A stretch of 64,000 bases of DNA from contig CANMMR010000007.1 in assembly GCA_947499095.1 (NCBI GenBank), forward strand, positions 124,001 to 188,000, given 5' to 3'. The position numbers were made by a program, and so were the translations under genes. Shown piece by piece: positions 1-64,000 of this stretch (the first letter of the stretch is position 1; the number at the start of each line of letters is the position of its first letter). The DNA is from an uncultured Erythrobacter sp. (lineage in GTDB: Bacteria > Pseudomonadota > Alphaproteobacteria > Sphingomonadales > Sphingomonadaceae). The notes below the pieces were generated by a model. The model was not told the DNA's origin, ran no database searches, and saw only the letters and a list, made by a program, of their open reading frames with translations.

Positions 1-539
1 ATGATTTTGCCACCGGCGCGGTTCCATCGCGCGAATTCGGCTTCGGCAGCGTCGTAATTCCCGACGAGGTGGCGCTTGGTGAGGGTCGCCCGTGCAATTG
101 CGCCAGTATTGTAGTGGAAGCTGACGAGAGCATCGAATTGGGCTTGCGTGGTCGGGGCGTTGCCGAGGGCTTGCGCAACATCCTCCGCGTGACGGGCTAT
201 ATCGCGCTCTAGCCGCGCGTCGCATTGTGCCTGCGTCCATACGGTGCCGGCTCCGATGCCCGGACCAGTCGCGCCCCAGCCGATGGTCCAGGGCGCGCCT
301 CCTGTGCCGGGGTCCGGATAGGCTTCGACCAGCCCGTCGCGCCTGACACGCGCGCATCCTTCGAAGCGCTTGATGAGATCGATCCCGCGCTGACTTGCCT
401 TGTACTGCCCGCCGTCGCGGCTCTCGGTAGCAAGGCCGGTCGCCTCGTCGAGTGCGCGGTCGAGCGCGTCGACTTCGGATTGGCGAAACCCTCGACCAAG
501 CAGACGACGCACGGCATCGAATATGGATTTGCGATTCAT
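1..539 (-). CDS. GH24 (phage/T4-type) lysozyme, cut by the left edge of the window
   Basis: The minus strand is open from an ATG at 539 to base 1, and the gene continues out of the window, so the C-terminus is missing (179 residues visible). The family cleaves the MurNAc-GlcNAc bond of peptidoglycan. A short N-terminal segment of about 45 residues is followed by the GH24 signature: LIKRFEG with the likely catalytic Glu60, AYPDPGTGG with Asp76, WTIGWG with Thr85, then FDALVSFHYNTG, which is typical of the helical lobe. I see no signal peptide or membrane segment at the start, so export would need a holin or another route, as for phage endolysins. No other phage gene is visible; glnA lies next to it on the same strand, behind a terminator. 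It could be a prophage remnant or a domesticated host lysozyme. The family call is firm; the biological role is not. Confidence 0.8.
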   Translation of the reverse strand, partial: MNRKSIFDAVRRLLGRGFRQSEVDALDRALDEATGLATESRDGGQYKASQRGIDLIKRFEGCARVRRDGLVEAYPDPGTGGAPWTIGWGATGPGIGAGTVWTQAQCDARLERDIARHAEDVAQALGNAPTTQAQFDALVSFHYNTGAIARATLTKRHLVGNYDAAEAEFARWNRAGGKI

Positions 540-689
540 GAAAAGCGCTCCTTGCTCGAACAGGAAGCGATGCGATTAAGCAGGAAATGGCACAGTAGGA
601 AAATGATTTGGGTGCATCTCGCCTTGGCCGGCGGCCCTTTTCATCACTTATCGAGGAAGTCCATTCCGAGGCCTGTCCTCTCCGCAAGG

Positions 690-719
690 AAAAGGGCGCC
701 CGGATCGCTCCGGACGCCC
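690..719 (-). terminator. Rho-independent terminator of glnA
   Basis: Read on the minus strand just past the glnA stop, the bases form an 11-bp GC-rich stem (arms 709-719 and 694-704, one mismatch) with a four-base loop, followed by TTTT (690-693). It lies 35 bases downstream of the glnA stop codon and before the lysozyme gene, so it should separate the two transcripts. Confidence 0.75.
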
Positions 720-753
720 CCCTCGGTGATGGCGATGCTATGACCGCTAAAGG

Positions 754-2163
754 TTAAGCACTGTAATAGAGATCGAATTCCGCCGGGCACGGCGTCGTTT
801 CGACGCGCATGACTTCTTCCCATTTCAGTTCGCAATAAGCGTCGATCTGGTCCTTGGTGAAGACGTCGCCCTGAAGCAGGAATTCATGGTCGGCCTGCAG
901 CGCCTCGAGCGCTTCACGCAGGCTGCCGCAGACGGTCGGGACCTCGGCAAGTTCTGCCGGGGGCAGGTCGTAGAGGTTCTTGTCCATCGCTTCGCCCGGG
1001 TGGATCTTGTTCTGGATCCCGTCGAGGCCCGCCATCAGCAGCGCCGCATAGGCGAGGTAGGGGTTGGCCATCGCGTCGGGGAAGCGGAACTCCACGCGCT
1101 TGGCCTTGTCGCCCGCACCGTAGGGAATGCGGCAGGAAGCCGAGCGGTTGCGTGCCGAATAGGCCAGCAGCACCGGCGCTTCGAAGCCCGGCACAAGACG
1201 CTTGTAGCTATTGGTGGTCGGGTTGGTGAAGGCGTTCAGTGCCTTGGCATGCTTGATGACGCCGCCGATGTAATAGAGGCAGTTTTCGCTCAGGCCGCCA
1301 TACTGGTTGCCCGCAAAAGTCGGCTTGCCATCGTCCCAGATCGACATGTGGGTGTGCATCCCGCTGCCGTTATCGTCCTTGATCGGCTTGGGCATGAAGG
1401 TCGCGGTCTTGCCATAGGCATGGGCGACCTGGTGCACGACATACTTGTAGATCTGCATGTTGTCGGCGGTTTCGACGAGCGTGCCGAAGGTGAGGCCGAG
1501 CTCATGCTGAGCGGCGGCCACCTCGTGGTGGTGCTTGTCGCAGGGGAGGCCCATCTCGATCATGGTCGCGACCATCTCGCCGCGAATGTCGACGGCGCTA
1601 TCGACCGGGGCCACGGGGAAGTATCCGCCCTTGGCGCGCGGACGATGCGCCATGTTGCCTGATTCGTATTCCTTGCCGCTGTTGGTCGGCAGTTCGATAT
1701 CGTCGATCGCGTAGCCCGAACCGGCATAGCCGTCTTCGAAGCGGACATCGTCGAACATGAAGAATTCGGCTTCGGGGCCGACGAAGATCGTGTCGCCGAT
1801 ACCGGTCGACTTGAGGAAGGCCTCGGCGCGCTTGGCGGTGGTGCGCGGGTCACGGGCGTACCATTCGCCGGTCGAGGGTTCGACGATGTCGCAGAAGACG
1901 ATCATCATCGGCTCGGCGCTGAACGGGTCGAGATAGACCCGCTCGAGGTCGGGCTTCAGGATCATGTCGCTCTCGTTGATGACCTTCCAGCCGGCGATCG
2001 AGGAACCGTCGAACATCAGGCCGTCTTCGAGCTCGTCTTCGCCGAGGATCTTGGCGACCATGGTCAGGTGCTGCCACTTGCCCTTGGGGTCGGTGAAGCG
2101 CAGGTCGACCCACTCGATACCGTCGTCCTTGATCTGCTTGAGGACGTCCTTTGCACTTGCCAT
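754..2163 (-). CDS. glnA: Glutamine synthetase, type I
   Basis: The gene encodes ATP-dependent ligation of ammonia to glutamate, the entry point of nitrogen into the cell, in a cytosolic dodecamer. The protein is 469 residues, the same as enterobacterial GlnA. It starts [20 protein letters not shown]; the ATG at 2163 is chosen because the family begins there and an AAAGG sits about 9 bases upstream, although the frame is open further 5'. Visible family motifs are FDGSSIAGW in the beta-grasp domain, the metal- and ATP-binding stretches FVGPEAEFF and [21 protein letters not shown], and the adenylylation loop NLYDLPP with Tyr398, which implies control by GlnE. It lies 68 bases downstream of glnB on the same strand, most likely in one operon controlled by nitrogen status. 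Confidence 0.98.
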
Positions 2164-2231
2164 GATGTCTTGCCTTTCGTTGGAACGGATAGGTTCTTGG
2201 GTAGCGCACCGGTGCGGCACGCCACGTTGAG

Positions 2232-2684
<453 letters not shown>

Positions 2685-2791
2685 TCAGCAAGTGGCGGCA
2701 CGGATTTGCGCCATCTTCGGGAATGATTCGGCGGGTGCAGCGCAATTGTTTCCGAAGTGCTGAACCGCAGTGCCTAAGGACCGAACCAGGG

Positions 2792-2810
2792 CTGCCTAAG
2801 ATTTAGGCAG
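2792..2810 (-). repeat. Perfect 8-bp inverted repeat over the argC stop codon
   Basis: CTGCCTAA-GAT-TTAGGCAG forms a perfect 8-bp stem with a three-base loop. The TTA at 2803-2805 is the reverse complement of the argC stop codon, so the hairpin covers the end of the gene. There is no T-run after it. It could be a weak terminator or an mRNA 3'-end stabiliser between the argC and glnB transcripts. A related CCTAAGG lies at 2773-2779. Confidence 0.45.
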
Positions 2811-3741
2811 GTACGAGCTTCAAGCCTGCAGTCTCGGGCAGCCCGCACATGAGGTTGAGGTTCTGCACAGCTGCTCCGCTGGCACCTTTGCCCAAGTTAT
2901 CCAACCTGGCGACAAGACGGGCATTCGAGCCGCCCTCGTTGCCGACCACGAACAACTCCATGCGGTCCCACGGCGCAGCTTGGGGTACAAGCGTCAACTC
3001 GGCCGGCGCGGGTGCGGAGCTCACCGTCACGACGCTTGAGCCATCATAAAACTCGCGCAGCGCATTGCGCAGATCGTCCGCATGCGGATCGTTTTCCATG
3101 GCGCCGAGATGCAGCGGAACTTCCACGATCATCCCGCGGAACACCGGCACCACGGCGGGCGCGAAAAGCACGGAGTGCTCAAGGCCTGCGTGCGCTTTCA
3201 TTTCGGGCAGGTGCTTGTGCGCGAGATCGTAGCCATAGGCGCGAAATCCTGGGGCAGCGCCGCTCTCATAGCGTTCGATCAGCGCCTTGCCGCCGCCCGA
3301 ATAGCCGCTGACCGCATTGACGGTGTAGGGCCAGTCCGCAGGTAGTAGCTCGGCCTGAACCAAGGGTGCGATCAGAGCGACGAAGCCGGTCGGATAGCAG
3401 CCCGGATTGCTCACCCGGCGGGCATTGGCCACGCGTTCCTGGCCGACCAGTTCGGGAAAGCCGTAGCACCAGCCTTCTGCGGTCCGGTGCGCGCTCGAGG
3501 CATCGATGATGCGGGTGCCGTTGGCCGGATCTACCAGCTCGACCGCTTCGCGCGCGGCATCGTCCGGCAAGCAGAGTATGGCGACATCCGCCTCGTTCAA
3601 GGCTTCGCGGCGCGCCGCGGTGTCCTTGCGTTGCGCGTCGTCGAGCGCGATCAGCTCGAACTCGGAGCGATCCTTCAGCCGGTCGGCTATTTCGAGGCCT
3701 GTCGTACCGGCGGCCCCGTCGATGAAAATGCGGTGCGTCAC
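2803..3741 (-). CDS. argC: N-acetyl-gamma-glutamyl-phosphate reductase (type 2)
   Basis: This is the third step of arginine biosynthesis: NADPH-dependent reduction of N-acetylglutamyl phosphate to the semialdehyde. The protein is 312 residues, the length of the shorter type 2 (ArgC2) enzymes. It starts IFIDGAAGTTGLEIADRL, where GAAGTTG is the Rossmann dinucleotide loop; the catalytic cysteine is Cys115 in NPGCYPTG, and HKHLPEMKAH is the conserved histidine region. The start is a GTG at 3741 that overlaps the stop of the upstream SH3-like gene (GTGA), which argues for translational coupling and against the longer open frame. No other arg gene is adjacent. Confidence 0.95.
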   Translation of the reverse strand: MTHRIFIDGAAGTTGLEIADRLKDRSEFELIALDDAQRKDTAARREALNEADVAILCLPDDAAREAVELVDPANGTRIIDASSAHRTAEGWCYGFPELVGQERVANARRVSNPGCYPTGFVALIAPLVQAELLPADWPYTVNAVSGYSGGGKALIERYESGAAPGFRAYGYDLAHKHLPEMKAHAGLEHSVLFAPAVVPVFRGMIVEVPLHLGAMENDPHADDLRNALREFYDGSSVVTVSSAPAPAELTLVPQAAPWDRMELFVVGNEGGSNARLVARLDNLGKGASGAAVQNLNLMCGLPETAGLKLVPA

Positions 3742-4085
3742 GCGGCGGGGGCGAGCGCGCCGAGATGGACGTAACCGCTCGGTCCCTCGGGACCGCAGGC
3801 GATCCAGGCCCAGTCGCCTGCGCAATCGAGCAGTTCGATTTCGGTGCCTGCATCGATCGTCGCGCCGTCATCGGCATCGTCGCGCATAGCGATCTTGAGC
3901 GTCACGGCCTCGCTACCGACGCGGCGAAGTTGGGGAATTACGTAATGCGCGGACAAATACCGGCCTGCCAGCGCAATATGCGCCAAGTCGCCCCGCAGGG
4001 GCAGCGTGCCCGGCGCGGGGCGGTCCACCGGACCATTCAGTCCGACGATGCCGTCGGGCAATGTGTAGTCTGCAGGCGAGGTCAC
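3738..4085 (-). CDS. Small SH3-like domain protein
   Basis: This is a 115-residue protein starting at a GTG (4085). The C-terminal half (about residues 40-110) has the look of a bacterial SH3-type beta-barrel: short strands with TEIELLDCAGDWAWIACG and a closing SGYVHLGAL. Domains of this kind often bind cell-wall peptides, and the segment GRYLSAHYVIP resembles the N-terminal part of NlpC/P60-type peptidases of sphingomonads, but no catalytic Cys/His domain is present. No signal peptide is visible. It is coupled to argC by a four-base overlap, which may be only convenience. The function is unknown; it might be a remnant or a stand-alone regulator of a cell-wall hydrolase. Confidence 0.7.
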   Translation of the reverse strand: MTSPADYTLPDGIVGLNGPVDRPAPGTLPLRGDLAHIALAGRYLSAHYVIPQLRRVGSEAVTLKIAMRDDADDGATIDAGTEIELLDCAGDWAWIACGPEGPSGYVHLGALAPAA

Positions 4086-4159
4086 GCTTCCGGGTCAATC
4101 CGTTTCAAGGTTTCGCGGCGCTTAGCTGCGCCGCGCCGATCCCGCAAGATTGGCGCGGC

Positions 4160-5548
<1,389 letters not shown>

Positions 5549-5593
5549 AGGTGGCAAGTCCCCGTTCATTTCGTCTGACGCAAAGGAAGCGCG

Positions 5594-6418
5594 ATGCGAG
5601 CCCACCTGTTCCTGATTTCCCTCGCCCTGTCGAGTGCAGCCTGTTCCGACGGTGCCGAGTACGCCGAGCGGGCGGGCGTCGCGGAGCGTCCGGCTGCGAC
5701 CGCCAGTGCGACTGCCTCAACTCCGGCGAGGGAGGCGCAGGCCGTCACTTTCGAAGACAATGCAGACGATAATGGCGACACACGCGCCTTTGCTTACAGT
5801 TGGCCTGCCGAAGCCTCCGCCATTCCGGCGCTTGCCGAACAGTTGCAGGCAGAGCGCGACGAGCAACTCGCCGAGCAGAAGAACGAGTGGCAGAGCGCGC
5901 TGGCTGACTCGCCAGTCGACTGCGTCTCCTGCCGCAATCGTGGTTTCGAAAAGAAGTGGCTGGTCGTCACCGATTTGCCCGACTGGCTGAGCCTGAGCGC
6001 CGATCTTTATGTCTACACCGGTGGCGCGCATGGCACCTATGGCAAGAGCTCGCTGGTGTGGGACAAGTCCGCCGGGCGCGGCATGGCCGGTATCGAACTG
6101 TTCAATTCGCCCGTCGATCTCGAGCAAGCTCTGGGCGCGAAGCTTTGCACCGCGTTGAACGAAGCCCGCGCAAAGCGTCGTGGCGGGCCGGTCGGGCCAG
6201 ATGGCGAATGGCCGAACGATTGCCCGGGACTGGACGAAGCCTCGATTCTCGTCGGCTCCTCCAACGCACAGACCTTCGACCGGATTGCGGTTTATTTCGG
6301 GCCCTACGTGGCCGGACCTTATGCCGAGGGCGATTACGAACTCGATTTCCCGGTGACGGCCAGCGTTATCGATGCGGTCAAACCCGAATATGCCGATGCC
6401 TTCAGCGTGAAGCGCTGA
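5594..6418 (+). CDS. RsiV/PdaC-like lipoprotein (DUF3298-type)
   Basis: The 274-residue protein has a signal peptide and lipobox (LSSAAC, Cys17), so it should be lipid-anchored in the envelope. A low-complexity Ala/Thr linker (about 20-50) leads to a region resembling the DUF4163/DUF3298 pair found in RsiV and PdaC: FAYSWPAEASAIP, then DLYVYTGGAHGTYG and, near the end, YFGPYVAGPYAEGDYEL. In RsiV this fold binds lysozyme and holds a sigma factor, but here there is no cytosolic anti-sigma segment, so that role should not be transferred. Two Cys pairs (CVSC and others) may form disulfides. AAAGGAAG lies a few bases before the ATG. It is divergent to the M17 gene and 40 bases ahead of map. Confidence 0.75.
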   Translation: MRAHLFLISLALSSAACSDGAEYAERAGVAERPAATASATASTPAREAQAVTFEDNADDNGDTRAFAYSWPAEASAIPALAEQLQAERDEQLAEQKNEWQSALADSPVDCVSCRNRGFEKKWLVVTDLPDWLSLSADLYVYTGGAHGTYGKSSLVWDKSAGRGMAGIELFNSPVDLEQALGAKLCTALNEARAKRRGGPVGPDGEWPNDCPGLDEASILVGSSNAQTFDRIAVYFGPYVAGPYAEGDYELDFPVTASVIDAVKPEYADAFSVKR

Positions 6419-6458
6419 TTGGCTCGCAATCCGTCGTGGCAATCGCTATGTCGCGCGG

Positions 6459-7286
6459 ATGACAGAATATCAGGTGATCGAAGGCGACCAGACCGTCTAC
6501 CGCGACGGGACCATCAAGCTGCATGGCGAGGATGGTTTCGAAGGCATGCGCAAGGCGGGCCGGCTGGCGGCCGAAATTCTCGACGAGCTGACTACGTTCG
6601 TGAAGCCCGGCGTGACGACCGGCGAGATCGACGATCTCGTGCGCGGTATGACGCTGGATGCGGGCGCGGTTCCGGCGACCATGGGCTATCGCGGCTATAC
6701 GCACAGCTGCTGCACCTCCATCAACCATGTGATCTGCCATGGCATCCCGGGCGACAAGGCGCTGAAAGACGGCGACATCGTCAATATCGACGTCACCCCG
6801 TTGCTGGACGGCTGGCACGGCGATACCAGCCGCATGTTCTACGCCGGGGAGCCTGCGCTCAAGGCTACGAAGCTGGTCGATGTTACTTACGAATGCCTGA
6901 TGCTGGGGATCGAGGCCGCTGCGAAGCCCGGCGCGCGGCTCGGCGATATTGGCGCCGCGATCGAGGCGCATGCGCGGCAGTTCCGCTATGGCGTGGTGCA
7001 GGAGTTCTGCGGCCACGGCCTTGGCCGCCTGTTCCACGATGCGCCGGAAGTCATCCACGCGGCGAAGGCCGGGACCGGCCCGCAATTGAAGCCCGGCATG
7101 TTCTTCACCATCGAACCCATGATCAACCTCGGTCGTCCGCATGCGAAGATCCTGCGCGACGGCTGGACCGCGGTGACGCGCGACAAGTCGCTCTCCGCGC
7201 AGTTCGAACACTCGATCGCGATTACCGAGGACGGGGTGGAGATTTTCACCGAAAGCCCGAAGGGGCTGCACAAGCCGCCCTATTGA
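6459..7286 (+). CDS. map: Methionine aminopeptidase, type I
   Basis: This enzyme removes the initiator methionine from nascent proteins after deformylation; it is cytosolic and requires a metal ion. The 275-residue protein carries the pita-bread fold residues: INHVICHGIP with the substrate-side His, the metal-binding aspartates in NIDVTPLLDGWHGD, His in CGHGLGRLFH, Glu in FTIEPMI and Glu in FEHSIAI. The N-terminal 20 residues (MTEYQVIEGDQTVYRDGTIK) are a short extension before the core, common in alphaproteobacterial forms. It follows the lipoprotein gene by 40 bases and is itself followed by a REP-like inverted repeat. Confidence 0.97.
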   Translation: MTEYQVIEGDQTVYRDGTIKLHGEDGFEGMRKAGRLAAEILDELTTFVKPGVTTGEIDDLVRGMTLDAGAVPATMGYRGYTHSCCTSINHVICHGIPGDKALKDGDIVNIDVTPLLDGWHGDTSRMFYAGEPALKATKLVDVTYECLMLGIEAAAKPGARLGDIGAAIEAHARQFRYGVVQEFCGHGLGRLFHDAPEVIHAAKAGTGPQLKPGMFFTIEPMINLGRPHAKILRDGWTAVTRDKSLSAQFEHSIAITEDGVEIFTESPKGLHKPPY

Positions 7287-7310
7287 GCGGCTTTTCGGGC
7301 GCCGTGCCTA

Positions 7311-7386
7311 TCCTTCGACAAGCTCAGGATGAGCGGGCCCTGGGTCGAATTCACAAAGTCCGCTTGCCCTGAGCCTGTCGAAGGGC
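7311..7386. repeat. REP-like inverted repeat of the sphingomonad type
   Basis: Two arms, CCTTCGACAAGCTCAGG (7312-7328) and its near-perfect reverse complement CCCTGAGCCTGTCGAAGGGC (7367-7386), flank about 38 bases. This arm sequence is a familiar intergenic repeat in Sphingomonadales genomes. It sits between the convergent ends of map and ccmB and could act as a bidirectional transcription block. Only one copy is seen in this window. Confidence 0.75.
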
Positions 7387-7396
7387 ACGCGCAACT

Positions 7397-8050
7397 TCAT
7401 CCTTCCCGCGCCGACCTGATGGCCGCTCCCGCAGCGAAGGGTGCGATGGCGCAGAGCCCGAGGCTAATGGCCGACGTGAGCAGCAGTCCGCTGCTTTCGG
7501 GCCGCGAGAGTGCGCCTGCGCCGAAAATCAGGATCGGCACGGCCAGCGGGATCACCATCAGACCTGCGAGCGCCGCGCCGCCGCGCAGCGATGCGGTGAG
7601 CGCGGCGACGATCAGGCCCACGGCGGCCAGGCCCGGCGTGCCGGCCAGCAGACCGAGCAGTACTGTACGCAGCGTTTCTCCTCCCAGGCCGAGTAGGGCC
7701 GCGGCGGGCAGGGTCGCCAGCAACAGTAACGGCGCAAAGGCGACCCAGTGGGCCAGGAGGCGCGAAGCCATGGCAAGTTCCTCGCTCACGCCGCGCAGGT
7801 GCAGCTGGTCGAAAACGCCCGCATCGAGATCGGCGGTCACCAGCTTTTCCAGCGGGAGGATCGCGGCGAGCAGCGCTGCGACCCAGATCACACCGCCGCC
7901 GGTCCGCGCCAACAGTTGGGCGTCGGGCCCGACGGCGAACGGGTAGAGCATCGCGACGGCGAGGAAGAACAGCAGCGGCAGCACGCCTGCACCGCCACGC
8001 CCGCCGGGTAGCAGCAGGCCGAGATCGCGGCGCAGCAGGGGGCCGATCAT
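7397..8050 (-). CDS. ccmB: Heme exporter protein B (cytochrome c maturation)
   Basis: CcmB is the inner-membrane subunit of the CcmABC machine that releases heme-loaded CcmE for c-type cytochrome assembly. The 217-residue protein starts MIGPLLRRDLGLLLPGGRGG and has about six hydrophobic segments, the usual CcmB size and topology. Its ATG overlaps the ccmA stop (ATGA at 8047-8050), so the two are coupled. ccmC, ccmE and the remaining genes are not in this window, as is usual in sphingomonads, where the set is scattered. Confidence 0.93.
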   Translation of the reverse strand: MIGPLLRRDLGLLLPGGRGGAGVLPLLFFLAVAMLYPFAVGPDAQLLARTGGGVIWVAALLAAILPLEKLVTADLDAGVFDQLHLRGVSEELAMASRLLAHWVAFAPLLLLATLPAAALLGLGGETLRTVLLGLLAGTPGLAAVGLIVAALTASLRGGAALAGLMVIPLAVPILIFGAGALSRPESSGLLLTSAISLGLCAIAPFAAGAAIRSAREG

Positions 8051-8628
8051 GCGGCGAACTCCGCCAACGCGATGGTGCGCGGGGAGGGCAGGGCGATCGG
8101 CTGGTGCGAGGCGACGATGGCGATCCCGCCGCCTTGGCAGTGCTGCGCGATCAGTGCCTCGAAGGCTTTCTGCGCCTGCGTGTCCAAGCCGTTCAGCGGC
8201 TCGTCCAGCAGCCAGATCGGACAATCGCGGTTGAGCAAACGGGCGAGCGCGGCGCGTTTGCGTTGGCCGGTCGACAAGAAGCGCACCGGCACGTCCAGCA
8301 GGTCGGCGAGGTCGAGCAATTCCATCGCCCGGCCCGCATCGCGGCAGCCGTCGAGCGTCTCCCAGAAGTCCAGCGCCTTGCCCAGCGGCAGCGACTCGTC
8401 CAGCGCCAGCCGCTCGTCCACCAGGCCGATACCGCCGACAGTTTCCACTGTGCCCGCGAAAGGGCGGAGCAGCCCCGCAAGGATGCGGATCAGGCTCGAT
8501 TTGCCGATCCCGTTCGCGCCGGTCACATGCACTGCCGCACTGCTGTCACATTCGAGACTTAGCCCCCTGAACAGCAGGCGGTCGCCGCGGCGGCAGGCGA
8601 GGTCTTTCGCGGCGAGGCGGGCTTGCAT
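8047..8628 (-). CDS. ccmA: Heme exporter ATP-binding protein A (cytochrome c maturation)
   Basis: This is the ATPase subunit that drives the CcmABCD complex. The 193-residue single ABC domain shows Walker A GANGIGKSSL, the ABC signature as LSTGQRKR and Walker B PIWLLDEPL followed by LNGLDTQ, and the switch His in ASHQP. The start MQARLAAKDLACRRGD (ATG at 8628) is chosen because homologues begin there; the frame upstream reads as non-coding. It is the first gene of ccmA-ccmB. A 70-base gap separates it from the divergent pterin dehydratase gene. Confidence 0.94.
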   Translation of the reverse strand: MQARLAAKDLACRRGDRLLFRGLSLECDSSAAVHVTGANGIGKSSLIRILAGLLRPFAGTVETVGGIGLVDERLALDESLPLGKALDFWETLDGCRDAGRAMELLDLADLLDVPVRFLSTGQRKRAALARLLNRDCPIWLLDEPLNGLDTQAQKAFEALIAQHCQGGGIAIVASHQPIALPSPRTIALAEFAA

Positions 8629-8698
8629 GGCGCGCAGCGATAGGCAAAAGCCGCCGCTGTCACAAGCGAGGTGACGAGGTCTTCGAAGGATGAACAGG

Positions 8699-8992
8699 AT
8701 GTCGGTCGAAAAGCTGAGCGAGGAAGAATGCAAGACCTGGCTGAGCGCCTTGCCGAAATGGTCGCTGGCCCGCGATGGCGATGCGATCGAGCGCAAGTTC
8801 CAGTTCGACGATTTTGCTGAAGCCTTCGGGTTCATGGCGCGCGTTGCCCTGATCGCGGAAAAGCGCGACCACCATCCCGAGTGGTTCAACGTCTACAACA
8901 AAGTCGAGATCACGCTCACCACGCATGACGCGGGCGGCTTGAGCCTGCGCGACGTGAAGATGGCGCGCAAGATCGACGCGCTGCTCGGCTAG
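8699..8992 (+). CDS. phhB: 4a-hydroxytetrahydrobiopterin (pterin-4a-carbinolamine) dehydratase
   Basis: The enzyme dehydrates pterin-4a-carbinolamine, recycling tetrahydropterin for aromatic amino acid hydroxylases. The 97-residue protein carries the family signature [16 protein letters not shown] followed by TTHDAGGLS. Two in-frame ATGs are possible, 8690 and 8699. GAAGG at 8685-8689 abuts the first but lies nine bases from the second, so 8699 is preferred. No phenylalanine hydroxylase gene is nearby, and in many bacteria the protein may serve another pterin step, so the physiological partner is unknown. Confidence 0.93.
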
Positions 8993-8996
8993 GCGT

Positions 8997-9803
8997 TCAC
9001 CGACCGAGCGGGCGCGCACTCTCGCGGGTCTGCTTGCGGACCCGGCCCGGCAGCCACCGTGCAGCAAAAGCCATCTGCTTGGCGGTCTTGCCGACGGTCG
9101 TGTGCAGCTTCTCGCCATGGACCGCGTCCCATGCGGCCTGTGCGACCTCCAGCACCGGGGTGATCTCCAGTCCGGCCTCGGTCACGCGTTGGCGGATCCC
9201 CTCGTTGGTCTGCGCATTGGGCGTGTGGTCCAGCAGCGGCGTGTCGATGAAGCTCGGCATCAGCGAGCGGACCTTGATCCCGTCCTCCGCCCATTCGCCA
9301 TCGAGGCTCTCGGTAATTGCCCGCACGCCGAACTTGGTTGCCGAATAGACGCTGGCCCCCGGCGTGCCGTAAATCCCGGCCGCGCTCGCCGTATTGAGCA
9401 GGCATGAGTTAGGGGCGGTCTTCTTGAGATGCGGATAGGCCGCCTGCGCGCCGAACAGCACGCCCTTCAGATTGATGTCGAGGCAACGTTCGATTTCCTC
9501 GGTCGAATTCTCGACCAGCGAGCCGCCGATCGGGATGCCGGCATTGTTGAAAACCACATCGATGCGTCCGCCCGCTGCGGTGGCGAAGCTTTCCAGCGCC
9601 TCGTCCCAGGCGGAGCGGTCACGAACATCGAACTTGTGCGCATAAGTGAAGCCATGGCCGATCATGCCGAGCGTTTCATCCATACCCGCCTGGTCGATAT
9701 CCCCGACGCCGACGAACCAGTCGCGCGCGCCGAAATAGGTCGCGACCGCGCGGCCGATGCCCGACCCGCCGCCGGTGATGAAGATCGCTTTACGGTCCGC
9801 CAT
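8997..9803 (-). CDS. Short-chain dehydrogenase/reductase (classical SDR)
   Basis: This is a 268-residue NAD(P)-dependent oxidoreductase. The N-terminal Rossmann motif is TGGGSGIG, followed by VFNNAG and the catalytic YSATK with the preceding Ser in NTASAAG. An acidic residue after the second strand (VGDIDQAG) suggests NAD(H) rather than NADPH. The start [11 protein letters not shown] (ATG at 9803) fits the family; the longer open frame upstream runs through the next gene antisense. The C-terminal 25 residues are basic ([20 protein letters not shown]). The substrate cannot be read from the sequence. It lies 23 bases downstream of the glycosylase gene on the same strand. Confidence 0.9.
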
Positions 9804-9826
9804 GTTTGTCTCTCTCCTCGAGCGCG

Positions 9827-10444
9827 CTACAGCGCGGCATTGTTGTAGGTGTGCCAGGTGAAAATCGCCATGGCCCCGCGATAAGGTCGCCATTGCTCGC
9901 CCATCGCGCGTGTTTCCTTCTCGCTCGGTCGTGCAGGCAGGTCGAGCAAGCGCCCGACCGCTTGCTGCACGGCGAGGTCTCCCGCAGGCCAGATGTCCGG
10001 GCGGCCTTCCGCGAACAGCAGGTAGATTTCCGCCGACCAACGGCCGATGCCCTTGATCCGGGTGAGTTCGGCAATCGCCTCCTCGTCGTCTTCCGGCAGG
10101 TCGTCGAGGCTCAGCTCATTGCTCGCGACCAGTTCGCACAGCGACCGGGCATAGCCCTGCTTCTGGCGGGAAAGGCCGCAAGCGCGCAGCGTGTCGAAAT
10201 CGCGGTCGAGCAGATCTTGCGGGTGCATATTCTCGCCCAGCTCGGCCTCCAGTCTGTTCCACACCGAGGCAGCGGCGGCCACGCTGACCTGCTGGCCCAC
10301 GATGGTGCGAAGCAGCGTGCGATAGCCGGTCGGCCTGATCCGCTCTTGGGGATAGCCGCAACGCTCCAGCGCCGCCGCGACGGTCGCATCGTCGCGCGCA
10401 ACCGCATCGAGATGCTCGCGCAATTGTGCATTCGTCAGGCCCAT
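9827..10444 (-). CDS. DNA-3-methyladenine glycosylase, AlkA/HhH-GPD family
   Basis: The 205-residue protein is a base-excision repair enzyme of the helix-hairpin-helix superfamily, expected to remove alkylated purines. The hairpin [17 protein letters not shown] is followed by the catalytic Asp in [25 protein letters not shown] is the typical helix before it. It lacks the N-terminal TBP-like domain of E. coli AlkA, matching the shorter bacterial and yeast Mag1 type. The ATG at 10444 ([12 protein letters not shown]) is chosen; the frame is open upstream but overlaps the divergent ferredoxin gene. No iron-sulfur cysteines are present, which excludes the Nth/MutY groups. Confidence 0.88.
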
Positions 10445-10534
10445 GGCGGCGCGTGCTTGCCTTCCCGCGTTCGATTGAATAGCAGCCGCCCGCATAGGTC
10501 GGGCCAGTGGCCCATTGCAACCGAGGAAGCATTC

Positions 10535-10852
10535 ATGCCCAAGCTGATCGTCACCACCCGCGAAGGCGAAACCTCCGAAATTGAGGTCGAGGACGGCCTG
10601 ACCGTCATGGAAGCCATCCGCGACAACGGCTTCGACGAATTGCTGGCCCTGTGCGGCGGCTGCTGCAGCTGCGCGACCTGCCATGTGCATGTCGACCAGG
10701 CCTTTGCCGACAAGCTGCCGGAAATGAGCGAGGACGAGGACGATTTGCTCGAATCCACCGATCACCGTACCGACGGCTCGCGCTTGGGCTGCCAGATCCC
10801 GTTCACGGCGGAACTGGATGGGCTGAAGGTTACTATCGCTCCGGAGGATTAA
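10535..10852 (+). CDS. [2Fe-2S] ferredoxin, adrenodoxin/putidaredoxin type
   Basis: This is a 105-residue soluble electron carrier. Cluster ligands follow the adrenodoxin pattern: Cys40, Cys46 and Cys49 in [14 protein letters not shown] (C-x5-C-x2-C) and a fourth Cys in RLGCQIPF. Two additional cysteines (43, 44) sit inside the loop. GAGGAAG lies seven bases before the ATG. Proteins of this type serve cytochromes P450, Rieske oxygenases or iron-sulfur cluster assembly; there is no P450 or isc gene beside it, so the partner is unknown. Two strong hairpins follow the gene. Confidence 0.93.
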
Positions 10853-10891
10853 TGGCGTCTATTTGCGCGTAACTGCGTCCCGCGCTGCGCC

Positions 10892-10972
10892 CTGTTCCGT
10901 CCCGCTCCCCCACCCGGCCACCCAAACAGTATAGTGCCGTGGGTGGCCGGGTGGGGGAGCGGGATGGAACAG
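10892..10972. repeat. Very long stem-loop, 32-bp arms
   Basis: Bases 10892-10923 and 10941-10972 are reverse complements over 32 positions with one mismatch, around a 17-base loop. The inner arm reads GCTCCCCCACCCGGCCACCC and its complement. The stem is much longer than a normal terminator and there is no T-run, so it is probably a dispersed hairpin element that also ends or stabilises the ferredoxin transcript. Small open frames over it look spurious. Confidence 0.8.
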
Positions 10973-10975
10973 CAA

Positions 10976-10997
10976 GGTCAGGACGGATGTCCTGACC
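10976..10997. repeat. Perfect 9-bp stem-loop next to the long hairpin
   Basis: GGTCAGGAC-GGAT-GTCCTGACC is a perfect 9-bp inverted repeat with a four-base loop, beginning three bases after the 32-bp hairpin ends. The tandem arrangement suggests one composite element or a two-part transcription end between the ferredoxin gene and cysK. Confidence 0.65.
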
Positions 10998-11045
10998 GCA
11001 CCTAACAAAGAATCCGAGTGGGGGCGTGGGCTGGTGCCGCAAGCT

Positions 11046-11061
11046 TTCGACAGATGTCGAA
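11046..11061. promoter_or_regulatory. Inverted repeat upstream of cysK, possible operator
   Basis: TTCGACA-GA-TGTCGAA is a perfect 7-bp palindrome with a two-base centre, about 85 bases before the cysK ATG. It could be a regulator site or part of a 5' leader hairpin. No T-box, S-box or other recognised leader is visible. Confidence 0.3.
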
Positions 11062-11146
11062 GGCGTACCCCACAAAGACTCTCCCTTTCAGTCGAGCAAG
11101 CGCTTGTAGTTTGCGCACTGGCCCACCCGCGCTTACCTCACCCCGC

Positions 11147-12163
11147 ATGACAGCAATTCCCGTACGTGAGCAAACGCTCGACCTCATCGGCAACACGCCT
11201 CTGGTCCGCCTGGAAGGCCCGAGCGCGGAGGCCGGTTGCGACATTTTCGGCAAATGCGAGTTCGCCAATCCCGGCGCTTCCGTAAAGGATCGCGCCGCGC
11301 TCTACATCATCCGCGATGCCGAAGCGCGCGGTGAACTCAAGTCCGGCGGCACGGTGGTCGAGGGAACGGCCGGCAACACCGGCATCGGCATTGCGCTGGT
11401 CGCCAATGCACTCGGCTATCGCACGATCATCGTCATGCCGGACAACCAGAGCCGCGAGAAGATGCAGACCATCCGCGCATTGGGCGCGGAACTGGTCACG
11501 GTGCCGCCGACGAAATATGCCGATCCCAACCACTTCCAGCACGTCTCGCGGCGCATGGCCGAGGAGACGGAAGGCGCGATCTGGGCGGGCCAGTTCGACA
11601 ATACCGCCAATCGCAAGGCGCATATCGAAGGTACCGCGAAGGAGCTGTGGCAACAGCTCGACGGCCGGATCGACGGCTTTACTTGCGCGGCAGGGACCGG
11701 CGGGACGATCGCCGGGGTTGGCATGGGCCTCAAGGAATTCGACGAGACCGTGCAGATCGCCCTGACCGACCCGCATGGCGCGGCGCTCTACAACTACTTC
11801 GCCAATGGCGAGCTGAAAGCCGAAGGCTCTTCGGTCGCCGAAGGGATCGGGCAGGGCAGGATCACCGCCAATCTCGAAGGCGCGCCGATCGATACGCAGT
11901 TCCGCGTGTCGGATGAAGAGGGCCTTCACTGGGTCGCCCGGCTGTTGCGCGAAGAGGGGCTGTGCCTTGGCCTGTCGTCCGGCATCAACGTCGCGGGCGC
12001 CATCGCGCTGGGCAAGCAGCTGGTGGCCGAGGGGCGCGACAGCCCGCGCGTCGCCACGATCCTGTGCGACACCGGCTTCCGCTATCTCTCGACGCTTTAC
12101 GATCCCGAATGGCTGGCATCGAAAGACCTGCCCGTCTTCGATTGGTTGCAGGGCGACGATTGA
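11147..12163 (+). CDS. cysK: Cysteine synthase A (O-acetylserine sulfhydrylase)
   Basis: The enzyme makes cysteine from O-acetylserine and sulfide with PLP, in the cytosol. The 338-residue fold-type II protein shows GNTPLVRLE, the PLP lysine Lys47 in NPGASVKDRAA, the substrate loop GTAGNTGIGIA and the phosphate-binding GTGGTIAGVG. The ATG at 11147 (MTAIPVREQTLDLIGNTPL) gives the family N-terminus; the frame upstream is open but contains no homologous sequence. It is longer at the C-terminus than E. coli CysK (323 residues). It would consume the sulfide made by the cysI-cysH operon at 50-53 kb. Confidence 0.94.
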   Translation: MTAIPVREQTLDLIGNTPLVRLEGPSAEAGCDIFGKCEFANPGASVKDRAALYIIRDAEARGELKSGGTVVEGTAGNTGIGIALVANALGYRTIIVMPDNQSREKMQTIRALGAELVTVPPTKYADPNHFQHVSRRMAEETEGAIWAGQFDNTANRKAHIEGTAKELWQQLDGRIDGFTCAAGTGGTIAGVGMGLKEFDETVQIALTDPHGAALYNYFANGELKAEGSSVAEGIGQGRITANLEGAPIDTQFRVSDEEGLHWVARLLREEGLCLGLSSGINVAGAIALGKQLVAEGRDSPRVATILCDTGFRYLSTLYDPEWLASKDLPVFDWLQGDD

Positions 12164-12197
12164 CCGCACGGGCGCTTGCGGCGTATCGCTGCGGTCG

Positions 12198-12557
12198 ATG
12201 GCGCAATTCTTCGATATGAGCCGCAAGCCGGATACGGGCGAGGTGTCGGACATTCCCGGCAACCGCGCCCGGCGCGAGCGCAATCTCCAGCGCCTGCAGA
12301 TCGGCGGCACGGGCATCGCCATGATGGTCCTGCTGGTCGCGCTGGCGAGCGTGGTGAGCAATCGCGCGGCGCAGACCGATGCGACCGCCGTGCCGGAAGC
12401 GGCACCGACCACCGAACCGACGCCGGCGATGCCGCGGAACGACCCGCTGGCCGAGGCGGGCGTCGTGCCCGAGCTTCCCGCAGAGCCTACCACGGCGGTG
12501 ACCGGAACTCCCTCGCCCGCCGCGCCGGAGCAGGATCTCAGTGCACCCCAGCCATAA
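12198..12557 (+). CDS. Small single-pass membrane protein of unknown function
   Basis: This is a 119-residue protein with a basic N-terminal cytosolic part (PGNRARRERNLQRLQ), one transmembrane helix (about residues 36-56, GGTGIAMMVLLVALASVVSN) and a low-complexity Pro/Ala/Thr/Glu tail that should lie in the periplasm. An alternative start is the ATG at 12216. It overlaps the following lipoprotein gene by 17 bases, so the two are probably co-translated. No family is recognised. The shape (short cytosolic part, one helix, disordered Pro-rich tail) resembles small envelope or division accessory proteins, but that is only a guess. Confidence 0.65.
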   Translation: MAQFFDMSRKPDTGEVSDIPGNRARRERNLQRLQIGGTGIAMMVLLVALASVVSNRAAQTDATAVPEAAPTTEPTPAMPRNDPLAEAGVVPELPAEPTTAVTGTPSPAAPEQDLSAPQP

Positions 12558-13296
12558 CAGCCTTAAGGCTGCGCTTTTCGGTTTGGGGCTGGCACTTGCC
12601 GCCTGCGGCCAGAGCGTTGCGCCTTCGGAGAGCGCCGCCGACAAGCAGCAGCTCGGCCTGTTCTCCACGCTGCCCATCTATTGGGGAAGCGGCGGGGATG
12701 TGGCCACCCTGCTCGATACCGCTCAGGAAAAGGACTGGGTGCGGGAGCAATTGGAGCGCAGGTTCGAACTCGCCCCGCTCGACGCGCTCGAGCCCGAAAC
12801 CTTCGCAAATGTCGATCGCTTGCTGCTGGCCCAGCCCCGGCCGCTCGCTCCGTCGGAAAACGTCGCGCTCGACGAGTGGCTGCGCGGTGGCGGACGCTTG
12901 CTGATCTTCGCGGACCCGCTGCTGACTCGGCATAGCGAGTTTTCCATCGGCGACCGCAGACGACCGCAGGACGTCGTGCTGATCTCGCCGATCCTGAAGC
13001 GGTGGGGGCTGGAATTGCAATTCGACGAAACACAAGCTGTCGGCGAACGCTGGGTCGATGCCTATGACGGGGAGTTTCCGGTGAATCTCCCAGGCAAATT
13101 CGTGCAAGTGGATGCAAGCGCGCCATCGCAGTGCACCGTGTCGGAAAGCGGACTGCTCGCCCAATGCGAGGTTGGCGAGGGTCGTGTGACCCTGCTGGCC
13201 GATGCCGCAATTCTCGATTGGGAAGGGGAGGGCGATCTGCCCTCGCGGCGCAGGGCGGCGCTCGATGACCTGGTCGCGGCTGCGCTCGATTTCTGA
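12541..13296 (+). CDS. Lipoprotein with a DUF4350/GldG-like domain
   Basis: The 251-residue protein starts at a GTG inside the preceding gene. Its signal peptide ends in a lipobox (LALAAC). The rest resembles the periplasmic fold seen in DUF4350 and GldG-like proteins: FSTLPIYWG, LDALEPETFANVDRLLLAQPR, DEWLRGGGRLLIFADPLL, and a C-terminal EGRVTLLADAAILD. The glutamine-amidotransferase-like layout is recognisable, but no catalytic residues are evident, so a binding role is more likely. It sits immediately upstream of the dcw cluster and is coupled to the small membrane protein gene. The function is unknown. Confidence 0.72.
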   Translation: MHPSHNSLKAALFGLGLALAACGQSVAPSESAADKQQLGLFSTLPIYWGSGGDVATLLDTAQEKDWVREQLERRFELAPLDALEPETFANVDRLLLAQPRPLAPSENVALDEWLRGGGRLLIFADPLLTRHSEFSIGDRRRPQDVVLISPILKRWGLELQFDETQAVGERWVDAYDGEFPVNLPGKFVQVDASAPSQCTVSESGLLAQCEVGEGRVTLLADAAILDWEGEGDLPSRRRAALDDLVAAALDF

Positions 13297-13640
13297 TCAC
13301 GGGAAATTGCGGGAGCGAGTCGGAGAGCGCGCGGGAAACTGCGGGCAGCTCAACGAAATTGCGAGTGTTTCCAGCGACCTCGCTAGCAAAGAGGTGAGGG
13401 TTTTGAGAATGCAGGTGCAAAAATAATCTAGCGAAAACAAAGCTATAATGGCTTATCCCGTGAAATCCCGCAATTTTCCCTTCCATCCCCGGTCGTCCCG
13501 CGATAAATCCTCAGGACATCGGACAAGGCTGTCTATGCGCGCACCGCTCGCGAGCGGTGCAGCTCGACCATGCATGTGGGCGAGGGGGAGGAAGTCTTGT
13601 CCGGGGGAGATGTTGAACGCGCATTCGGGAACTGGGGCAG
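13297..13640 (+). promoter_or_regulatory. Upstream region of the dcw cluster
   Basis: The 344 bases between the lipoprotein gene and mraZ hold no convincing gene. They should contain the main dcw promoter. A perfect TATAAT occurs at 13444-13449, but without a clear -35 at 17 bases. The stretch 13400-13470 is the most AT-rich of the region. A 20-bp perfect palindrome lies at 13541-13560. G-rich segments at 13571-13640 might include MraZ-binding repeats, but I could not place the regular TGGGN array known from other species. Confidence 0.4.
13541..13560. promoter_or_regulatory. 20-bp perfect palindrome upstream of mraZ
   Basis: GCACCGCTCG followed directly by CGAGCGGTGC: every base pairs, with no spacer. 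It lies 81 bases before the mraZ start and about 95 bases after the TATAAT. A dimeric regulator operator or a transcript hairpin near the mRNA 5' end are both possible. Confidence 0.5.
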
Positions 13641-14126
13641 GTGACTTTCGGAGGGTACAGCGGACAAGCCTATTCGCCTGCGGGCGACAAGGGCCGCTTT
13701 GTGCTTCCGCCGCTGTTCCGCAAAGCCGTCAAGGAAAGCAGCGGCGGCCGCGTCCTCTGCCTGATGAAACACCCCACATGGAATTGCCTCGTCGGCTTCG
13801 GCCTTAGCCGCAAGGAAGAGCTCGACGCCCAGCTAGATCGCGAGGAAGAAATCGCCGTTCGCGTCGGCAGGGATTTCGACCGCGACACGCGCGCCAGCCA
13901 GCTGTTCGGCTTCCTCGAAATGCCCTTCGACGACAGCGGACGCTTCGTCATGCCGGACCACTTGCGCAGCCTCGCCGGGATCGAGGAAGGTCTCTATTTC
14001 CAGGGTGGCGGACGCTTTTTTACGCTGTGGAATCCGGACGAGCTCGCCAAGATGGGCGACGATTGGGCCAGCGCCAAGGCAGCCTGCGACAGCCTGCTCG
14101 CCGATGCGAAGGCGAAAGGCAAATGA
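13641..14126 (+). CDS. mraZ: Transcriptional regulator MraZ
   Basis: MraZ is a DNA-binding ring-forming protein of the AbrB/SpoVT fold that controls the dcw operon. The 161-residue protein has the two repeated half domains: [19 protein letters not shown] near the N-terminus and [20 protein letters not shown] in the middle; the DxxGRxxxP core is present in both ([16 protein letters not shown]). The GTG at 13641 is preceded by GGGGCAG. It is the first gene of the dcw cluster and overlaps rsmH by ATGA, so it probably acts on its own promoter upstream. Confidence 0.95.
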
Positions 14127-15061
14127 CCGGCGCTCCGCACATTCCCGTCCTCCTTGACGAGGTGATCGACGCGCTGGATCCGCAGCCGGGCGATATCGTG
14201 ATCGATGCGACCTTCGGCGCTGGCGGCTACACGCGCGCGCTGTTGGAGCGCGGCGCGACGGTGCATGCTTTCGACCGGGATCCCGATGCAATCGCTTCGG
14301 GTCGCAACTGGCGCGAGACGGGGGAAAACCCGCCGCGCCTTATTCTCCACCCGCACCGTTTCTCCGAAATGCTCGACGTCATGACATCGGCCGGAGTGGC
14401 GCGAGTCGACGGGATCGTGATGGATATCGGCGTGTCGTCCATGCAGCTTGACCAGGCCGAACGCGGCTTTGCCTTCTCCGCCGATGGCCCGCTCGACATG
14501 CGGATGAGCCAGGAGGGCGAAAGCGCAGCCGATTTCCTCAACAGCGCCGATGAGAGCGCGATTGCGGATGTCATCTACCAGTACGGTGAAGAACGCCAGT
14601 CGCGCCGTGTTGCGCGGGCGATCGTTGCGGCACGCCCGCTGGAGACGACCGGCGATCTCGCCCGCGTCGTGCGCAAGGCGCTAGGCCACAAGCCGCACGA
14701 CAAGAAAGATCCGGCCACCCGCACCTTCCAGGCCATCAGAATTCACGTGAACGGCGAGCTCGACGAACTGTCCCAAGGCCTGTCGGCTGCCGAACACCTG
14801 CTGCGCGAAGGGGGCCGCCTTGCTGTGGTCAGCTTCCACAGCCTCGAAGACCGGATCGTCAAGCGCTTCCTGCGCGAGGCATCCTCGACCCCGAGCGCCT
14901 CGCGTCACGTCCCACTGGCGGCGCTTGGCGATCCGGTCTTCTCTCCCGTCAGCAAGGCGATCAAGCCGGGCGCGGCGGAAATCGAGCGCAATCCGCGCGC
15001 GCGCTCGTCCGTCCTGCGTTACGCGGTGCGCACCGCCACACCGGCAAGGGAAGCGGCATGA
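14123..15061 (+). CDS. rsmH: 16S rRNA (cytosine(1402)-N4)-methyltransferase
   Basis: RsmH (MraW) uses S-adenosylmethionine to methylate C1402 of 16S rRNA in the decoding centre. The 312-residue protein opens with [13 protein letters not shown] and has the SAM-binding [30 protein letters not shown], and the C-terminal [17 protein letters not shown] followed by [10 protein letters not shown], all typical. The ATG at 14123 overlaps the mraZ stop, and the end overlaps ftsL. Confidence 0.97.
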
Positions 15062-15564
15062 TCGCCGGCGGTTCCCGTCTGCGCCAGATCGGCTGGGCGC
15101 TGGTGCTGGCCGTATGTTTCGGCCTGCTCCTCGCGCTCACTTTCAAGGTGAACGCGGTGAAGAGCCAGGTGCGCCTGACCGAACGCCACATCATTGCTGC
15201 CCAGCACGACAAGCTGATGCTGGAAACCGAGTTCCAGACCCGCGCCAGCCAGCAGCAACTGGCCAACTGGAACGCGATCGAATTCGGCTATGGTCCGCCG
15301 CGCGCCGACCAGTATCTCGAGAGCGAACGCCAGCTTGCCGCGCTCGGCACGCCCCGCGGGCTCGATGCTCCCTCGCCGGTGAGCGTCGCGCTCAACCGGC
15401 CGCCGCGCGAAGAGCAGGGCTTGCTGGCCGACTGGCTTGGCGACGAGTCCGAGGACGCTGCGCGCCCCGGTCGCCCGTCGACGCGTGAGTTCGCGTCCAC
15501 CGATCTCGCAAAGCGGCTGACCCGCCCGGTTGCAGCTGCCGGAGTTTCCGAGGTGGCCCGGTGA
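15058..15564 (+). CDS. ftsL: Cell division protein FtsL
   Basis: FtsL is a bitopic inner-membrane protein that joins FtsB and FtsQ and activates FtsWI. The 168-residue protein has a short cytosolic start, one transmembrane helix (about residues 12-30, [18 protein letters not shown]) and a periplasmic coiled-coil ([29 protein letters not shown] with heptad character) ending near [16 protein letters not shown]. The C-terminal 80 residues are a proline-, acid- and arginine-rich tail longer than in E. coli. The call rests on topology plus position between rsmH and ftsI, as sequence conservation in the family is low. It overlaps both neighbours by ATGA or GTGA. Confidence 0.88.
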
Positions 15565-17330
15565 ACGCCTTCGCGGGCTATGGTCCCGCGATCGCGGCAG
15601 GGCGCACGGGTCACGGAGCGGTCAGCATGGCCGTCGCCTCCGGCCGCGTGCAACTCGTCACATTGCGCCAGCGATCGCTGACGGTCGCCCGCTGGCGAGT
15701 CCTGTGGATCGCGCTCGGCTTCGCCTTCGTTGCGCTGATGGCGCTGCTGCGGCTCGGCTATCTCGGCATGTCCGACAGCGCTTCGCGTGCGACCTCGCTG
15801 GAGGAGGCGCTGCTGCCCCCGCGCGGCGAGATAGTCGATCGCAACGGCATTCCGATGGCGCGTGCTTTCCCGGCCTATGCGCTGTGGTTCAATCCCAAGG
15901 CTCTGGGCGAGGATGGCAATCCGCTGGTCCGCGACCCGGCAGAGGTCGCAGCCAAGCTCAAGGCGATCTTCCCCGATATGGACGAGAGCCGCGTCGCCAG
16001 GCAGCTCGCCAGCGGTCAGCAGGGCTACCTGCGCCGCCGCGTGTTGCCTGAAGACGCCAATCGCGTGCAGGAAATCGGCGAGCTCGCACTCGAGATGCCG
16101 ATGGAGAACGATCGCCACTATCCGCAAGGCTCGATGGCGGCCCATGTGCTCGGCTATGTGGCCGCCGACGGCAAGGGCCGCGTCGGCATGGAACAGGTGC
16201 TCGATACGCAGCTGAACGATCCGGTGACCCGCGGGACGCCCGCCGCCCTGTCGATCGATGTGCGCGTCCAGGGAGCGCTGGAAGACGAATTGCGGCGCGG
16301 CATGAAGCTGGTCGATGCGCAGGGCGGTGCAGGCATCGTACTCGATGTCGATACCGGCGAAGTGCTGGCGCTGGCCTCACTTCCGGAGTTCGATCCGAAC
16401 AAGATCGACGAACGCGGGCAAAGCCTGATGTTCAACCGCGTGACCAACCAGGTGTACGAACTCGGCTCGACCTTCAAGCCGCTGTCGGTCGCAGCTGCCA
16501 TCGATGCCGGCGTGGTGCGGGACTTTTCCCGGCGCTACGATGCGACCCCGGTCAAGGTCGGCCGTTTCGCGATCAAGGACCTGCATTCGAAGGGCAATAC
16601 GCTCAACGTGGTCGAGACACTGGTCTATTCGTCGAACACCGTCACCGCGCGGATCGCCGACGATCTCGGCCCCGAGCGGATGCGCCGCTACATGATCGAC
16701 ATGGGGCTTAACGAGCGTCCCTATATCGAACTTCCGGCCAAGGGCTTCCCGATCTGGCCGGGCGACAACTGGCCGCGCCTGCGGAACATGACCGTGAGTT
16801 ACGGTCACGGTATCGCGGTGACGCCGCTGCATCTTGCCAGCGCTTATGCTGCCATGGTCAATGGTGGGATCTGGCGACCCGCGACCCTGCACAAGGTCGA
16901 GCCGGGCGCCGCGCCGAAGGGTCGCCGGGTGTTCAAGGCCTCCACCTCCAGCCGCATGCGTCAGTTGCTGCGCGCTATCACCGTGTTCGGAACGGGCAAG
17001 AACGCCGATGCGCATGGCTATCGCGTGGGTGGCAAGACCGGTTCGGCGGAAAAGCCGGGCGGCAGCGCAGGCTATCGCCGCACGGCGCTGGTCTCCACGT
17101 TCGCCGCCGCATTCCCGATGGATCGCCCGCGCTACGTCGTCATCGCCATGCTCGACGAGCCGCGCGGCACCGTGGCATCGAGCTATCAGCGCACGGCTGG
17201 CTGGACCGCCGCTCCGATCGTCGGCCGTCTGGTTCCGCGCATCGGCCCTCTGATCGGCGTGCGGCCCGACGAAACCCGCGATGTCGATATTTCCGATATT
17301 CGTCCGCTGATTCCGGGGAAGACGTCATGA
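15561..17330 (+). CDS. ftsI: Division-specific peptidoglycan transpeptidase FtsI (PBP3)
   Basis: This is the septal transpeptidase that cross-links new peptidoglycan with FtsW. The 589-residue protein (from the GTG at 15561, coupled to ftsL) has one transmembrane helix (about residues 55-75), a dimerisation/pedestal domain beginning PPRGEIVDRNGIPMARAFPAY, and the penicillin-binding domain with the active site STFK (Ser303, Lys306), SSN in VYSSNTVTA and KTG in GGKTGSAEKPGG. An internal ATG at 15627 is an alternative start that would remove 22 residues with no known role. It overlaps murE by ATGA. Confidence 0.96.
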   Translation: MNAFAGYGPAIAAGRTGHGAVSMAVASGRVQLVTLRQRSLTVARWRVLWIALGFAFVALMALLRLGYLGMSDSASRATSLEEALLPPRGEIVDRNGIPMARAFPAYALWFNPKALGEDGNPLVRDPAEVAAKLKAIFPDMDESRVARQLASGQQGYLRRRVLPEDANRVQEIGELALEMPMENDRHYPQGSMAAHVLGYVAADGKGRVGMEQVLDTQLNDPVTRGTPAALSIDVRVQGALEDELRRGMKLVDAQGGAGIVLDVDTGEVLALASLPEFDPNKIDERGQSLMFNRVTNQVYELGSTFKPLSVAAAIDAGVVRDFSRRYDATPVKVGRFAIKDLHSKGNTLNVVETLVYSSNTVTARIADDLGPERMRRYMIDMGLNERPYIELPAKGFPIWPGDNWPRLRNMTVSYGHGIAVTPLHLASAYAAMVNGGIWRPATLHKVEPGAAPKGRRVFKASTSSRMRQLLRAITVFGTGKNADAHGYRVGGKTGSAEKPGGSAGYRRTALVSTFAAAFPMDRPRYVVIAMLDEPRGTVASSYQRTAGWTAAPIVGRLVPRIGPLIGVRPDETRDVDISDIRPLIPGKTS

Positions 17331-18802
17331 AGCTGGCGAAGCTCTGTGCCGCTGCAGGCCTCGATTGCGGCGGCAGCGAAGCCGAAGTCACCGGCTTCGC
17401 CATCGACAATCGCAAGGTAGCGCCCGGCACGGTGTTCGGCGCGTTCCAAGGCACGCAGGTCAATGGCGAGGACTTCATTCCCGCCGCCATCGAAGCAGGC
17501 GCCATCGCCGTGGTGGCGCGGCCCGAAACAAAGGTCGACGGCGCGGTACACATCGCCGAGCCCGAACCCCGCCGAGCCTTCGCCCGGCTCGCCTCGTGCT
17601 ATTTCACGCCGGTGCCGGAGCACATCGTCGCGGTGACCGGCACCAACGGCAAGACCTCGACCGTCGAGATGACGCGCCAGATCTGGCGCATGACCGGCGA
17701 ACGCGCGGCCAGCATCGGCACTCTCGGCGTCACCACGCCGGACGAAAGCGTCTCTACCGGGCTCACCACGCCCGACATCGTGACCTTCCTCTCAAACCTT
17801 AGCGGCCTGGCGCGCGAAGGCGTGACGCATGTCGCCTACGAGGCATCCAGCCACGGCCTCTCCCAATTCCGCAACGAGGGCATTCCGGTCGAAGCGGCCG
17901 CCTTCACCAACTTCAGCCGCGACCACCTCGATTACCATGCCGACATGGAAGACTATTTCGCCGCCAAGATGCGGCTGTTCGACGAGGTCGTCTCCGACGG
18001 CGCGACTGCGGTCGTCTGGATGGGGTCCGGCGAAAGCGGCTGGAATGCGCGGGTCGTCGACCATGCCGGGAAGCGCGGGCTGACCGTGATGACCGTCGGC
18101 GAGCAGGGAAGCGACATCCGCCTCACCTCGCGCGAGCCGACCCAGCTCGGCCAAATACTGACGGTCGAGCATGACCGGCAGGAGCGCAAGATCACCCTGC
18201 CGCTGATCGGTGCCTATCAGGTTTCAAATGCGCTGTGCGCTGCGGGCCTTGCTCTTGCTACGGGCACGAGTGCCTCGGGCGTCTGGGATGCGGTATCGCG
18301 CCTGCAGCCGGTGCGCGGGCGGCTCGAACGCGCCGTGATCTCGCCGAGCGGTGCGCCGGTCTACATAGACTATGCCCATACGCCCGACGCGCTCAAAGCC
18401 GCCATCGCGGCGTTGCGTCCGCATGTCACTGGCAGGCTGATTACCGTGTTTGGCGCCGGCGGCGACCGCGACCACGGCAAGCGCGCGCCGATGGGCGAGG
18501 CGGCGGCCAAGGCCAGCGATGTCGTCATTGTCACGGACGACAACCCCCGCGGCGAAACTGCTGCGGATATCCGCGCGGCAGTGCTTGAGGGCGCGCCCCA
18601 AGCACGCGAAATAGGCGGTCGTCGCGAAGCCATCAAAGCAGCCATCGCCGAAGCGGGCGCCGAGGATATCGTCCTCGTCGCCGGCAAGGGACATGAAACG
18701 GGTCAGATCATCGGGTCGGGAGAAAACATGCGGGTGCTGCCCTTCGACGACGTGGAAGTCGCGCGCGAATGCGCTGCCGAAATCGCGGGAGAGCGGGCAT
18801 GA
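17327..18802 (+). CDS. murE: UDP-MurNAc-tripeptide synthetase
   Basis: MurE adds the third residue (meso-diaminopimelate expected in this group) to UDP-MurNAc-L-Ala-D-Glu. The 491-residue protein has the Mur ligase order: an N-terminal UDP-binding domain (GFAIDNRKVAPGTVFGAFQG), the ATP-binding P-loop GTNGKTSTVEMT, YEASSHGL, and the C-terminal ligase domain with YAHTPDALK and the DNPR motif (VTDDNPRGE) that marks diaminopimelate-adding enzymes, followed by GKGHETGQ. It is coupled to ftsI and murF by ATGA overlaps. Confidence 0.96.
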   Translation: MKLAKLCAAAGLDCGGSEAEVTGFAIDNRKVAPGTVFGAFQGTQVNGEDFIPAAIEAGAIAVVARPETKVDGAVHIAEPEPRRAFARLASCYFTPVPEHIVAVTGTNGKTSTVEMTRQIWRMTGERAASIGTLGVTTPDESVSTGLTTPDIVTFLSNLSGLAREGVTHVAYEASSHGLSQFRNEGIPVEAAAFTNFSRDHLDYHADMEDYFAAKMRLFDEVVSDGATAVVWMGSGESGWNARVVDHAGKRGLTVMTVGEQGSDIRLTSREPTQLGQILTVEHDRQERKITLPLIGAYQVSNALCAAGLALATGTSASGVWDAVSRLQPVRGRLERAVISPSGAPVYIDYAHTPDALKAAIAALRPHVTGRLITVFGAGGDRDHGKRAPMGEAAAKASDVVIVTDDNPRGETAADIRAAVLEGAPQAREIGGRREAIKAAIAEAGAEDIVLVAGKGHETGQIIGSGENMRVLPFDDVEVARECAAEIAGERA

Positions 18803-20265
18803 GCGCCGCCATCCTGCGCCATCCGGCCTATGTCGAATGGCCTGCCGATCCGCGCGACCGCCTGCCGCTGACGCTGTGGGACGCAAAGAGCATTGCCGAA
18901 GCCGTCGGCGGCACGGCGAGCCATGATTTCCAGGTCGCGGGCGTCGAGATGGACAGCCGCGATGTGGTGAATGGCGATCTCTTCGTTGCGCTCAAGGGCG
19001 AGGCGATGGACGGGCACCGCTTCCTCGACAAGGCCTTTGCCAACGGCGCTGCCGGGGCCATCGTCGACCGTCCGGTCGACTGGCCGCACATCCTGGTAGA
19101 AGACACGACCGAGGCGCTGAAGGCGCTGGCCCGCGCTGCGCGCGCCCGCACCGAAGCCAGGATCATCGGCGTGACCGGTTCGGTCGGCAAGACCGGGGTC
19201 AAGGAAGCGATCTTCGCCGCGCTCGAACGCGCCAGCCGCGGCGCGGCGCACCGTTCGATCCGCAGCTACAACAACCATGTCGGCGTGCCGCTCAGTCTCG
19301 CCCGCATGCCCGCGCGCAGCCGCTTCGGCATCTTCGAGATGGGCATGAACAACGCCCGCGAGATCGAGGGGCTGACGACCCAGGTCCGTCCGCATGTCGC
19401 GGTCATCACCACCATCGCGCCCGCGCATATCGAGAACCTGGGCTCCATGGAGGCCATCGCTGCTGCCAAGGCGGAGATCTTCGCGGGGCTGGAACCCGGC
19501 GGTACTGCCGTCATCCCGACCGACACGCCCTATTACGAACAGCTGAAGTCCGCTGCCGAAAAAGTCGGCGCGAGGGTGATGAGCTTCGGCACGGCGCGCC
19601 ATGCCGACATGCGGCTGCTCGACGCGATCCCCAGCGCCAATGGCGGCAGCCTGGTGACCTGCGAATTTCCCGAAGGGCGGTTGTGCTACACGGTGGCTGA
19701 GCCGGGCGAGCACTGGGTCGCCAATTCGCTCGCCGTGATGGCGGCAGTGCGTGCGGCGGGCGGCGATCTCGCCGCGGCAGGCCTCGCGCTGGCCGAGATG
19801 GGTGGGCTGAAGGGCCGCGGCGCGCGCCACGGCATTACCGCGCCGGGCGGCAAGGCGCTGCTGATCGACGAAAGCTACAACGCCAATCCCGCCAGCATGC
19901 GCGCCACGCTGGCGCAGCTCGGCCAGACGCCTTCGGGCCGCCGCATCGCGGTGCTCGGCTCGATGAAGGAACTGGGCGACTTCGGCCCGAAGTTCCACGC
20001 CGGCCTCGCCGAACCGCTGCTCGCCGCCGATATCGACTATGCGGTGCTGGTCGGCGACGAGATGGGCGTGCTTGCGCGCGAACTGGGGAAACCGCAGAGC
20101 GACGTGCTTGGCAAGCCCATTGCGTGGGCGCATTGCCGAACTGCCGGAGAGGCCATCGAACTGCTCGAGAATTTCGGCGTCGTCGCTGGCGATGCCGTGC
20201 TGGTCAAAGGCTCCAATTCGGTCGGCCTCGGTCGGCTCGTGGATCACTTCACCCGCGCCGGATAG
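18799..20265 (+). CDS. murF: UDP-MurNAc-pentapeptide synthetase
   Basis: MurF attaches D-Ala-D-Ala to the tripeptide, completing the soluble precursor. The 488-residue protein shows the P-loop ITGSVGKTGVKEAIF (GSVGKT in place of the usual GSxGKT), YNNHVGVPLSL, FEMGMNNAREIEGL, and DESYNANPASMRATL in the ligase domain. The ATG at 18799 overlaps the murE stop and is preferred to an upstream in-frame ATG at 18769. The gap to mraY is 18 bases. Confidence 0.96.
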   Translation: MSAAILRHPAYVEWPADPRDRLPLTLWDAKSIAEAVGGTASHDFQVAGVEMDSRDVVNGDLFVALKGEAMDGHRFLDKAFANGAAGAIVDRPVDWPHILVEDTTEALKALARAARARTEARIIGVTGSVGKTGVKEAIFAALERASRGAAHRSIRSYNNHVGVPLSLARMPARSRFGIFEMGMNNAREIEGLTTQVRPHVAVITTIAPAHIENLGSMEAIAAAKAEIFAGLEPGGTAVIPTDTPYYEQLKSAAEKVGARVMSFGTARHADMRLLDAIPSANGGSLVTCEFPEGRLCYTVAEPGEHWVANSLAVMAAVRAAGGDLAAAGLALAEMGGLKGRGARHGITAPGGKALLIDESYNANPASMRATLAQLGQTPSGRRIAVLGSMKELGDFGPKFHAGLAEPLLAADIDYAVLVGDEMGVLARELGKPQSDVLGKPIAWAHCRTAGEAIELLENFGVVAGDAVLVKGSNSVGLGRLVDHFTRAG

Positions 20266-20283
20266 GCGCGACAAGAGGCGCAT

Positions 20284-21354
20284 TTGCTTTACCTTCTTGC
20301 CGAATGGCTGAACTTCGAGGGCATCGCCAACCTCGTGCGCTATCAGACGTTCCGCGCCGGGGCGACGCTGATGACGGCGCTGGTGATCGGCCTGCTGATC
20401 GGCCCGCGCTTCATCGCCATGCTCCGCGTACGACAGGGCAAGGGCCAGCCGATCCGCACCGACGGGCCGCAGACGCACCTCGTCAAGGTCGGCACGCCGA
20501 CGATGGGCGGGCTGATGATCCTAATCAGCCTGTCGCTGGCGGTACTGATCTGGATGGACCTCAAGAACCCGTTCATCTGGGCGTGCCTTGCCGTGACTCT
20601 GGGTTTCGGCCTGATCGGCTTCCTCGACGATTACGACAAGGTGTCGAAATCGAGCCACAAGGGCGTCTCCGCCCGGACGCGGCTGCTGGCGGAATTCCTG
20701 GTCGCGGGTGCGGCGAGCTATATCGTCGTCAGCCAGATCAACACCTTCGTCTATGTCCCCTTCGTGAACGATTTCGGAGTCGAGCTGGGCCCGTTCTATT
20801 ACCTCTTCGCGGCTGTGGTGATCGTGGGTGCGGGCAATGCCGTGAACCTGACCGACGGGCTGGACGGGCTGGCGACCATGCCGGTCATCATCGCGGCCGG
20901 CACCTTCGCGCTGATCGCCTATCTGGTCGGGCGCGTGGACTATTCCGAATATCTCGGCATCCCGCATGTCGAGGGCGCGGGTGAGCTGGCGATCTTCTGC
21001 GCGGCGATCATGGGGGCAGGTCTCGCCTTCCTGTGGTTCAACGCGCCGCCGGCTGCGGTATTCATGGGCGATACCGGGTCGCTGGCGTTGGGCGGCGCGC
21101 TCGGCGCGATTGCCGTGGCGACGCATCACGAGGTCGTGCTGGCGATCGTCGGCGGGCTGTTCGTGTTCGAGGCGCTTTCGGTCATCATCCAGGTCTTCTG
21201 GTTCAAGCGGACCGGCAAGCGGGTGTTCCGCATGGCTCCGATCCACCACCATTTCGAACAGCTCGGCTGGTCGGAGAGCAAGGTGGTGATCCGTTTCTGG
21301 ATCGTCTCGATCATCCTCGCGCTGATGGGCCTGGCGACGCTGAAGCTGCGATGA
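20284..21354 (+). CDS. mraY: Phospho-N-acetylmuramoyl-pentapeptide transferase
   Basis: This integral membrane enzyme makes lipid I from UDP-MurNAc-pentapeptide and undecaprenyl phosphate. The 356-residue protein has about ten transmembrane helices and the family motifs [19 protein letters not shown] (the Asp pair), [26 protein letters not shown] and PIHHHFE. The start is a TTG at 20284 ([13 protein letters not shown]), supported by AGAGGCG just upstream and by the fact that homologues begin with this sequence; there is no ATG or GTG before the first helix. The stop overlaps the murD ATG. Confidence 0.96.
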
Positions 21355-22664
21355 TTACGTCGACCGCCTGGAAGGACAAACGCTACGCGGTGCTCGGCCT
21401 CGCGCGGTCCGGCCGGGCGACGGTCGAGGCGCTGCTGGCGAGCGGAGCCGAGGTCATGGCTTGGGACAGAAGCGAGGAGGCGCGCGCCGAGTTTGCGGAT
21501 CGCGTCGAACTGGCCGATCCGGTCGAGGCGGACTTGACCGGAGTCGCGGGCGTGGTCGTCAGCCCCGGCGTCCCGCTCAACACTCACCCGATCAAGCCGC
21601 ATGCTGACAGCTTCGGCGTGCCGGTCATCGGCGATATCGAGCTCTTCGCGCAGGCGCGAGCCGAGCTGCCGCCGCACAAGGTCGTCGGCATCACCGGCAC
21701 CAACGGCAAGAGCACGACTACCGCGCTGGTCCACCATATCCTCAGGACCGCAGGCGTGCCGACCACCATGGGCGGCAATATCGGCCTGCCGATCCTCGAG
21801 CAGGAGCCGCTGCCTGCGGGCGGAGTCTATGTGCTGGAGCTGTCGAGCTATCAGATCGACCTGACTTACTCGCTCGACTGCGAGGTGGCGGTGCTGCTGA
21901 ACATTACGCCGGATCATCTGGACCGGTATGATGGCAATTTCGAGAAATATGCGGCGAGTAAGGCGCGCTTGTTCGAAATGCAAAGCTCCGGAAGCGAGGC
22001 TCTCATCTATGAGGATCTTCTCGATGCGAGTGAGGCTGTCCTCTGGCTAATGGATGACTACGCAGATGGGAAGTTGCAGATCCAAGCCGACGTGGAGGGT
22101 ATGGTACGGGTTGACTTGGACGGTTTAACACTACCTCCAAGTCTCCGAGGGCCACATAATCACGCTAATGCAAGTGCCGCCTTCTACACTGGTTCCTCGC
22201 TAGGAATCTCGGAATCTTTGATGGACGATGCCCTCCGCACCTACCCCGGCCTCCCACACCGCATGGAGCGTGTCGCTGAAATCTCCGGTGTTGCATATGT
22301 CAACGACAGCAAGGGCACCAACACCGCTGCCTCCGCGCCTGCGCTGGCAGCATTCGACAACATCCACTGGATCCTCGGCGGGCTCGCCAAGGAGCCGGGG
22401 CTGGGCGAGTGCGAGGCTGAACTGGGCCATGTGAAAGCCGCCTACACAATCGGTCAGGCCGGTCCGGACTTCGCGGCGCTGCTCGAAGGCCGCGTGCCGG
22501 TCACGCCGTGCGAAACGCTCGATCACGCCGTGACTCGCGCCGCAAGTCGCGCCGTGAGTGGCGACACCGTCCTCCTCTCTCCCGCCTGCGCCAGTTTCGA
22601 CCAGTATCGCGACTTCGAAGCGCGCGGCGAACACTTCCGCGAGCTGGTGGAGGGCCTCAAATGA
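21351..22664 (+). CDS. murD: UDP-MurNAc-L-alanine--D-glutamate ligase
   Basis: MurD adds D-glutamate to UDP-MurNAc-L-Ala. The 437-residue protein has the N-terminal Rossmann region ([18 protein letters not shown]), the P-loop [39 protein letters not shown], and the C-terminal domain with [13 protein letters not shown] and [11 protein letters not shown]. The reading frame is intact. Codons for about residues 206-300 (21970-22250) are clearly different from the rest of the gene: near 54 percent GC, with TTA, CTA, AAT and ATA-type codons that are almost absent elsewhere. This hints at a recombined segment. The gene is coupled to mraY and ftsW. Confidence 0.96.
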
Positions 22665-23929
22665 GCACCACCATGCAGCCCTATGTCCCCGGCAAGCGCC
22701 AGCCCGCGCATATGCCCAAGGGCCGCCTCTCGCGCTGGTCGGAGCTGAAGATCTGGTGGCGTGAGATCGATCGCGTGCTGCTGTTCCTGATCCTGCTGCT
22801 GATGAGCTTCGGCACCATCGCCGTCGCCGCCGCCAGCCCGGCCACGGCCAATCGCCTGTCGACCAGCAGCGAGACGCTCGACCCGCTGTACTTCTTCTAC
22901 CGCCACATCGCCTGGCAGGTGGTCGGCCTCGGTACGATGCTCGGCGTGTCGATGCTGACCCGCGACAATGCGCGCAGGCTCGGCATCGTCCTTGCGGCGA
23001 CGATGCTGTTCTTCCTGTTCCTCACCCCGCTGATCGGGGTCGAGATCAACGGGGCGAGACGCTGGATCAGGATCGGCATGCAGTTCCAGCCGTCCGAATT
23101 CCTCAAGCCCGGTTTCGCCATCGCAATGGCGTGGATCTTCGCCTGGCGGCTGCGCGACCCGAACCTGCCCGTCCTCGGCATTGCGACCGGAACCCTCGGT
23201 TTGATCGCTGCACTGATGATGGCGCAGCCCGACTTTGGCGGCACGATCCTGTTTGTCGGCGTGTGGTTCGTGATGGTGGTGCTGTCCGGTGTCGATGCCA
23301 AGCGTATCGGCTTCGTCATCGGTGGCGGGATCGCAGGCATCACTGCCGCCTATTTCCTCTACGACAATGCCCGCCACCGCATCGACAGCTTCCTGGGCGG
23401 CGGCACGGCCTACGACCAGGTGGACCTCGCCAGCCGCACGCTGTTGGCAGGCGGCTGGGCCGGCGCGGGCTACGGCCTCGGCATCCGCAAGATGAGCCTG
23501 CCCGAAGCGCATACCGATTATATCTTCAGCGTGATCGGCGAGGAATTCGGCCTGCTCGCCTGCGCGGTGATCGTGATCCTCTATCTCGCCATCGTCGGCC
23601 GCGTGCTGATGCGGCTGGTGGACGAGGAGGATTTGTTCGCGCTGCTGGCCGGTGCGGGGCTGGTCTCGCTACTCGGCGGGCAGGCGTTCATCAACATGCT
23701 GGTCAACCTCCAGCTGTTCCCGTCCAAGGGCATGACGTTGCCGCTGGTCAGTTATGGTGGCTCCTCGACCATCGCCATCGGCCTGACCGTGGGCCTGCTC
23801 TTGGCGGTAACCCGGCGAAATCCCTTCCTGAAAAGCCGGACTAAGGGGCTTGGCGAGTGGATGGGAATAGGGCAGGCGGACGCGATGAATTCCCCTTCCG
23901 CTCGCCCCGTGCGCGAGATCCAGCCATGA
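22661..23929 (+). CDS. ftsW: Septal peptidoglycan glycosyltransferase FtsW
   Basis: FtsW is a SEDS-family polymerase that builds septal glycan strands from lipid II together with FtsI. The 422-residue protein begins with a basic cytosolic segment of about 40 residues, then about ten transmembrane helices. SEDS markers are NGARRWIRIG and FQPSEFLKPG, MAQPDFGGT (with the catalytic Asp), HTDYIFSVIGEEFG and LPLVSYGGSS near the end. The C-terminal 35 residues are cytosolic and polar. It overlaps murD and murG by ATGA, placing it between the precursor ligases as in most proteobacteria. Confidence 0.96.
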   Translation: MSTTMQPYVPGKRQPAHMPKGRLSRWSELKIWWREIDRVLLFLILLLMSFGTIAVAAASPATANRLSTSSETLDPLYFFYRHIAWQVVGLGTMLGVSMLTRDNARRLGIVLAATMLFFLFLTPLIGVEINGARRWIRIGMQFQPSEFLKPGFAIAMAWIFAWRLRDPNLPVLGIATGTLGLIAALMMAQPDFGGTILFVGVWFVMVVLSGVDAKRIGFVIGGGIAGITAAYFLYDNARHRIDSFLGGGTAYDQVDLASRTLLAGGWAGAGYGLGIRKMSLPEAHTDYIFSVIGEEFGLLACAVIVILYLAIVGRVLMRLVDEEDLFALLAGAGLVSLLGGQAFINMLVNLQLFPSKGMTLPLVSYGGSSTIAIGLTVGLLLAVTRRNPFLKSRTKGLGEWMGIGQADAMNSPSARPVREIQP

Positions 23930-25122
23930 CTAGCTCCAGCCGCCACTATGTCCTCGCCGCCGGCGGTACCGGCGGGCACTTGCTGCCGGCTTTCGCGCTG
24001 GCGACCGAGCTCGACCGGCGCGGACATCACGTCGCGCTGATCACCGACGAGCGCGGGGCGGAGATCCCGGGCAAGCCCGATTTCATGCCCGCGCATGTCA
24101 TTCCCGCGGGCCGCTTCGGCAAGAATCCGCTGCAATGGATCAAGGGGGCGAAGGCGCTGCTGGAAGGCCGGCGCATGGCGCTGCGGCTGTACGAGAGTTT
24201 CGAGCCGAGCGCGGTGATCGGCTTCGGCGGCTATCCCTCCGCCCCGGCGGTGCTCGCCTCGACCTCCGCCGACATCCCGACGATCCTGCACGAACAGAAC
24301 GCCGTGCTCGGCCGCGTCAATCGCCTGCTAGCAGGCCGCGTCCAGGCGATCGCCACGGCCTATCCCGATGTCGAGCGGCTGGCGGACAAGCACTCGGACA
24401 AGGTCCACCTCGTCGGCAATCCGGTGCGCGCGGGCGTGCTTTCGCTGCGCGAAGAGCCGTTTCCCGAGTTCACCGAAGACGGCCTGCTGCGCGTACTCGT
24501 TACCGGCGGTAGCCAGGGTGCCCGCGTGCTGTCCGAAGTCGTGCCCGACGGGCTCGCCATGCTGCCGCCCGCGCTGCGCCAGCGCTTGCAAGTGACGCAG
24601 CAGTGCCGCGCCGAGGACCTGGAGGCCGTCCGCAAGCGCTATCGCAATCACGAGATTCCGGCCGAACTCGCGACCTATTTCGAGGACATGGCCACGCGCC
24701 TTGCCGATGCGCATCTGTTCATCGGCCGCGCCGGTGCCTCGACCATTGCAGAACTGACTGCGGTGGGCCGCCCGGCCATCCTGGTGCCGCTGCCGATCGC
24801 GACAGACGACCACCAGGCATCGAACACGCGCGAAATGGCCAAGGCCGGCGGCGCGCGGATGATCCGGCAGGAGCGTTTTACTGGCAAGGAACTCGCCAAG
24901 CAGATCAAGGCTCTCGCCGAGAACCCTCAAGGTTTGAACAGGGCCGCCCATGCCGCTTGGAACTGCGGACGTCCCAAGGCCGTCGAGGACCTCGCCGACC
25001 TCGTCGAAAGCTTCGGCGGGGCCGACATGATGGACGTCATCCGCGTCGGCGGAAACATTGCGCGCGGCGCGACACAGGGCGCACCCGCCGGCCAGGGCGC
25101 TGCGAAGGAGGCGGCCGAATGA
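23926..25122 (+). CDS. murG: Lipid II synthase (UDP-GlcNAc transferase) MurG
   Basis: MurG transfers GlcNAc to lipid I on the inner face of the membrane. The 398-residue GT28/GT-B protein has the N-terminal glycine loop [44 protein letters not shown], then [13 protein letters not shown] and the donor-site [23 protein letters not shown] with [11 protein letters not shown]. The last 45 residues (after [11 protein letters not shown]) are an Ala/Gly-rich tail beyond the usual end of the enzyme, probably disordered. The ATG at 23926 is chosen by the overlap with ftsW and by homology. Confidence 0.96.
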
Positions 25123-26537
25123 GGGGCGTACCGACCGACATCGGAACCATCCATTTCGTCGGCATCGGCGGGATCGGCATGTCCGGCATAGCCGAGGTGA
25201 TGAACAATCTCGGCTACAGCGTGCAGGGCTCCGACATCAAGGAAAGCCCTGTGATCGAGCGGCTGCGCAGCCGTGGTGTGACGGTGGCCATCGGCCACGC
25301 GCCGGAGAATGTCGAAGGCGCGGCAGTGGTGGTCACCTCGACCGCCGTGAAGCGGACCAATCCCGAAGTCGCCTTCGCGCTGGAAAACCGCATCCCCGTG
25401 GTGCGCCGCGCGGAAATGCTGGCTGAACTCATGCGCCTCAAATCGACTGTCGCGGTCGCCGGGACGCATGGCAAAACGACCACGACCAGCATGATTGCCG
25501 CCTTGCTCGATGCGGGCAAGATCGATCCCACCGTGATTAATGGCGGCATCATCGAGCAATACGGCTCCAACGCTCGTCTCGGCGACAGCGACTGGATGGT
25601 GGTCGAGGCCGACGAGAGCGACGGCAGCTTCCTGCGGCTCGACGGCACGATCGCGGTGGTCACCAATATCGATCCCGAACACCTCGACCATTACGGCGAT
25701 TTCGAGGGTGTGAAGGACGCCTTCGTGGAGTTCATCCACAACGTGCCCTTCTATGGCGCGGCGGTGCTGTGCATCGACCATCCCGAGGTTCAGGCCGTGA
25801 TCGCCAAGGTGCGCGATCGCAATGTCGTGACCTATGGCTTCAACCTGCAGGCCGACATTTGCGGCGTGAACGTGCGGCCCGATGCGGGCGGCAATTGCTT
25901 CGACGTTATCGTGCGCCGGCGCGGGCAGGAGGATCGCCGGATCGAGGGCGTGCGCCTGCCGATGCCCGGCCGCCACAACGTCCAGAACGCGCTCGCCGCG
26001 ATTGCCGTTTCGATCGAGATGGGTTGCCCGGACGAGGTGATCTGCAACGGGTTCAACCAGTTTGGCGGCGTTCGGCGCCGCTTCACCAAGGTCGGCGAAG
26101 TCCCGACCGGCGGCGGCGTCGCGACGATCATCGACGACTATGGCCACCACCCGGTCGAGATCAAGGCGGTGCTGGGCGCGGCCCGCGAAAGTGCGGGGCG
26201 GGGGCGTGTCATCGCCGTCGTGCAGCCACACCGCTACACGCGCCTCAACGATTTGATGGACGAATTCCAGACCTGCTTCAACGAAGCCGACCTCGTCTAT
26301 GTCACCCCGGTTTATGCGGCGGGCGAAGACCCGATCCCCGGCGTCGATGCGCAGGCGCTGGTCGATGGCCTCAAGGCGCGCGGACACCGCGCCGCCTCGA
26401 CGATCGAGGACGAGCAGGACCTTGCCGAAACGCTCGCAGCCGAATTGCAGGAAGGCGATTTCGTGATCTGCCTCGGCGCTGGCGACATCACCCGCTGGGC
26501 GGCCGGCCTGCAGAACCAGATCGCGCTGGCGAGCTGA
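25119..26537 (+). CDS. murC: UDP-N-acetylmuramate--L-alanine ligase
   Basis: MurC makes the first peptide bond of the stem. The 472-residue protein has the N-terminal [16 protein letters not shown], the P-loop [36 protein letters not shown], and the C-terminal [15 protein letters not shown] with VVQPHRYTR. All expected MurC residues are visible. It is coupled to murG by ATGA and followed three bases later by murB. Confidence 0.97.
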
Positions 26538-26540
26538 GCG

Positions 26541-27512
26541 ATGGAGATGGACCAACCCGACGACGTGTGGAACTGGGACAGCGGCATGGCCCCCGATTGC
26601 GAGGTCGACGGCGGCGTCTCCGCGCCCGTGGCGATCGACGATCTGCGCGGCAAGCTCACGCACGATGCGCCGCTCGCCAAGCTGGTCTGGTTCAAGAGCG
26701 GCGGCAATGCCGACTGGCTGTTCGAGCCGGAAGACCTCGACGATCTGCGCATCTTCCTCGAACGGCTCGGGGGCAGGCTGCCGGTAATGGCGCTGGGCCT
26801 CGGCTCCAATCTGATCGTGCGCGATGGCGGGGTGCCGGGCGTGGTGGTCAAGCTGGGCAAGCCCTTCGCGAATATCGAAACGCGTGACGATCATGTGGTC
26901 GCCTGCGGGGCGGGGGCGCATGGCATCCTCGTCGCCTCGACGGCACGCGATGCCGGGATCGCCGGCCTCGAATTCATGCGCGGCATCCCCGGCACGGTCG
27001 GCGGCTTCGTGCGCATGAACGGCGGCGCATACGGGCGCGAGGTCAGCGACGTGCTGATCGACTGCGATGTCATCCTGCCGGGCGGCAATCTGGTGACGCT
27101 GCCCAAAGCGGACCTGCAATATACCTACCGCCACTCGACCTTGCCGGACGGCGCGGTGGTGGTCGCAGCCCGCTTCCAGGGCGAACCGGGCGATCCCGAA
27201 GCGATCGGCGCGAAGATGGATGAAATTGCCGAAGCGCGCGAGAACTCGCAGCCGCTGCGCACCAAGACCGGCGGCTCGACGTTCAAGAACCCGCCCGGTC
27301 GCAAGGCTTGGGAACTGGTCGACGTGGCGGGGTGCCGCGGATTGCAGATGGGCGGCGCCCAGGTGAGCGAGAAGCACACCAACTTCCTGATCAACGTCGA
27401 CGACGCGACCAGCGCCGACATCGAAGGCCTGGGCGAAGAAGTAAAGCGCCGCGTCTACGAGCATTCGGGCGTCGAACTCGAATGGGAAATCCAGCGGGTG
27501 GGGCGGCCTTAG
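26541..27512 (+). CDS. murB: UDP-N-acetylenolpyruvoylglucosamine reductase
   Basis: MurB is the FAD/NADPH enzyme that reduces enolpyruvyl-UDP-GlcNAc to UDP-MurNAc. The 323-residue protein has the FAD-binding stretch LGLGSNLIVRDGG, GLEFMRGIPGTVGGFVRMNGGAYG, YRHSTLP, and the catalytic-Ser motif GGSTFKNPPG, followed by QVSEKHTNFLIN. The shortened domain 3 with the YRxS motif fits the type I/II boundary seen in alphaproteobacteria. About 20 N-terminal residues (MEMDQPDDVWNWDSGMAPD) are an acidic extension; internal starts are possible. It lies between murC and ddl. Confidence 0.95.
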   Translation: MEMDQPDDVWNWDSGMAPDCEVDGGVSAPVAIDDLRGKLTHDAPLAKLVWFKSGGNADWLFEPEDLDDLRIFLERLGGRLPVMALGLGSNLIVRDGGVPGVVVKLGKPFANIETRDDHVVACGAGAHGILVASTARDAGIAGLEFMRGIPGTVGGFVRMNGGAYGREVSDVLIDCDVILPGGNLVTLPKADLQYTYRHSTLPDGAVVVAARFQGEPGDPEAIGAKMDEIAEARENSQPLRTKTGGSTFKNPPGRKAWELVDVAGCRGLQMGGAQVSEKHTNFLINVDDATSADIEGLGEEVKRRVYEHSGVELEWEIQRVGRP

Positions 27513-27520
27513 GAACTGAC

Positions 27521-28501
27521 ATGACCGACCTTCCCAAAGACTTGCATATCGTCGTCCTCATGGGCGGCTGGGCGAACGAGCGGCCCGTCAGCCTTATGTC
27601 GGGCGAGGGCGTCGCCAAGGCGCTGGAAGAGCGCGGGCACCGTGTCACGCGGATCGACATGGACCGGCAGGTCGCCGCGCGCATCGCCGAAGTCGCGCCC
27701 GATGTCGTGTTCAACGCGCTCCACGGCGTTCCGGGCGAAGATGGCACGGTCCAGGGCATGCTCGACCTGATGGGTGTGCCCTACACGCATTCGGGCCTCG
27801 CCACGTCGGTTGTCGCGATCGACAAGCAGCTGACCAAGCAGGCGCTGGTGCCGCACGGCATTCCCATGCCCGGCGGGCGGATCGTCAAGAGCGACGATCT
27901 GCACGAGCGCGATCCGCTGCCGCGTCCCTATGTGCTCAAGCCGGTCAACGAGGGCAGCAGCGTCGGCGTGGCGATCGTCACCGACGAGAGCGACTACGGC
28001 AATCCCATCGCGCGCGATGCCAAGGGGCCGTGGCAGGACTTTGCCGAATTGCTCGCAGAACCCTTCATCAAGGGCCGCGAGATGACGACGGCAGTGGTCG
28101 ATTTCGCGGACGGCCCGCGCGCGCTCGCGGTAACCGAACTGAAGCCAAAGAGCGGATTTTACGATTTCGACGCGAAATACACCGACGGAATGACCGACCA
28201 TATCTGCCCGGCGGATATCCCCGAAAGCATCGAACGCCTGTGCCGCCAATACGCGCTGAAGGCGCACCAGGTGCTCGGCTGCCGGGGCACCAGCCGGACC
28301 GACTTCCGCTGGGACGAGGAGCAGGGTGAAGATGGGCTATTCATCCTCGAAACCAACACCCAGCCGGGCATGACGCCGCTCAGCCTTGTGCCCGAGCAGG
28401 CCAAGCATGTCGGCATGGAGTATGGCGAGCTGGTCGAAACCGTGATCGCCGCGGCCTTGCGCGACCATGCAACTAAAGGCAGGGGCAATGGCCAGGGTTA
28501 G
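27521..28501 (+). CDS. ddl: D-alanine--D-alanine ligase
   Basis: Ddl is the ATP-grasp enzyme that makes the D-Ala-D-Ala dipeptide used by MurF. The 326-residue protein starts IVVLMGGWANERPVSLMSG (the family SAEREVSLxSG region in a modified form), has VFNALHGVPGEDGTVQG, the ATP-grasp loop KPVNEGSSVGVAIV, FIKGREMTTAV, CRGTSRTDFRW and ILETNTQPGMTPLSLVPEQA. The ATG at 27521 lies eight bases after murB. Its end overlaps ftsQ by 14 bases. Confidence 0.96.
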   Translation: MTDLPKDLHIVVLMGGWANERPVSLMSGEGVAKALEERGHRVTRIDMDRQVAARIAEVAPDVVFNALHGVPGEDGTVQGMLDLMGVPYTHSGLATSVVAIDKQLTKQALVPHGIPMPGGRIVKSDDLHERDPLPRPYVLKPVNEGSSVGVAIVTDESDYGNPIARDAKGPWQDFAELLAEPFIKGREMTTAVVDFADGPRALAVTELKPKSGFYDFDAKYTDGMTDHICPADIPESIERLCRQYALKAHQVLGCRGTSRTDFRWDEEQGEDGLFILETNTQPGMTPLSLVPEQAKHVGMEYGELVETVIAAALRDHATKGRGNGQG

Positions 28502-29396
28502 CCGCAAACCCCAAGGGGTCCGGCGCTCGGCCGCTGCGCGCAGCCGCAGCCAGAAGGCTCGCGCCGCGCGCAAGCATACCAGCGGTATTCTCGACCGCAT
28601 CATGGCCGCGCTGCCCTTCACCGAGGAGCAGTGGCACAAGTTCTTCCTGACTTCGATCATCGTTGCAGGGCTGGCCATTGCTTGGACGGTCGCAAGCTTT
28701 GCTGGCGTGCCGGAAATGGCCCGCGAAGAGCTCGCGAAATCGGCTTCGCGCTCCGGCTTCGAGGTCAGCAAGGTCCGCGTCTCAGGCGTCAAGCGGATGA
28801 ACGAACAGCTGGTCTACGAACGCGTGCTCGCCCAGCGCGACCGGCCGATGCCCCTGGTCGAGTTGGAAGATGTGCGTGACAACCTGCTCGAGCTGCCCTG
28901 GGTCGCCGATGCGCGGGTCTCGCGCCAGCTGCCCGATACGCTGAAGATCGATATCGTCGAGCGCGAACCCCATGCCGTGCTGCGCAAGCCCGACCGGCTC
29001 ATGCTGGTCGACGGGCAGGGGCACGAACTCGAGCCGATCGCGCGCGAGGCGGCGAAGGGCAAGCTGCTGATCGAGGGTCCTGGTGCGCAAAAGCAGGTCG
29101 AGGAACTCGGCCGCCTGCTGGACGCCGCGCCGGCGCTAAAGCCGCATATCGCCGGCGCCGAATGGGTCGGCAACCGGCGGTGGAATCTCACCTTCACCAG
29201 CGGGCAGCTGCTCGCCCTGCCGGAAGGCGATGCAGGCGCGCCCGCGCTGGTCAAGTTTGCCCAGCTAGACGGGATGCACCGGCTGATCGGCGGAAAGCCC
29301 ATCGCGGTGGACATGCGCGTGCCGGACCGTGTCTATCTGCGCTGCAAGGACGGCCCGTGCCCGACACAGCTTGCACGCAACGGGCGGGCCGAGTGA
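28488..29396 (+). CDS. ftsQ: Cell division protein FtsQ
   Basis: FtsQ is the bitopic scaffold that brings FtsB/FtsL to the septum. The 302-residue protein has a long basic cytosolic segment (about 45 residues, rich in Arg, Lys and Ser), one transmembrane helix (about residues 60-78, TSIIVAGLAIAWTVASFAG), the POTRA domain (FEVSKVRVSGVKRMNEQLVY through NLLELPWVADARVSRQLPDTLKIDI) and the beta domain. The ATG at 28488 lies inside ddl, with AGGGG a few bases upstream. The stop overlaps the start of ftsA in TGATG. Confidence 0.93.
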   Translation: MARVSRKPQGVRRSAAARSRSQKARAARKHTSGILDRIMAALPFTEEQWHKFFLTSIIVAGLAIAWTVASFAGVPEMAREELAKSASRSGFEVSKVRVSGVKRMNEQLVYERVLAQRDRPMPLVELEDVRDNLLELPWVADARVSRQLPDTLKIDIVEREPHAVLRKPDRLMLVDGQGHELEPIAREAAKGKLLIEGPGAQKQVEELGRLLDAAPALKPHIAGAEWVGNRRWNLTFTSGQLLALPEGDAGAPALVKFAQLDGMHRLIGGKPIAVDMRVPDRVYLRCKDGPCPTQLARNGRAE

Positions 29397-30682
29397 TGGC
29401 TGCCCCGACGCCGCGCATCGCCCGCGTCTATGGTGCCGTGAATGTCGGCTCGTTCCGAGTGTCGGCCATGATCATGGGCGAGGCCGAAGGCGGCGAGATG
29501 GTGGTGCTCGGCTCCAGCCACCGCGCGAGCGAAGGCATCAAGCGCGGCTATGTAACCGACATGCGCGCCGCGAGCCATTCGATCCGCACTGCGGTCGAGA
29601 AGGCCGAGGCGAATGCCAATACCTCGATCTCGAGCGTGTGGATCGGCTGCGCAGGAGCAGGGCTGTCGAGCCGCATCTCCAGCGTCGAGATCGCCATTGG
29701 CGGGCGGCGCATCGAAGAAGACGATATCGAGCATCTCCTTCATGCGGCGCGCGACCATCTGCATCCCGACGGGCGCATGGTGCTGCACGCCCAGCCGGCG
29801 CATTATATGCTCGACGGCGCGCATGGGGTCGCCAATCCCAGGGGGCTGCATGCCGAAGCGCTGGGTGTCGATGTCCATGTGACCTTCGCCGAAGGGGCAC
29901 CGGTGCGCAATCTGATCGAGGCTGTGCAGGGCGCGCATCTCGAAGTCGAGGGCGTCGTCGCCAGCCCGCTCGCGACCGCCTATGCCTGCCTCTCCGCCGA
30001 AGAGCGCGATCTTGGAGTGGCGTTGGTGGAGATCGGCGCGCAGGTGACTAATGTTTCCGTCCACGCCGCAGGGATGCTGCTCGGCCTGCGCTCGATCCCG
30101 GTCGGCTCGAATGACATTACCGATGCGCTCGCATCCTCGCTCGGCATCCGCCGGAGCCAGGCCGAGCGGCTGAAGTGTGTATCGGGTTCGGCGATAGCCA
30201 CGCCGACCGATCACCGCGAGATGATTCCGGTCGATGGCCCGGGTGACAAGCCCGACGGGCGGCTGGCACGCGGGGCGGACGAGCAGAACCGCATCCCGCG
30301 CGCGGATCTGGTCGGCACGGTGACCGATCGCCTCGGCGTGATGAGCGGCGAGATTTCGAAGGCGCTCAAGGCGCTCGGCTTCGGCGGATCGCAAGGCGGG
30401 CAGGTCGTCCTGACGGGTGGCGGGGCCGAACTGCACGGCATCGCCGACTTCATGCAGGGCGCGCTCGGCCAGCCGGTGCGGATCGGCAAGCCGCCCGCGC
30501 TACAGGGCCTGCCCGAAGCGCATGCGACACCCGGATTTGCGACGCTTGCGGGCCTGTGCCTTTACGCTGCGCAAGACCCGGTAGACATTCGTTCGGTCGG
30601 CTCGAACTACCAATCGACCAGCCGCTATTCGGGCTTTGCTCTGGTGAACCGTGTCGTACAGGCGGTGCGCGAGTATTTCTGA
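29396..30682 (+). CDS. ftsA: Cell division protein FtsA
   Basis: FtsA is the actin-like ATPase that tethers FtsZ to the membrane and recruits later division proteins. The 428-residue protein begins IARVYGAVNVGSFRVSAMI, in which the usual acidic DIGT phosphate loop reads VNVGSF, as in other sphingomonads I recall. The adenosine loop VVLTGGGAELHGI and the SHS2 region (about 85-165) are present. The last residues (LVNRVVQAVREYF) form the amphipathic membrane-targeting helix. An in-frame GTG at 29393 is an alternative start one codon earlier. Confidence 0.94.
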   Translation: MAAPTPRIARVYGAVNVGSFRVSAMIMGEAEGGEMVVLGSSHRASEGIKRGYVTDMRAASHSIRTAVEKAEANANTSISSVWIGCAGAGLSSRISSVEIAIGGRRIEEDDIEHLLHAARDHLHPDGRMVLHAQPAHYMLDGAHGVANPRGLHAEALGVDVHVTFAEGAPVRNLIEAVQGAHLEVEGVVASPLATAYACLSAEERDLGVALVEIGAQVTNVSVHAAGMLLGLRSIPVGSNDITDALASSLGIRRSQAERLKCVSGSAIATPTDHREMIPVDGPGDKPDGRLARGADEQNRIPRADLVGTVTDRLGVMSGEISKALKALGFGGSQGGQVVLTGGGAELHGIADFMQGALGQPVRIGKPPALQGLPEAHATPGFATLAGLCLYAAQDPVDIRSVGSNYQSTSRYSGFALVNRVVQAVREYF

Positions 30683-30718
30683 TGGTTGAAACCCATGCAC
30701 AACAGGGCATTAGACCTT

Positions 30719-30727
30719 TGTGGATAA
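30719..30727 (-). promoter_or_regulatory. Perfect DnaA box upstream of ftsZ
   Basis: TGTGGATAA on the plus strand is the exact complement of the DnaA consensus TTATCCACA. It lies 91 bases before the ftsZ ATG, in the only sizeable gap (135 bases) inside the ftsA-ftsZ region. In Caulobacter, DnaA is known to promote ftsZ transcription; this site would allow the same here, but one 9-mer can also occur by chance. Confidence 0.45.
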
Positions 30728-30817
30728 GCTTCTTCTACGAGTCTTCGCGTGATTCGCTTTGCGCGCGTAATGTGACATAGTGATTTTTCAGAATTCCGAC
30801 TTTCCGGGGGACACCCA

Positions 30818-32440
30818 ATGAGCATCAATATCGGTCCGGCATCCAGCGACGACCTCCGCCCCAAGATCATGGTGATCGGCGTCGGCGGCGCGGGCGGCAA
30901 CGCAATCGCCAACATGATGGACGCGGGCATCGAAGGCGTCGACTTCATCGTCAGCAATACCGACGCGCAGGCGCTCAGCTCCTCGCCGGCGGAAAAGCGC
31001 ATCCAGCTCGGTCCTGACATCACCGGCGGCCTTGGCGCAGGCGCGCGGCCCGAAGTTGGCAAGGCTGCAGCCGAAGAAACGGTCGAGGATATCGAAGATG
31101 CGCTCGATGGCTGCAACATGGTGTTCATCGCGGCCGGCATGGGCGGCGGCACCGGCACCGGCGCTGCTCCGGTCATCGCCGAGGCTGCCCGCAAGAAGGG
31201 CGTGCTGACCGTCGGCGTGGTAACCAAGCCGTTCCTGTTCGAAGGCACGCGCCGCATGCGCGCCGCCGAGGCGGGCATCGACGAGCTGCAAAAGCATGTC
31301 GATACGCTAATCGTGATCCCGAACCAGAACCTGTTCCTGGTGGCGAAGGCGGAAACGACCTTCAAGGAAGCCTTCATGCTGGCCGACGAGGTGCTGCAGC
31401 AGGGCGTGCGCTCGATCACCGACCTCATGGTCATGCCGGGCCTCATCAATCTCGACTTCGCCGATGTCCGCTCGGTGATGCAGGAAATGGGCAAGGCCAT
31501 GATGGGCACGGGCGAGGGCGAGGGCGACAATCGCGCGCTCGAAGCGGCCGAGCGGGCCATTGCCAATCCGCTGCTCGACGGTGTCAGCATGACCGGCGCG
31601 AAGGGCGTAATCATCTCGATCATCGGCGGCGAGGACATGAAGCTGCTCGAAGTGGACGAGGCCGCGAACCACATCCGCGAACTGGTGGACGAGGACGCGA
31701 ACATCATCTGGGGTTCGGCCTTCAATCCCGAGCTCGAAGGCAAGATCCGCGTCTCGGTCGTCGCGACCGGCATCGAGACTGATGGCAGCGCTCAGTCGAG
31801 CGCACCGCAGGCATTCACGATGAGCGATAGTCGCGCGCCCAAGCGTCCTGTACTCGACCTGCCGACCGAGACGATCGAAGACGACGAACCCTTCGAACTG
31901 TCCGAAGGCCTGTCCGCTGAGCCGGAAGCCGAGTCCGGCGACGCTGGCACGCTCGACCTTACAGCGGAAGCGGGCGCCGACAGCTCCTCGGTCCTCTCCG
32001 ACGACCTCGGCTACGGCTCTGCGGACGACGACGAGGAAGAAGATTACGACGATGTCGACGGCATCGTGGATCCGCTCGCCGGCTTGCGCAACGCGGACGG
32101 CGAAGTTCCGCCGCCCGCAGAGGATGGCGAATTCGGCAGCGGCTGGGCGGAAGATGCCGGCCAGCCCTCGCCGCTCGACCTGTCGGAACCGATGGAAGAA
32201 GGCGGTCAGGACAGCACCTATGGCGAGGGCGAAAGTCCGCTTGCCAGCAAGCCGGGCAAGAAGCGCCCCGTGCTCGGCGGAGACGGCGGCGGCAGCGATT
32301 CAGGCGCGGGCAGCACGCTCTTCGAACGGATGGCCAATCTCTCGCGCGGTGCCAACAAGCCCGAGGACGAGGACGACGAGGATGACGATGGCGGCTCGCT
32401 GAACATTCCCCGCTTCCTCGGTCGCCAGAACAACCAGTAA
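30818..32440 (+). CDS. ftsZ: Cell division GTPase FtsZ
   Basis: FtsZ is the tubulin homologue that forms the Z ring. The 540-residue protein has the GTPase domain (about residues 15-320): [24 protein letters not shown] and the tubulin signature GGGTGTG at 109-115, with [11 protein letters not shown] as the T7 synergy loop. The C-terminal linker (about 325-525) is about 200 residues, acidic and Pro/Ser/Asp-rich, far longer than in E. coli, as is common in alphaproteobacteria. The conserved C-terminal peptide is [10 protein letters not shown], the FtsA/ZipA-type binding tail. A GGGGGA lies shortly before the ATG. A separate promoter is likely in the 135-base upstream gap. Confidence 0.98.
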
Positions 32441-32452
32441 CGCACTCAGCCG

Positions 32453-32484
32453 CCCGGGCCAGCGCCTGTTAAGGCGCGCCCGGG
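32453..32484 (+). terminator. Stem-loop after ftsZ
   Basis: Bases 32453-32467 and 32472-32484 can pair (CCCGGG with CCCGGG, then GCGCC with GGCGC) around a small loop, 13 bases after the ftsZ stop. There is no T-run, so it is a weak or Rho-assisted terminator at best, separating the dcw genes from the SPOR gene. Confidence 0.4.
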
Positions 32485-32497
32485 TAAGGGCACGATC

Positions 32498-34186
32498 ATG
32501 GTAACACTATCGCGGATCACGGTTGCAGCGGTCTTGGCCGCTGCAGTGAGCGTGCCGACCGCGGCCCATGCGCAGCGCGAGATCGTCCAGCCCTTGCCGC
32601 CGAAAGGGTCCGACCGGTTGAGCGATGCCTTGCGGCGGCTAGCGCGCAATGCGGCCGATGTGTCGGCCCTGCTCGACGCCGGCGAGGCGGCACTGGATGT
32701 CGGCGATATCGACGCAGCGATCGGCTTTTTCGGCCGGGCAAAGCAGCTTTCACCCACCAACAGCCGCATCAGTCTCGGCCTCGGCAAGGCCTATGCGCGC
32801 TCGCGCCAACCGATCGAGGCGCTGCGCTTGTTCGCCGAGGCAGAGCGGGCAGGCGTCACCAACGACCGCATGGCGGAGGACCGGGGCATGGCCTTCATGC
32901 TCGTCGGTGACAACCGCAGCGCGCAGGAGCTCTTCCGGCTGGCGCTGGCGCAAGGTGCCGGGTCCGAAGTAAAGCGCCGCCTCGCGCTCAGCCTGGCGAT
33001 CTCGGGCGAGCGCGAGAGTTTCGAGCAGACGCTGCTGCCGTTGCTTGAGGCCCGCGATCTTGCTGCATTCCGCACCCGCGCATTCGGCCTGGCGATCCTG
33101 GGCGACACGCGCGAGGCGATCGAGATTTCCAATGCGATGCTGCCCGCGCAAATGGCGGGTCGGGTTCGTCCCTATCTCGAATTCATGCCCCGCCTGACAC
33201 CGGCGCAGCAGGCAGCGGCAGGGACGCTCGGGGTGTTTCCGCGCGCGGCCAATATCGGCACCGACGATCCGCAGATCGCCGCCTATGCGCCGGTAACTCC
33301 TGCGCCAGCGACGTCGCAAGCAGCGGCGACGTCAGCGCGGCCCGCGGCGGCTCCCCAGTCTCGAGCGACGCCGCAACGGCGCGTGGCGTCTCGCCTGCCC
33401 GAGAGCACGGCTCCTGCACGTCAGCGCCAGGAACGACCGAGCCGGACGGCGACCGTCGGCCCGCGTTCGAGCGAAAATGCGGGGATTGCCCCCAATCTGT
33501 CGCCGGCGACGACGCGCGTCGTCCAGCAACAAGCTGCGCCGCAGCCGGTGACGCAGCCATCTCCTGCTCCTGTGCAGGCTGCTCAGAGTTCCAGACCAGC
33601 AGAGGAAGCACCGCGAGCCGTCACTCTTCCGGCGAGGACGGCCTCGGTGCCCAAACCTGCGGAAACCGCGCCTGTCGTGTTCGCCCGGCGACCGGCGGAT
33701 GCGCCGATCAGCGTCGAGCCGACATCTGCGACAGCCGCTCCACCACCGCCTCCCCCTCCTCCCGCTAGCAAAACTGTGCCAACACTCGAGCAAGCCTTCG
33801 CCGGCTTCTCCCTCGAGCCGACTGCACCGCGCCCGGCAGCCCAGGGGGCGGTCGACATCACGCGCATCGAGGCCCCGCGCGAGAAGGCCAAGCCCGATCC
33901 CCCGCCGCCACCCGCCCATCCTTCGCGGCACTGGGTGCAGGTTGCGACCGGCAAGGACGTCTCGGCGCTCGGGTTCGACTGGCGCCGGATCGCGCGCAAG
34001 GCGGATGGGCTGCTGGAGGGCAAGGGTCCTTTCGTGACGCCGTGGGGAGAAGCAAATCGTTTGCTTTCCGGACCCTATCCCGATGCTGGCTCTGCGCGCG
34101 AAATGATGAACAAGCTCAAAGCTTTGGATATCGATAGCTTTACCTTCCGCAGTGCCGAAGGCGAAGCGATCGAGCCCCTCGGCTGA
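32498..34186 (+). CDS. Periplasmic TPR protein with C-terminal SPOR domain
   Basis: The 562-residue protein has a signal peptide (cleavage near AHAQ, residue 26), then an alpha-helical region with TPR-like repeats (about 45-230; ALDVGDIDAAIGFFGRAKQLSPTN is a typical unit), a long low-complexity segment rich in Pro, Ala, Thr, Ser and Arg (about 255-460), and a SPOR domain at the C-terminus (about 475-560, HWVQVATGKDVSALGFDW and LLSGPYPDAGSAREMMNKLKA). SPOR domains bind denuded septal glycan, so a role in septal peptidoglycan is plausible. It is 58 bases downstream of ftsZ, which fits a division role, but the exact function is not known. Confidence 0.82.
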   Translation: MVTLSRITVAAVLAAAVSVPTAAHAQREIVQPLPPKGSDRLSDALRRLARNAADVSALLDAGEAALDVGDIDAAIGFFGRAKQLSPTNSRISLGLGKAYARSRQPIEALRLFAEAERAGVTNDRMAEDRGMAFMLVGDNRSAQELFRLALAQGAGSEVKRRLALSLAISGERESFEQTLLPLLEARDLAAFRTRAFGLAILGDTREAIEISNAMLPAQMAGRVRPYLEFMPRLTPAQQAAAGTLGVFPRAANIGTDDPQIAAYAPVTPAPATSQAAATSARPAAAPQSRATPQRRVASRLPESTAPARQRQERPSRTATVGPRSSENAGIAPNLSPATTRVVQQQAAPQPVTQPSPAPVQAAQSSRPAEEAPRAVTLPARTASVPKPAETAPVVFARRPADAPISVEPTSATAAPPPPPPPPASKTVPTLEQAFAGFSLEPTAPRPAAQGAVDITRIEAPREKAKPDPPPPPAHPSRHWVQVATGKDVSALGFDWRRIARKADGLLEGKGPFVTPWGEANRLLSGPYPDAGSAREMMNKLKALDIDSFTFRSAEGEAIEPLG

Positions 34187-34201
34187 CCCATGGCGCGCGC
34201 C

Positions 34202-34222
34202 TTGTGCACAGGGTTTGCACAA
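34202..34222. promoter_or_regulatory. Perfect inverted repeat between the SPOR and YbjN genes
   Basis: TTGTGCA-N7-TGCACAA is a perfect 7-bp inverted repeat whose centres are 14 bases apart. It lies 16 bases after the SPOR stop and about 100 bases before the next gene. The arrangement suits a dimeric regulator. It is not the alphaproteobacterial LexA box (GTTC-N7-GTTC). No regulator is assigned. Confidence 0.35.
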
Positions 34223-34319
34223 GCGAAAACGGTTCTCCCCAGCAGCGACAATCGGCTGGATTGCCAAGCCCCGTGTCCTGTCGGCATCCAGCGTGCATGA
34301 CGTGTGAGGGACAGGTTCG

Positions 34320-34823
34320 ATGAGAACGGCAAGCGAAAGCTACGAAGCGGACGAGGACGCAGCTCCGCTCGATATGCTGGTGGCCCTGTTCGAGGCACGC
34401 GGATGGCCGTGCCAAAGCGCGCAGGGAGAGATGAGCGGCGAAATTCAGGGCAGCTGGACGAACTACCAGCTGCGCGGGATCTGGCGGCCGGAAGACATGG
34501 TCCTGCAGGTCATCTGCCTGCCGGAAATTCGTGTGCCGGACGGCAAGAAGAAAGCGGCGCACGAGCTGGTTGCGAGGATCAACGAGCAGCTCTGGCTCGG
34601 CCATTTCGACATCTGGTCCAATGGCGGCGTCGTGCTCTACCGAAACGGTACCATGCTGGGCGACGACGGATTGCTGAGCCTTGCACAAGCCCAGGCGCTG
34701 GTGGAGATCGCCGTCGACGAATGCGACCGCTTCTATCCTGCATTCCAGTTCGTATTGTGGGGCGACAAATCGCCGTCCGACGCACTCAGCGCAGCCATGG
34801 TCGATGCTGCGGGCGAGGCCTGA
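34320..34823 (+). CDS. YbjN domain-containing protein
   Basis: This is a 167-residue acidic protein without signal peptide or membrane helix. The layout matches the YbjN family, a fold related to type III secretion chaperones: a short acidic start, then DMLVALFEARGWPCQ, VLQVICLPEIRVPDGKK, ELVARINEQLWLGHFDIW, VLYRNGTM and a long C-terminal helix with VEIAVDECDRFYPAFQFVLWG. Members have been linked to stress tolerance and motility, but no biochemical role is established. The gene is separated from its neighbours by 130-base gaps and seems to stand alone. Confidence 0.8.
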   Translation: MRTASESYEADEDAAPLDMLVALFEARGWPCQSAQGEMSGEIQGSWTNYQLRGIWRPEDMVLQVICLPEIRVPDGKKKAAHELVARINEQLWLGHFDIWSNGGVVLYRNGTMLGDDGLLSLAQAQALVEIAVDECDRFYPAFQFVLWGDKSPSDALSAAMVDAAGEA

Positions 34824-34877
34824 GTATCGTCCGCGAATTTGGTTAATCGGGCAAGGTTCGCCTTTCGTCGGTTTCCC

Positions 34878-34906
34878 TTGAAATTCGGGGCCCGAATGGC
34901 GATATT
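34878..34906 (+). promoter_or_regulatory. Sigma-70-type promoter of the BI-1 gene with a palindrome in the spacer
   Basis: TTGAAA (34878-34883) and GATATT (34901-34906) are 17 bases apart, 51 bases before the ATG of the BI-1 family gene. The spacer holds ATTCGGG-G-CCCGAAT (34883-34897), a perfect 7-bp inverted repeat with a single central base, a natural place for a repressor. Confidence 0.5.
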
Positions 34907-34957
34907 GCGCGTATGAGAAGCGGCGGGCGTGATCGCCGCTTATGGGAGTAATTCGAA

Positions 34958-35701
34958 ATGGCCAATTGGAACGACAACACCGAGCAGCGGCAGGGCTTCG
35001 GCTCCGTCCCCCGCGCGGGCGATGCCGTTACCCGGCAGGAAACCTTCGACGCAGGGCTGCGCAAGCACATGCTGTCGATCTACAATTACATGGCTTCGGG
35101 CGTGCTGCTGACCGGCATTGTCGCGCTGCTCACCGCGCGTAGCGGCTTGGCCTTGAGCTTTGCCAGCGGTCCGCTGATGTGGATCGTGGCGCTGGCGCCG
35201 TTGGCCTTCGTCTTCGCGATGAGCTTCGGCGTGAACAAGTTCTCCAAGCCGACGCTGCAGATCATGTTCTGGGCCTTTGCGATCGTGATGGGCCTGTCGC
35301 TGTCGACGATCTTCCTCGTTTATACGGGTGAGAGCATCGCGGCGACTTTCTTCGCCACGGCGGGCGCCTTTGCTGGCCTTAGCCTGTTCGGTTACACCAC
35401 CAAGAAGGACCTGTCGGGCTTCGGCACTTTCCTCGTGATGGGCGTGATCGGCTTGCTGATCGCGATGGTGATCAACATCTTCCTGCAGTCGAGCACATTG
35501 GCCCTGGCCGTAAGCTTCCTCGGCGTGCTGATCTTTGCCGGCCTCACCGCCTACGATACGCAGCGCTTGAAGCGTGAGTACCAGTACCTGCGTGGCACCG
35601 AGTTCGCCGGCAAGGCGATCATCATGGGCGCGCTGAGCCTGTATCTCGACTTCATCAACATGTTCCTGTTCCTCCTGCGCTTCATGGGAAGCCGCGAGTG
35701 A
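34958..35701 (+). CDS. Bax inhibitor-1/YccA family membrane protein
   Basis: The 247-residue integral membrane protein has a polar N-terminal segment of about 45 residues and seven predicted transmembrane helices. Family markers are the cytosolic start ending GLRKHMLSIYNYMASG, LTAYDTQRLK with its conserved Asp, and the closing LYLDFINMFLFLLRFMG. E. coli YccA modulates the FtsH protease, and BsYetJ is a pH-dependent calcium leak; either could apply here, and neither can be shown from sequence. The gene is monocistronic: its own promoter lies upstream and a terminator follows. Confidence 0.93.
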   Translation: MANWNDNTEQRQGFGSVPRAGDAVTRQETFDAGLRKHMLSIYNYMASGVLLTGIVALLTARSGLALSFASGPLMWIVALAPLAFVFAMSFGVNKFSKPTLQIMFWAFAIVMGLSLSTIFLVYTGESIAATFFATAGAFAGLSLFGYTTKKDLSGFGTFLVMGVIGLLIAMVINIFLQSSTLALAVSFLGVLIFAGLTAYDTQRLKREYQYLRGTEFAGKAIIMGALSLYLDFINMFLFLLRFMGSRE

Positions 35702-35740
35702 TCGCGCTCCACTGATCGCACACAGGATTCGTTTGGACGT

Positions 35741-35777
35741 GCCCGGGGCGCAACGCGCGCTCCGGGCATTTTCTTTG
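35741..35777 (+). terminator. Rho-independent terminator of the BI-1 family gene
   Basis: GCCCGGGGCGC pairs with GCGCTCCGGGC around a short loop, with one mismatch, followed by ATTTTCTTTG. It lies 40 bases after the stop codon. Confidence 0.7.
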
Positions 35778-35872
35778 TCTTTTCCAGCCGCTAAGCATTA
35801 CTGCTTCATCCCCGGTCAATCCGGGGCGGGGCAGATTAACGACAGATGTATTCCCAGGAGGGTCCGCCAGCC

Positions 35873-36778
35873 ATGAGCAGCGCCGCACAACCGTTACTTC
35901 GCATTACCGCCGTAATCGGCACGATCGCTGCCCTCGGTGCCTGCGCCACGCCGCCCCCTCCGCCGCCGCCGCCACCTCCGCCGCCGGTCGAAGCGGTGCC
36001 CTATCGTCCGCTGCCGCCCAAGCAGGCGGCCTATGTTATGGACATTCCCCGCGTCGGCCCGATGGGCGTGCGCCAGACGGTTAACACAGGCATCAGCGAC
36101 GACGAGCGCGTGTGGCACTTCCGCTCCGCCTGGAACGTGGCGGCGCTCAACTGCCTCGATCCGCAATACCAGCCGATCCTGGACGGCTACAGCGATTACA
36201 TCTCCACCCACGGGCGCGCTCTCAAGCGGGTGAACGACCGCATCGACGCCGAGTACCGCAAGGAGGCCAGCACGCGCCGCGAGGCGATCATGGCGCGCGA
36301 GGCACAGATGACCATGGTTTACAATTACTTCGCCCTGCCGCCGGCGCGCGGCGAGTTCTGCGACACTACGCTGCAGCTTGCGAACCAGTACAACGCGATG
36401 GACACGGTCGACCCGACTGCCTTTGCGCTGACCAACTTCAGCACCTTCGAGCAGCCGTTCGAAAATTTCTTCCGCGCCTACGAGCAATACGAGCGCGATT
36501 CGGCGGCATGGGATGCGCAATACGGGGCGCGTTACGGCTCATCACAGCCGGGTTATGTCGCCGCGCAGCAGGCGCGTGCTTCGATGGTCGCTCCGCAGCC
36601 CGGAATAAGCGATCCCGCGCTTCTGACCAATCAGGCGAATATCCGCGAGACCACCGTGGTCGACCCCGATACCGGTGCGCGAATTCCGGTGCTTCCGGTC
36701 GATACGAGAAACGAATCCACTCCGATCGTCCAGCCGATCCCGAGCGATGCGGGCGAGGACGACACACCGCAGGAGTGA
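35873..36778 (+). CDS. Proline-rich lipoprotein of unknown function
   Basis: The 301-residue protein has a signal peptide with a lipobox (LGAC, Cys near residue 24), followed at once by a run of twelve prolines, probably a rigid spacer from the membrane. The main domain (about 50-200) is helical, with ALNCLDPQYQPILDGYSDYI, ALKRVNDRIDAEYRKEA and FCDTTLQLANQYNAM; its cysteines may pair. The tail is Pro/Gln/Asp-rich. The ATG at 35873 is preferred to one at 35846, because it begins directly before a normal signal sequence. A CCCCGG/CCGGGG hairpin lies at 35810-35826. No family is recognised with certainty. Confidence 0.75.
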   Translation: MSSAAQPLLRITAVIGTIAALGACATPPPPPPPPPPPPVEAVPYRPLPPKQAAYVMDIPRVGPMGVRQTVNTGISDDERVWHFRSAWNVAALNCLDPQYQPILDGYSDYISTHGRALKRVNDRIDAEYRKEASTRREAIMAREAQMTMVYNYFALPPARGEFCDTTLQLANQYNAMDTVDPTAFALTNFSTFEQPFENFFRAYEQYERDSAAWDAQYGARYGSSQPGYVAAQQARASMVAPQPGISDPALLTNQANIRETTVVDPDTGARIPVLPVDTRNESTPIVQPIPSDAGEDDTPQE

Positions 36779-36867
36779 TTGCGGGCCGCAAATTTGGTCT
36801 GGAAATAGTCGGCACGCCGCGTTAATTGGCGCGCCTTCCCGGCTTTCACCGGGGCGCAAGCTGGAAC

Positions 36868-36943
<76 letters not shown>

Positions 36944-36958
36944 GCCTTACCGGTTCCT

Positions 36959-39262
36959 TCAGCTTGCCGTGATCGCCGCTATGTCCTGCCGCTCCCGGGC
37001 AAGGTCGCGGCGTGTCCCGGCCAAGACTTCGACCACCAATGGATCGTCCTGCAGTTCGGCCCAAGCCGGATCGTCCAGTAGCGGGCCGGTAAGCGGCACT
37101 CCCGGGCTGTGCAGGATGTAAGGCCAGCCCATTGCGATCATGGACTCCAAAGCGGAGACCGCCCGCGCCGTCTGGCCCTGCGCGGCGGCGAGATTTGATT
37201 CGAACAGCAGCGGCGTTAGTCCCATCCTGCCGCCCGCTCGCCACCGCGCGATCGACCGCTCGGCAAAGGCGAAGAGTTCGCGAGCCTCGCGCCCCCGACC
37301 GACCTCTTTCATCGCGAGACCAACATAGGTGGCGATATTGGTGCGGAAATGGTGCGGCCTGATCTGCCCTTCGGCAAAGCGTGCCAGGTCCTCGGGCGAC
37401 TTGAAACTGGCATCGTAAATCTCGACGATTTCCGCGGCGCGACCGTCGCGGATAAACAGGCTTGGGCCGGCGATGACCAGCGGCCCCGTTTGCCAAAAAC
37501 GCGCGCCCCACAGTTCGGCATCTTCGAAGGCTTCGCGAGACGGTAATTTGCCTGTCGTGACATCGAGTATCACGCCCAGGGGACCGTCCATGTTGGGTTG
37601 GATAATCGGCAGACCCATCATCAGCCGCATATTCGCCATTTGCATATTGGTGAGCTGTTGCTGGCCGGGCGTCATACCCGGCATGGCCTCCAGCGAGAGG
37701 CGAAGGAAGCGCGAGAGGTCGCCTTCGATATTCGCGATCCGGCCAAGCGCTGCCTTGCGCTGCCAGTCCTCGACGGCTGCCCGCTCGATCATTCGCTCGA
37801 CCGCGATTGCACCACGCGCGCCCTCTACCTCGGAGACGGCATAAGAGGATTGCCAAGCCCTGCTCCAGAGCGGGTCGAGTTCGACCACGTTGCGAGCAGC
37901 CGTGGCTTCCATTTCCGCATAGTCGGGATGGGCCGCAACATGGCTCAGCCACAGCCAGGCCTCGCTGTCGCCTGGGTCGACCTCCACCGCCCGCTGCATG
38001 AATTCAAAACGCTCCGAAGACCCGGGCGCCAGCATGCCGGCAGCCTTGAGCGCTTCGACCGATGCGGGATCGAGGTCCAGCGCGCGCTTGGCAAAGCGCA
38101 GAGCCTCGGGCCGCATGCTTGTGTCGCCTCGGGCATCGGCATCGCCGGAGAGGAAAATCGCCTTGGCAAGCGCGCTCCAGCCGCCGGAGAAGGTCGGATT
38201 GCGTTCGTTAAGCCCTTCGAGGATCGTTCTGGCGGATGCGATCTGCGGTGGATCGCGGGAGCGGATCAGCCCGAGCGCAGTGAGGTAGAGCGCGTGGTCG
38301 CCGGGGGAGATTGCGGCAGCTGCTACGGCATTTCCCGGAAGCCGGTCGAGCGCGCGGAGGAGGGATCGCGCCGTGCGCACAGGCATCGAGGCGACGCTCG
38401 CATCGCCGCTGGCGAGCCGTTCCTCGAACATCGTGCTCCCGTCGATCGTATCGAGCAGCCGGGAATGCAACAACACCGATCCGTCTTGCCGTGACAGCCT
38501 GCCCTGCCAGACGTAATCCGCACCGAGCACCTCGCCCAGCTGCACGGGATCGGTCTTTGCGGCTGAGAGCTGATCCGCCGTGCTGCTGGCGGTGACGACA
38601 AGCCCGTCGCCGCGCGCGAGTTCGCTCCGCAATTCGGCTTCGAGCCCGCGAGCGAAGAACGGGTCGGAACCGCCCGCATCCTCGACCGGCATCATCGCGA
38701 TGGTGAGTTCCCCTTGCGCGACACCGGGGCGGGTCGCCCACCATGCGATGGCAGCGACGGCCACCAGCGCGACGAGCAAGCCTGCCATCAGCGTTGTCGT
38801 CAACGAAGGTCTTTGCCCGCTCTTGGTGCGGGCAGCCTCCGCTGTCGAGGTTTCGGGCACCTCGCTGTCATGCCCCACGATGCGATAGCCGACGCGCGGC
38901 ACGGTATCGATCTCCAGCGCAGTCGGCCCGGCGTCCCGCAGAGCGCTGCGAAGCAATGAAATGACCCGATTGATCGACGCGTCACCGACGATCCTGCCTT
39001 CCCAGCAGCGCTCGATCAGATCGTCGCGGGACAAAATCCGCCCCGGCGGGCTCGCCAGCGCGACGAGCACCTGCATCACCTTCGGTTCGACCATGACCTC
39101 GCCGCCGGGCCCCTGGAGCACGCGGCGGGAGGGAACCACCGTCACCGGACCGAGATCGATATCGGTCTGATGCGCGAGGTCGATCTTGCCTGGCGCGCGC
39201 TCCGGCTGCCGGTCGTCCCCGAAGAGATTGACGATCCTGTTGTCTATCGGCCTGTTGTCCAT
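36959..39262 (-). CDS. Membrane-anchored winged-helix regulator with TPR-like periplasmic domain (CadC-like)
   Basis: The 767-residue protein has an OmpR/PhoB-type winged helix at the N-terminus (about residues 35-130; VMQVLVALASPPGRILSRDDL and SINRVISLLRSALRD), one transmembrane helix (about 155-175, LMAGLLVALVAVAAIAWWA) and a large periplasmic part. The latter begins like the CadC/TolB-like domain (IAMMPVEDAGGSDPFFARGL, residues about 185-320) and continues with TPR-like helices (FAKRALDLDPASVEALKAAG). There is no receiver or kinase domain, so it should sense a signal directly and act at DNA from the membrane. The ATG at 39262 has GGAGG 13 bases upstream; one at 39322 lacks a ribosome site. 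It is divergent to the adhesin gene, its likely target. Confidence 0.88.
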   Translation of the reverse strand: MDNRPIDNRIVNLFGDDRQPERAPGKIDLAHQTDIDLGPVTVVPSRRVLQGPGGEVMVEPKVMQVLVALASPPGRILSRDDLIERCWEGRIVGDASINRVISLLRSALRDAGPTALEIDTVPRVGYRIVGHDSEVPETSTAEAARTKSGQRPSLTTTLMAGLLVALVAVAAIAWWATRPGVAQGELTIAMMPVEDAGGSDPFFARGLEAELRSELARGDGLVVTASSTADQLSAAKTDPVQLGEVLGADYVWQGRLSRQDGSVLLHSRLLDTIDGSTMFEERLASGDASVASMPVRTARSLLRALDRLPGNAVAAAAISPGDHALYLTALGLIRSRDPPQIASARTILEGLNERNPTFSGGWSALAKAIFLSGDADARGDTSMRPEALRFAKRALDLDPASVEALKAAGMLAPGSSERFEFMQRAVEVDPGDSEAWLWLSHVAAHPDYAEMEATAARNVVELDPLWSRAWQSSYAVSEVEGARGAIAVERMIERAAVEDWQRKAALGRIANIEGDLSRFLRLSLEAMPGMTPGQQQLTNMQMANMRLMMGLPIIQPNMDGPLGVILDVTTGKLPSREAFEDAELWGARFWQTGPLVIAGPSLFIRDGRAAEIVEIYDASFKSPEDLARFAEGQIRPHHFRTNIATYVGLAMKEVGRGREARELFAFAERSIARWRAGGRMGLTPLLFESNLAAAQGQTARAVSALESMIAMGWPYILHSPGVPLTGPLLDDPAWAELQDDPLVVEVLAGTRRDLARERQDIAAITAS

Positions 39263-39353
39263 CGGCGGTATCCGACCTCCCCGACGCACTCCCCCGGTGC
39301 AGTGAACGGATGGTGGCAGCATACGCGGGACAAGTCACGTGGCTGCGGCAATC

Positions 39354-39415
39354 ATAAGCAAACCATAAGCAGAAAATCAGGCTAAAAATCAGTGATCTTT
39401 GGATGCGCCATAAGC
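39354..39415. promoter_or_regulatory. Repeated hexamers between the regulator and adhesin genes
   Basis: The 211-base divergent gap holds ATAAGC three times (39354, 39365, 39410) and AATCAG twice (39375, 39387), the first pairs 11 and 12 bases apart, near one helical turn. The stretch 39350-39400 is also the most AT-rich of the surroundings. This looks like a binding array for the adjacent winged-helix regulator, which needs direct repeats. The assignment is inference. Confidence 0.4.
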
Positions 39416-39473
39416 TCGGCCAAGCGCATCCAGCTCCCCACGGCAGGAACGCCGAACCTAGGGGAGAATACCA

Positions 39474-42400
39474 GTGACCTATCCTTTCAAGACGATCACC
39501 CGCTGCGCCCTGATGACCGGAGGAGCCGGTCTGGCGCTGGCCGTATCCATGACGGCTGCACCGCATGCGAGTGCGACCGAATGCCTGCTCGACACGAATG
39601 ACGACGATGTGACCTCGACCGCTGGATCATCGGGCGGCAGCGATACCGATGGCGGTGCGAGCGGTAGCGACGTTTCGCTCGCCTGCGGAATCAACGCGAC
39701 CGCCGTCGCGGGCGGTACCGCGGTCGGCAACAACACCGATGCCGGCATCGCTGCGACCGCCGTGGGGCAAGGGGCCGATGCGCTTAACCGCGGCGTGGCC
39801 GTAGGCAACACCGCAATGGCGGCTACATATGCCACCGCGCTTGGTACTGCGGCGACGGCCGGTGGCGATTATTCGGTCGCCATTGGCGGCGACGGCCCGG
39901 ATGCGGGCGCGGTCGGTGCGTCGGCGAGTGGCAACTTTGCCGTCGCCATCGGCGCGGATGCCGGAGCGCTTGGCGAAGGAGCAGTCGCTCTCGGCCGCTC
40001 GGCGGCTGCCGTGGGTATTTCCTCGCTCGCCGCGGGTTCGCAGGCCAATGCGAGCGGTGACCAGTCGGTGGCGCTCGGCTCTGCTGCCGAGGCATTCGCT
40101 TTCGCGACATCGGCCGGATACTCGGCCCGCGCGCAGGGTGCGAACAGTGCGGCCTTCGGGCGCGGCGCGCAGGCTTCGGCGCAGAGTTCGACTGCGCTCG
40201 GTGCACTGTCGTCTGCGAGCGGGGAGGATTCGATCTCGCTGGGCCGACAGTCGCGCGGCTCGGGGAGTGGCGCGGTGGCGCTGGGGACACTCGCAAACGC
40301 CGCGGGTCTCGGATCAATAGCCGGAGGTTTCCAGTCGGGCGCGTCGGGCGCACAATCGATCGTTTTCGGACCGATGGCTCTCTCGACGGTGGATGCCATC
40401 GATGCCGTGGTCATCGGCAACACGGCGTTCGCCAATGAACAGGGCGCCATCGTGATCGGCGGCGACAGTGTGGACGCCGACCGCGACGGTGCGAGAGCCA
40501 CCGCGCGAGACGCGGTGGCCATCGGCGCAGATGCGAATGCGTCGACTGTCGGCAGCATCGCGCTGGGCAGGGGGGCCTTGGTCACTGGCGACAGCGCGAG
40601 CATCGCTATGGGTCTCGGTTCGGTCGCGTCGGGCCTTTCATCGGTGGCGGTCGGCTCGCTCAGCTCCGCCAGCGGCACGCAGAGCAGCGCCTTCGGACGC
40701 CGCGCCAACGCATCGGGCGCCGATACCATCGCGCTGGGCCACAATGCGCAGGCTACGGCATCGCAGGCTTCAGCCGTCGGTCGGGCCGCGCTGGCGACCG
40801 CCAATTTCGCCACCTCGCTCGGCTATGCAGCAAGTGCCTATGGCGTGAACGCGACTGCTTTGGGTCACCGCACGAATGCTGCCACCGGAGCTGTTGCAAT
40901 CGGAGGTGATGGCGAGGACACCGGCCTCCGCGGAGCTGACGCATCCGCAGAAGGAGCCATCGCTATCGGTCGCGACAGTTCGGCAGCGGGGATATCGTCG
41001 GTCGCGATCGGGGAAACTTCGGTGGCGCTGGACCAGCAGGCAACCGCAGTCGGCGGGGGTGCATTCGCCACCGGCAATGCCGTCGCCCTGGGCGCGGTGG
41101 CAGAAGCCGATGCCATCGACAGCATAGCCATCGGTCGGGCTGCGTATACTACAGGTCAGGAATCCATCGCGTTGGGCAGCGGAACTTATGCGGAGGGTCG
41201 TTATTCGCTGGCGATCGGCACAGCTGCCTACGGCGAAGGCGCCCGATCGCTTGCCCTCGGCGGCTTCGCCCATGCCGTGGCGGATAATTCGGTGGCGATC
41301 GGGGACCTCTCCGAAGCAAACGAGGCCTTTACCGTCTCGTTCGGGCGTGAGGAGAGTTCGGCTGGAGCCGGAAACGGCATCACCCGCCGCCTCACCTATG
41401 TTGCCGACGGGATCGACGATCACGATGCCGTGACCGTTGCGCAGCTCAACGCCGCGATTGCCGGTGGTGTCGGTGGCGGCTCGGACTATTTCGCAGTCAA
41501 TTCGACGCGTGCAGGAGCGACGGCAACCGGTACCGATGCAATGGCCGCCGGTCCGGGTGCCTCGGCGACCAGTTCGGAAGCAGTGGCGATCGGCAAGAGC
41601 GCGCAGGCGAACTTCTACCGCAGCGTGGCCATGGGGTCCGGAGCCGTCTCGAATGGCCAGCGCGGCGTGGCCATCGGCACCGGAGCTACCGTGAGCGGGG
41701 CCGGCGGTGTCGCTCTCGGCGAACTGACGCAGGCCAGCGGCAGCGCATCGGCGGCAGTCGGCGGCTCCTCGCTGGCTAGCGGCTATCGCAGCACCGGCGT
41801 CGGCCACAGTACGCAGGCGACCGGCCGGCAGGCGACGGCGGTCGGATATGCTGCCGTATCGGCCCATGAGAACTCGACCGCTATCGGCGCCAATGCGACG
41901 ACGACGGCGGACAACCAGGTGGTTCTCGGCGGGGCCGGGTCGAGCGTCGTGGTGGCGGATATCAATGCGTCCACAGCCCAGCAGACCGGCGATATCTACA
42001 CCGTGACCATCGACGCGGACGGCAATCTCGGCCGCGGTCCGGCGCTCAGCATGGCGTCGGTCAGCAAGATGGTCTCGCGCCTTGCGAATACAACGGTGGC
42101 GGGCATCACCGACATCGAGTTCAATGCGCTGTCGACCCGGGTCGACGGGCTGGAAGGTCGGGTCGACGGCCTGTCCGAACGGCTTGGCGGATTGGAACAG
42201 GACGTGCTGGCCCTTAATGGCCGCGTCGACACTGTCGAAGGCCAGGTGGGCGACCTGTTCGACCTCGCGGCTGCCGACCGGCGCGACTTCCGCCAGAGCC
42301 TCGCTGCCGTCGCCGCGATGGCCCATCCGCACTTCCCGAGCGAGGACGGGCGCACCAGCTACGCCTCCAACGTGGCTGTGCACCGCGGCTTCGTGGGCGT

Positions 42401-42512
42401 GTCGGCAGGGCTGATGCACCGTATCGACCGCGGCTTCGCGATCAGCGCGGGGGTGACTTACGGTGGCGGCGAAAGCACCACCGTCAAGGCAGGGATCGCC
42501 GGGGAGTTCTGA
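39474..42512 (+). CDS. Trimeric autotransporter adhesin (YadA-like, type Vc secretion)
   Basis: The 1012-residue surface protein has a signal peptide (cleavage near ASATE), a first head of many left-handed beta-roll repeats (about residues 60-620; units such as AVALGRSAAAVGISSLA), a neck/HIM motif near 637-661 (LTYVADGIDDHDAVTVAQLN), a second, shorter head (about 670-830), a coiled-coil stalk (about 880-935, with 7-residue periodicity in TRVDGLEGRVDGLSERLGGL) and a YadA anchor of about 75 residues that forms the trimeric outer-membrane barrel, ending in AGEF with the terminal Phe. The GTG at 39474 is preceded by GGGGAG. It should mediate attachment or autoaggregation. Divergent from the CadC-like regulator. 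Confidence 0.95.
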   Translation: MTYPFKTITRCALMTGGAGLALAVSMTAAPHASATECLLDTNDDDVTSTAGSSGGSDTDGGASGSDVSLACGINATAVAGGTAVGNNTDAGIAATAVGQGADALNRGVAVGNTAMAATYATALGTAATAGGDYSVAIGGDGPDAGAVGASASGNFAVAIGADAGALGEGAVALGRSAAAVGISSLAAGSQANASGDQSVALGSAAEAFAFATSAGYSARAQGANSAAFGRGAQASAQSSTALGALSSASGEDSISLGRQSRGSGSGAVALGTLANAAGLGSIAGGFQSGASGAQSIVFGPMALSTVDAIDAVVIGNTAFANEQGAIVIGGDSVDADRDGARATARDAVAIGADANASTVGSIALGRGALVTGDSASIAMGLGSVASGLSSVAVGSLSSASGTQSSAFGRRANASGADTIALGHNAQATASQASAVGRAALATANFATSLGYAASAYGVNATALGHRTNAATGAVAIGGDGEDTGLRGADASAEGAIAIGRDSSAAGISSVAIGETSVALDQQATAVGGGAFATGNAVALGAVAEADAIDSIAIGRAAYTTGQESIALGSGTYAEGRYSLAIGTAAYGEGARSLALGGFAHAVADNSVAIGDLSEANEAFTVSFGREESSAGAGNGITRRLTYVADGIDDHDAVTVAQLNAAIAGGVGGGSDYFAVNSTRAGATATGTDAMAAGPGASATSSEAVAIGKSAQANFYRSVAMGSGAVSNGQRGVAIGTGATVSGAGGVALGELTQASGSASAAVGGSSLASGYRSTGVGHSTQATGRQATAVGYAAVSAHENSTAIGANATTTADNQVVLGGAGSSVVVADINASTAQQTGDIYTVTIDADGNLGRGPALSMASVSKMVSRLANTTVAGITDIEFNALSTRVDGLEGRVDGLSERLGGLEQDVLALNGRVDTVEGQVGDLFDLAAADRRDFRQSLAAVAAMAHPHFPSEDGRTSYASNVAVHRGFVGVSAGLMHRIDRGFAISAGVTYGGGESTTVKAGIAGEF

Positions 42513-42558
42513 GTTCTCACCCTAGAACCCGGCCTTTTTGGTTTGTGCGGAATGACAA

Positions 42559-43707
42559 ATGCGCGAGCTTGGGGCACAGCCCGATGGCATGACGCCACCT
42601 GTCGATCCCGTCCTCCTGCTCGTCGGCGCAGGTCACGCGCACCTCGGGGTGATCAATGACTGGCGCAAAGAAGGCCCACCGTCCGGGCGCACGCTGCTGG
42701 CCGAGCCGCTCGAGGCGATGCTCTATTCTGGCATGGTGCCGGGTTGGATCGCAGGCGAATACCGCGCCAGCGAACTGGCCATTCCGCTGGCACCATTGGT
42801 CGAAGAGGCGGGTCTGGAATGGTATCGCGCGCGTCTCGTCCGGATCGACCCTGAGGCGCGCATCGCCCATCTCGACAATGGCGAGATGCTGGCATTCGAC
42901 ATCTGCTCCATCGCGACCGGCGGTGCAGGGCAGGCCAGCGATGTGCTGGGCGCGGACAAGCGGTTGCTCGACATCCGCCCGCTCAGCGGATTCATCGGCC
43001 ATTGGCAGGCGCTTCGCGAGAGCGAGCCGCCTCATCCCCGGATCGCGGTAATCGGCGGGGGTGCGGGCGGCGTGGAGCTGGCTTTCGGTTTTCGAAACTC
43101 GACCCACTGGCGCGATTGCAGCGTCACTCTCGTGACCGGTAGCAGTGGCCTGTTACCCGAACACGCCGCAGCGGTGCGTGAACGCGCAGCTGAGGAGCTA
43201 GAAGCGCAGAATATCGCTGTATTGCGGGAGGACGCTGCGGTCCGCGACGGCAATCTGATGGCAGGCGAGCACTCGCTCGAGCCCCTCGATCTGATTGCAG
43301 CCGCGGTCGGCAGTGGAGCTCCGGACTGGCCCGCCGCCAGCGGCCTGCCGGTCGATGACGATGGCTTCGTGCAGGTCGACGAGCACCAGCGCGTCTGCGG
43401 GTTCGAGCATATTCTCGCCGCAGGAGACGTCGCGCGTCGGAGCGACAGGGCCGTGCCGCATTCCGGCGTGCACGCGGTCTACACCGGTCCGGTGCTGGCC
43501 AAAAACCTCCGGCGAATGCTGGCTGGCAAGTCCCCGCGCCGTAGCTACAGCCCCCGCTTCATGGACTTCTACCTGCTCAATACCTGCCGCGGCGAGTCGA
43601 TCGCCAGCTACCGGCGGTTCGGCCTGCAGTCGCGCTGGCTGCGGCGGGTGAAGGACTGGCTCGACACCCGCTGGATCAGGCGGTTTACGCGCCCAGCCGG
43701 TCGATGA
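42559..43707 (+). CDS. FAD/NAD(P)-dependent oxidoreductase, SelD-fusion/NDH-2-like family
   Basis: The 382-residue protein has the two dinucleotide folds of pyridine nucleotide-disulfide reductases: LLLVGAGHAHLGVI at the N-terminus (FAD) and RIAVIGGGAGGVELAF near residue 155 (NAD(P)). ATGGAG, DGFVQVDEHQRV and the FAD closing motif ILAAGDVA are present, and no redox-active CxxxxC is seen. It resembles the stand-alone version of the domain fused to selenophosphate synthetase in some bacteria, and more remotely NDH-2. No selD is present here. The alternative start MTPPVDPVLLLVG at 42589 is more conventional. It overlaps the convergent DUF1499 gene by 23 bases. Confidence 0.85.
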   Translation: MRELGAQPDGMTPPVDPVLLLVGAGHAHLGVINDWRKEGPPSGRTLLAEPLEAMLYSGMVPGWIAGEYRASELAIPLAPLVEEAGLEWYRARLVRIDPEARIAHLDNGEMLAFDICSIATGGAGQASDVLGADKRLLDIRPLSGFIGHWQALRESEPPHPRIAVIGGGAGGVELAFGFRNSTHWRDCSVTLVTGSSGLLPEHAAAVRERAAEELEAQNIAVLREDAAVRDGNLMAGEHSLEPLDLIAAAVGSGAPDWPAASGLPVDDDGFVQVDEHQRVCGFEHILAAGDVARRSDRAVPHSGVHAVYTGPVLAKNLRRMLAGKSPRRSYSPRFMDFYLLNTCRGESIASYRRFGLQSRWLRRVKDWLDTRWIRRFTRPAGR

Positions 43708-44575
43708 TCGCCTCGCGAAGATCCTCCAGCCGATCGGCATTGTAGCCGAGATCGGAAACCCCGACGCGGCTGACCGAGCGCAGGTCGATCTGCCCGTCCT
43801 GGACACGCGCGACGACATCGTCCTTGAATCCGAAGGCAAAGGTTTCCGCCACGCCCTCGACCGAATTCATGCCCGACACGCGCCGCACATCGGTCAAGCC
43901 AACCGCGCCCATCGCTGCCACGATAGCGTCGAACGCTTCCTCGTCGGTGCGATTGCCGATCACGATCGGGGTGAGATTTCGGTAGTTCTCGGCGATGAGG
44001 TCCGCGTGGTTCTTGGCCTTGAGCGCCGCGTCGTCGCTGTCCGCCCACATGTCGAGTTCGCCCAGCGGTGTGCCGTAATCGTTGATCGGATTGGCGCCCA
44101 TTTCGCCGCGCAGGGTCATGGTGCGGGGCGAAAATTGGGGCGGGTTGCGCAGATCGGTTGCTACGTCGTGGATCGGCGGAACGCTGGCCGCCTGGCTGCG
44201 GATCGTGGCGAGGCCCATGAACAGGATCGCTGGAATGGCGAGGCCGATGACCGCCTTCCACCACGGGCCGCGCGGCGTCTTGAAGAAGGCGAAAGCCAGC
44301 GCGATGATCGCGAATATCGACGCGACCAGCAGCAGGATCACACCAGTCTCGCGGATCATGAAGTTTAGGCCGGTCTGCCAGGGGATGATGCCGATCTTCG
44401 GTCCGAAAGCGGCGAGGGCGAACCATGCGAGCACCGCCAGCGACAGCCATAGCGACCATTTCGGCAGGCTCTTGCGCCAGACGCGGCGCGGCTTGTCCGT
44501 CGCGACCGTTTCGGTCGTGGTGGTGGTCGCGGTGTCGTCGTGGAAGGTCGCGTCGGTCTCGTTATGCTCGGCCAT
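43685..44575 (-). CDS. DUF1499 domain membrane protein
   Basis: The 296-residue protein has an acidic Thr-rich start, about three transmembrane helices between residues 35 and 130 (LWLSLAVLAWFALAAFG, VILLLVASIFAIIALAFAFF, AVIGLAIPAILFMGLATI) and a C-terminal soluble part (about 140-296), including NPPQFSPRTM and an FAFGFKDDVVARV-type stretch like DUF1499. The domain function is unknown. The ATG at 44575 lies two bases after the queF stop, so the two genes form an operon. Its end overlaps the convergent oxidoreductase gene. Confidence 0.8.
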   Translation of the reverse strand: MAEHNETDATFHDDTATTTTTETVATDKPRRVWRKSLPKWSLWLSLAVLAWFALAAFGPKIGIIPWQTGLNFMIRETGVILLLVASIFAIIALAFAFFKTPRGPWWKAVIGLAIPAILFMGLATIRSQAASVPPIHDVATDLRNPPQFSPRTMTLRGEMGANPINDYGTPLGELDMWADSDDAALKAKNHADLIAENYRNLTPIVIGNRTDEEAFDAIVAAMGAVGLTDVRRVSGMNSVEGVAETFAFGFKDDVVARVQDGQIDLRSVSRVGVSDLGYNADRLEDLREAIIDRLGA

Positions 44576-44577
44576 GC

Positions 44578-45036
44578 TCAGCCTCTCCCCCTGTAGGATG
44601 CGACGCCCTGGTCGGGCAGCCATAGGTCGGCAGGCGGCGGGCCGCTCTGCCAGAATACGTCGATCGGAATGCCGCCGCGCGGATACCAGTATCCGCCGAT
44701 CCGCAGCCACTTGGGCCGCATCCCGTCGAACAACCGCTTGCCGATACCGACGGTGACATCCTCGTGGAAACCGTTGTGATTGCGAAAGGAGCCGAGGAAA
44801 AGCTTCAGGCTCTTCGATTCCACGATCGTCTCGCCCGGCGCATAGTCGATCACCAGATGCGCGAAGTCGGGCTGGCCGGTAACCGGGCACAGCGAGGTGA
44901 ACTCGGGCGCGGCGAAGCGCACCAGGTAGAGCTCGCCTGCGCGCGGATTCGGCACGTAGTCTAGGTCCGCCTCTTCGGGCGAGCCCGGCAGCGGGCTGTT
45001 CTCGCCGAGGAACCGGGGGCTGTGTGTGTCGCTCAT
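44578..45036 (-). CDS. queF: NADPH-dependent 7-cyano-7-deazaguanine reductase
   Basis: QueF reduces preQ0 to preQ1, the last free-base step of queuosine synthesis for tRNA. The 152-residue protein is the short (YkvM-like) type. [13 protein letters not shown] holds the catalytic Cys and the following Asp, and [22 protein letters not shown] is the substrate/NADPH signature. The ATG at 45036 ([13 protein letters not shown]) is chosen; an in-frame ATG lies three codons upstream. queC, queD and queE are not in the window. Confidence 0.96.
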
Positions 45037-45154
45037 GCCGCGCATCTGCCGTGAAAGGCGGCCCGGCGCAAGGCGGGGCTTGGAAGCGCGCGCTTCAGTA
45101 CCTATTCAGCGCGGCGCAGCGCATGTGCCTGCTTTACACGAACGCGCCCGAAAG

Positions 45155-46270
45155 ATGCCGACTTTTCGCCTGCCTCTCTCTGCCCTGATGCTGAGCCTTT
45201 CTGCGCCTGCGATGGCGCAATCGGCACAGGATTTCTCGCTCCCGCCGGGGCCGACGCCGACGGCGAGCCCGCGCGCGCAAGGCCCGGTCGATGAGGAAAG
45301 TGGCGTAGTCCCGGTCGCGCCGCGGGTGATCAACACTTCGCGTCCGACACCGAGGGCGACTACCGCCGCGACGCCGACGCCGACCCCGACACCGACGTCG
45401 AGCGCTACGGCGACTCCACCGCGCAGCGTGGATAGCCCGCGCCCCACGCCGGTGCCACGCCCGGTCGAGACCGTTCCGGTATCGCCGCGCATCCCGGCGC
45501 CGGAAGAGCCGGTGCAGGATTTCCCGCCGGTGCAGCCCACGGACGGCTCGCCCCCCATTCCCGCACCGCCCGCTGCCCCGGACGTTCAGCAGCCGCTGGA
45601 CGAGGCGGAAATTGCAGGTCCTGCGGAAACCACCACCGAAAACACCGACTGGGCGTGGCTGGCGATCCTTGCCGCTGCGCTTGCTGCGATTGGTTCCGGG
45701 CTGTTTTTCTGGAAGCGTCGCCGGACCAGCGCGCCTGCTCCGCAGATCGAGCGGCCGGTCGTTGCGTCAGCGCCGAAAGCCGATGCGGCCACGGCCGCCG
45801 ATGCTCTGACCGTCCGGCTGACCGCGGAAAAACTCACCCGCAGCGCCATGTTCGCGACGCTCAAATATCGCCTGACGCTGGTCAACCGTACCGACGCGGC
45901 GTTGAGCAACATTACTGTCGGCGTAGACCTGGTTTCCGCCAGCGCAGCGAGCCCCATGGAGCAGCAGGTGGCGACGACCGAAACCAGCCTCGAGCCGAAG
46001 CATACGCTGGCCCGCATCGCGCCGCGCCAGAATGTTGCTGTCGAGGGGCAGGTCCAGTTGCCATTGTCGACCGCGCAGGTCATCATGCAGGGCCGCCATC
46101 CGCTCCTCGTGCCGCTGATGCGCGTGCGGGTCGATGGCGCGGGCGAGGGTGCGCTGGTGAAGACCTTCGTGGTCGGCCAGGGCCAGCCCGATGGCGGCCG
46201 CGTCCAGCCATTCCGGCTCGACGAGCCGCCGCGCAGTTATGCCCCGATCGCCCAGCGCGAGCTGGCCTGA
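45155..46270 (+). CDS. Single-pass envelope protein with proline/threonine-rich segment
   Basis: The 371-residue protein has a signal peptide (cleavage near AMAQ), a low-complexity periplasmic stretch (about 25-160) with PT dipeptide runs and many Pro-Val-Ser motifs, one transmembrane helix (about 168-186, WLAILAAALAAIGSGLFFW) followed by KRRR, and a cytosolic C-terminal domain (about 210-371) that looks like a beta-sandwich: LTRSAMFATLKYRLTLVNRTD, then VEGQVQLPLSTAQVI and VPLMRVRVDGAGEGALV. I do not recognise a family. The low-complexity repeats suggest a surface spacer. Downstream is sseA after 51 bases. Confidence 0.68.
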   Translation: MPTFRLPLSALMLSLSAPAMAQSAQDFSLPPGPTPTASPRAQGPVDEESGVVPVAPRVINTSRPTPRATTAATPTPTPTPTSSATATPPRSVDSPRPTPVPRPVETVPVSPRIPAPEEPVQDFPPVQPTDGSPPIPAPPAAPDVQQPLDEAEIAGPAETTTENTDWAWLAILAAALAAIGSGLFFWKRRRTSAPAPQIERPVVASAPKADAATAADALTVRLTAEKLTRSAMFATLKYRLTLVNRTDAALSNITVGVDLVSASAASPMEQQVATTETSLEPKHTLARIAPRQNVAVEGQVQLPLSTAQVIMQGRHPLLVPLMRVRVDGAGEGALVKTFVVGQGQPDGGRVQPFRLDEPPRSYAPIAQRELA

Positions 46271-46321
46271 CGCCGCGACCCTTGGCTCGACTTGCGCGCC
46301 GAGCCCCGCTACCCGCAGCGG

Positions 46322-47158
46322 ATGGATCGCCTCGTTTCGACCGATTGGTTAGCCCAGCACCGCAAGGACGCGGACCTCGTCGTGCTGGATGCGACGATGC
46401 ACCTGCCCGACAGCGGCCGCGATGCGCGGGCCGAATATCTCGCAGCGCACATTCGCGGCGCGCGTTTCCTCGACCTTGCGAGCTTTATCGACGAGGGTTC
46501 GGAGGTTCCGAAAGCCTTGCCTACCGCCGAACAGTTCGCCGCGCGAATTGGCTCGCTCGGTATAGAGCGGTCCAGTCGCGTCGTCCTGTATGACGACAGC
46601 GCGATCAAGAGTGCAGCGCGCGCGTGGTTCATCTTCGACCATTACGGCATGGACCATGTCGCGATCCTCGATGGGGGCCTTGCGAAATGGCAGGCTGAAG
46701 GTCGTAAAATCTCCGAAGGTGACGAAGCATGCGACGCGGTCGATTTCCCCGTTCCGACGCCGCGGCGGTCGGTCCGGAGCAAGGCGGAGATGCTCGCCAA
46801 TTGCACCACCTGCGAGGCGCAAGTCGTCGATGCTAGAGATGCAGCACGCTTTGCCGGCGCGCCGGACAGCGGTTCGGAGGGGCACATTCCCGGTGCGGCA
46901 AACCTGCACTTCCCGCGTCTGTTTCGTGAGGACGGCACATGGAAAGGCGCGCCAGCCCTGCGCGCCGAGTTCGCAGAGGTAGGCGTAGACCTGGATCGGC
47001 CGGTCGTCGCTAGCTGCAACAGTGGCATGACCGCCTGCGTCCTGCTGTTCGGCATGGGGCTCGCGGGCAAGGACGATGCCGCGCTTTACGACGGCAGCTG
47101 GATGGAGTGGGGCAGCGATCCCGCAACCCCGAAGGAACGCGGTGCTCATGGCGAATAG
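46322..47158 (+). CDS. sseA: 3-mercaptopyruvate sulfurtransferase (rhodanese family)
   Basis: The 278-residue protein has two rhodanese domains: an inactive N-terminal one (VSTDWLAQHRKDADLVVLDAT) and a C-terminal one with the active-site loop VASCNSGMTACVL. The loop CNSGMT is close to the CGSGVT of mercaptopyruvate sulfurtransferases and differs from the CRKGVT of thiosulfate sulfurtransferases. The enzyme moves sulfur from mercaptopyruvate to an acceptor. The stop lies inside the following beta-lyase gene (11-base overlap), so the two are co-translated. Confidence 0.92.
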   Translation: MDRLVSTDWLAQHRKDADLVVLDATMHLPDSGRDARAEYLAAHIRGARFLDLASFIDEGSEVPKALPTAEQFAARIGSLGIERSSRVVLYDDSAIKSAARAWFIFDHYGMDHVAILDGGLAKWQAEGRKISEGDEACDAVDFPVPTPRRSVRSKAEMLANCTTCEAQVVDARDAARFAGAPDSGSEGHIPGAANLHFPRLFREDGTWKGAPALRAEFAEVGVDLDRPVVASCNSGMTACVLLFGMGLAGKDDAALYDGSWMEWGSDPATPKERGAHGE

Positions 47159-48356
47159 TCGCGACGATGCGAAGCGAGCTACGCGCCTCGTCACGGCAGG
47201 CCGCTCGGGCGAGTTCGCGGACCGGGTGGTCAACCCGCCCGTCTGGCGCGCCAGCACCCATCTATACGAAAACTGCGCAGCGCTGCGGGCCGGGCCGAAG
47301 AGCAATGCCGATGGCAAATTCTTCTACGGCCGCCGCGGCGCACCGACGCAATGGGCGCTGAGCGAGGCGCTGACCGAACTCGAACCCGGGGCGGCGGGAA
47401 CGGTGCTCTATCCCAGCGGCGTCGCAGCGATCGTCGGCGCGCTGATGGCGGTACTGCGCAGCGGCGACGTGCTGCTGGTGACGGACAACGCCTACGACCC
47501 GACGCGCAGCACGGCCATGGGTATTCTGAAGCAGTTCGGCGTGGAGCATCGCTTCTTCGACCCGCTCGACCTCGACGGCTTCCGCGCCGCGTTCTGCAAC
47601 AAGACTCGCGCGGTCATGCTGGAAGTGCCCGGCAGCCTTACCATGGAGGTCTGCGACATCCCGGCGCTTGCCGCAATCGCGCGCGACCACAGTGCGGTCA
47701 GCCTGATCGACAATACCTGGGCTACATCGCTTGGCTTCCCGGCTTTGCAGCATGGCTGCGACATCGCCATCACTTCGCTCACCAAGCATGTCGGCGGCCA
47801 CTCGGACCTGATGATGGGCGCTGCCAGTGCCGGGGAACGCTGGTATCGCCGCCTGCGAATAACGGCGCAGCAGCTGGGCCATGTCGTCTCGCCCGACGAT
47901 GCGGCGCTGGCACTCCGTGGTCTAAGGACAATGAAGCTGCGGCTCGATCAAGAGAGTGCCAGCGCACTGGCAATCGCCGAATGGCTCGCAGCGCGCGATG
48001 ATGTGGCGCATGTCCTGTGCCCTATGTTGCCCGGCGCGCCAGGCCATGAGCTCTGGCAGCGCGATTTCGCCGGTGGCTGCGGCCTGATGAGCTTCGTGAT
48101 CGGCGGTCGCGACGATGCCGCGCGCTGCCGCCTCGTCGATACGCTCGACCTGTTCGGCATCGGCTATAGCTGGGGCGGCTACGAAAGCCTTGCGCTTCCG
48201 TTCGACGTCGAACCCGTGCGCAGCTGCATGGACTGGCCGAAACCGGGCTGGGGGCTTGAGGATCGTTATGCAGTGCGGCTATCGATCGGTCTCGAAAACC
48301 CAGCCGACCTGATCGCCGACCTCGAACGCGGCTTTGCGGCGATGAACGAAGGATAG
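47148..48356 (+). CDS. metC: Cystathionine beta-lyase-type PLP enzyme
   Basis: The 402-residue protein is a Cys/Met-metabolism PLP enzyme, expected to split cystathionine into homocysteine, pyruvate and ammonia. Visible family features are FFYGRRGAPTQWAL, LYPSGVAAIV, VSLIDNTWATSLGFPALQHG and the PLP lysine Lys213 in TSLTKHVGGHSDLMMG, then YSWGGYESLALP. The ATG at 47148 lies in the end of sseA. Cystathionine beta-lyase fits best, but gamma-synthase/lyase activity in this superfamily is hard to exclude by sequence. Confidence 0.9.
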   Translation: MANSRDDAKRATRLVTAGRSGEFADRVVNPPVWRASTHLYENCAALRAGPKSNADGKFFYGRRGAPTQWALSEALTELEPGAAGTVLYPSGVAAIVGALMAVLRSGDVLLVTDNAYDPTRSTAMGILKQFGVEHRFFDPLDLDGFRAAFCNKTRAVMLEVPGSLTMEVCDIPALAAIARDHSAVSLIDNTWATSLGFPALQHGCDIAITSLTKHVGGHSDLMMGAASAGERWYRRLRITAQQLGHVVSPDDAALALRGLRTMKLRLDQESASALAIAEWLAARDDVAHVLCPMLPGAPGHELWQRDFAGGCGLMSFVIGGRDDAARCRLVDTLDLFGIGYSWGGYESLALPFDVEPVRSCMDWPKPGWGLEDRYAVRLSIGLENPADLIADLERGFAAMNEG

Positions 48357-48358
48357 AC

Positions 48359-49429
48359 GTGCAAGGCACAGCCGCCCCGACAGCCACGCCCTCGGCAGAG
48401 CCGACCCCGGTCGAACAGGCGTGGAGCCTGGCCGAAGACGCGCCGGAAGAAACCTCCGTTGCCGCCGCCGAGGGCATCCGCGAAGCGGTCAGCTCGAAAA
48501 GCGAAACGGCCGGCACGATCCTCGATACGCTTGACGCCTTCGCGCTGAGTTTCGGCGATTTCCGCGTGTCGGTGTTCGACATCCTGATCGTCGTGGTGGT
48601 GATCTTCGGGGTCCTCGCCCTGGCGTGGTTCATCAGCAAGCTGGCCAAGCGCGGCGTGCGCCGGATAACCAGGCTCGACGATACGCAGCAATTGCTGGTC
48701 GAGAAGATCGTTACCATCGTGGTCTGGGCTGCGGCGTTCTTCTTCGGGATCGACCTGCTAGGCATCGATCTGACCGCGCTGGCAGTCTTCTCCGGCGCCT
48801 TCGGCCTCGCGATCGGTTTCGGCCTGCAGAAGACCTTCGGTAACCTGATCGCCGGGATCATCCTGTTGATGGACAAGTCGATCAAACCCGGTGACGTGAT
48901 TGCAGTCGCCGACATGGCAGGCAATGAGACCTTCGGGCAGATCCGCAAGATCGGGGTGCGCGCCGTTTCGGTGACGACACGCGACCAGCGCGAATATCTG
49001 ATCCCGAACGAAAACCTGATGATCAATCAGGTCGAAAACTGGTCCTACTCCAGCAAGAACGTGCGTATGCAGGTGGCTGTCGGTGTCAGTTACGAGGCCG
49101 ACATGGACCTTGCCGAAAAGCTGATGCTAGAGGCGGCCTCGCAATGCGATCGCGTGTTAAACGCTCCACCGCCGACGGTGTGGATGAGCGAATACGGCGA
49201 TAATTCCGTCAATTTCACGATCCACTGCTGGATCGACGATCCCGAGGAAGGTGTGGGCAACGTCCGCTCGGCCGTATTGAAGAAGCTGTGGTGGCTGTTC
49301 AAGGAGAACGGTGTGGAGATCCCCTTCCCGCAGCGCGACATCCATTTGCGCAGCAGCGACCAGCTGGAGCGGATTTTCGCTCAGCTTGGCGAGGGGCAGC
49401 TCAAGGCCTCCAAGGTTACAAAAGAATAG
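48359..49429 (+). CDS. MscS-family mechanosensitive channel
   Basis: The 356-residue inner-membrane channel opens on hypo-osmotic tension. An N-terminal Ala/Glu/Pro-rich segment (about 1-65) precedes helices at about 70-90 and 115-135, and the pore-lining helix TM3 (about 140-165, AVFSGAFGLAIGFGLQKTFGNLIAGIIL with the Gly/Ala spacing of MscS). The following IKPGDVI, TTRDQREYLIPN and the beta/alpha-beta vestibule (about 190-340) are typical. The GTG at 48359 is preceded by GAAGGA, three bases after metC. Location in the sulfur cluster may be incidental. Confidence 0.93.
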   Translation: MQGTAAPTATPSAEPTPVEQAWSLAEDAPEETSVAAAEGIREAVSSKSETAGTILDTLDAFALSFGDFRVSVFDILIVVVVIFGVLALAWFISKLAKRGVRRITRLDDTQQLLVEKIVTIVVWAAAFFFGIDLLGIDLTALAVFSGAFGLAIGFGLQKTFGNLIAGIILLMDKSIKPGDVIAVADMAGNETFGQIRKIGVRAVSVTTRDQREYLIPNENLMINQVENWSYSSKNVRMQVAVGVSYEADMDLAEKLMLEAASQCDRVLNAPPPTVWMSEYGDNSVNFTIHCWIDDPEEGVGNVRSAVLKKLWWLFKENGVEIPFPQRDIHLRSSDQLERIFAQLGEGQLKASKVTKE

Positions 49430-49526
49430 ATTGCCGCGCCGGAAGGTCCGATTTCAAAATCTTGCCTACCGTGCCGGACACCCATTCTGATTGGCGCCAC
49501 GCCGCGATGACCCGCATCTTGGCACC

Positions 49527-50285
49527 ATGGCACAGACCGGAACCATTTATCTCGTCGGCGCGGGGCCCGGTGATCCCGATCTCCTGACGATCCGCGCCGC
49601 AAGGCTGATCGAACGTGCGCGAGTGATCGTGCACGACGGCCTCGTCGATCCTGCAATCCTAACCATCGCGCGCGAGGATGCGGAACTCATTTCAGTGGCC
49701 AAGCGCCGCTCGCACCACACCATGCCGCAAGAGGACATCAGCGATCTGCTGGTGCGCCTCGCGCGCTCGGGCGAGGATGTCGTGCGCCTCAAGGGCGGCG
49801 ATCCGTTCGTGTTCGGACGCGGCGGCGAGGAAGCGGAGGTAGCACGCGCGGCCGGTGTTCCCGTCGAAATCGTGCCCGGCATCAGCGCCGCGAATGGAGC
49901 GGCTGCCGCAGCGCAGATCCCGCTGACCCACCGCGATGCCTCCAGCATCGTCAGCTTCGTTGCGGGCCAGTGCAAGGGACTGAAGGATCAGGACTGGGCA
50001 GGGCTTGCCGGCAAGGGCCGCACGCTGGTGATTTACATGGGCGTGAAAACCGCACCCCAGATCGCCGAGAAGCTCATGGAAGACGGGCTCGCCCCCGACA
50101 TGCCGGTTGCGGTGATCGAGAACGGCACGCGGCCCGGAATGCGCGTGCTGCGCGGATTGCTCGCCGGGCTGCCCGAACTGGTCGAGCGCGAGAGTGTCGT
50201 CAGCCCTGCGCTGATCGTGATCGGCGAGGTTACCGCCCGAGATGCCGCAACGCTTGCCAAGCAGGCACAGGAGGCTGCGCGATGA
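49527..50285 (+). CDS. cobA: Uroporphyrinogen-III C-methyltransferase (siroheme branch)
   Basis: This SAM-dependent enzyme makes precorrin-2, the precursor of siroheme for sulfite reductase. The 252-residue protein has the family motifs YLVGAGPGDPDLLT near the start, VRLKGGDPFVFGRGGEE and EIVPGISAANGAAAAA, then the SAM-loop region TLVIYMGVKTA. The ATG at 49527 is chosen for its fit with homologues; an in-frame upstream ATG at 49491 is less likely. It is the first gene of a tight operon with cysI and cysH. A TTGCCT with TTCTGA 17 bases downstream (49463-49491) could be the promoter. Confidence 0.96.
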   Translation: MAQTGTIYLVGAGPGDPDLLTIRAARLIERARVIVHDGLVDPAILTIAREDAELISVAKRRSHHTMPQEDISDLLVRLARSGEDVVRLKGGDPFVFGRGGEEAEVARAAGVPVEIVPGISAANGAAAAAQIPLTHRDASSIVSFVAGQCKGLKDQDWAGLAGKGRTLVIYMGVKTAPQIAEKLMEDGLAPDMPVAVIENGTRPGMRVLRGLLAGLPELVERESVVSPALIVIGEVTARDAATLAKQAQEAAR

Positions 50286-50578
50286 GGCTGCTGACCGGAA
50301 ACGATCTCAAGACCGGCGCGGTCACCTGGTGGACTGGCAGCGACTGGTCGATCCATGTCGAAGACGCCGCCGATGTCACCGGCAGCGAGGACGAGACCGC
50401 CCGTCGTGAGGAAGCCGCGCGCCGCGTCAATGCGCCCTATGCCATCGATGCGGAGATGCAGGACGGCGTTCCCCGCCCGACGCATATCAAGGAGCGCATC
50501 CGCACACTCGGCCCGACCGTGCGCCCCGACCTGACCCTCAAACCTGCCGAGCCCGATCTCGGCAACTGGGTGATCTGA
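50282..50578 (+). CDS. DUF2849 protein of the sulfite reduction operon
   Basis: The 98-residue protein overlaps the cobA stop by ATGA and ends one base into cysI. Sequence such as RLLTGNDLKTGAVTWWTG and the final residues DLGNWVI fit the DUF2849 family, which occurs almost only between cobA and cysI in alpha- and betaproteobacteria. Its role is unknown, perhaps an accessory factor for siroheme delivery or sulfite reductase; there are no cysteines for cluster binding. Confidence 0.88.
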   Translation: MRLLTGNDLKTGAVTWWTGSDWSIHVEDAADVTGSEDETARREEAARRVNAPYAIDAEMQDGVPRPTHIKERIRTLGPTVRPDLTLKPAEPDLGNWVI

Positions 50579-52212
50579 TGTACCAATACGATCAATACGA
50601 CCAGGCGATGGTCGATGCCCGCGTGGAGGAATTCCGCGACCAGGCTCGCCGCCGTCTCGAAGGCAAGCTGACCGAAGCGCAATTCACGCCGCTTCGCCTG
50701 AAGAACGGTCTCTATTTGCAGCTCCACGCCTACATGCTGCGCGTTGCCATCCCTTATGGAACGCTCGACAGTCGGCAGATGCATGCGCTGGCCGACATCG
50801 CGGACAAGTATGATCGCGGTTACGGGCATTTCACCACGCGCCAGAACATCCAGTACAACTGGATCAAGCTGGAAGAAGCAGCGGACATTCTGGCCGACCT
50901 TGCGAAGGTGGAAATGCATGCGATCCAGACCAGCGGCAATTGCATCCGCAACATCAGTTCGGATCACTTTGCAGGCGCTGCGGCGGACGAGCTCGTGGAC
51001 CCACGGCCCTATGCGGAAATCCTGCGCCAGTGGTCCAGTTTCCACCCCGAATTCAATTATCTACCGCGCAAGTTCAAGATCGCGGTAATTGCCAGCGATA
51101 CCGATCGTGCAGCCATGCGGTTGCACGACATCGGCATCCAGATCGTGCAGAACGATGCGGGAGAGCTGGGCGCGGCCTTCTATGTCGGCGGCGGCATGGG
51201 CCGCACGCCGATGATCGCGCCCTGCATCAATCCGTTCGTGCCGCTCGACCAGCTGGTCACTTACTCCGAGGCGTGCCTGCGTGTGTACAACCGCTACGGT
51301 CGGCGCGACAACAAGTTCAAGGCGCGTATCAAGATCCTCGTCCACGAGCTGGGCGCCGAGGAATACACCCGCCAGGTCGAAGAGGAATTCGCGCATCTGC
51401 TCGAACAGGGAGTCGAGCCACCCTTCGCCGAGCTGGAGCGCATCCGCACTTTCTTCGAGGACCCGCTGTTCGAAGCGGGTGCATCGTCCGATATCGACCG
51501 GTCGGACCCCGACTTCGCGCTGTGGGTCGATCGCAATACCGTCGCGCACAAGGCGGACGGCTATGTGTCCGCCGTCATCAGCCTCAAGCCGGTCGGCGGC
51601 ATCCCGGGCGATGCGACGGCCGAGCAGATGCACCTGATGGCCGATCTCGCGAAGGATTACAGCTTCGACGAACTGCGAGTCATGCACACGCAGAACATCG
51701 TCCTGCCACATGTCCGCGCGGCCGATCTCCACGCGTTGTGGACCGCGCTGGACGTGGCAGGGCTGGGCGCGCCCAATCTCGACACGGTGGAAGATATTAT
51801 CGCTTGCCCCGGTCTCGACTATTGCAGCCTGGCCAATGCGCGCTCGATCCCGGTCGCGCAGCGGATTTCGGAACGGTTCGCCAAGACTGGCAAGACCGAA
51901 ACACTCGGCCAGCTCAAGCTCAAGATTTCGGGCTGCATCAATGCCTGCGGGCATCACCACGCCGGTCACATCGGCATCCTCGGCGTCGACCGTAAGGGGG
52001 TTGAGAACTACCAGCTCCTGCTCGGCGGCAGCGAGGCGGAGGACGTCAGCCTCGCCAAGATCACCGGCCCAGGTTTCGACGAACACGGCATTGTCGACGC
52101 GGTCGAGACGGTCACGACCGTTTACGAACGCGAACGCGAGGACGGCGAACGCTTCCTCGATACCTACCGCCGCATCGGCATGAACCCCTTCAAGGAGGCG
52201 CTCTATGGCTGA
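50578..52212 (+). CDS. cysI: Ferredoxin-type sulfite (or nitrite) reductase, hemoprotein
   Basis: The six-electron reductase of sulfite to sulfide is built on siroheme and a [4Fe-4S] cluster. The 544-residue protein has the duplicated half domains (YGHFTTRQNIQYNWI in the first). The cluster/siroheme cysteines are Cys410, Cys416, Cys453 and Cys457 in ACPGLDYCSLAN and SGCINACGHHHAGHIG (C-x5-C ... C-x3-C). The length and the absence of a flavoprotein subunit (cysJ) nearby point to the ferredoxin/flavodoxin-fed form. Nitrite reduction is the main alternative, but the neighbours favour sulfite. Confidence 0.95.
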   Translation: MYQYDQYDQAMVDARVEEFRDQARRRLEGKLTEAQFTPLRLKNGLYLQLHAYMLRVAIPYGTLDSRQMHALADIADKYDRGYGHFTTRQNIQYNWIKLEEAADILADLAKVEMHAIQTSGNCIRNISSDHFAGAAADELVDPRPYAEILRQWSSFHPEFNYLPRKFKIAVIASDTDRAAMRLHDIGIQIVQNDAGELGAAFYVGGGMGRTPMIAPCINPFVPLDQLVTYSEACLRVYNRYGRRDNKFKARIKILVHELGAEEYTRQVEEEFAHLLEQGVEPPFAELERIRTFFEDPLFEAGASSDIDRSDPDFALWVDRNTVAHKADGYVSAVISLKPVGGIPGDATAEQMHLMADLAKDYSFDELRVMHTQNIVLPHVRAADLHALWTALDVAGLGAPNLDTVEDIIACPGLDYCSLANARSIPVAQRISERFAKTGKTETLGQLKLKISGCINACGHHHAGHIGILGVDRKGVENYQLLLGGSEAEDVSLAKITGPGFDEHGIVDAVETVTTVYEREREDGERFLDTYRRIGMNPFKEALYG

Positions 52213-52630
52213 GCTTCTGCGTTATCGCGACGACGAGACGGTCGACCATCCCGCAGTGACGGTCGATGCCTTCCTCGACCAGTCGAATGCCAACGCGGTG
52301 CGGATTGAGCCGGGCGACGATGCCCGCGATCTTTTGCCGCACCTCGAACGGGTGGCGCTGGTGGAAGTCAACTTCCCCGCATTCGGCGACGGGCGTGGTT
52401 ATTCCTCGGCCCGCATCCTGCGCGAGGCCGGATACGACGGCGAACTGCGTGCAGTCGGCGACGTGCTGGTCGACCAGCTCGCCTATATGCGCCGCTGCGG
52501 CTTCGATGCCTTCGAACCCGACCAGCAGCTCGACAAGGACGACGTGCAGGCCGCGTTCGACCGCTGGCCCGATGTCTACCAGAGCGCGGCCGACGACCGC
52601 ACACCGATCTGGACGAAACGGCACGCATGA
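52205..52630 (+). CDS. DUF934 protein of the sulfite reduction operon
   Basis: The 141-residue protein overlaps cysI by eight bases and cysH by four. The middle stretch LVEVNFPAFGDGRGYSSARILRE and VLVDQLAYMRRCGFDAFE match DUF934, a family that accompanies cysH and cysI in proteobacteria without a known enzyme activity. No transmembrane helix or metal motif is visible. A role as an assembly or electron-transfer partner of the reductases is an inference from linkage only. Confidence 0.88.
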   Translation: MAELLRYRDDETVDHPAVTVDAFLDQSNANAVRIEPGDDARDLLPHLERVALVEVNFPAFGDGRGYSSARILREAGYDGELRAVGDVLVDQLAYMRRCGFDAFEPDQQLDKDDVQAAFDRWPDVYQSAADDRTPIWTKRHA

Positions 52631-53382
52631 ACGAATTGCGCGCCATCGACCGGCTCGATACGGCTCCGCGGTTCTCGGAGCACGATGCCATCCGCCTCAA
52701 CCGCATGTTTCGCGGGTCGGAGACGGAGGAATGGCTGCGCGCGGTGATCGAGGGCGAACTGGCCGGCGAGACAGCGATCGTGTCCAGTTTCGGCGCCGAG
52801 AGCGCCGTGCTATTGCATCTAGTCTCGCGGATCGATCCGAAGGTGCCGGTGCTGTTCCTCGACACCGGCAAGCATTTTCCCGAAACGCTGGCCTATCGCG
52901 ATGAGTTGACCGAGCGCCTCGGCCTCAACCGCATCGATCTCTATCCCGAGATCGCCGATCTCGAAACGCGCGACGAAAGCGGGCTGCGCTGGTCCTACGA
53001 CCCCGATGGCTGCTGCGAGCTGCGCAAGGTCAAGCCGCTGGCCAAGGCGCTCGCCGATTTCGAAGCCAGTTTCACCGGGCGCAAGGCATTCCAGTCCTCG
53101 ACGCGCGCCAACCTGCCGCGCTTCGAACTGGACACTTCGGATGCGCAGGGCCGTCTTAAAATCAATCCACTGATCGACTGGTCGGCCGACGATATCGCGA
53201 CCTATTTCGAAGCGCACGATCTGCCGCGCCACCCGCTGGTGGAGCGCGGCTTTCCCTCGATCGGCTGCTCGCCCTGCACCCGTCAGGTCGGCGAGGGCGA
53301 AGATCCGCGCGCCGGGCGCTGGGCCGGCTGGGACAAGGTCGAATGCGGCATCCACAAGCCGGGTGAGGAACCGTTCCTTTAA
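52627..53382 (+). CDS. cysH: Assimilatory adenylyl-sulfate (APS) reductase
   Basis: The 251-residue reductase has the [4Fe-4S]-binding cysteines Cys129-Cys130 (DGCCELRKVKP) and Cys214/Cys217 (GCSPCTR) and the catalytic Cys240 in ECGIH. The cysteine pair set marks the APS-type enzymes; enzymes that use PAPS lack these four and keep only the last Cys. The P-loop-like SSFGAESAVLLH is at the N-terminus. The product, sulfite, goes to CysI. It is the last gene of the operon and is convergent with the epimerase gene (three-base gap). Confidence 0.95.
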   Translation: MNELRAIDRLDTAPRFSEHDAIRLNRMFRGSETEEWLRAVIEGELAGETAIVSSFGAESAVLLHLVSRIDPKVPVLFLDTGKHFPETLAYRDELTERLGLNRIDLYPEIADLETRDESGLRWSYDPDGCCELRKVKPLAKALADFEASFTGRKAFQSSTRANLPRFELDTSDAQGRLKINPLIDWSADDIATYFEAHDLPRHPLVERGFPSIGCSPCTRQVGEGEDPRAGRWAGWDKVECGIHKPGEEPFL

Positions 53383-53385
53383 GAT

Positions 53386-54297
53386 TTAAAGCCAGCCCTC
53401 GCGGCGGTACCATTCGGCGGTCTGCGCGAGGCCTTCTTCGCCACCGATGTGCGGCTCCCATACCGAAGGGGGCACGCGTCTGGCCGAGCGGGCGACCCAG
53501 TTCGGATGCGCCATGTAGCCGACGCGGTCAGGCGTGAGCCGTGCCTTGTCGCCCCGGAGCAGGCGATCGGCCCGCGCACCTGCGAGCATCAGCGGCTTCG
53601 GCAAATGGGGGGCGAAGACCCCGCGGCCGACCGCACGTCCGATTTCGCGAGCAAGTTCCTTGTGCGCCCATCCGCCCTCGCGCCCGTCGTCGGGTTCGAA
53701 GGTCTGGCGGCGGACCAGTGCGGGCGGCGCATCGACAAGGTCGAGCAACAGCCGCGCCAGATCGGCGACATGGATGATCGAGCTTGCGCCGCGCGGGGGC
53801 AGGGGGACGAGGCCCCATTTCGCGCTGCGAAACATCTCGAGATAGTCGATGTCGTGCGGGCCATAGACGCCGGGCGGGCGCACGATCGTCCAGTCCAGAC
53901 CGCTTGCTTGCACCAGCTCCTCTGCACGCGCCTTGGATGCGCCATAGGCGGACAGGTCCGGCTCTCTGGCGGAGAGCGAGGACACGAAGACCAGCCGTTT
54001 GCATTTCGCTGCCTTCATCGCTGCAATGACGTGGGCCGTGCCGTCGACATTCGCGGTCTGAAAAGCTGCCGGATCCGGTGAGTTGGTCAGACCTGCGACG
54101 TGGACCATCGCGTCCGCTCCGCTCGCAAGCGTTTCAAGCGAGACAGTGTCGGCTAGTGTCCCCTCGATCCATTCGACCCCGGCGCGCTCCTTCTGTGCGC
54201 GGCGGGTAAGGGCGCGGACCGGGACCTCGCGCTGCGCCGCTTCATCGAGCACGGCTTGTCCGACGAAGCCTGTCGCACCGGTCAGAGCGATGGTCAT
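53386..54297 (-). CDS. NAD-dependent epimerase/dehydratase-like (extended SDR) protein
   Basis: The 303-residue protein starts with ALTGATGFVGQAVLDEA (the Rossmann TGxxGxxG) and contains VHVAGLTN, FVSSLSA, and the active-site pair YGASKARAE (YxxxK). Such enzymes act on nucleotide sugars or on isoprenoid/steroid alcohols, or may serve as the NDUFA9-like subunit of complex I, and I cannot decide. The ATG at 54297 overlaps the proB stop (ATGA), so it forms an operon obgE-proB-epimerase on the minus strand. Confidence 0.85.
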   Translation of the reverse strand: MTIALTGATGFVGQAVLDEAAQREVPVRALTRRAQKERAGVEWIEGTLADTVSLETLASGADAMVHVAGLTNSPDPAAFQTANVDGTAHVIAAMKAAKCKRLVFVSSLSAREPDLSAYGASKARAEELVQASGLDWTIVRPPGVYGPHDIDYLEMFRSAKWGLVPLPPRGASSIIHVADLARLLLDLVDAPPALVRRQTFEPDDGREGGWAHKELAREIGRAVGRGVFAPHLPKPLMLAGARADRLLRGDKARLTPDRVGYMAHPNWVARSARRVPPSVWEPHIGGEEGLAQTAEWYRREGWL

Positions 54298-55415
54298 GCC
54301 TGCACCATGTGATCGCGATGAATTACGGCCGCGCGAGGGGCGTACCCAAGTTTTGCCTCCTGCTGCTCCTCGCGCAGGCCAAGGATCGCGCGGCACTCGG
54401 CAGCGCTGTATTCGACCAGCCCCTGGCCGAGCCGTTCGCCCTTCGGCCCGAAGATCGCGACGAGGTCGCCGCGCGCGAATTCGCCTTCGATCTCCGCGAG
54501 GCCGGCGGCGAGCAGGCTGGCACCCTTGGCCAGCGCATCGGCGCAGCCATCATCGACGGTCAGCACCCCTGCAGGTGCGAGCCGCCCAGCCAGCCATGCC
54601 TTGCGCGCGCTGGCATCGGCTTGCGGCGCAAAGACCGTGCCGACACCGGTCTCGCAATAGCGGCTGAGCGGCGAGAGGTGGATGCCATTGGCGATTACCA
54701 GCGAAATTCCCGCCCGCTCCGCAATGCGCGCTGCCTGCAGTTTGGCGAGCATCCCGCCCGAGCCGAGCCCAGAAGTCGAGGAGGTGTCCGCCATGGCGAT
54801 GATCTCCGGCGTAACGCCCTCGACACGCTCCAGACGAACCGCGCCGTCTTCGCGCGGATCGCGGTCGTAGAGCCCGTCGACATCGGACAGCAGGATCACC
54901 GCATCGGCACCCGCCGCCTGCGCCACGCGCGCAGCCAGTCGGTCGTTGTCTCCGAAGCGGATTTCCTCGGTGGCGACGCTGTCGTTCTCGTTCACCACCG
55001 GCACCGCGCCAGCTTCGATCAGACGCTGCAGCGTGGCCGAGGCGTTGAGATAGCGCCGCCGGTCTTCCAGATCGCCGAGCGTGACGAGCATTTGCGCGGC
55101 AGTAAGATCATGGCGGCCGAGGTTCTCCGCCCACAGCCGCGCCAGCTCGACCTGGCCGACACTAGCCGCCGCCTGCGCGTCAGCCAGGCTACCGCGCCCG
55201 CCCTTCGCCATGCCGAGCTTCGCCGCGCCGAGGGCGATTGCGCCCGAGGACACCACGATAATCTCGGCCCCCTTCGCGCGGAGCGTCGAAAGGTCCTTTG
55301 CCAGCGTTGCTATCCAATCCACGCGAGGGATGCCGTTCTCGACCAGCAGTGCCGAGCCGACCTTGACGACAAGGCGGCGGGTCGCGGTAAGATCGAGAGG
55401 GACAGCTCCTGCCAT
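54294..55415 (-). CDS. proB: Glutamate 5-kinase
   Basis: This enzyme phosphorylates glutamate in the first step of proline synthesis and is feedback-inhibited by proline. The 373-residue protein has the amino acid kinase domain (RLVVKVGSALLVENG, VVSSGAIALG, NENDSVATEEIRFGDNDRLAA, LLSDVDGLYDRDP, GGMLAKLQAA) and a C-terminal PUA domain (about 280-370, LTVDDGCADALAKGASLLAAG). The ATG at 55415 (MAGAVPLDLTATRR) is supported by the short gap of 19 bases after obgE. proA is not adjacent. Confidence 0.96.
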   Translation of the reverse strand: MAGAVPLDLTATRRLVVKVGSALLVENGIPRVDWIATLAKDLSTLRAKGAEIIVVSSGAIALGAAKLGMAKGGRGSLADAQAAASVGQVELARLWAENLGRHDLTAAQMLVTLGDLEDRRRYLNASATLQRLIEAGAVPVVNENDSVATEEIRFGDNDRLAARVAQAAGADAVILLSDVDGLYDRDPREDGAVRLERVEGVTPEIIAMADTSSTSGLGSGGMLAKLQAARIAERAGISLVIANGIHLSPLSRYCETGVGTVFAPQADASARKAWLAGRLAPAGVLTVDDGCADALAKGASLLAAGLAEIEGEFARGDLVAIFGPKGERLGQGLVEYSAAECRAILGLREEQQEAKLGYAPRAAVIHRDHMVQA

Positions 55416-55434
55416 GCGCCTGCAAGTCTTCCGT

Positions 55435-56499
<1,065 letters not shown>

Positions 56500-56595
56500 C
56501 TAGTCGCTTTTGCCTGACAAGGCGAGATCGCAATGCGCCGCAATGGACGGGGTTACCGGGTGGTTAACAAATGAGCGGAAAAAGCGGCGAAGCGT

Positions 56596-56621
56596 GGAAC
56601 TGTTTTTGAGACTGGGCCGTT
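56596..56621 (+). promoter_or_regulatory. EcfG-type (general stress response) promoter
   Basis: GGAAC (56596-56600), then 17 bases, then CGTT (56618-56621), matching the alphaproteobacterial EcfG consensus GGAAC-N16-17-CGTT exactly. It lies 43 bases before the response regulator ATG (56665), giving a leader of about 35 bases. The general stress response in this group is triggered through PhyR-NepR-EcfG, often by HWE/HisKA2 kinases such as the one encoded just downstream. Confidence 0.75.
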
Positions 56622-56664
56622 CGGTCCACACGATTAAGGCGGGAAAAGGTTAAAAGTCGCCCCG

Positions 56665-57030
56665 ATGCAGAATGTTATGATTGTAGACGACGAGGCGCTG
56701 GTGCTGCTCGACCTCGTCCATACCGTCGAAGATCTCGGCTATGCGATCCACTCGGAGTCGACGAGTGTGGAGGGTGCTCTTGCCTCTCTGGAAGGCGAAG
56801 CCCCCGACCTCGCCCTGCTGGATATCGATGTCGCAGGAGTGCCGGTCTGGCCGGTCGCGCGTGAACTGACTGCGAAGGGCGTGCCGGTGATTTTCGTCAG
56901 CGCGAACCTTTCGCACAAAGAGCTGTGCCAAGAATTTGCCGACTGTCCGAAGCTCGAGAAGCCGGCGTCCCCAGCAGATATCGGTTCGGCTCTTGAAATC
57001 GCCGGCGAAGTCAAAAGCTGCGCCGCCTGA
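56665..57030 (+). CDS. Single-domain response regulator
   Basis: This is a 121-residue receiver domain with no output domain. The acidic pair Asp8-Asp9, the phosphoacceptor Asp53 (LLDIDVAG), Ser79 (FVSANLSH) and Lys99 (LEKPASP) are all present, so phosphorylation is expected. The absence of an FATGUY-type motif distinguishes it from that HWE-associated subgroup. It is convergent with the CheB-CheR-PAS-HWE kinase gene, 13 bases apart. A stress promoter lies upstream. It could be a phosphate sink or a link between the kinase and PhyR. Confidence 0.92.
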   Translation: MQNVMIVDDEALVLLDLVHTVEDLGYAIHSESTSVEGALASLEGEAPDLALLDIDVAGVPVWPVARELTAKGVPVIFVSANLSHKELCQEFADCPKLEKPASPADIGSALEIAGEVKSCAA

Positions 57031-57043
57031 CCCTTTCTCCCGA

Positions 57044-60000
57044 CTAGGTCGGGAACTTCAAAGTCCGGCGATAACCGCCTTCGATCGCATCGCCGCTGGC
57101 TTCCCCGCGGAGTTGGCGCGCTGCCGTTTGAACGAGCTTGGTGCCGAAACCCGGACTGCTGTCGACCGTGTCACCCGCTGCCTGACCGTCTTCCCGCCAA
57201 TCGATTGCGACTTCGCCATCCTGATGGGTCCAACCGATGTCGATCGACCCGTCGCGGGTGGCCAGCGCCCCGTACTTCGTCGAATTGGTTGCCCACTCAT
57301 GCAGGATCAGCGCAATCGAGGTAATCTTGTCGTTGCTTATCGTCGTGTCGGGTCCGGACATGTCGACGTTTTGACCGGCGAGATTAGGCCGCAGGACCGT
57401 ATCGACGAGCTTCGATAGCGCAATGCCGCCATCGGCCGCGTCGCCAGCCTCGTTGGTCAGCGAATGCGAGCGGCCGAGCGCATGGATGCGATCGCGCAGG
57501 CCCTCGGCGAAGGTAGCGACATCGTCAGCGTCGCGCGCGGCGATCGAGACCATGGCCGAGATGACCGAGAACAGGTTCTTCACCCGGTGGTTCATCTCGC
57601 GGATCATCAATTCGCGCTGATCGAGCAGGCGGCGTTCGGCCGACACGTCGAAGGTCACGCCGATAAACTTGCGCGTGCCGGACACCTCGATGAGTTTACC
57701 GAGGCCATGAAGATAACGGGTTTCGCCATCGTCGAGCGGCAAGCGGAAGACTTCGTCGAAATCGCTGTCGCCTTCCATCGCCATGCGCAATGCGCGATTG
57801 ACGCGATCGCGATCATCCGGCGGCAGCGAAGCCATGATTGGCTCCAGCGTGTCACCGGGATCGTCCTGATCTAGGTCGAACAGATTGCGCTCGGTCGGAT
57901 CTAGCACGGTCTTGTCGGTCGAGGGTTCGTATTCCCAGACGCCGATCTTCGCGACCTCCAGGGCGAGCCTTAGACGCTCGCGTTCTTCACGCAGGTCGCG
58001 TTCCAGCGAGAGCGTTTCGGAGACGTCGGTGAAGATCAGCGTTGCGCCGTCCAGCTGACCGTCGAGCAAGCGATAGGGAATTGCCTGCAACACGAGCTCG
58101 CGATCAAGAGAACTAGAATGCATACCCTCTTCGACCTGCATTCCCTGCTTGGCGGCGCTCTTCGCCATATCCACGAAGTGATCGTTGTCGAGATTGTGCG
58201 GCAGGGTGGCGAGCGGTTGCCCGATATTCTCCTTCGTCAACGGGAAGAGATCTTCGGCTGCATCGGTGAAACTGCGTAGCTTCAGCTCGGAATCGACGAC
58301 AATCACCGCCAGCTTGGTGCTGTCGAAGAAGTTCTTGAGATCGGCATTGGCCGTGGTCAGCTGATCGACCTTGTTTTTCAGCTCGTCGTTGACCGTCGTA
58401 AGCTCCTCGTTGGTGGACTGGAGCTCCTCGTTCATCGACATCATTTCTTCGTTGGAGCTTTTCAGCTCCTCGTTCGTCGTCTCGAGCTCCTCGACCGTCG
58501 AGCGCAGGCGATGCCGAGTGGCCTGCAACTCTTCTTCGAGGAACTGGCGCTGGCCGTCCTCGGGATCGAATTCGTCGTAATCGTCGCCGGTGTCGGGTTC
58601 GAGGCCGCGGGTCTCGTTGACGACGAACAGGAAGGTCTGGTTGTCGATCGGCTCGCAGACGACCGTCGCCTCCAGCGTTCCGAAATCGGTGACGATCTCT
58701 ACCTCTTTCACGATGGCCCGACGCCCGGTGTTCGACACCTGGCGGATCATCGGAGCGAACAGCTCGCGCAGGCCCGGGCGGGCGAGCGAGGGCACGTGGA
58801 TCGAGCGTTCCAACCGCTCGGGGAAATCGAGATACCGCCCGGCCGATCCCCAGCGTTCGAGCAGCATGGCCTCACAATCGAGCAAGAGGCTGACGGGCGA
58901 GTAGCGTTGCGCCAGCTTTTCCAGAGCGCGCAGCTCCACGCCGCCCCGCCGCGTGGTTTCCTCCCGGTTCGACCTCTGTCGGCTGCGATTGATCTGCCGT
59001 GAAACATCGCTGGCCAGATTGAGAGTGTAGTTCCCCTTCACATTCTTGCGCCGGAATATGCGCGCCGTCTGGTCCACGGATTCGAACAGGTCTTCGTGCC
59101 GCCCGATCGTCTCGGACGAGCCGAGGAACAGGTAGCCGCTTTCGCGCGTGGCGAAATGAAACAGCGGGAACACCAGCTTCTGCAGGGAATCGTCGAAATA
59201 GATCAGGACGTTGCGGCAGGCGACGAGATCGATCTTGGAATAGGGCGGATCGCGCACAAGGTTGTGGACGCTGAAGCGCACCATGTCCCTGATTTGCGGC
59301 GCGATGGTGAACTTGTCCTTGCTTCCGTAGATGTATTCATCCTGGAAAAGCTTGGGGATGTCCTGCAGCGACGCCAGCGGGTAGACGCCCCTCCGCCCTA
59401 TATCGAGCATCTTGTCGTCGATGTCGGTGGCGAACACCTGCACATAGGGGCGCTTGTCGAACCGCTTGGCTGCGTCCGCAAACAGCATGGCAATACTGTA
59501 AGCCTCTTCGCCACTGGAGCAGCCGGGCACCCAGATCCGCAGCTCTTCGCCGTTCTTGGCCTCTTTCACCATCGGCGAAATGACCAACTCGTCGAGCTGC
59601 CTGAAATGGTCGGAGTCGCGGAAGAAGCGGGTGACATTGATCAGCAGGTCGCTGAACAAGGCGCTGCATTCGTTGCCGTTTTCCTGAAGGTGCTTGAGAT
59701 AGGCCTTGGTATTCTCGATCCCGAGCACCTGCATGCGGCGAGCGACCCGGCGGTTGAGCGTACTGCGCTTGTAATTCGAGAAATCGTGGCCGACCGCTTC
59801 ACGCAAGACGTCGCAGATATCGAGCAGCGTGTCGGCATCCTCGAGATCGTTCTCGACCACGTCGGCAAGGCCGGCGCGCTGGAAGAATTTCGACAGGTGC
59901 TCGACCGTGTCGCGCGGATCGCAGGTGATATCGACCAGCCCCGTGCCGATGGCGGCGGTGGGCATGCCGTCATAGGCAGCCGTGTCGGGATCCTGCGCGA

Positions 60001-60475
60001 TGCAGATGCCCGAATGTTCCTTGATCGCCCGCAGGCCCCGGCTGCCATCCGCGCCGGTGCCCGAGAGGATCACACAGGCTGCGCGCTCGCCCTGATCCTT
60101 CGCAAGGCTCTCGAAGAAATCGTCGATCGGGCGACGCATACCGCGCTGTTCGGTGAATTCCGTCAGCTCGAGCACACCGTCCTTCACCGCGAGGCCGTGC
60201 GCCGGCGGAATGACGTAAATATGGTCGGGTTCGAGCTTCTCCCCGCCTTCCGCCTGCTTCACGGCCATCGGCGTGTAGCGTTCGAGCAGCTGTGCCATCA
60301 GCGATTCATGCGTCGGATCGAGATGCTGGACCACTACGAAGGCCATGCCGCTCTGGCCGTCGAAGCCGCTGAACATTTCGCGCAAGGCTTCCAGCCCGCC
60401 CGCCGACGCACCGACGCCGACGATCGCGAATTCGCCCGATCGTGCGGGCTTGCTTGCTGGTGCACCCTCCTTCAT
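57044..60475 (-). CDS. CheB-CheR-PAS-PAS-HWE histidine kinase (chimeric signal protein)
   Basis: The 1143-residue protein joins, in order: a CheB methylesterase domain (about 15-200; GVGASAGG with Ser24, VQHLDPTH with His51, SGTGADGSRG with Asp143); a CheR N-terminal and methyltransferase domain (about 215-480; WVPGCSSGEEAYSIAML is the SAM loop); a long coiled coil rich in ELxxxNEEL heptads (about 640-720); two PAS-like domains (about 725-850, 855-950); and an HWE/HisKA_2 kinase with His963 in REMNHRVKNLFSVI, followed by HEWATNSTKYGA and an ATPase domain ending near the C-terminus. The layout fits proteins that couple signal-dependent (de)methylation with phosphotransfer. Its ATG overlaps the LOV gene stop (ATGA), so the two are co-translated. 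No transmembrane segment is seen, so it is cytosolic. Confidence 0.93.
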   Translation of the reverse strand: MKEGAPASKPARSGEFAIVGVGASAGGLEALREMFSGFDGQSGMAFVVVQHLDPTHESLMAQLLERYTPMAVKQAEGGEKLEPDHIYVIPPAHGLAVKDGVLELTEFTEQRGMRRPIDDFFESLAKDQGERAACVILSGTGADGSRGLRAIKEHSGICIAQDPDTAAYDGMPTAAIGTGLVDITCDPRDTVEHLSKFFQRAGLADVVENDLEDADTLLDICDVLREAVGHDFSNYKRSTLNRRVARRMQVLGIENTKAYLKHLQENGNECSALFSDLLINVTRFFRDSDHFRQLDELVISPMVKEAKNGEELRIWVPGCSSGEEAYSIAMLFADAAKRFDKRPYVQVFATDIDDKMLDIGRRGVYPLASLQDIPKLFQDEYIYGSKDKFTIAPQIRDMVRFSVHNLVRDPPYSKIDLVACRNVLIYFDDSLQKLVFPLFHFATRESGYLFLGSSETIGRHEDLFESVDQTARIFRRKNVKGNYTLNLASDVSRQINRSRQRSNREETTRRGGVELRALEKLAQRYSPVSLLLDCEAMLLERWGSAGRYLDFPERLERSIHVPSLARPGLRELFAPMIRQVSNTGRRAIVKEVEIVTDFGTLEATVVCEPIDNQTFLFVVNETRGLEPDTGDDYDEFDPEDGQRQFLEEELQATRHRLRSTVEELETTNEELKSSNEEMMSMNEELQSTNEELTTVNDELKNKVDQLTTANADLKNFFDSTKLAVIVVDSELKLRSFTDAAEDLFPLTKENIGQPLATLPHNLDNDHFVDMAKSAAKQGMQVEEGMHSSSLDRELVLQAIPYRLLDGQLDGATLIFTDVSETLSLERDLREERERLRLALEVAKIGVWEYEPSTDKTVLDPTERNLFDLDQDDPGDTLEPIMASLPPDDRDRVNRALRMAMEGDSDFDEVFRLPLDDGETRYLHGLGKLIEVSGTRKFIGVTFDVSAERRLLDQRELMIREMNHRVKNLFSVISAMVSIAARDADDVATFAEGLRDRIHALGRSHSLTNEAGDAADGGIALSKLVDTVLRPNLAGQNVDMSGPDTTISNDKITSIALILHEWATNSTKYGALATRDGSIDIGWTHQDGEVAIDWREDGQAAGDTVDSSPGFGTKLVQTAARQLRGEASGDAIEGGYRRTLKFPT

Positions 60476-61014
60476 TCCATCCGGGCCCTTGCAATGATGG
60501 AGTGGCTCGACGCCAGCGCGTCGAAACTGCCGAGCAGGGCCCAGTTGTCGTCGCCGGTCAGCAAATTGAGTTGCTTAAGGCTTTCCTTGAGCGCGCGATC
60601 GTAGAGGCCGGGCTCAGAAGCCTTCTCCGGGTCGACCGGAAACTGCGAGCCGAGCACGTAAGTGACCTCATCGTCTTTCTTGAGCTTGGCCATATACACC
60701 AGGTTCAGGAATTTCCGCCCGTCCTTCGTGACGTTCGGAATTACGAACCGGCCATCTGGCTCGTCGGAATCGTAGAGGAATTCGCGCATATCCTTGCGAA
60801 CGGCGTCGGGAGATTCGTCCGGCTGGAGGAAACGGCAGTTGCGATCCAGAACCTCGTCCGGGCCGTAACCGGACATATCGCAGAATGGCTGATTCACTGC
60901 GATCAGCGGCATGTCTTCAGCCTTCGCATCGGCCAGGCTGAGCGAAATGCGGCTCTCGGCGAAAGCGCTGCGCAGACCTGCAGGGAGTTCGGCGCTGGTG
61001 AAGAAGGTATCCAT
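60472..61014 (-). CDS. Short LOV (blue-light) domain protein
   Basis: The 180-residue protein is a single PAS/LOV domain (about 20-140). The flavin-adduct motif GYGPDEVLDRNCRFLQ holds Cys60 in NCRFLQ, and FVIPNVTKDGRKFLN and VYMAKLKKDDEVTYVLG complete the FMN-binding core. A C-terminal helical part (about 145-180) could be a dimerisation or signalling helix. There is no kinase or DNA-binding domain. The start is the ATG at 61014 (MDTFFTSAELPAGLR), with a longer open frame upstream. It is the first gene of a two-gene operon with the chimeric HWE kinase. Confidence 0.92.
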   Translation of the reverse strand: MDTFFTSAELPAGLRSAFAESRISLSLADAKAEDMPLIAVNQPFCDMSGYGPDEVLDRNCRFLQPDESPDAVRKDMREFLYDSDEPDGRFVIPNVTKDGRKFLNLVYMAKLKKDDEVTYVLGSQFPVDPEKASEPGLYDRALKESLKQLNLLTGDDNWALLGSFDALASSHSIIARARME

Positions 61015-61084
61015 CGCGCATTTACCTAGGTGGCAAGTAGCCAATGGCCAAGGCAAAATGCTTGATGTTGCTTTTAGTTAAATT

Positions 61085-61160
<76 letters not shown>

Positions 61161-61253
61161 GTACCATGTGTGCTCTGTCGCTTTGCTGATTGGGGGCGGA
61201 CCCCCGATATAGCATTGCTCCGCCAGAGCGTCGGAACGTGGCGCGCCACTGCG

Positions 61254-62126
61254 TCATAACGCGCCAAAAGTCCAGCCCTCCGTGCGCGCGACCTGCGGTG
61301 TCATTGCTGTCGGCTCCCACCGCCGCTTTTCGCCGGCGACCTTGCGCAGCCAGGCGGCGCTGAGCAGCGCGTCGGAGGAATGATCGTCGATTGGGCCATT
61401 ACCTATCACCGGAGCAGAGCCCAGCGCGGTAAGTGCCTCATTGAGATCCTCATGATTGCGCATCTTGGCGCGCGACGCGCTGCGCCCGGCCTCCATCGCA
61501 GCGAGGCTGGTGTAGATTTCGACGATGACCGACCCTTTGCGCGGCAGCGGGTCGATCGGCCAGACCGGCAGCAGGCCGCGCAGGTGATGCAGCATCCGCA
61601 TGCCCGTCAGGCTCGACTTTCCGACCTGCGCTGCGCCGACGAGATTGAAGTTCGAATAGGGTTTGCAACCCATCGCCGCTTGCGCCTTTTCGGTCACGCG
61701 GAAGCGCCCGCGGCCATGCGCCGCATCGTCGCAGCCGAAATGCGCGCCGGTATCGGCGCCGTTGCGGAAATAGGGTGCGTAGTCCGGATGATCGACGAAC
61801 GACTGGACGCCGAAATGCTCGTCGTTGCGGCAGATATCGTCGATCAGCGCCCATAGCGCCGGAGCATCGGGCAGAGAGACTGTGTTCTTGGGGAAATATG
61901 CGCCGCAATCGACGTGGGGCAGGCCGATTCCGAGGTCGAGACCGACAAGCGTGTTCTTCGGCAGGTCTTCGCGCAGCACGGTGAGCACTTCCTCCCGGCT
62001 CCAGCGATGGTCGATCAGCACCGGCCCGCTGCCAGCCGCTTTCGCCACCGCCAGCGCGATGCCCTTGTGTTTGCGCCCTTTCGCGCCCGACCAGTCGATG
62101 GCGAGGAAGTTGTCGAATTTGCGGAT
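61254..62126 (-). CDS. RNase H-fold (DUF429-like) protein, apparently starting with ATC
   Basis: The protein has about 290 residues. The beginning (KFDNFLAIDWSGAKG) has the hhhhhDWSGAxG of the RNase H-like DUF429 family, and GAAQVGKSSL and VIVEIYTSLAA fit its later core. In-frame GTG at 62048 (265 residues) would remove this first strand, which is clearly coding. No ATG, GTG or TTG occurs upstream in this frame, but an ATC at 62126 overlaps the rarA stop as TAATC, as TAATG would for a coupled gene. An ATC start, or a start lost by mutation, is the simplest reading. The function is unknown; a nuclease is possible. Confidence 0.75.
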   Translation of the reverse strand: MRKFDNFLAIDWSGAKGRKHKGIALAVAKAAGSGPVLIDHRWSREEVLTVLREDLPKNTLVGLDLGIGLPHVDCGAYFPKNTVSLPDAPALWALIDDICRNDEHFGVQSFVDHPDYAPYFRNGADTGAHFGCDDAAHGRGRFRVTEKAQAAMGCKPYSNFNLVGAAQVGKSSLTGMRMLHHLRGLLPVWPIDPLPRKGSVIVEIYTSLAAMEAGRSASRAKMRNHEDLNEALTALGSAPVIGNGPIDDHSSDALLSAAWLRKVAGEKRRWEPTAMTPQVARTEGWTFGAL

Positions 62127-63445
62127 TACGAATGCCTCTCGTTTCTCAGCTTGTCCCAGTAATCGAGCCGCTTGTTCACCTCGCGTTCGAAGCCGCGATC
62201 TACGGGTTCATAATATGCCTGCGGCTCCATCTCGTCGGGCCAGTAATTGTCGCCGGAGAAGCCGTCGTCGGAATTGTGGTCGTAGCTGTAGCCCGCGCCG
62301 TAGCCGATATCCTTCATCAGCTTGGTCGGCGCGTTGAGGATGTTCTGCGGCGGCATCAGGCTCCCGGTTTCCCTGGCCGATTTGAACGAGGCCTTCTGCG
62401 CCTTGTAGACCGCGTTCGATTTGGGCGCGGTGGCGAGATATGTACAGGCCTGCACCAGCGCGAGCTCGCCTTCGGGGCTGCCGAGGAACTCGTAGGCATC
62501 CTTCGCCGCCATGCATTGCACCAGCGCTTGCGGGTCGGCCATGCCGATATCCTCCACCGCCATGCGGATCAGGCGGCGGGCGAGGAAGCGCGGTTCTTCG
62601 CCTGCAGTGAGCATGCGAGCGAGATAATAAAGGCTCGCCTGTACGTCGCTGCCACGCACTGCTTTATGAAGTGCGGAGATGAGATTGTAATGCCCCTCGC
62701 GGTCCTTGTCGTAGACGGCCACACGGCGCTGCAGGAATTGTCCGAGCGCGGCGGGATCGAGCGGCTCGTCGATCTTGGCATTGTAGAGCGTTTCTGCCTG
62801 GTTGAGCAGGAACCGCCCGTCGCCATCGGCACTGGCAACCAGCGCATCGCGTGCTTCGGGGGTGAGGGGCAGGGGACCTTCCAGATCCTCCGCCTTGGCC
62901 AGCAGCGAACCCAGTGCGTCGTGGTCGAGCCGCTGCAGGATCAGTACCTGCGCACGGCTGAGCAGCGCGGCGTTGAGCGCGAAGCTGGGGTTCTCGGTCG
63001 TCGCACCGACCAGCGTGACGGTACCGCGCTCCACGAAGGGCAGGAAGCCGTCCTGCTGCGCGCGGTTGAAGCGATGGATCTCGTCCACAAACAGCAGCGT
63101 GCGCTGTCCGGCTGCGGCGGCCTTGTCGGCGGCGGCGAAGGCTTTCTTGAGGTCGGCAACGCCGCTGAACACGGCGCTGACGCTCTCGAAGCGCATGCCG
63201 ACACTGTCGGCGAGCAGGCGCGCGATCGTCGTCTTTCCGGTGCCGGGTGGACCCCACAGGATCATGCTGGAGAGGCGCCCAGCCGCCACCATCCGCCCGA
63301 TGGCGCCTTCGGAACCGGTCAGATGATCTTGCCCGACCACTTGGTCGAGCGCGCTTGGGCGCAGCCGGTCGGCCAGCGGCGCGTCCTCGCGCGGCACATC
63401 GGTCTCGGCAGTCGCCGGGAGGCTGTCGGGGAAAAGATCGGCCAT
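62126..63445 (-). CDS. rarA: Replication-associated recombination protein A (MgsA/WRNIP1 family)
   Basis: RarA is an AAA+ clamp-loader-like ATPase that acts at stalled replication forks. The 439-residue protein has the N-terminal LADRLRPSALDQVVGQDHL, Walker A GPPGTGKTTIARLL, Walker B TLLFVDEIHRFN, sensor VGATTENPSF, the C-terminal tetramerisation region with HKAVRGSDVQASLYYLARML and PKSNAVYKAQ. The last part (about 365-439) has the usual GYGAGYSYDH extension. It is the first gene of a pair with the RNase H-fold gene and is separated from the divergent padR gene by 98 bases. Confidence 0.97.
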   Translation of the reverse strand: MADLFPDSLPATAETDVPREDAPLADRLRPSALDQVVGQDHLTGSEGAIGRMVAAGRLSSMILWGPPGTGKTTIARLLADSVGMRFESVSAVFSGVADLKKAFAAADKAAAAGQRTLLFVDEIHRFNRAQQDGFLPFVERGTVTLVGATTENPSFALNAALLSRAQVLILQRLDHDALGSLLAKAEDLEGPLPLTPEARDALVASADGDGRFLLNQAETLYNAKIDEPLDPAALGQFLQRRVAVYDKDREGHYNLISALHKAVRGSDVQASLYYLARMLTAGEEPRFLARRLIRMAVEDIGMADPQALVQCMAAKDAYEFLGSPEGELALVQACTYLATAPKSNAVYKAQKASFKSARETGSLMPPQNILNAPTKLMKDIGYGAGYSYDHNSDDGFSGDNYWPDEMEPQAYYEPVDRGFEREVNKRLDYWDKLRNERHS

Positions 63446-63507
63446 TGGTCGGCTGACATAGGGGTTTCGTCGAGCTTTTGCAGGGGGCTCTTGCGAGGGA
63501 CGATGAA

Positions 63508-63528
63508 AGATATATCTTAGTCATATCT
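63508..63528. promoter_or_regulatory. Inverted repeat upstream of the PadR gene, likely autoregulatory operator
   Basis: AGATAT-N9-ATATCT is a perfect 6-bp inverted repeat, and the left part alone is a 10-bp palindrome (AGATATATCT). It lies three bases before the ribosome site AAGGAG (63531-63536). PadR repressors usually bind ATGT-N8-ACAT-like inverted repeats close to their own promoter; spacing and location agree, the core sequence only partly. Confidence 0.45.
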
Positions 63529-63543
63529 AAAAGGAGTTACGAT

Positions 63544-64000
63544 ATGACTGACAAAGACGAGCGCGACGAGCCGCCGGAAGGCAACATCCCCGATCATTCC
63601 GAAGGCGAGGACTTCGATGTCGATGTGGATATCGAGGTGGATGTCGATCCCGACCGCGACAGCTCGTACAGCCGCACATATAGCGCGTCGGGCTTTTTCG
63701 GACCCGAGGGCGTATTCGGACCGAAGGGCCCTTTCGGCCCGGACGGACCTTTCGGCCCGGACGGACCTTTCGGACCGGGCGGCCCCTTCGGCCCGAACGG
63801 ACCCTTCGGCAACGGCTCCCGGAGGTCCGGCGGGAAGCATCGCACGCGGCGCCGCCGCATGTTCGCCGCGGGCGAGTTGCGCCTGTTGCTGTTGCACCTG
63901 ATCGCGGAGGAACCGCGCCACGGCTACGAGCTAATCAAAGCGGTCGAGGACATGACCGGCGGCAATTATTCGCCCAGCCCGGGTACGGTCTATCCGACGC
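63544..64000 (+). CDS. PadR-family transcriptional regulator, cut by the right edge
   Basis: The visible 152 residues start at an ATG with AAGGAG eight bases upstream. The first 40 residues are very acidic ([17 protein letters not shown]). Next is an array of FGPxGP units, seven copies of a 6-residue repeat from about residue 51 to 91, encoded by an 18-base DNA repeat (63697-63822). A basic stretch ([14 protein letters not shown]) leads into the PadR winged helix (from about residue 107: [31 protein letters not shown] and SPGTVYPT), which continues out of the window. PadR regulators often control efflux or membrane-stress genes, perhaps downstream here. Confidence 0.88.

Follow-up and report, generated by a model that had tools for sequence, protein, structure and literature searches.

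How does a short LOV protein pass on its signal? This question is raised by a locus in the window, the stretch of 64,000 nucleotides analysed here, in which the gene of a short LOV protein adjoins that of a histidine kinase carrying CheB, CheR and PAS domains, and a gene for a single-domain response regulator faces them. The results of this study point to a split blue-light two-component system, in which a separate LOV protein would signal in trans to the kinase and the kinase to the regulator, and which in the window's group would be wired to the EcfG stress response; we give this reading a probability of roughly 60%. The route would run as described below. In blue light, the short LOV protein, with flavin bound, would form a cysteinyl adduct, and it would bind and switch the neighbouring CheB-CheR-PAS-HWE kinase. 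The kinase would autophosphorylate on His963 and hand the phosphate to Asp53 of the linked regulator. In the window's group, EcfG would switch on the regulator gene, by which light input and the general stress response would be wired together, and the output would be either a forward relay like SdrG or a feedback sink like LovR.

Components of the locus

The positions of the features are collected in Table 1. The LOV protein had been predicted to consist of one domain with Cys60 in an NCRFLQ motif, and the protein agrees with this. PAS_9 is its sole Pfam match at 0.001, which makes it a short LOV protein without a fused effector domain, and its motif reads DRNCRFLQ, with D in place of the first G of GxNCRFLQ. 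Cys60 and the six residues that we take to be flavin contacts are invariant in this protein and seven relatives. Across 33 aligned LOV proteins, N59, C60, R61, Q64, N94 and Q124 are invariant (33/33), and N104 is kept in at least 90%. Judged by these motifs, the protein appears to be a LOV photoreceptor, for which flavin binding and adduct formation are predicted, and it is the one LOV match in the window's genome at E 0.001.

Table 1 Features of the LOV-kinase-regulator locus in window coordinates
Feature	Position	Strand	Residues or remarks
EcfG-type promoter motif, GGAAC-N18-GTT	56596..56621	+	Starts 69 nt before the regulator ATG
Single-domain response regulator, 121 aa	56665..57030	+	D8, D9, phospho-acceptor Asp53, Lys99
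CheB-CheR-PAS-HWE histidine kinase, 1143 aa	57044..60475	-	His963; CheB S24/H51/D143; W1093-x-E1095
Kinase coiled coil, about residues 662-702, NEEL repeats	58370..58492	-	High block conservation
ATGA overlap of 4 nt, LOV stop / kinase start	60472..60475	-	From the reading frames
Short LOV protein, 180 aa	60472..61014	-	Photoactive Cys60; presumed flavin contacts N59, R61, Q64, N94, N104, Q124

The kinase likewise has the make-up that had been proposed, a chimera of methylesterase, methyltransferase, two PAS and HWE kinase domains: Pfam assigned CheB (residues 19-190), CheR_N (220-266), CheR (280-471), PAS_10 (713-818), PAS_3 (862-939) and HWE_HK (960-1043), and His963 is present. Residues 520-640, left unannotated by Pfam, look by eye like a third PAS-like domain. 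HWE kinases are defined by the HWE_HK profile, a phospho-acceptor His, an N-box His and a W-x-E motif; among the 34 LOV-linked kinases compared, H963, W1093 and E1095 were found in all and the N-box residue H1059 in 32. At the positions that we take to be catalytic, the CheB Ser, His and Asp are kept in 34/34 of these kinases. The CheR motifs are intact in the window's kinase and conserved in position among kinases whose genes run in the same direction as the LOV gene (the co-directional group), and E323 of CheR is changed to Q in 12 of the 15 kinases whose genes lie back to back with it (the divergent group). The PAS-HWE half aligns with the blue-light-activated kinase 6ph4.

LOV and kinase were expected on separate polypeptides, and they are encoded by separate genes that overlap by 4 nt, an ATGA overlap that makes translational coupling of the two likely. 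In 17 of the 19 co-directional loci described below, the longest LOV and kinase frames overlap or abut (gap ≤68 nt) with nothing between them. No LOV-kinase fusion was found among the LOV-linked loci; a 1330-aa frame in L264 was considered as one and rejected, since there the LOV frame runs on antisense to the kinase. A tRNA-Thr gene (window 61085-61160, minus strand) lies directly upstream of the LOV gene and is a possible integration site. When four relatives were compared for an empty site (G146 and G078 of the same genus, G015 and G058 with the trio elsewhere), ObgE was the sole one of seven window proteins tried that was found, so that no insertion site could be read.

The regulator, for which Pfam gives a receiver, was described beforehand as a receiver-only protein facing the kinase; its gene is indeed convergent with the kinase gene, with 13 nt between them, and Asp53 is in place. 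Asp53 is found in 33/33 and Lys99 in 30/33 of the regulators compared, 26 of which adjoin a LOV-linked kinase. At the place of the motif spelled FATGUY, the window's regulator reads FVSAN and several divergent-group regulators read FATGY.

Linkage in the family of the window

LOV relatives (E <1e-20) were present in nine of the 149 genomes of the family sample, which includes the window's own, and long kinase relatives in nine (four candidates scored per genome); eight genomes had both. Loss of linkage in relatives had been named beforehand as one outcome that would refute the proposal. Linkage held in all eight genomes with both full-length genes, in which LOV and kinase lie within 0.9 kb of each other (Fisher p 1.6e-11 over the 149 genomes). 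The two genes are directly adjacent in seven of them, and in the eighth, G119, a Crp/Fnr-type gene stands between. The regulator is linked in seven of the eight, convergent in six and co-directional in G105. LOV, kinase and regulator form a conserved unit.

The ninth kinase genome, G005 (L068), has the kinase, in a split frame, and the regulator, and no LOV was found beside the kinase. The ninth LOV genome, G026, has a decayed locus that retains residues 1-96 of the LOV and 989-1141 of the kinase, and its regulator frame is intact. Decayed units were observed at L069:5166-6295, where LOV and kinase are truncated, at L281:7441-8604, where the kinase is gutted and the LOV frame open, and at L068:5401-8780, whose split kinase frame may be a sequencing error. 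Since L068 is without LOV and L281 has a gutted kinase, the two genes can part. The Crp/Fnr-type regulator genes between LOV and kinase at L066:8549-9319 and L091:7480-8220 are 92% identical to each other.

Occurrence beyond the family

The unit occurs well beyond the window's family, which the original prediction had not seen. Over all loci, at least 34 LOV-linked kinases were found, 19 co-directional and 15 divergent. A regulator was detected for 26 of them, and for the other eight none was detected within 300 nt. Most of these loci were found by searching for LOVs first. Because linkage held in the eight family genomes and in these kinases, a functional link, with the separate LOV sensor serving the HWE kinase in trans, appears well supported by comparison of the loci.

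Named genomes were scanned with the LOV alignment, and of 588 relatives among the matches listed 80 were kept. A kinase stands next to the LOV in at least 14 of these 80 loci, the 13 best (L090-L102) and L131. They belong to Sphingomonas (two), Croceicoccus, Palleronia (two), Limimaricola, Thioclava, Paracoccus, Aureimonas, Salipiger, Sphingomicrobium, Tropicimonas, Frigidibacter and a Rhodobacteraceae bacterium. The other 66 kept loci showed no kinase beside the LOV within the DNA examined; 62 of these have LOV frames of more than 265 aa, which is multi-domain-sized, and four have shorter ones (L115, L160, L161 and L166). In the family of the Tropicimonas genome (248 genomes), 21 genomes gave 23 RsLOV-like matches at 1e-18, one of them L102. 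Eleven of the matches, frames of 309-496 aa, were left aside; of the 11 neighbourhoods fetched, nine have the kinase in divergent orientation and two (L265 and L268) are without it.

Of 385 genomes sampled across the class, 37 had a kinase-like match at 1e-100 (two candidates scored per genome) and 35 a LOV match at 1e-15, and no further trio was present among the loci examined. L230 and L232 of this sample have a short LOV without the kinase, and L231 has kinase and regulator without LOV. Of 53 kinases compared, 19 are without a LOV neighbour, including those of the class-wide sample, which were reached kinase-first. Kinases of the broad CheB-CheR-PAS-HWE type are mostly without a LOV neighbour, which counts against the trans model. 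The LOV-less kinase at L231:615-5003, a relative of the divergent group with a linked receiver, is extended at its N-terminus by about 330 residues that have no Pfam match. Short LOV proteins without the kinase also form a related group, looked at in the genomes of L160, L230, L265 and L268. In the first three (L160:3296-7549, L230:3017-7338 and L265:6851-10691) the LOV gene lies immediately downstream of two paired Dynamin_N-type GTPase genes; in L230, a small extra frame lies between the pair and the LOV.

Trees of the kinases and LOV proteins

In a tree of the 53 kinases, made by a quick search with SH-aLRT support only, all 15 kinases of the divergent LOV-linked loci group together (support 100). 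A second group (support 100) takes in the 19 co-directional ones and also the LOV-less L068. The remaining kinases that have no LOV neighbour fall outside both, L231 being sister to the divergent group. The tree of the 34 linked LOVs mirrors the kinase tree of the same loci (r 0.90; 0/2000 permutations as high), with r values within the two groups of 0.88 and 0.89. The LOV-kinase association survives the change from co-directional to divergent order. Linkage and mirrored trees are co-inheritance, which is expected for linked genes and is not in itself proof of contact.

Both trees place Palleronia with sphingomonad sequences, apart from the other Rhodobacterales, and Aureimonas with Sphingomonas pituitosa, and for this reason the pair seems to have moved jointly between orders. 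The trees disagree on Palleronia, which the LOV tree puts outside the Croceicoccus pair and the kinase tree within it, and on Limimaricola, which shifts place. In a tree of 104 LOV domains, whose 125 columns give low resolution, a branch (support 99) separates the linked LOVs, together with four short LOVs that are unlinked, from the other domains, which include every one of the 62 longer LOV proteins and four further short LOVs.

Probable stress control of the regulator gene

An EcfG-type promoter had been proposed before the regulator gene. Sphingomonas EcfG recognises GGAAC-N17-20-GTT (PMC6599016). In the window the motif alone is unremarkable, with two occurrences at spacers of N16-18 vs 2.9 expected in shuffles; what is remarkable is its recurrence before orthologous regulators. 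At N16-18 the motif precedes the regulator in 4/10 convergent loci vs a background of 0.3% in same-length stretches of these loci (nominal p 2e-8, with related loci taken as independent). At N16-20, a range widened after L063 had been seen, it does so in 5/10 vs 0.8% (nominal p 7e-9, again with related loci taken as independent). These five are the window, L061, L062, L063 and the decayed L069, and the motif is absent before the regulators of L064, L065, L090, L092 and L093. As a general feature before LOV genes the motif was rejected (1/24 loci vs 1.2% background). Given this distribution, part of the window's group probably has its regulator under EcfG-type stress control, which is not a general trait of the module.

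The genome of the window encodes PhyR, beside which lie NepR (PF18557), an ECF-type sigma factor, taken here for EcfG, and a CHASE-HWE kinase; HWE_HK has eight matches in this genome at E 0.001, this kinase included. The suggested route from light to PhyR-EcfG is consistent with these components and with the promoter in part of the loci; its connecting link is weaker, and its direction could be either, the regulator feeding the stress response or serving as a feedback sink like LovR. A stress output of the module is plausible.

RsLOV belongs to the divergent group

The most useful result, which had not been seen at first reading, is that the divergent group of the LOV-kinase unit contains RsLOV, a short LOV protein of Rhodobacter/Cereibacter sphaeroides. 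Over 176 residues, the LOV protein of L278, from genome G782 (same genus as G585), matches PDB chains 4hj6 and 4hj4 without a difference. Chain 4hj4 has the same sequence as 4hnb, and 4hj6 (printed without its 4) and 4hnb are RsLOV according to PMC4335406. Its gene lies back to back with the gene of a CheB-CheR-PAS-HWE kinase, followed by a receiver gene. This gene order is kept in four of the five genomes of the genus; the fifth holds L281, whose kinase has lost about residues 105-900 (L280 frame numbering) and whose LOV frame is still open. The RsLOV locus resembles the window in having a short LOV beside such a kinase with a receiver, and differs in its divergent order, in a LOV only 26% identical to the window's, and in a regulator reading FDTGY in place of FVSAN.

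RsLOV is used in optogenetic tools, and it affects photosynthesis and photo-oxidative stress genes (PMC4335406, PMC4844311), with chemotaxis genes also among those affected (PMC4335406). A 2022 paper (PMC9758184) states that RsLOV and DsLOV had no identified binding partners, and a 2019 review only presumes that short LOV proteins signal in trans. No report of a short LOV linked to CheB/CheR or an HWE kinase was found in the portions of the literature available to us, and the primary RsLOV papers may hold a mention. The linked kinase is a specific, testable partner in a tractable genus. The unit would represent a new split variant of LOV-HWE signalling, in which light is coupled to a kinase with built-in methylation-type domains, and it names a partner that can be tested for RsLOV-type short LOVs.

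Alternative explanations

The alternative that survives best, although unlikely, is that the LOV protein is co-inherited with the kinase while its direct target is another protein, e.g. a transcriptional regulator. LdaP of Dinoroseobacter binds PpsR and PmSB-LOV of Pseudomonas binds PmlR2, both partners being transcription regulators (PMC9758184, PMC10890935). The RsLOV effects on photosynthesis and photo-oxidative stress genes, the Crp/Fnr-type gene in L066 and L091, and the LOV frame that stays open beside the gutted kinase of L281 all agree with such a target. However, nothing separates LOV and kinase in nearly all co-directional loci, and in each of the 34 linked loci it is the kinase that neighbours the LOV.

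Somewhat less probable is a side branch of chemotaxis, in which CheB and CheR act on chemoreceptors and light would steer motility, not stress. The conserved CheB residues and intact CheR motifs would suit this explanation, as would the effect of RsLOV on chemotaxis genes and the presence in the window's genome of four MCP-type receptors and another CheR-like match. The linked output, on the other hand, is an HWE kinase with a single-domain regulator, and half of the convergent loci have the EcfG-type promoter before the regulator. A chance or passive neighbourhood of unrelated light and stress genes, for which only the general tendency of signalling genes to cluster speaks, can be set aside as very improbable, since the linkage is conserved across divergent genomes and the trees are mirrored.

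Comparison with known systems

The split two-component reading has its closest parallels in the LOV-HWE kinases EL346, EL368, RT-HK and Brucella LOV-HK, which are described as likewise joining a blue-light LOV domain, an HWE/HisKA2 kinase and the alphaproteobacterial stress response. In these, LOV and kinase form one chain, whereas the window has a separate LOV and a kinase with CheB and CheR. Caulobacter LovK, a one-chain LOV kinase encoded in a lovKR operon with LovR, also differs from the window in this respect and in having no known CheB/CheR domains. The LovK-LovR system shares with the window a LOV input, a kinase, a single-domain regulator and control by a stress sigma factor (PMC5964349). 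Under that sigma factor, LovK and LovR drain phosphate from the pathway, and in Sphingomonas SdrG feeds the stress pathway (PMC5964349, PMC5898713). PmSB-LOV of Pseudomonas mendocina is a short LOV whose target in trans is encoded by a neighbouring gene (PMC9758184); this partner, PmlR2, is a MerR-type repressor, whereas the partner proposed here is a kinase. FATGUY regulators, which are phosphorylated by stress kinases, are stand-alone receivers as is the window's regulator, which differs from them at the motif and in that its gene is linked to that of its kinase.

The coiled coil of the kinase

In the co-directional kinases, conservation in 20-residue blocks peaks at residues 660-699 of the coiled coil (0.96 and 0.98; next best 0.83). 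In the divergent group, the blocks from 660 and 680 reach 0.98 and 0.91, on a par with the H-box block from 960 (0.92). The LOV-linked coiled coil is 14 residues (two heptads) shorter than that of 16/18 kinases without a LOV neighbour, and the short form is also present in L231 and L068. EExx[ST][ST], a pattern that recalls the chemoreceptor methylation consensus, fits three of the five EE repeats of the window's coiled coil. We speculate, as an improbable idea, that the CheR and CheB domains of the kinase might methylate and demethylate the glutamate pairs of its own NEEL coiled coil, by which the light response would adapt in a chemotaxis-like manner without receptors or arrays. If this were true, the best-known system of this kind would have RsLOV as its sensor. 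At the far end of the window, an open frame at 63594-63860 (minus strand) contains collagen-like GPKGP repeats.
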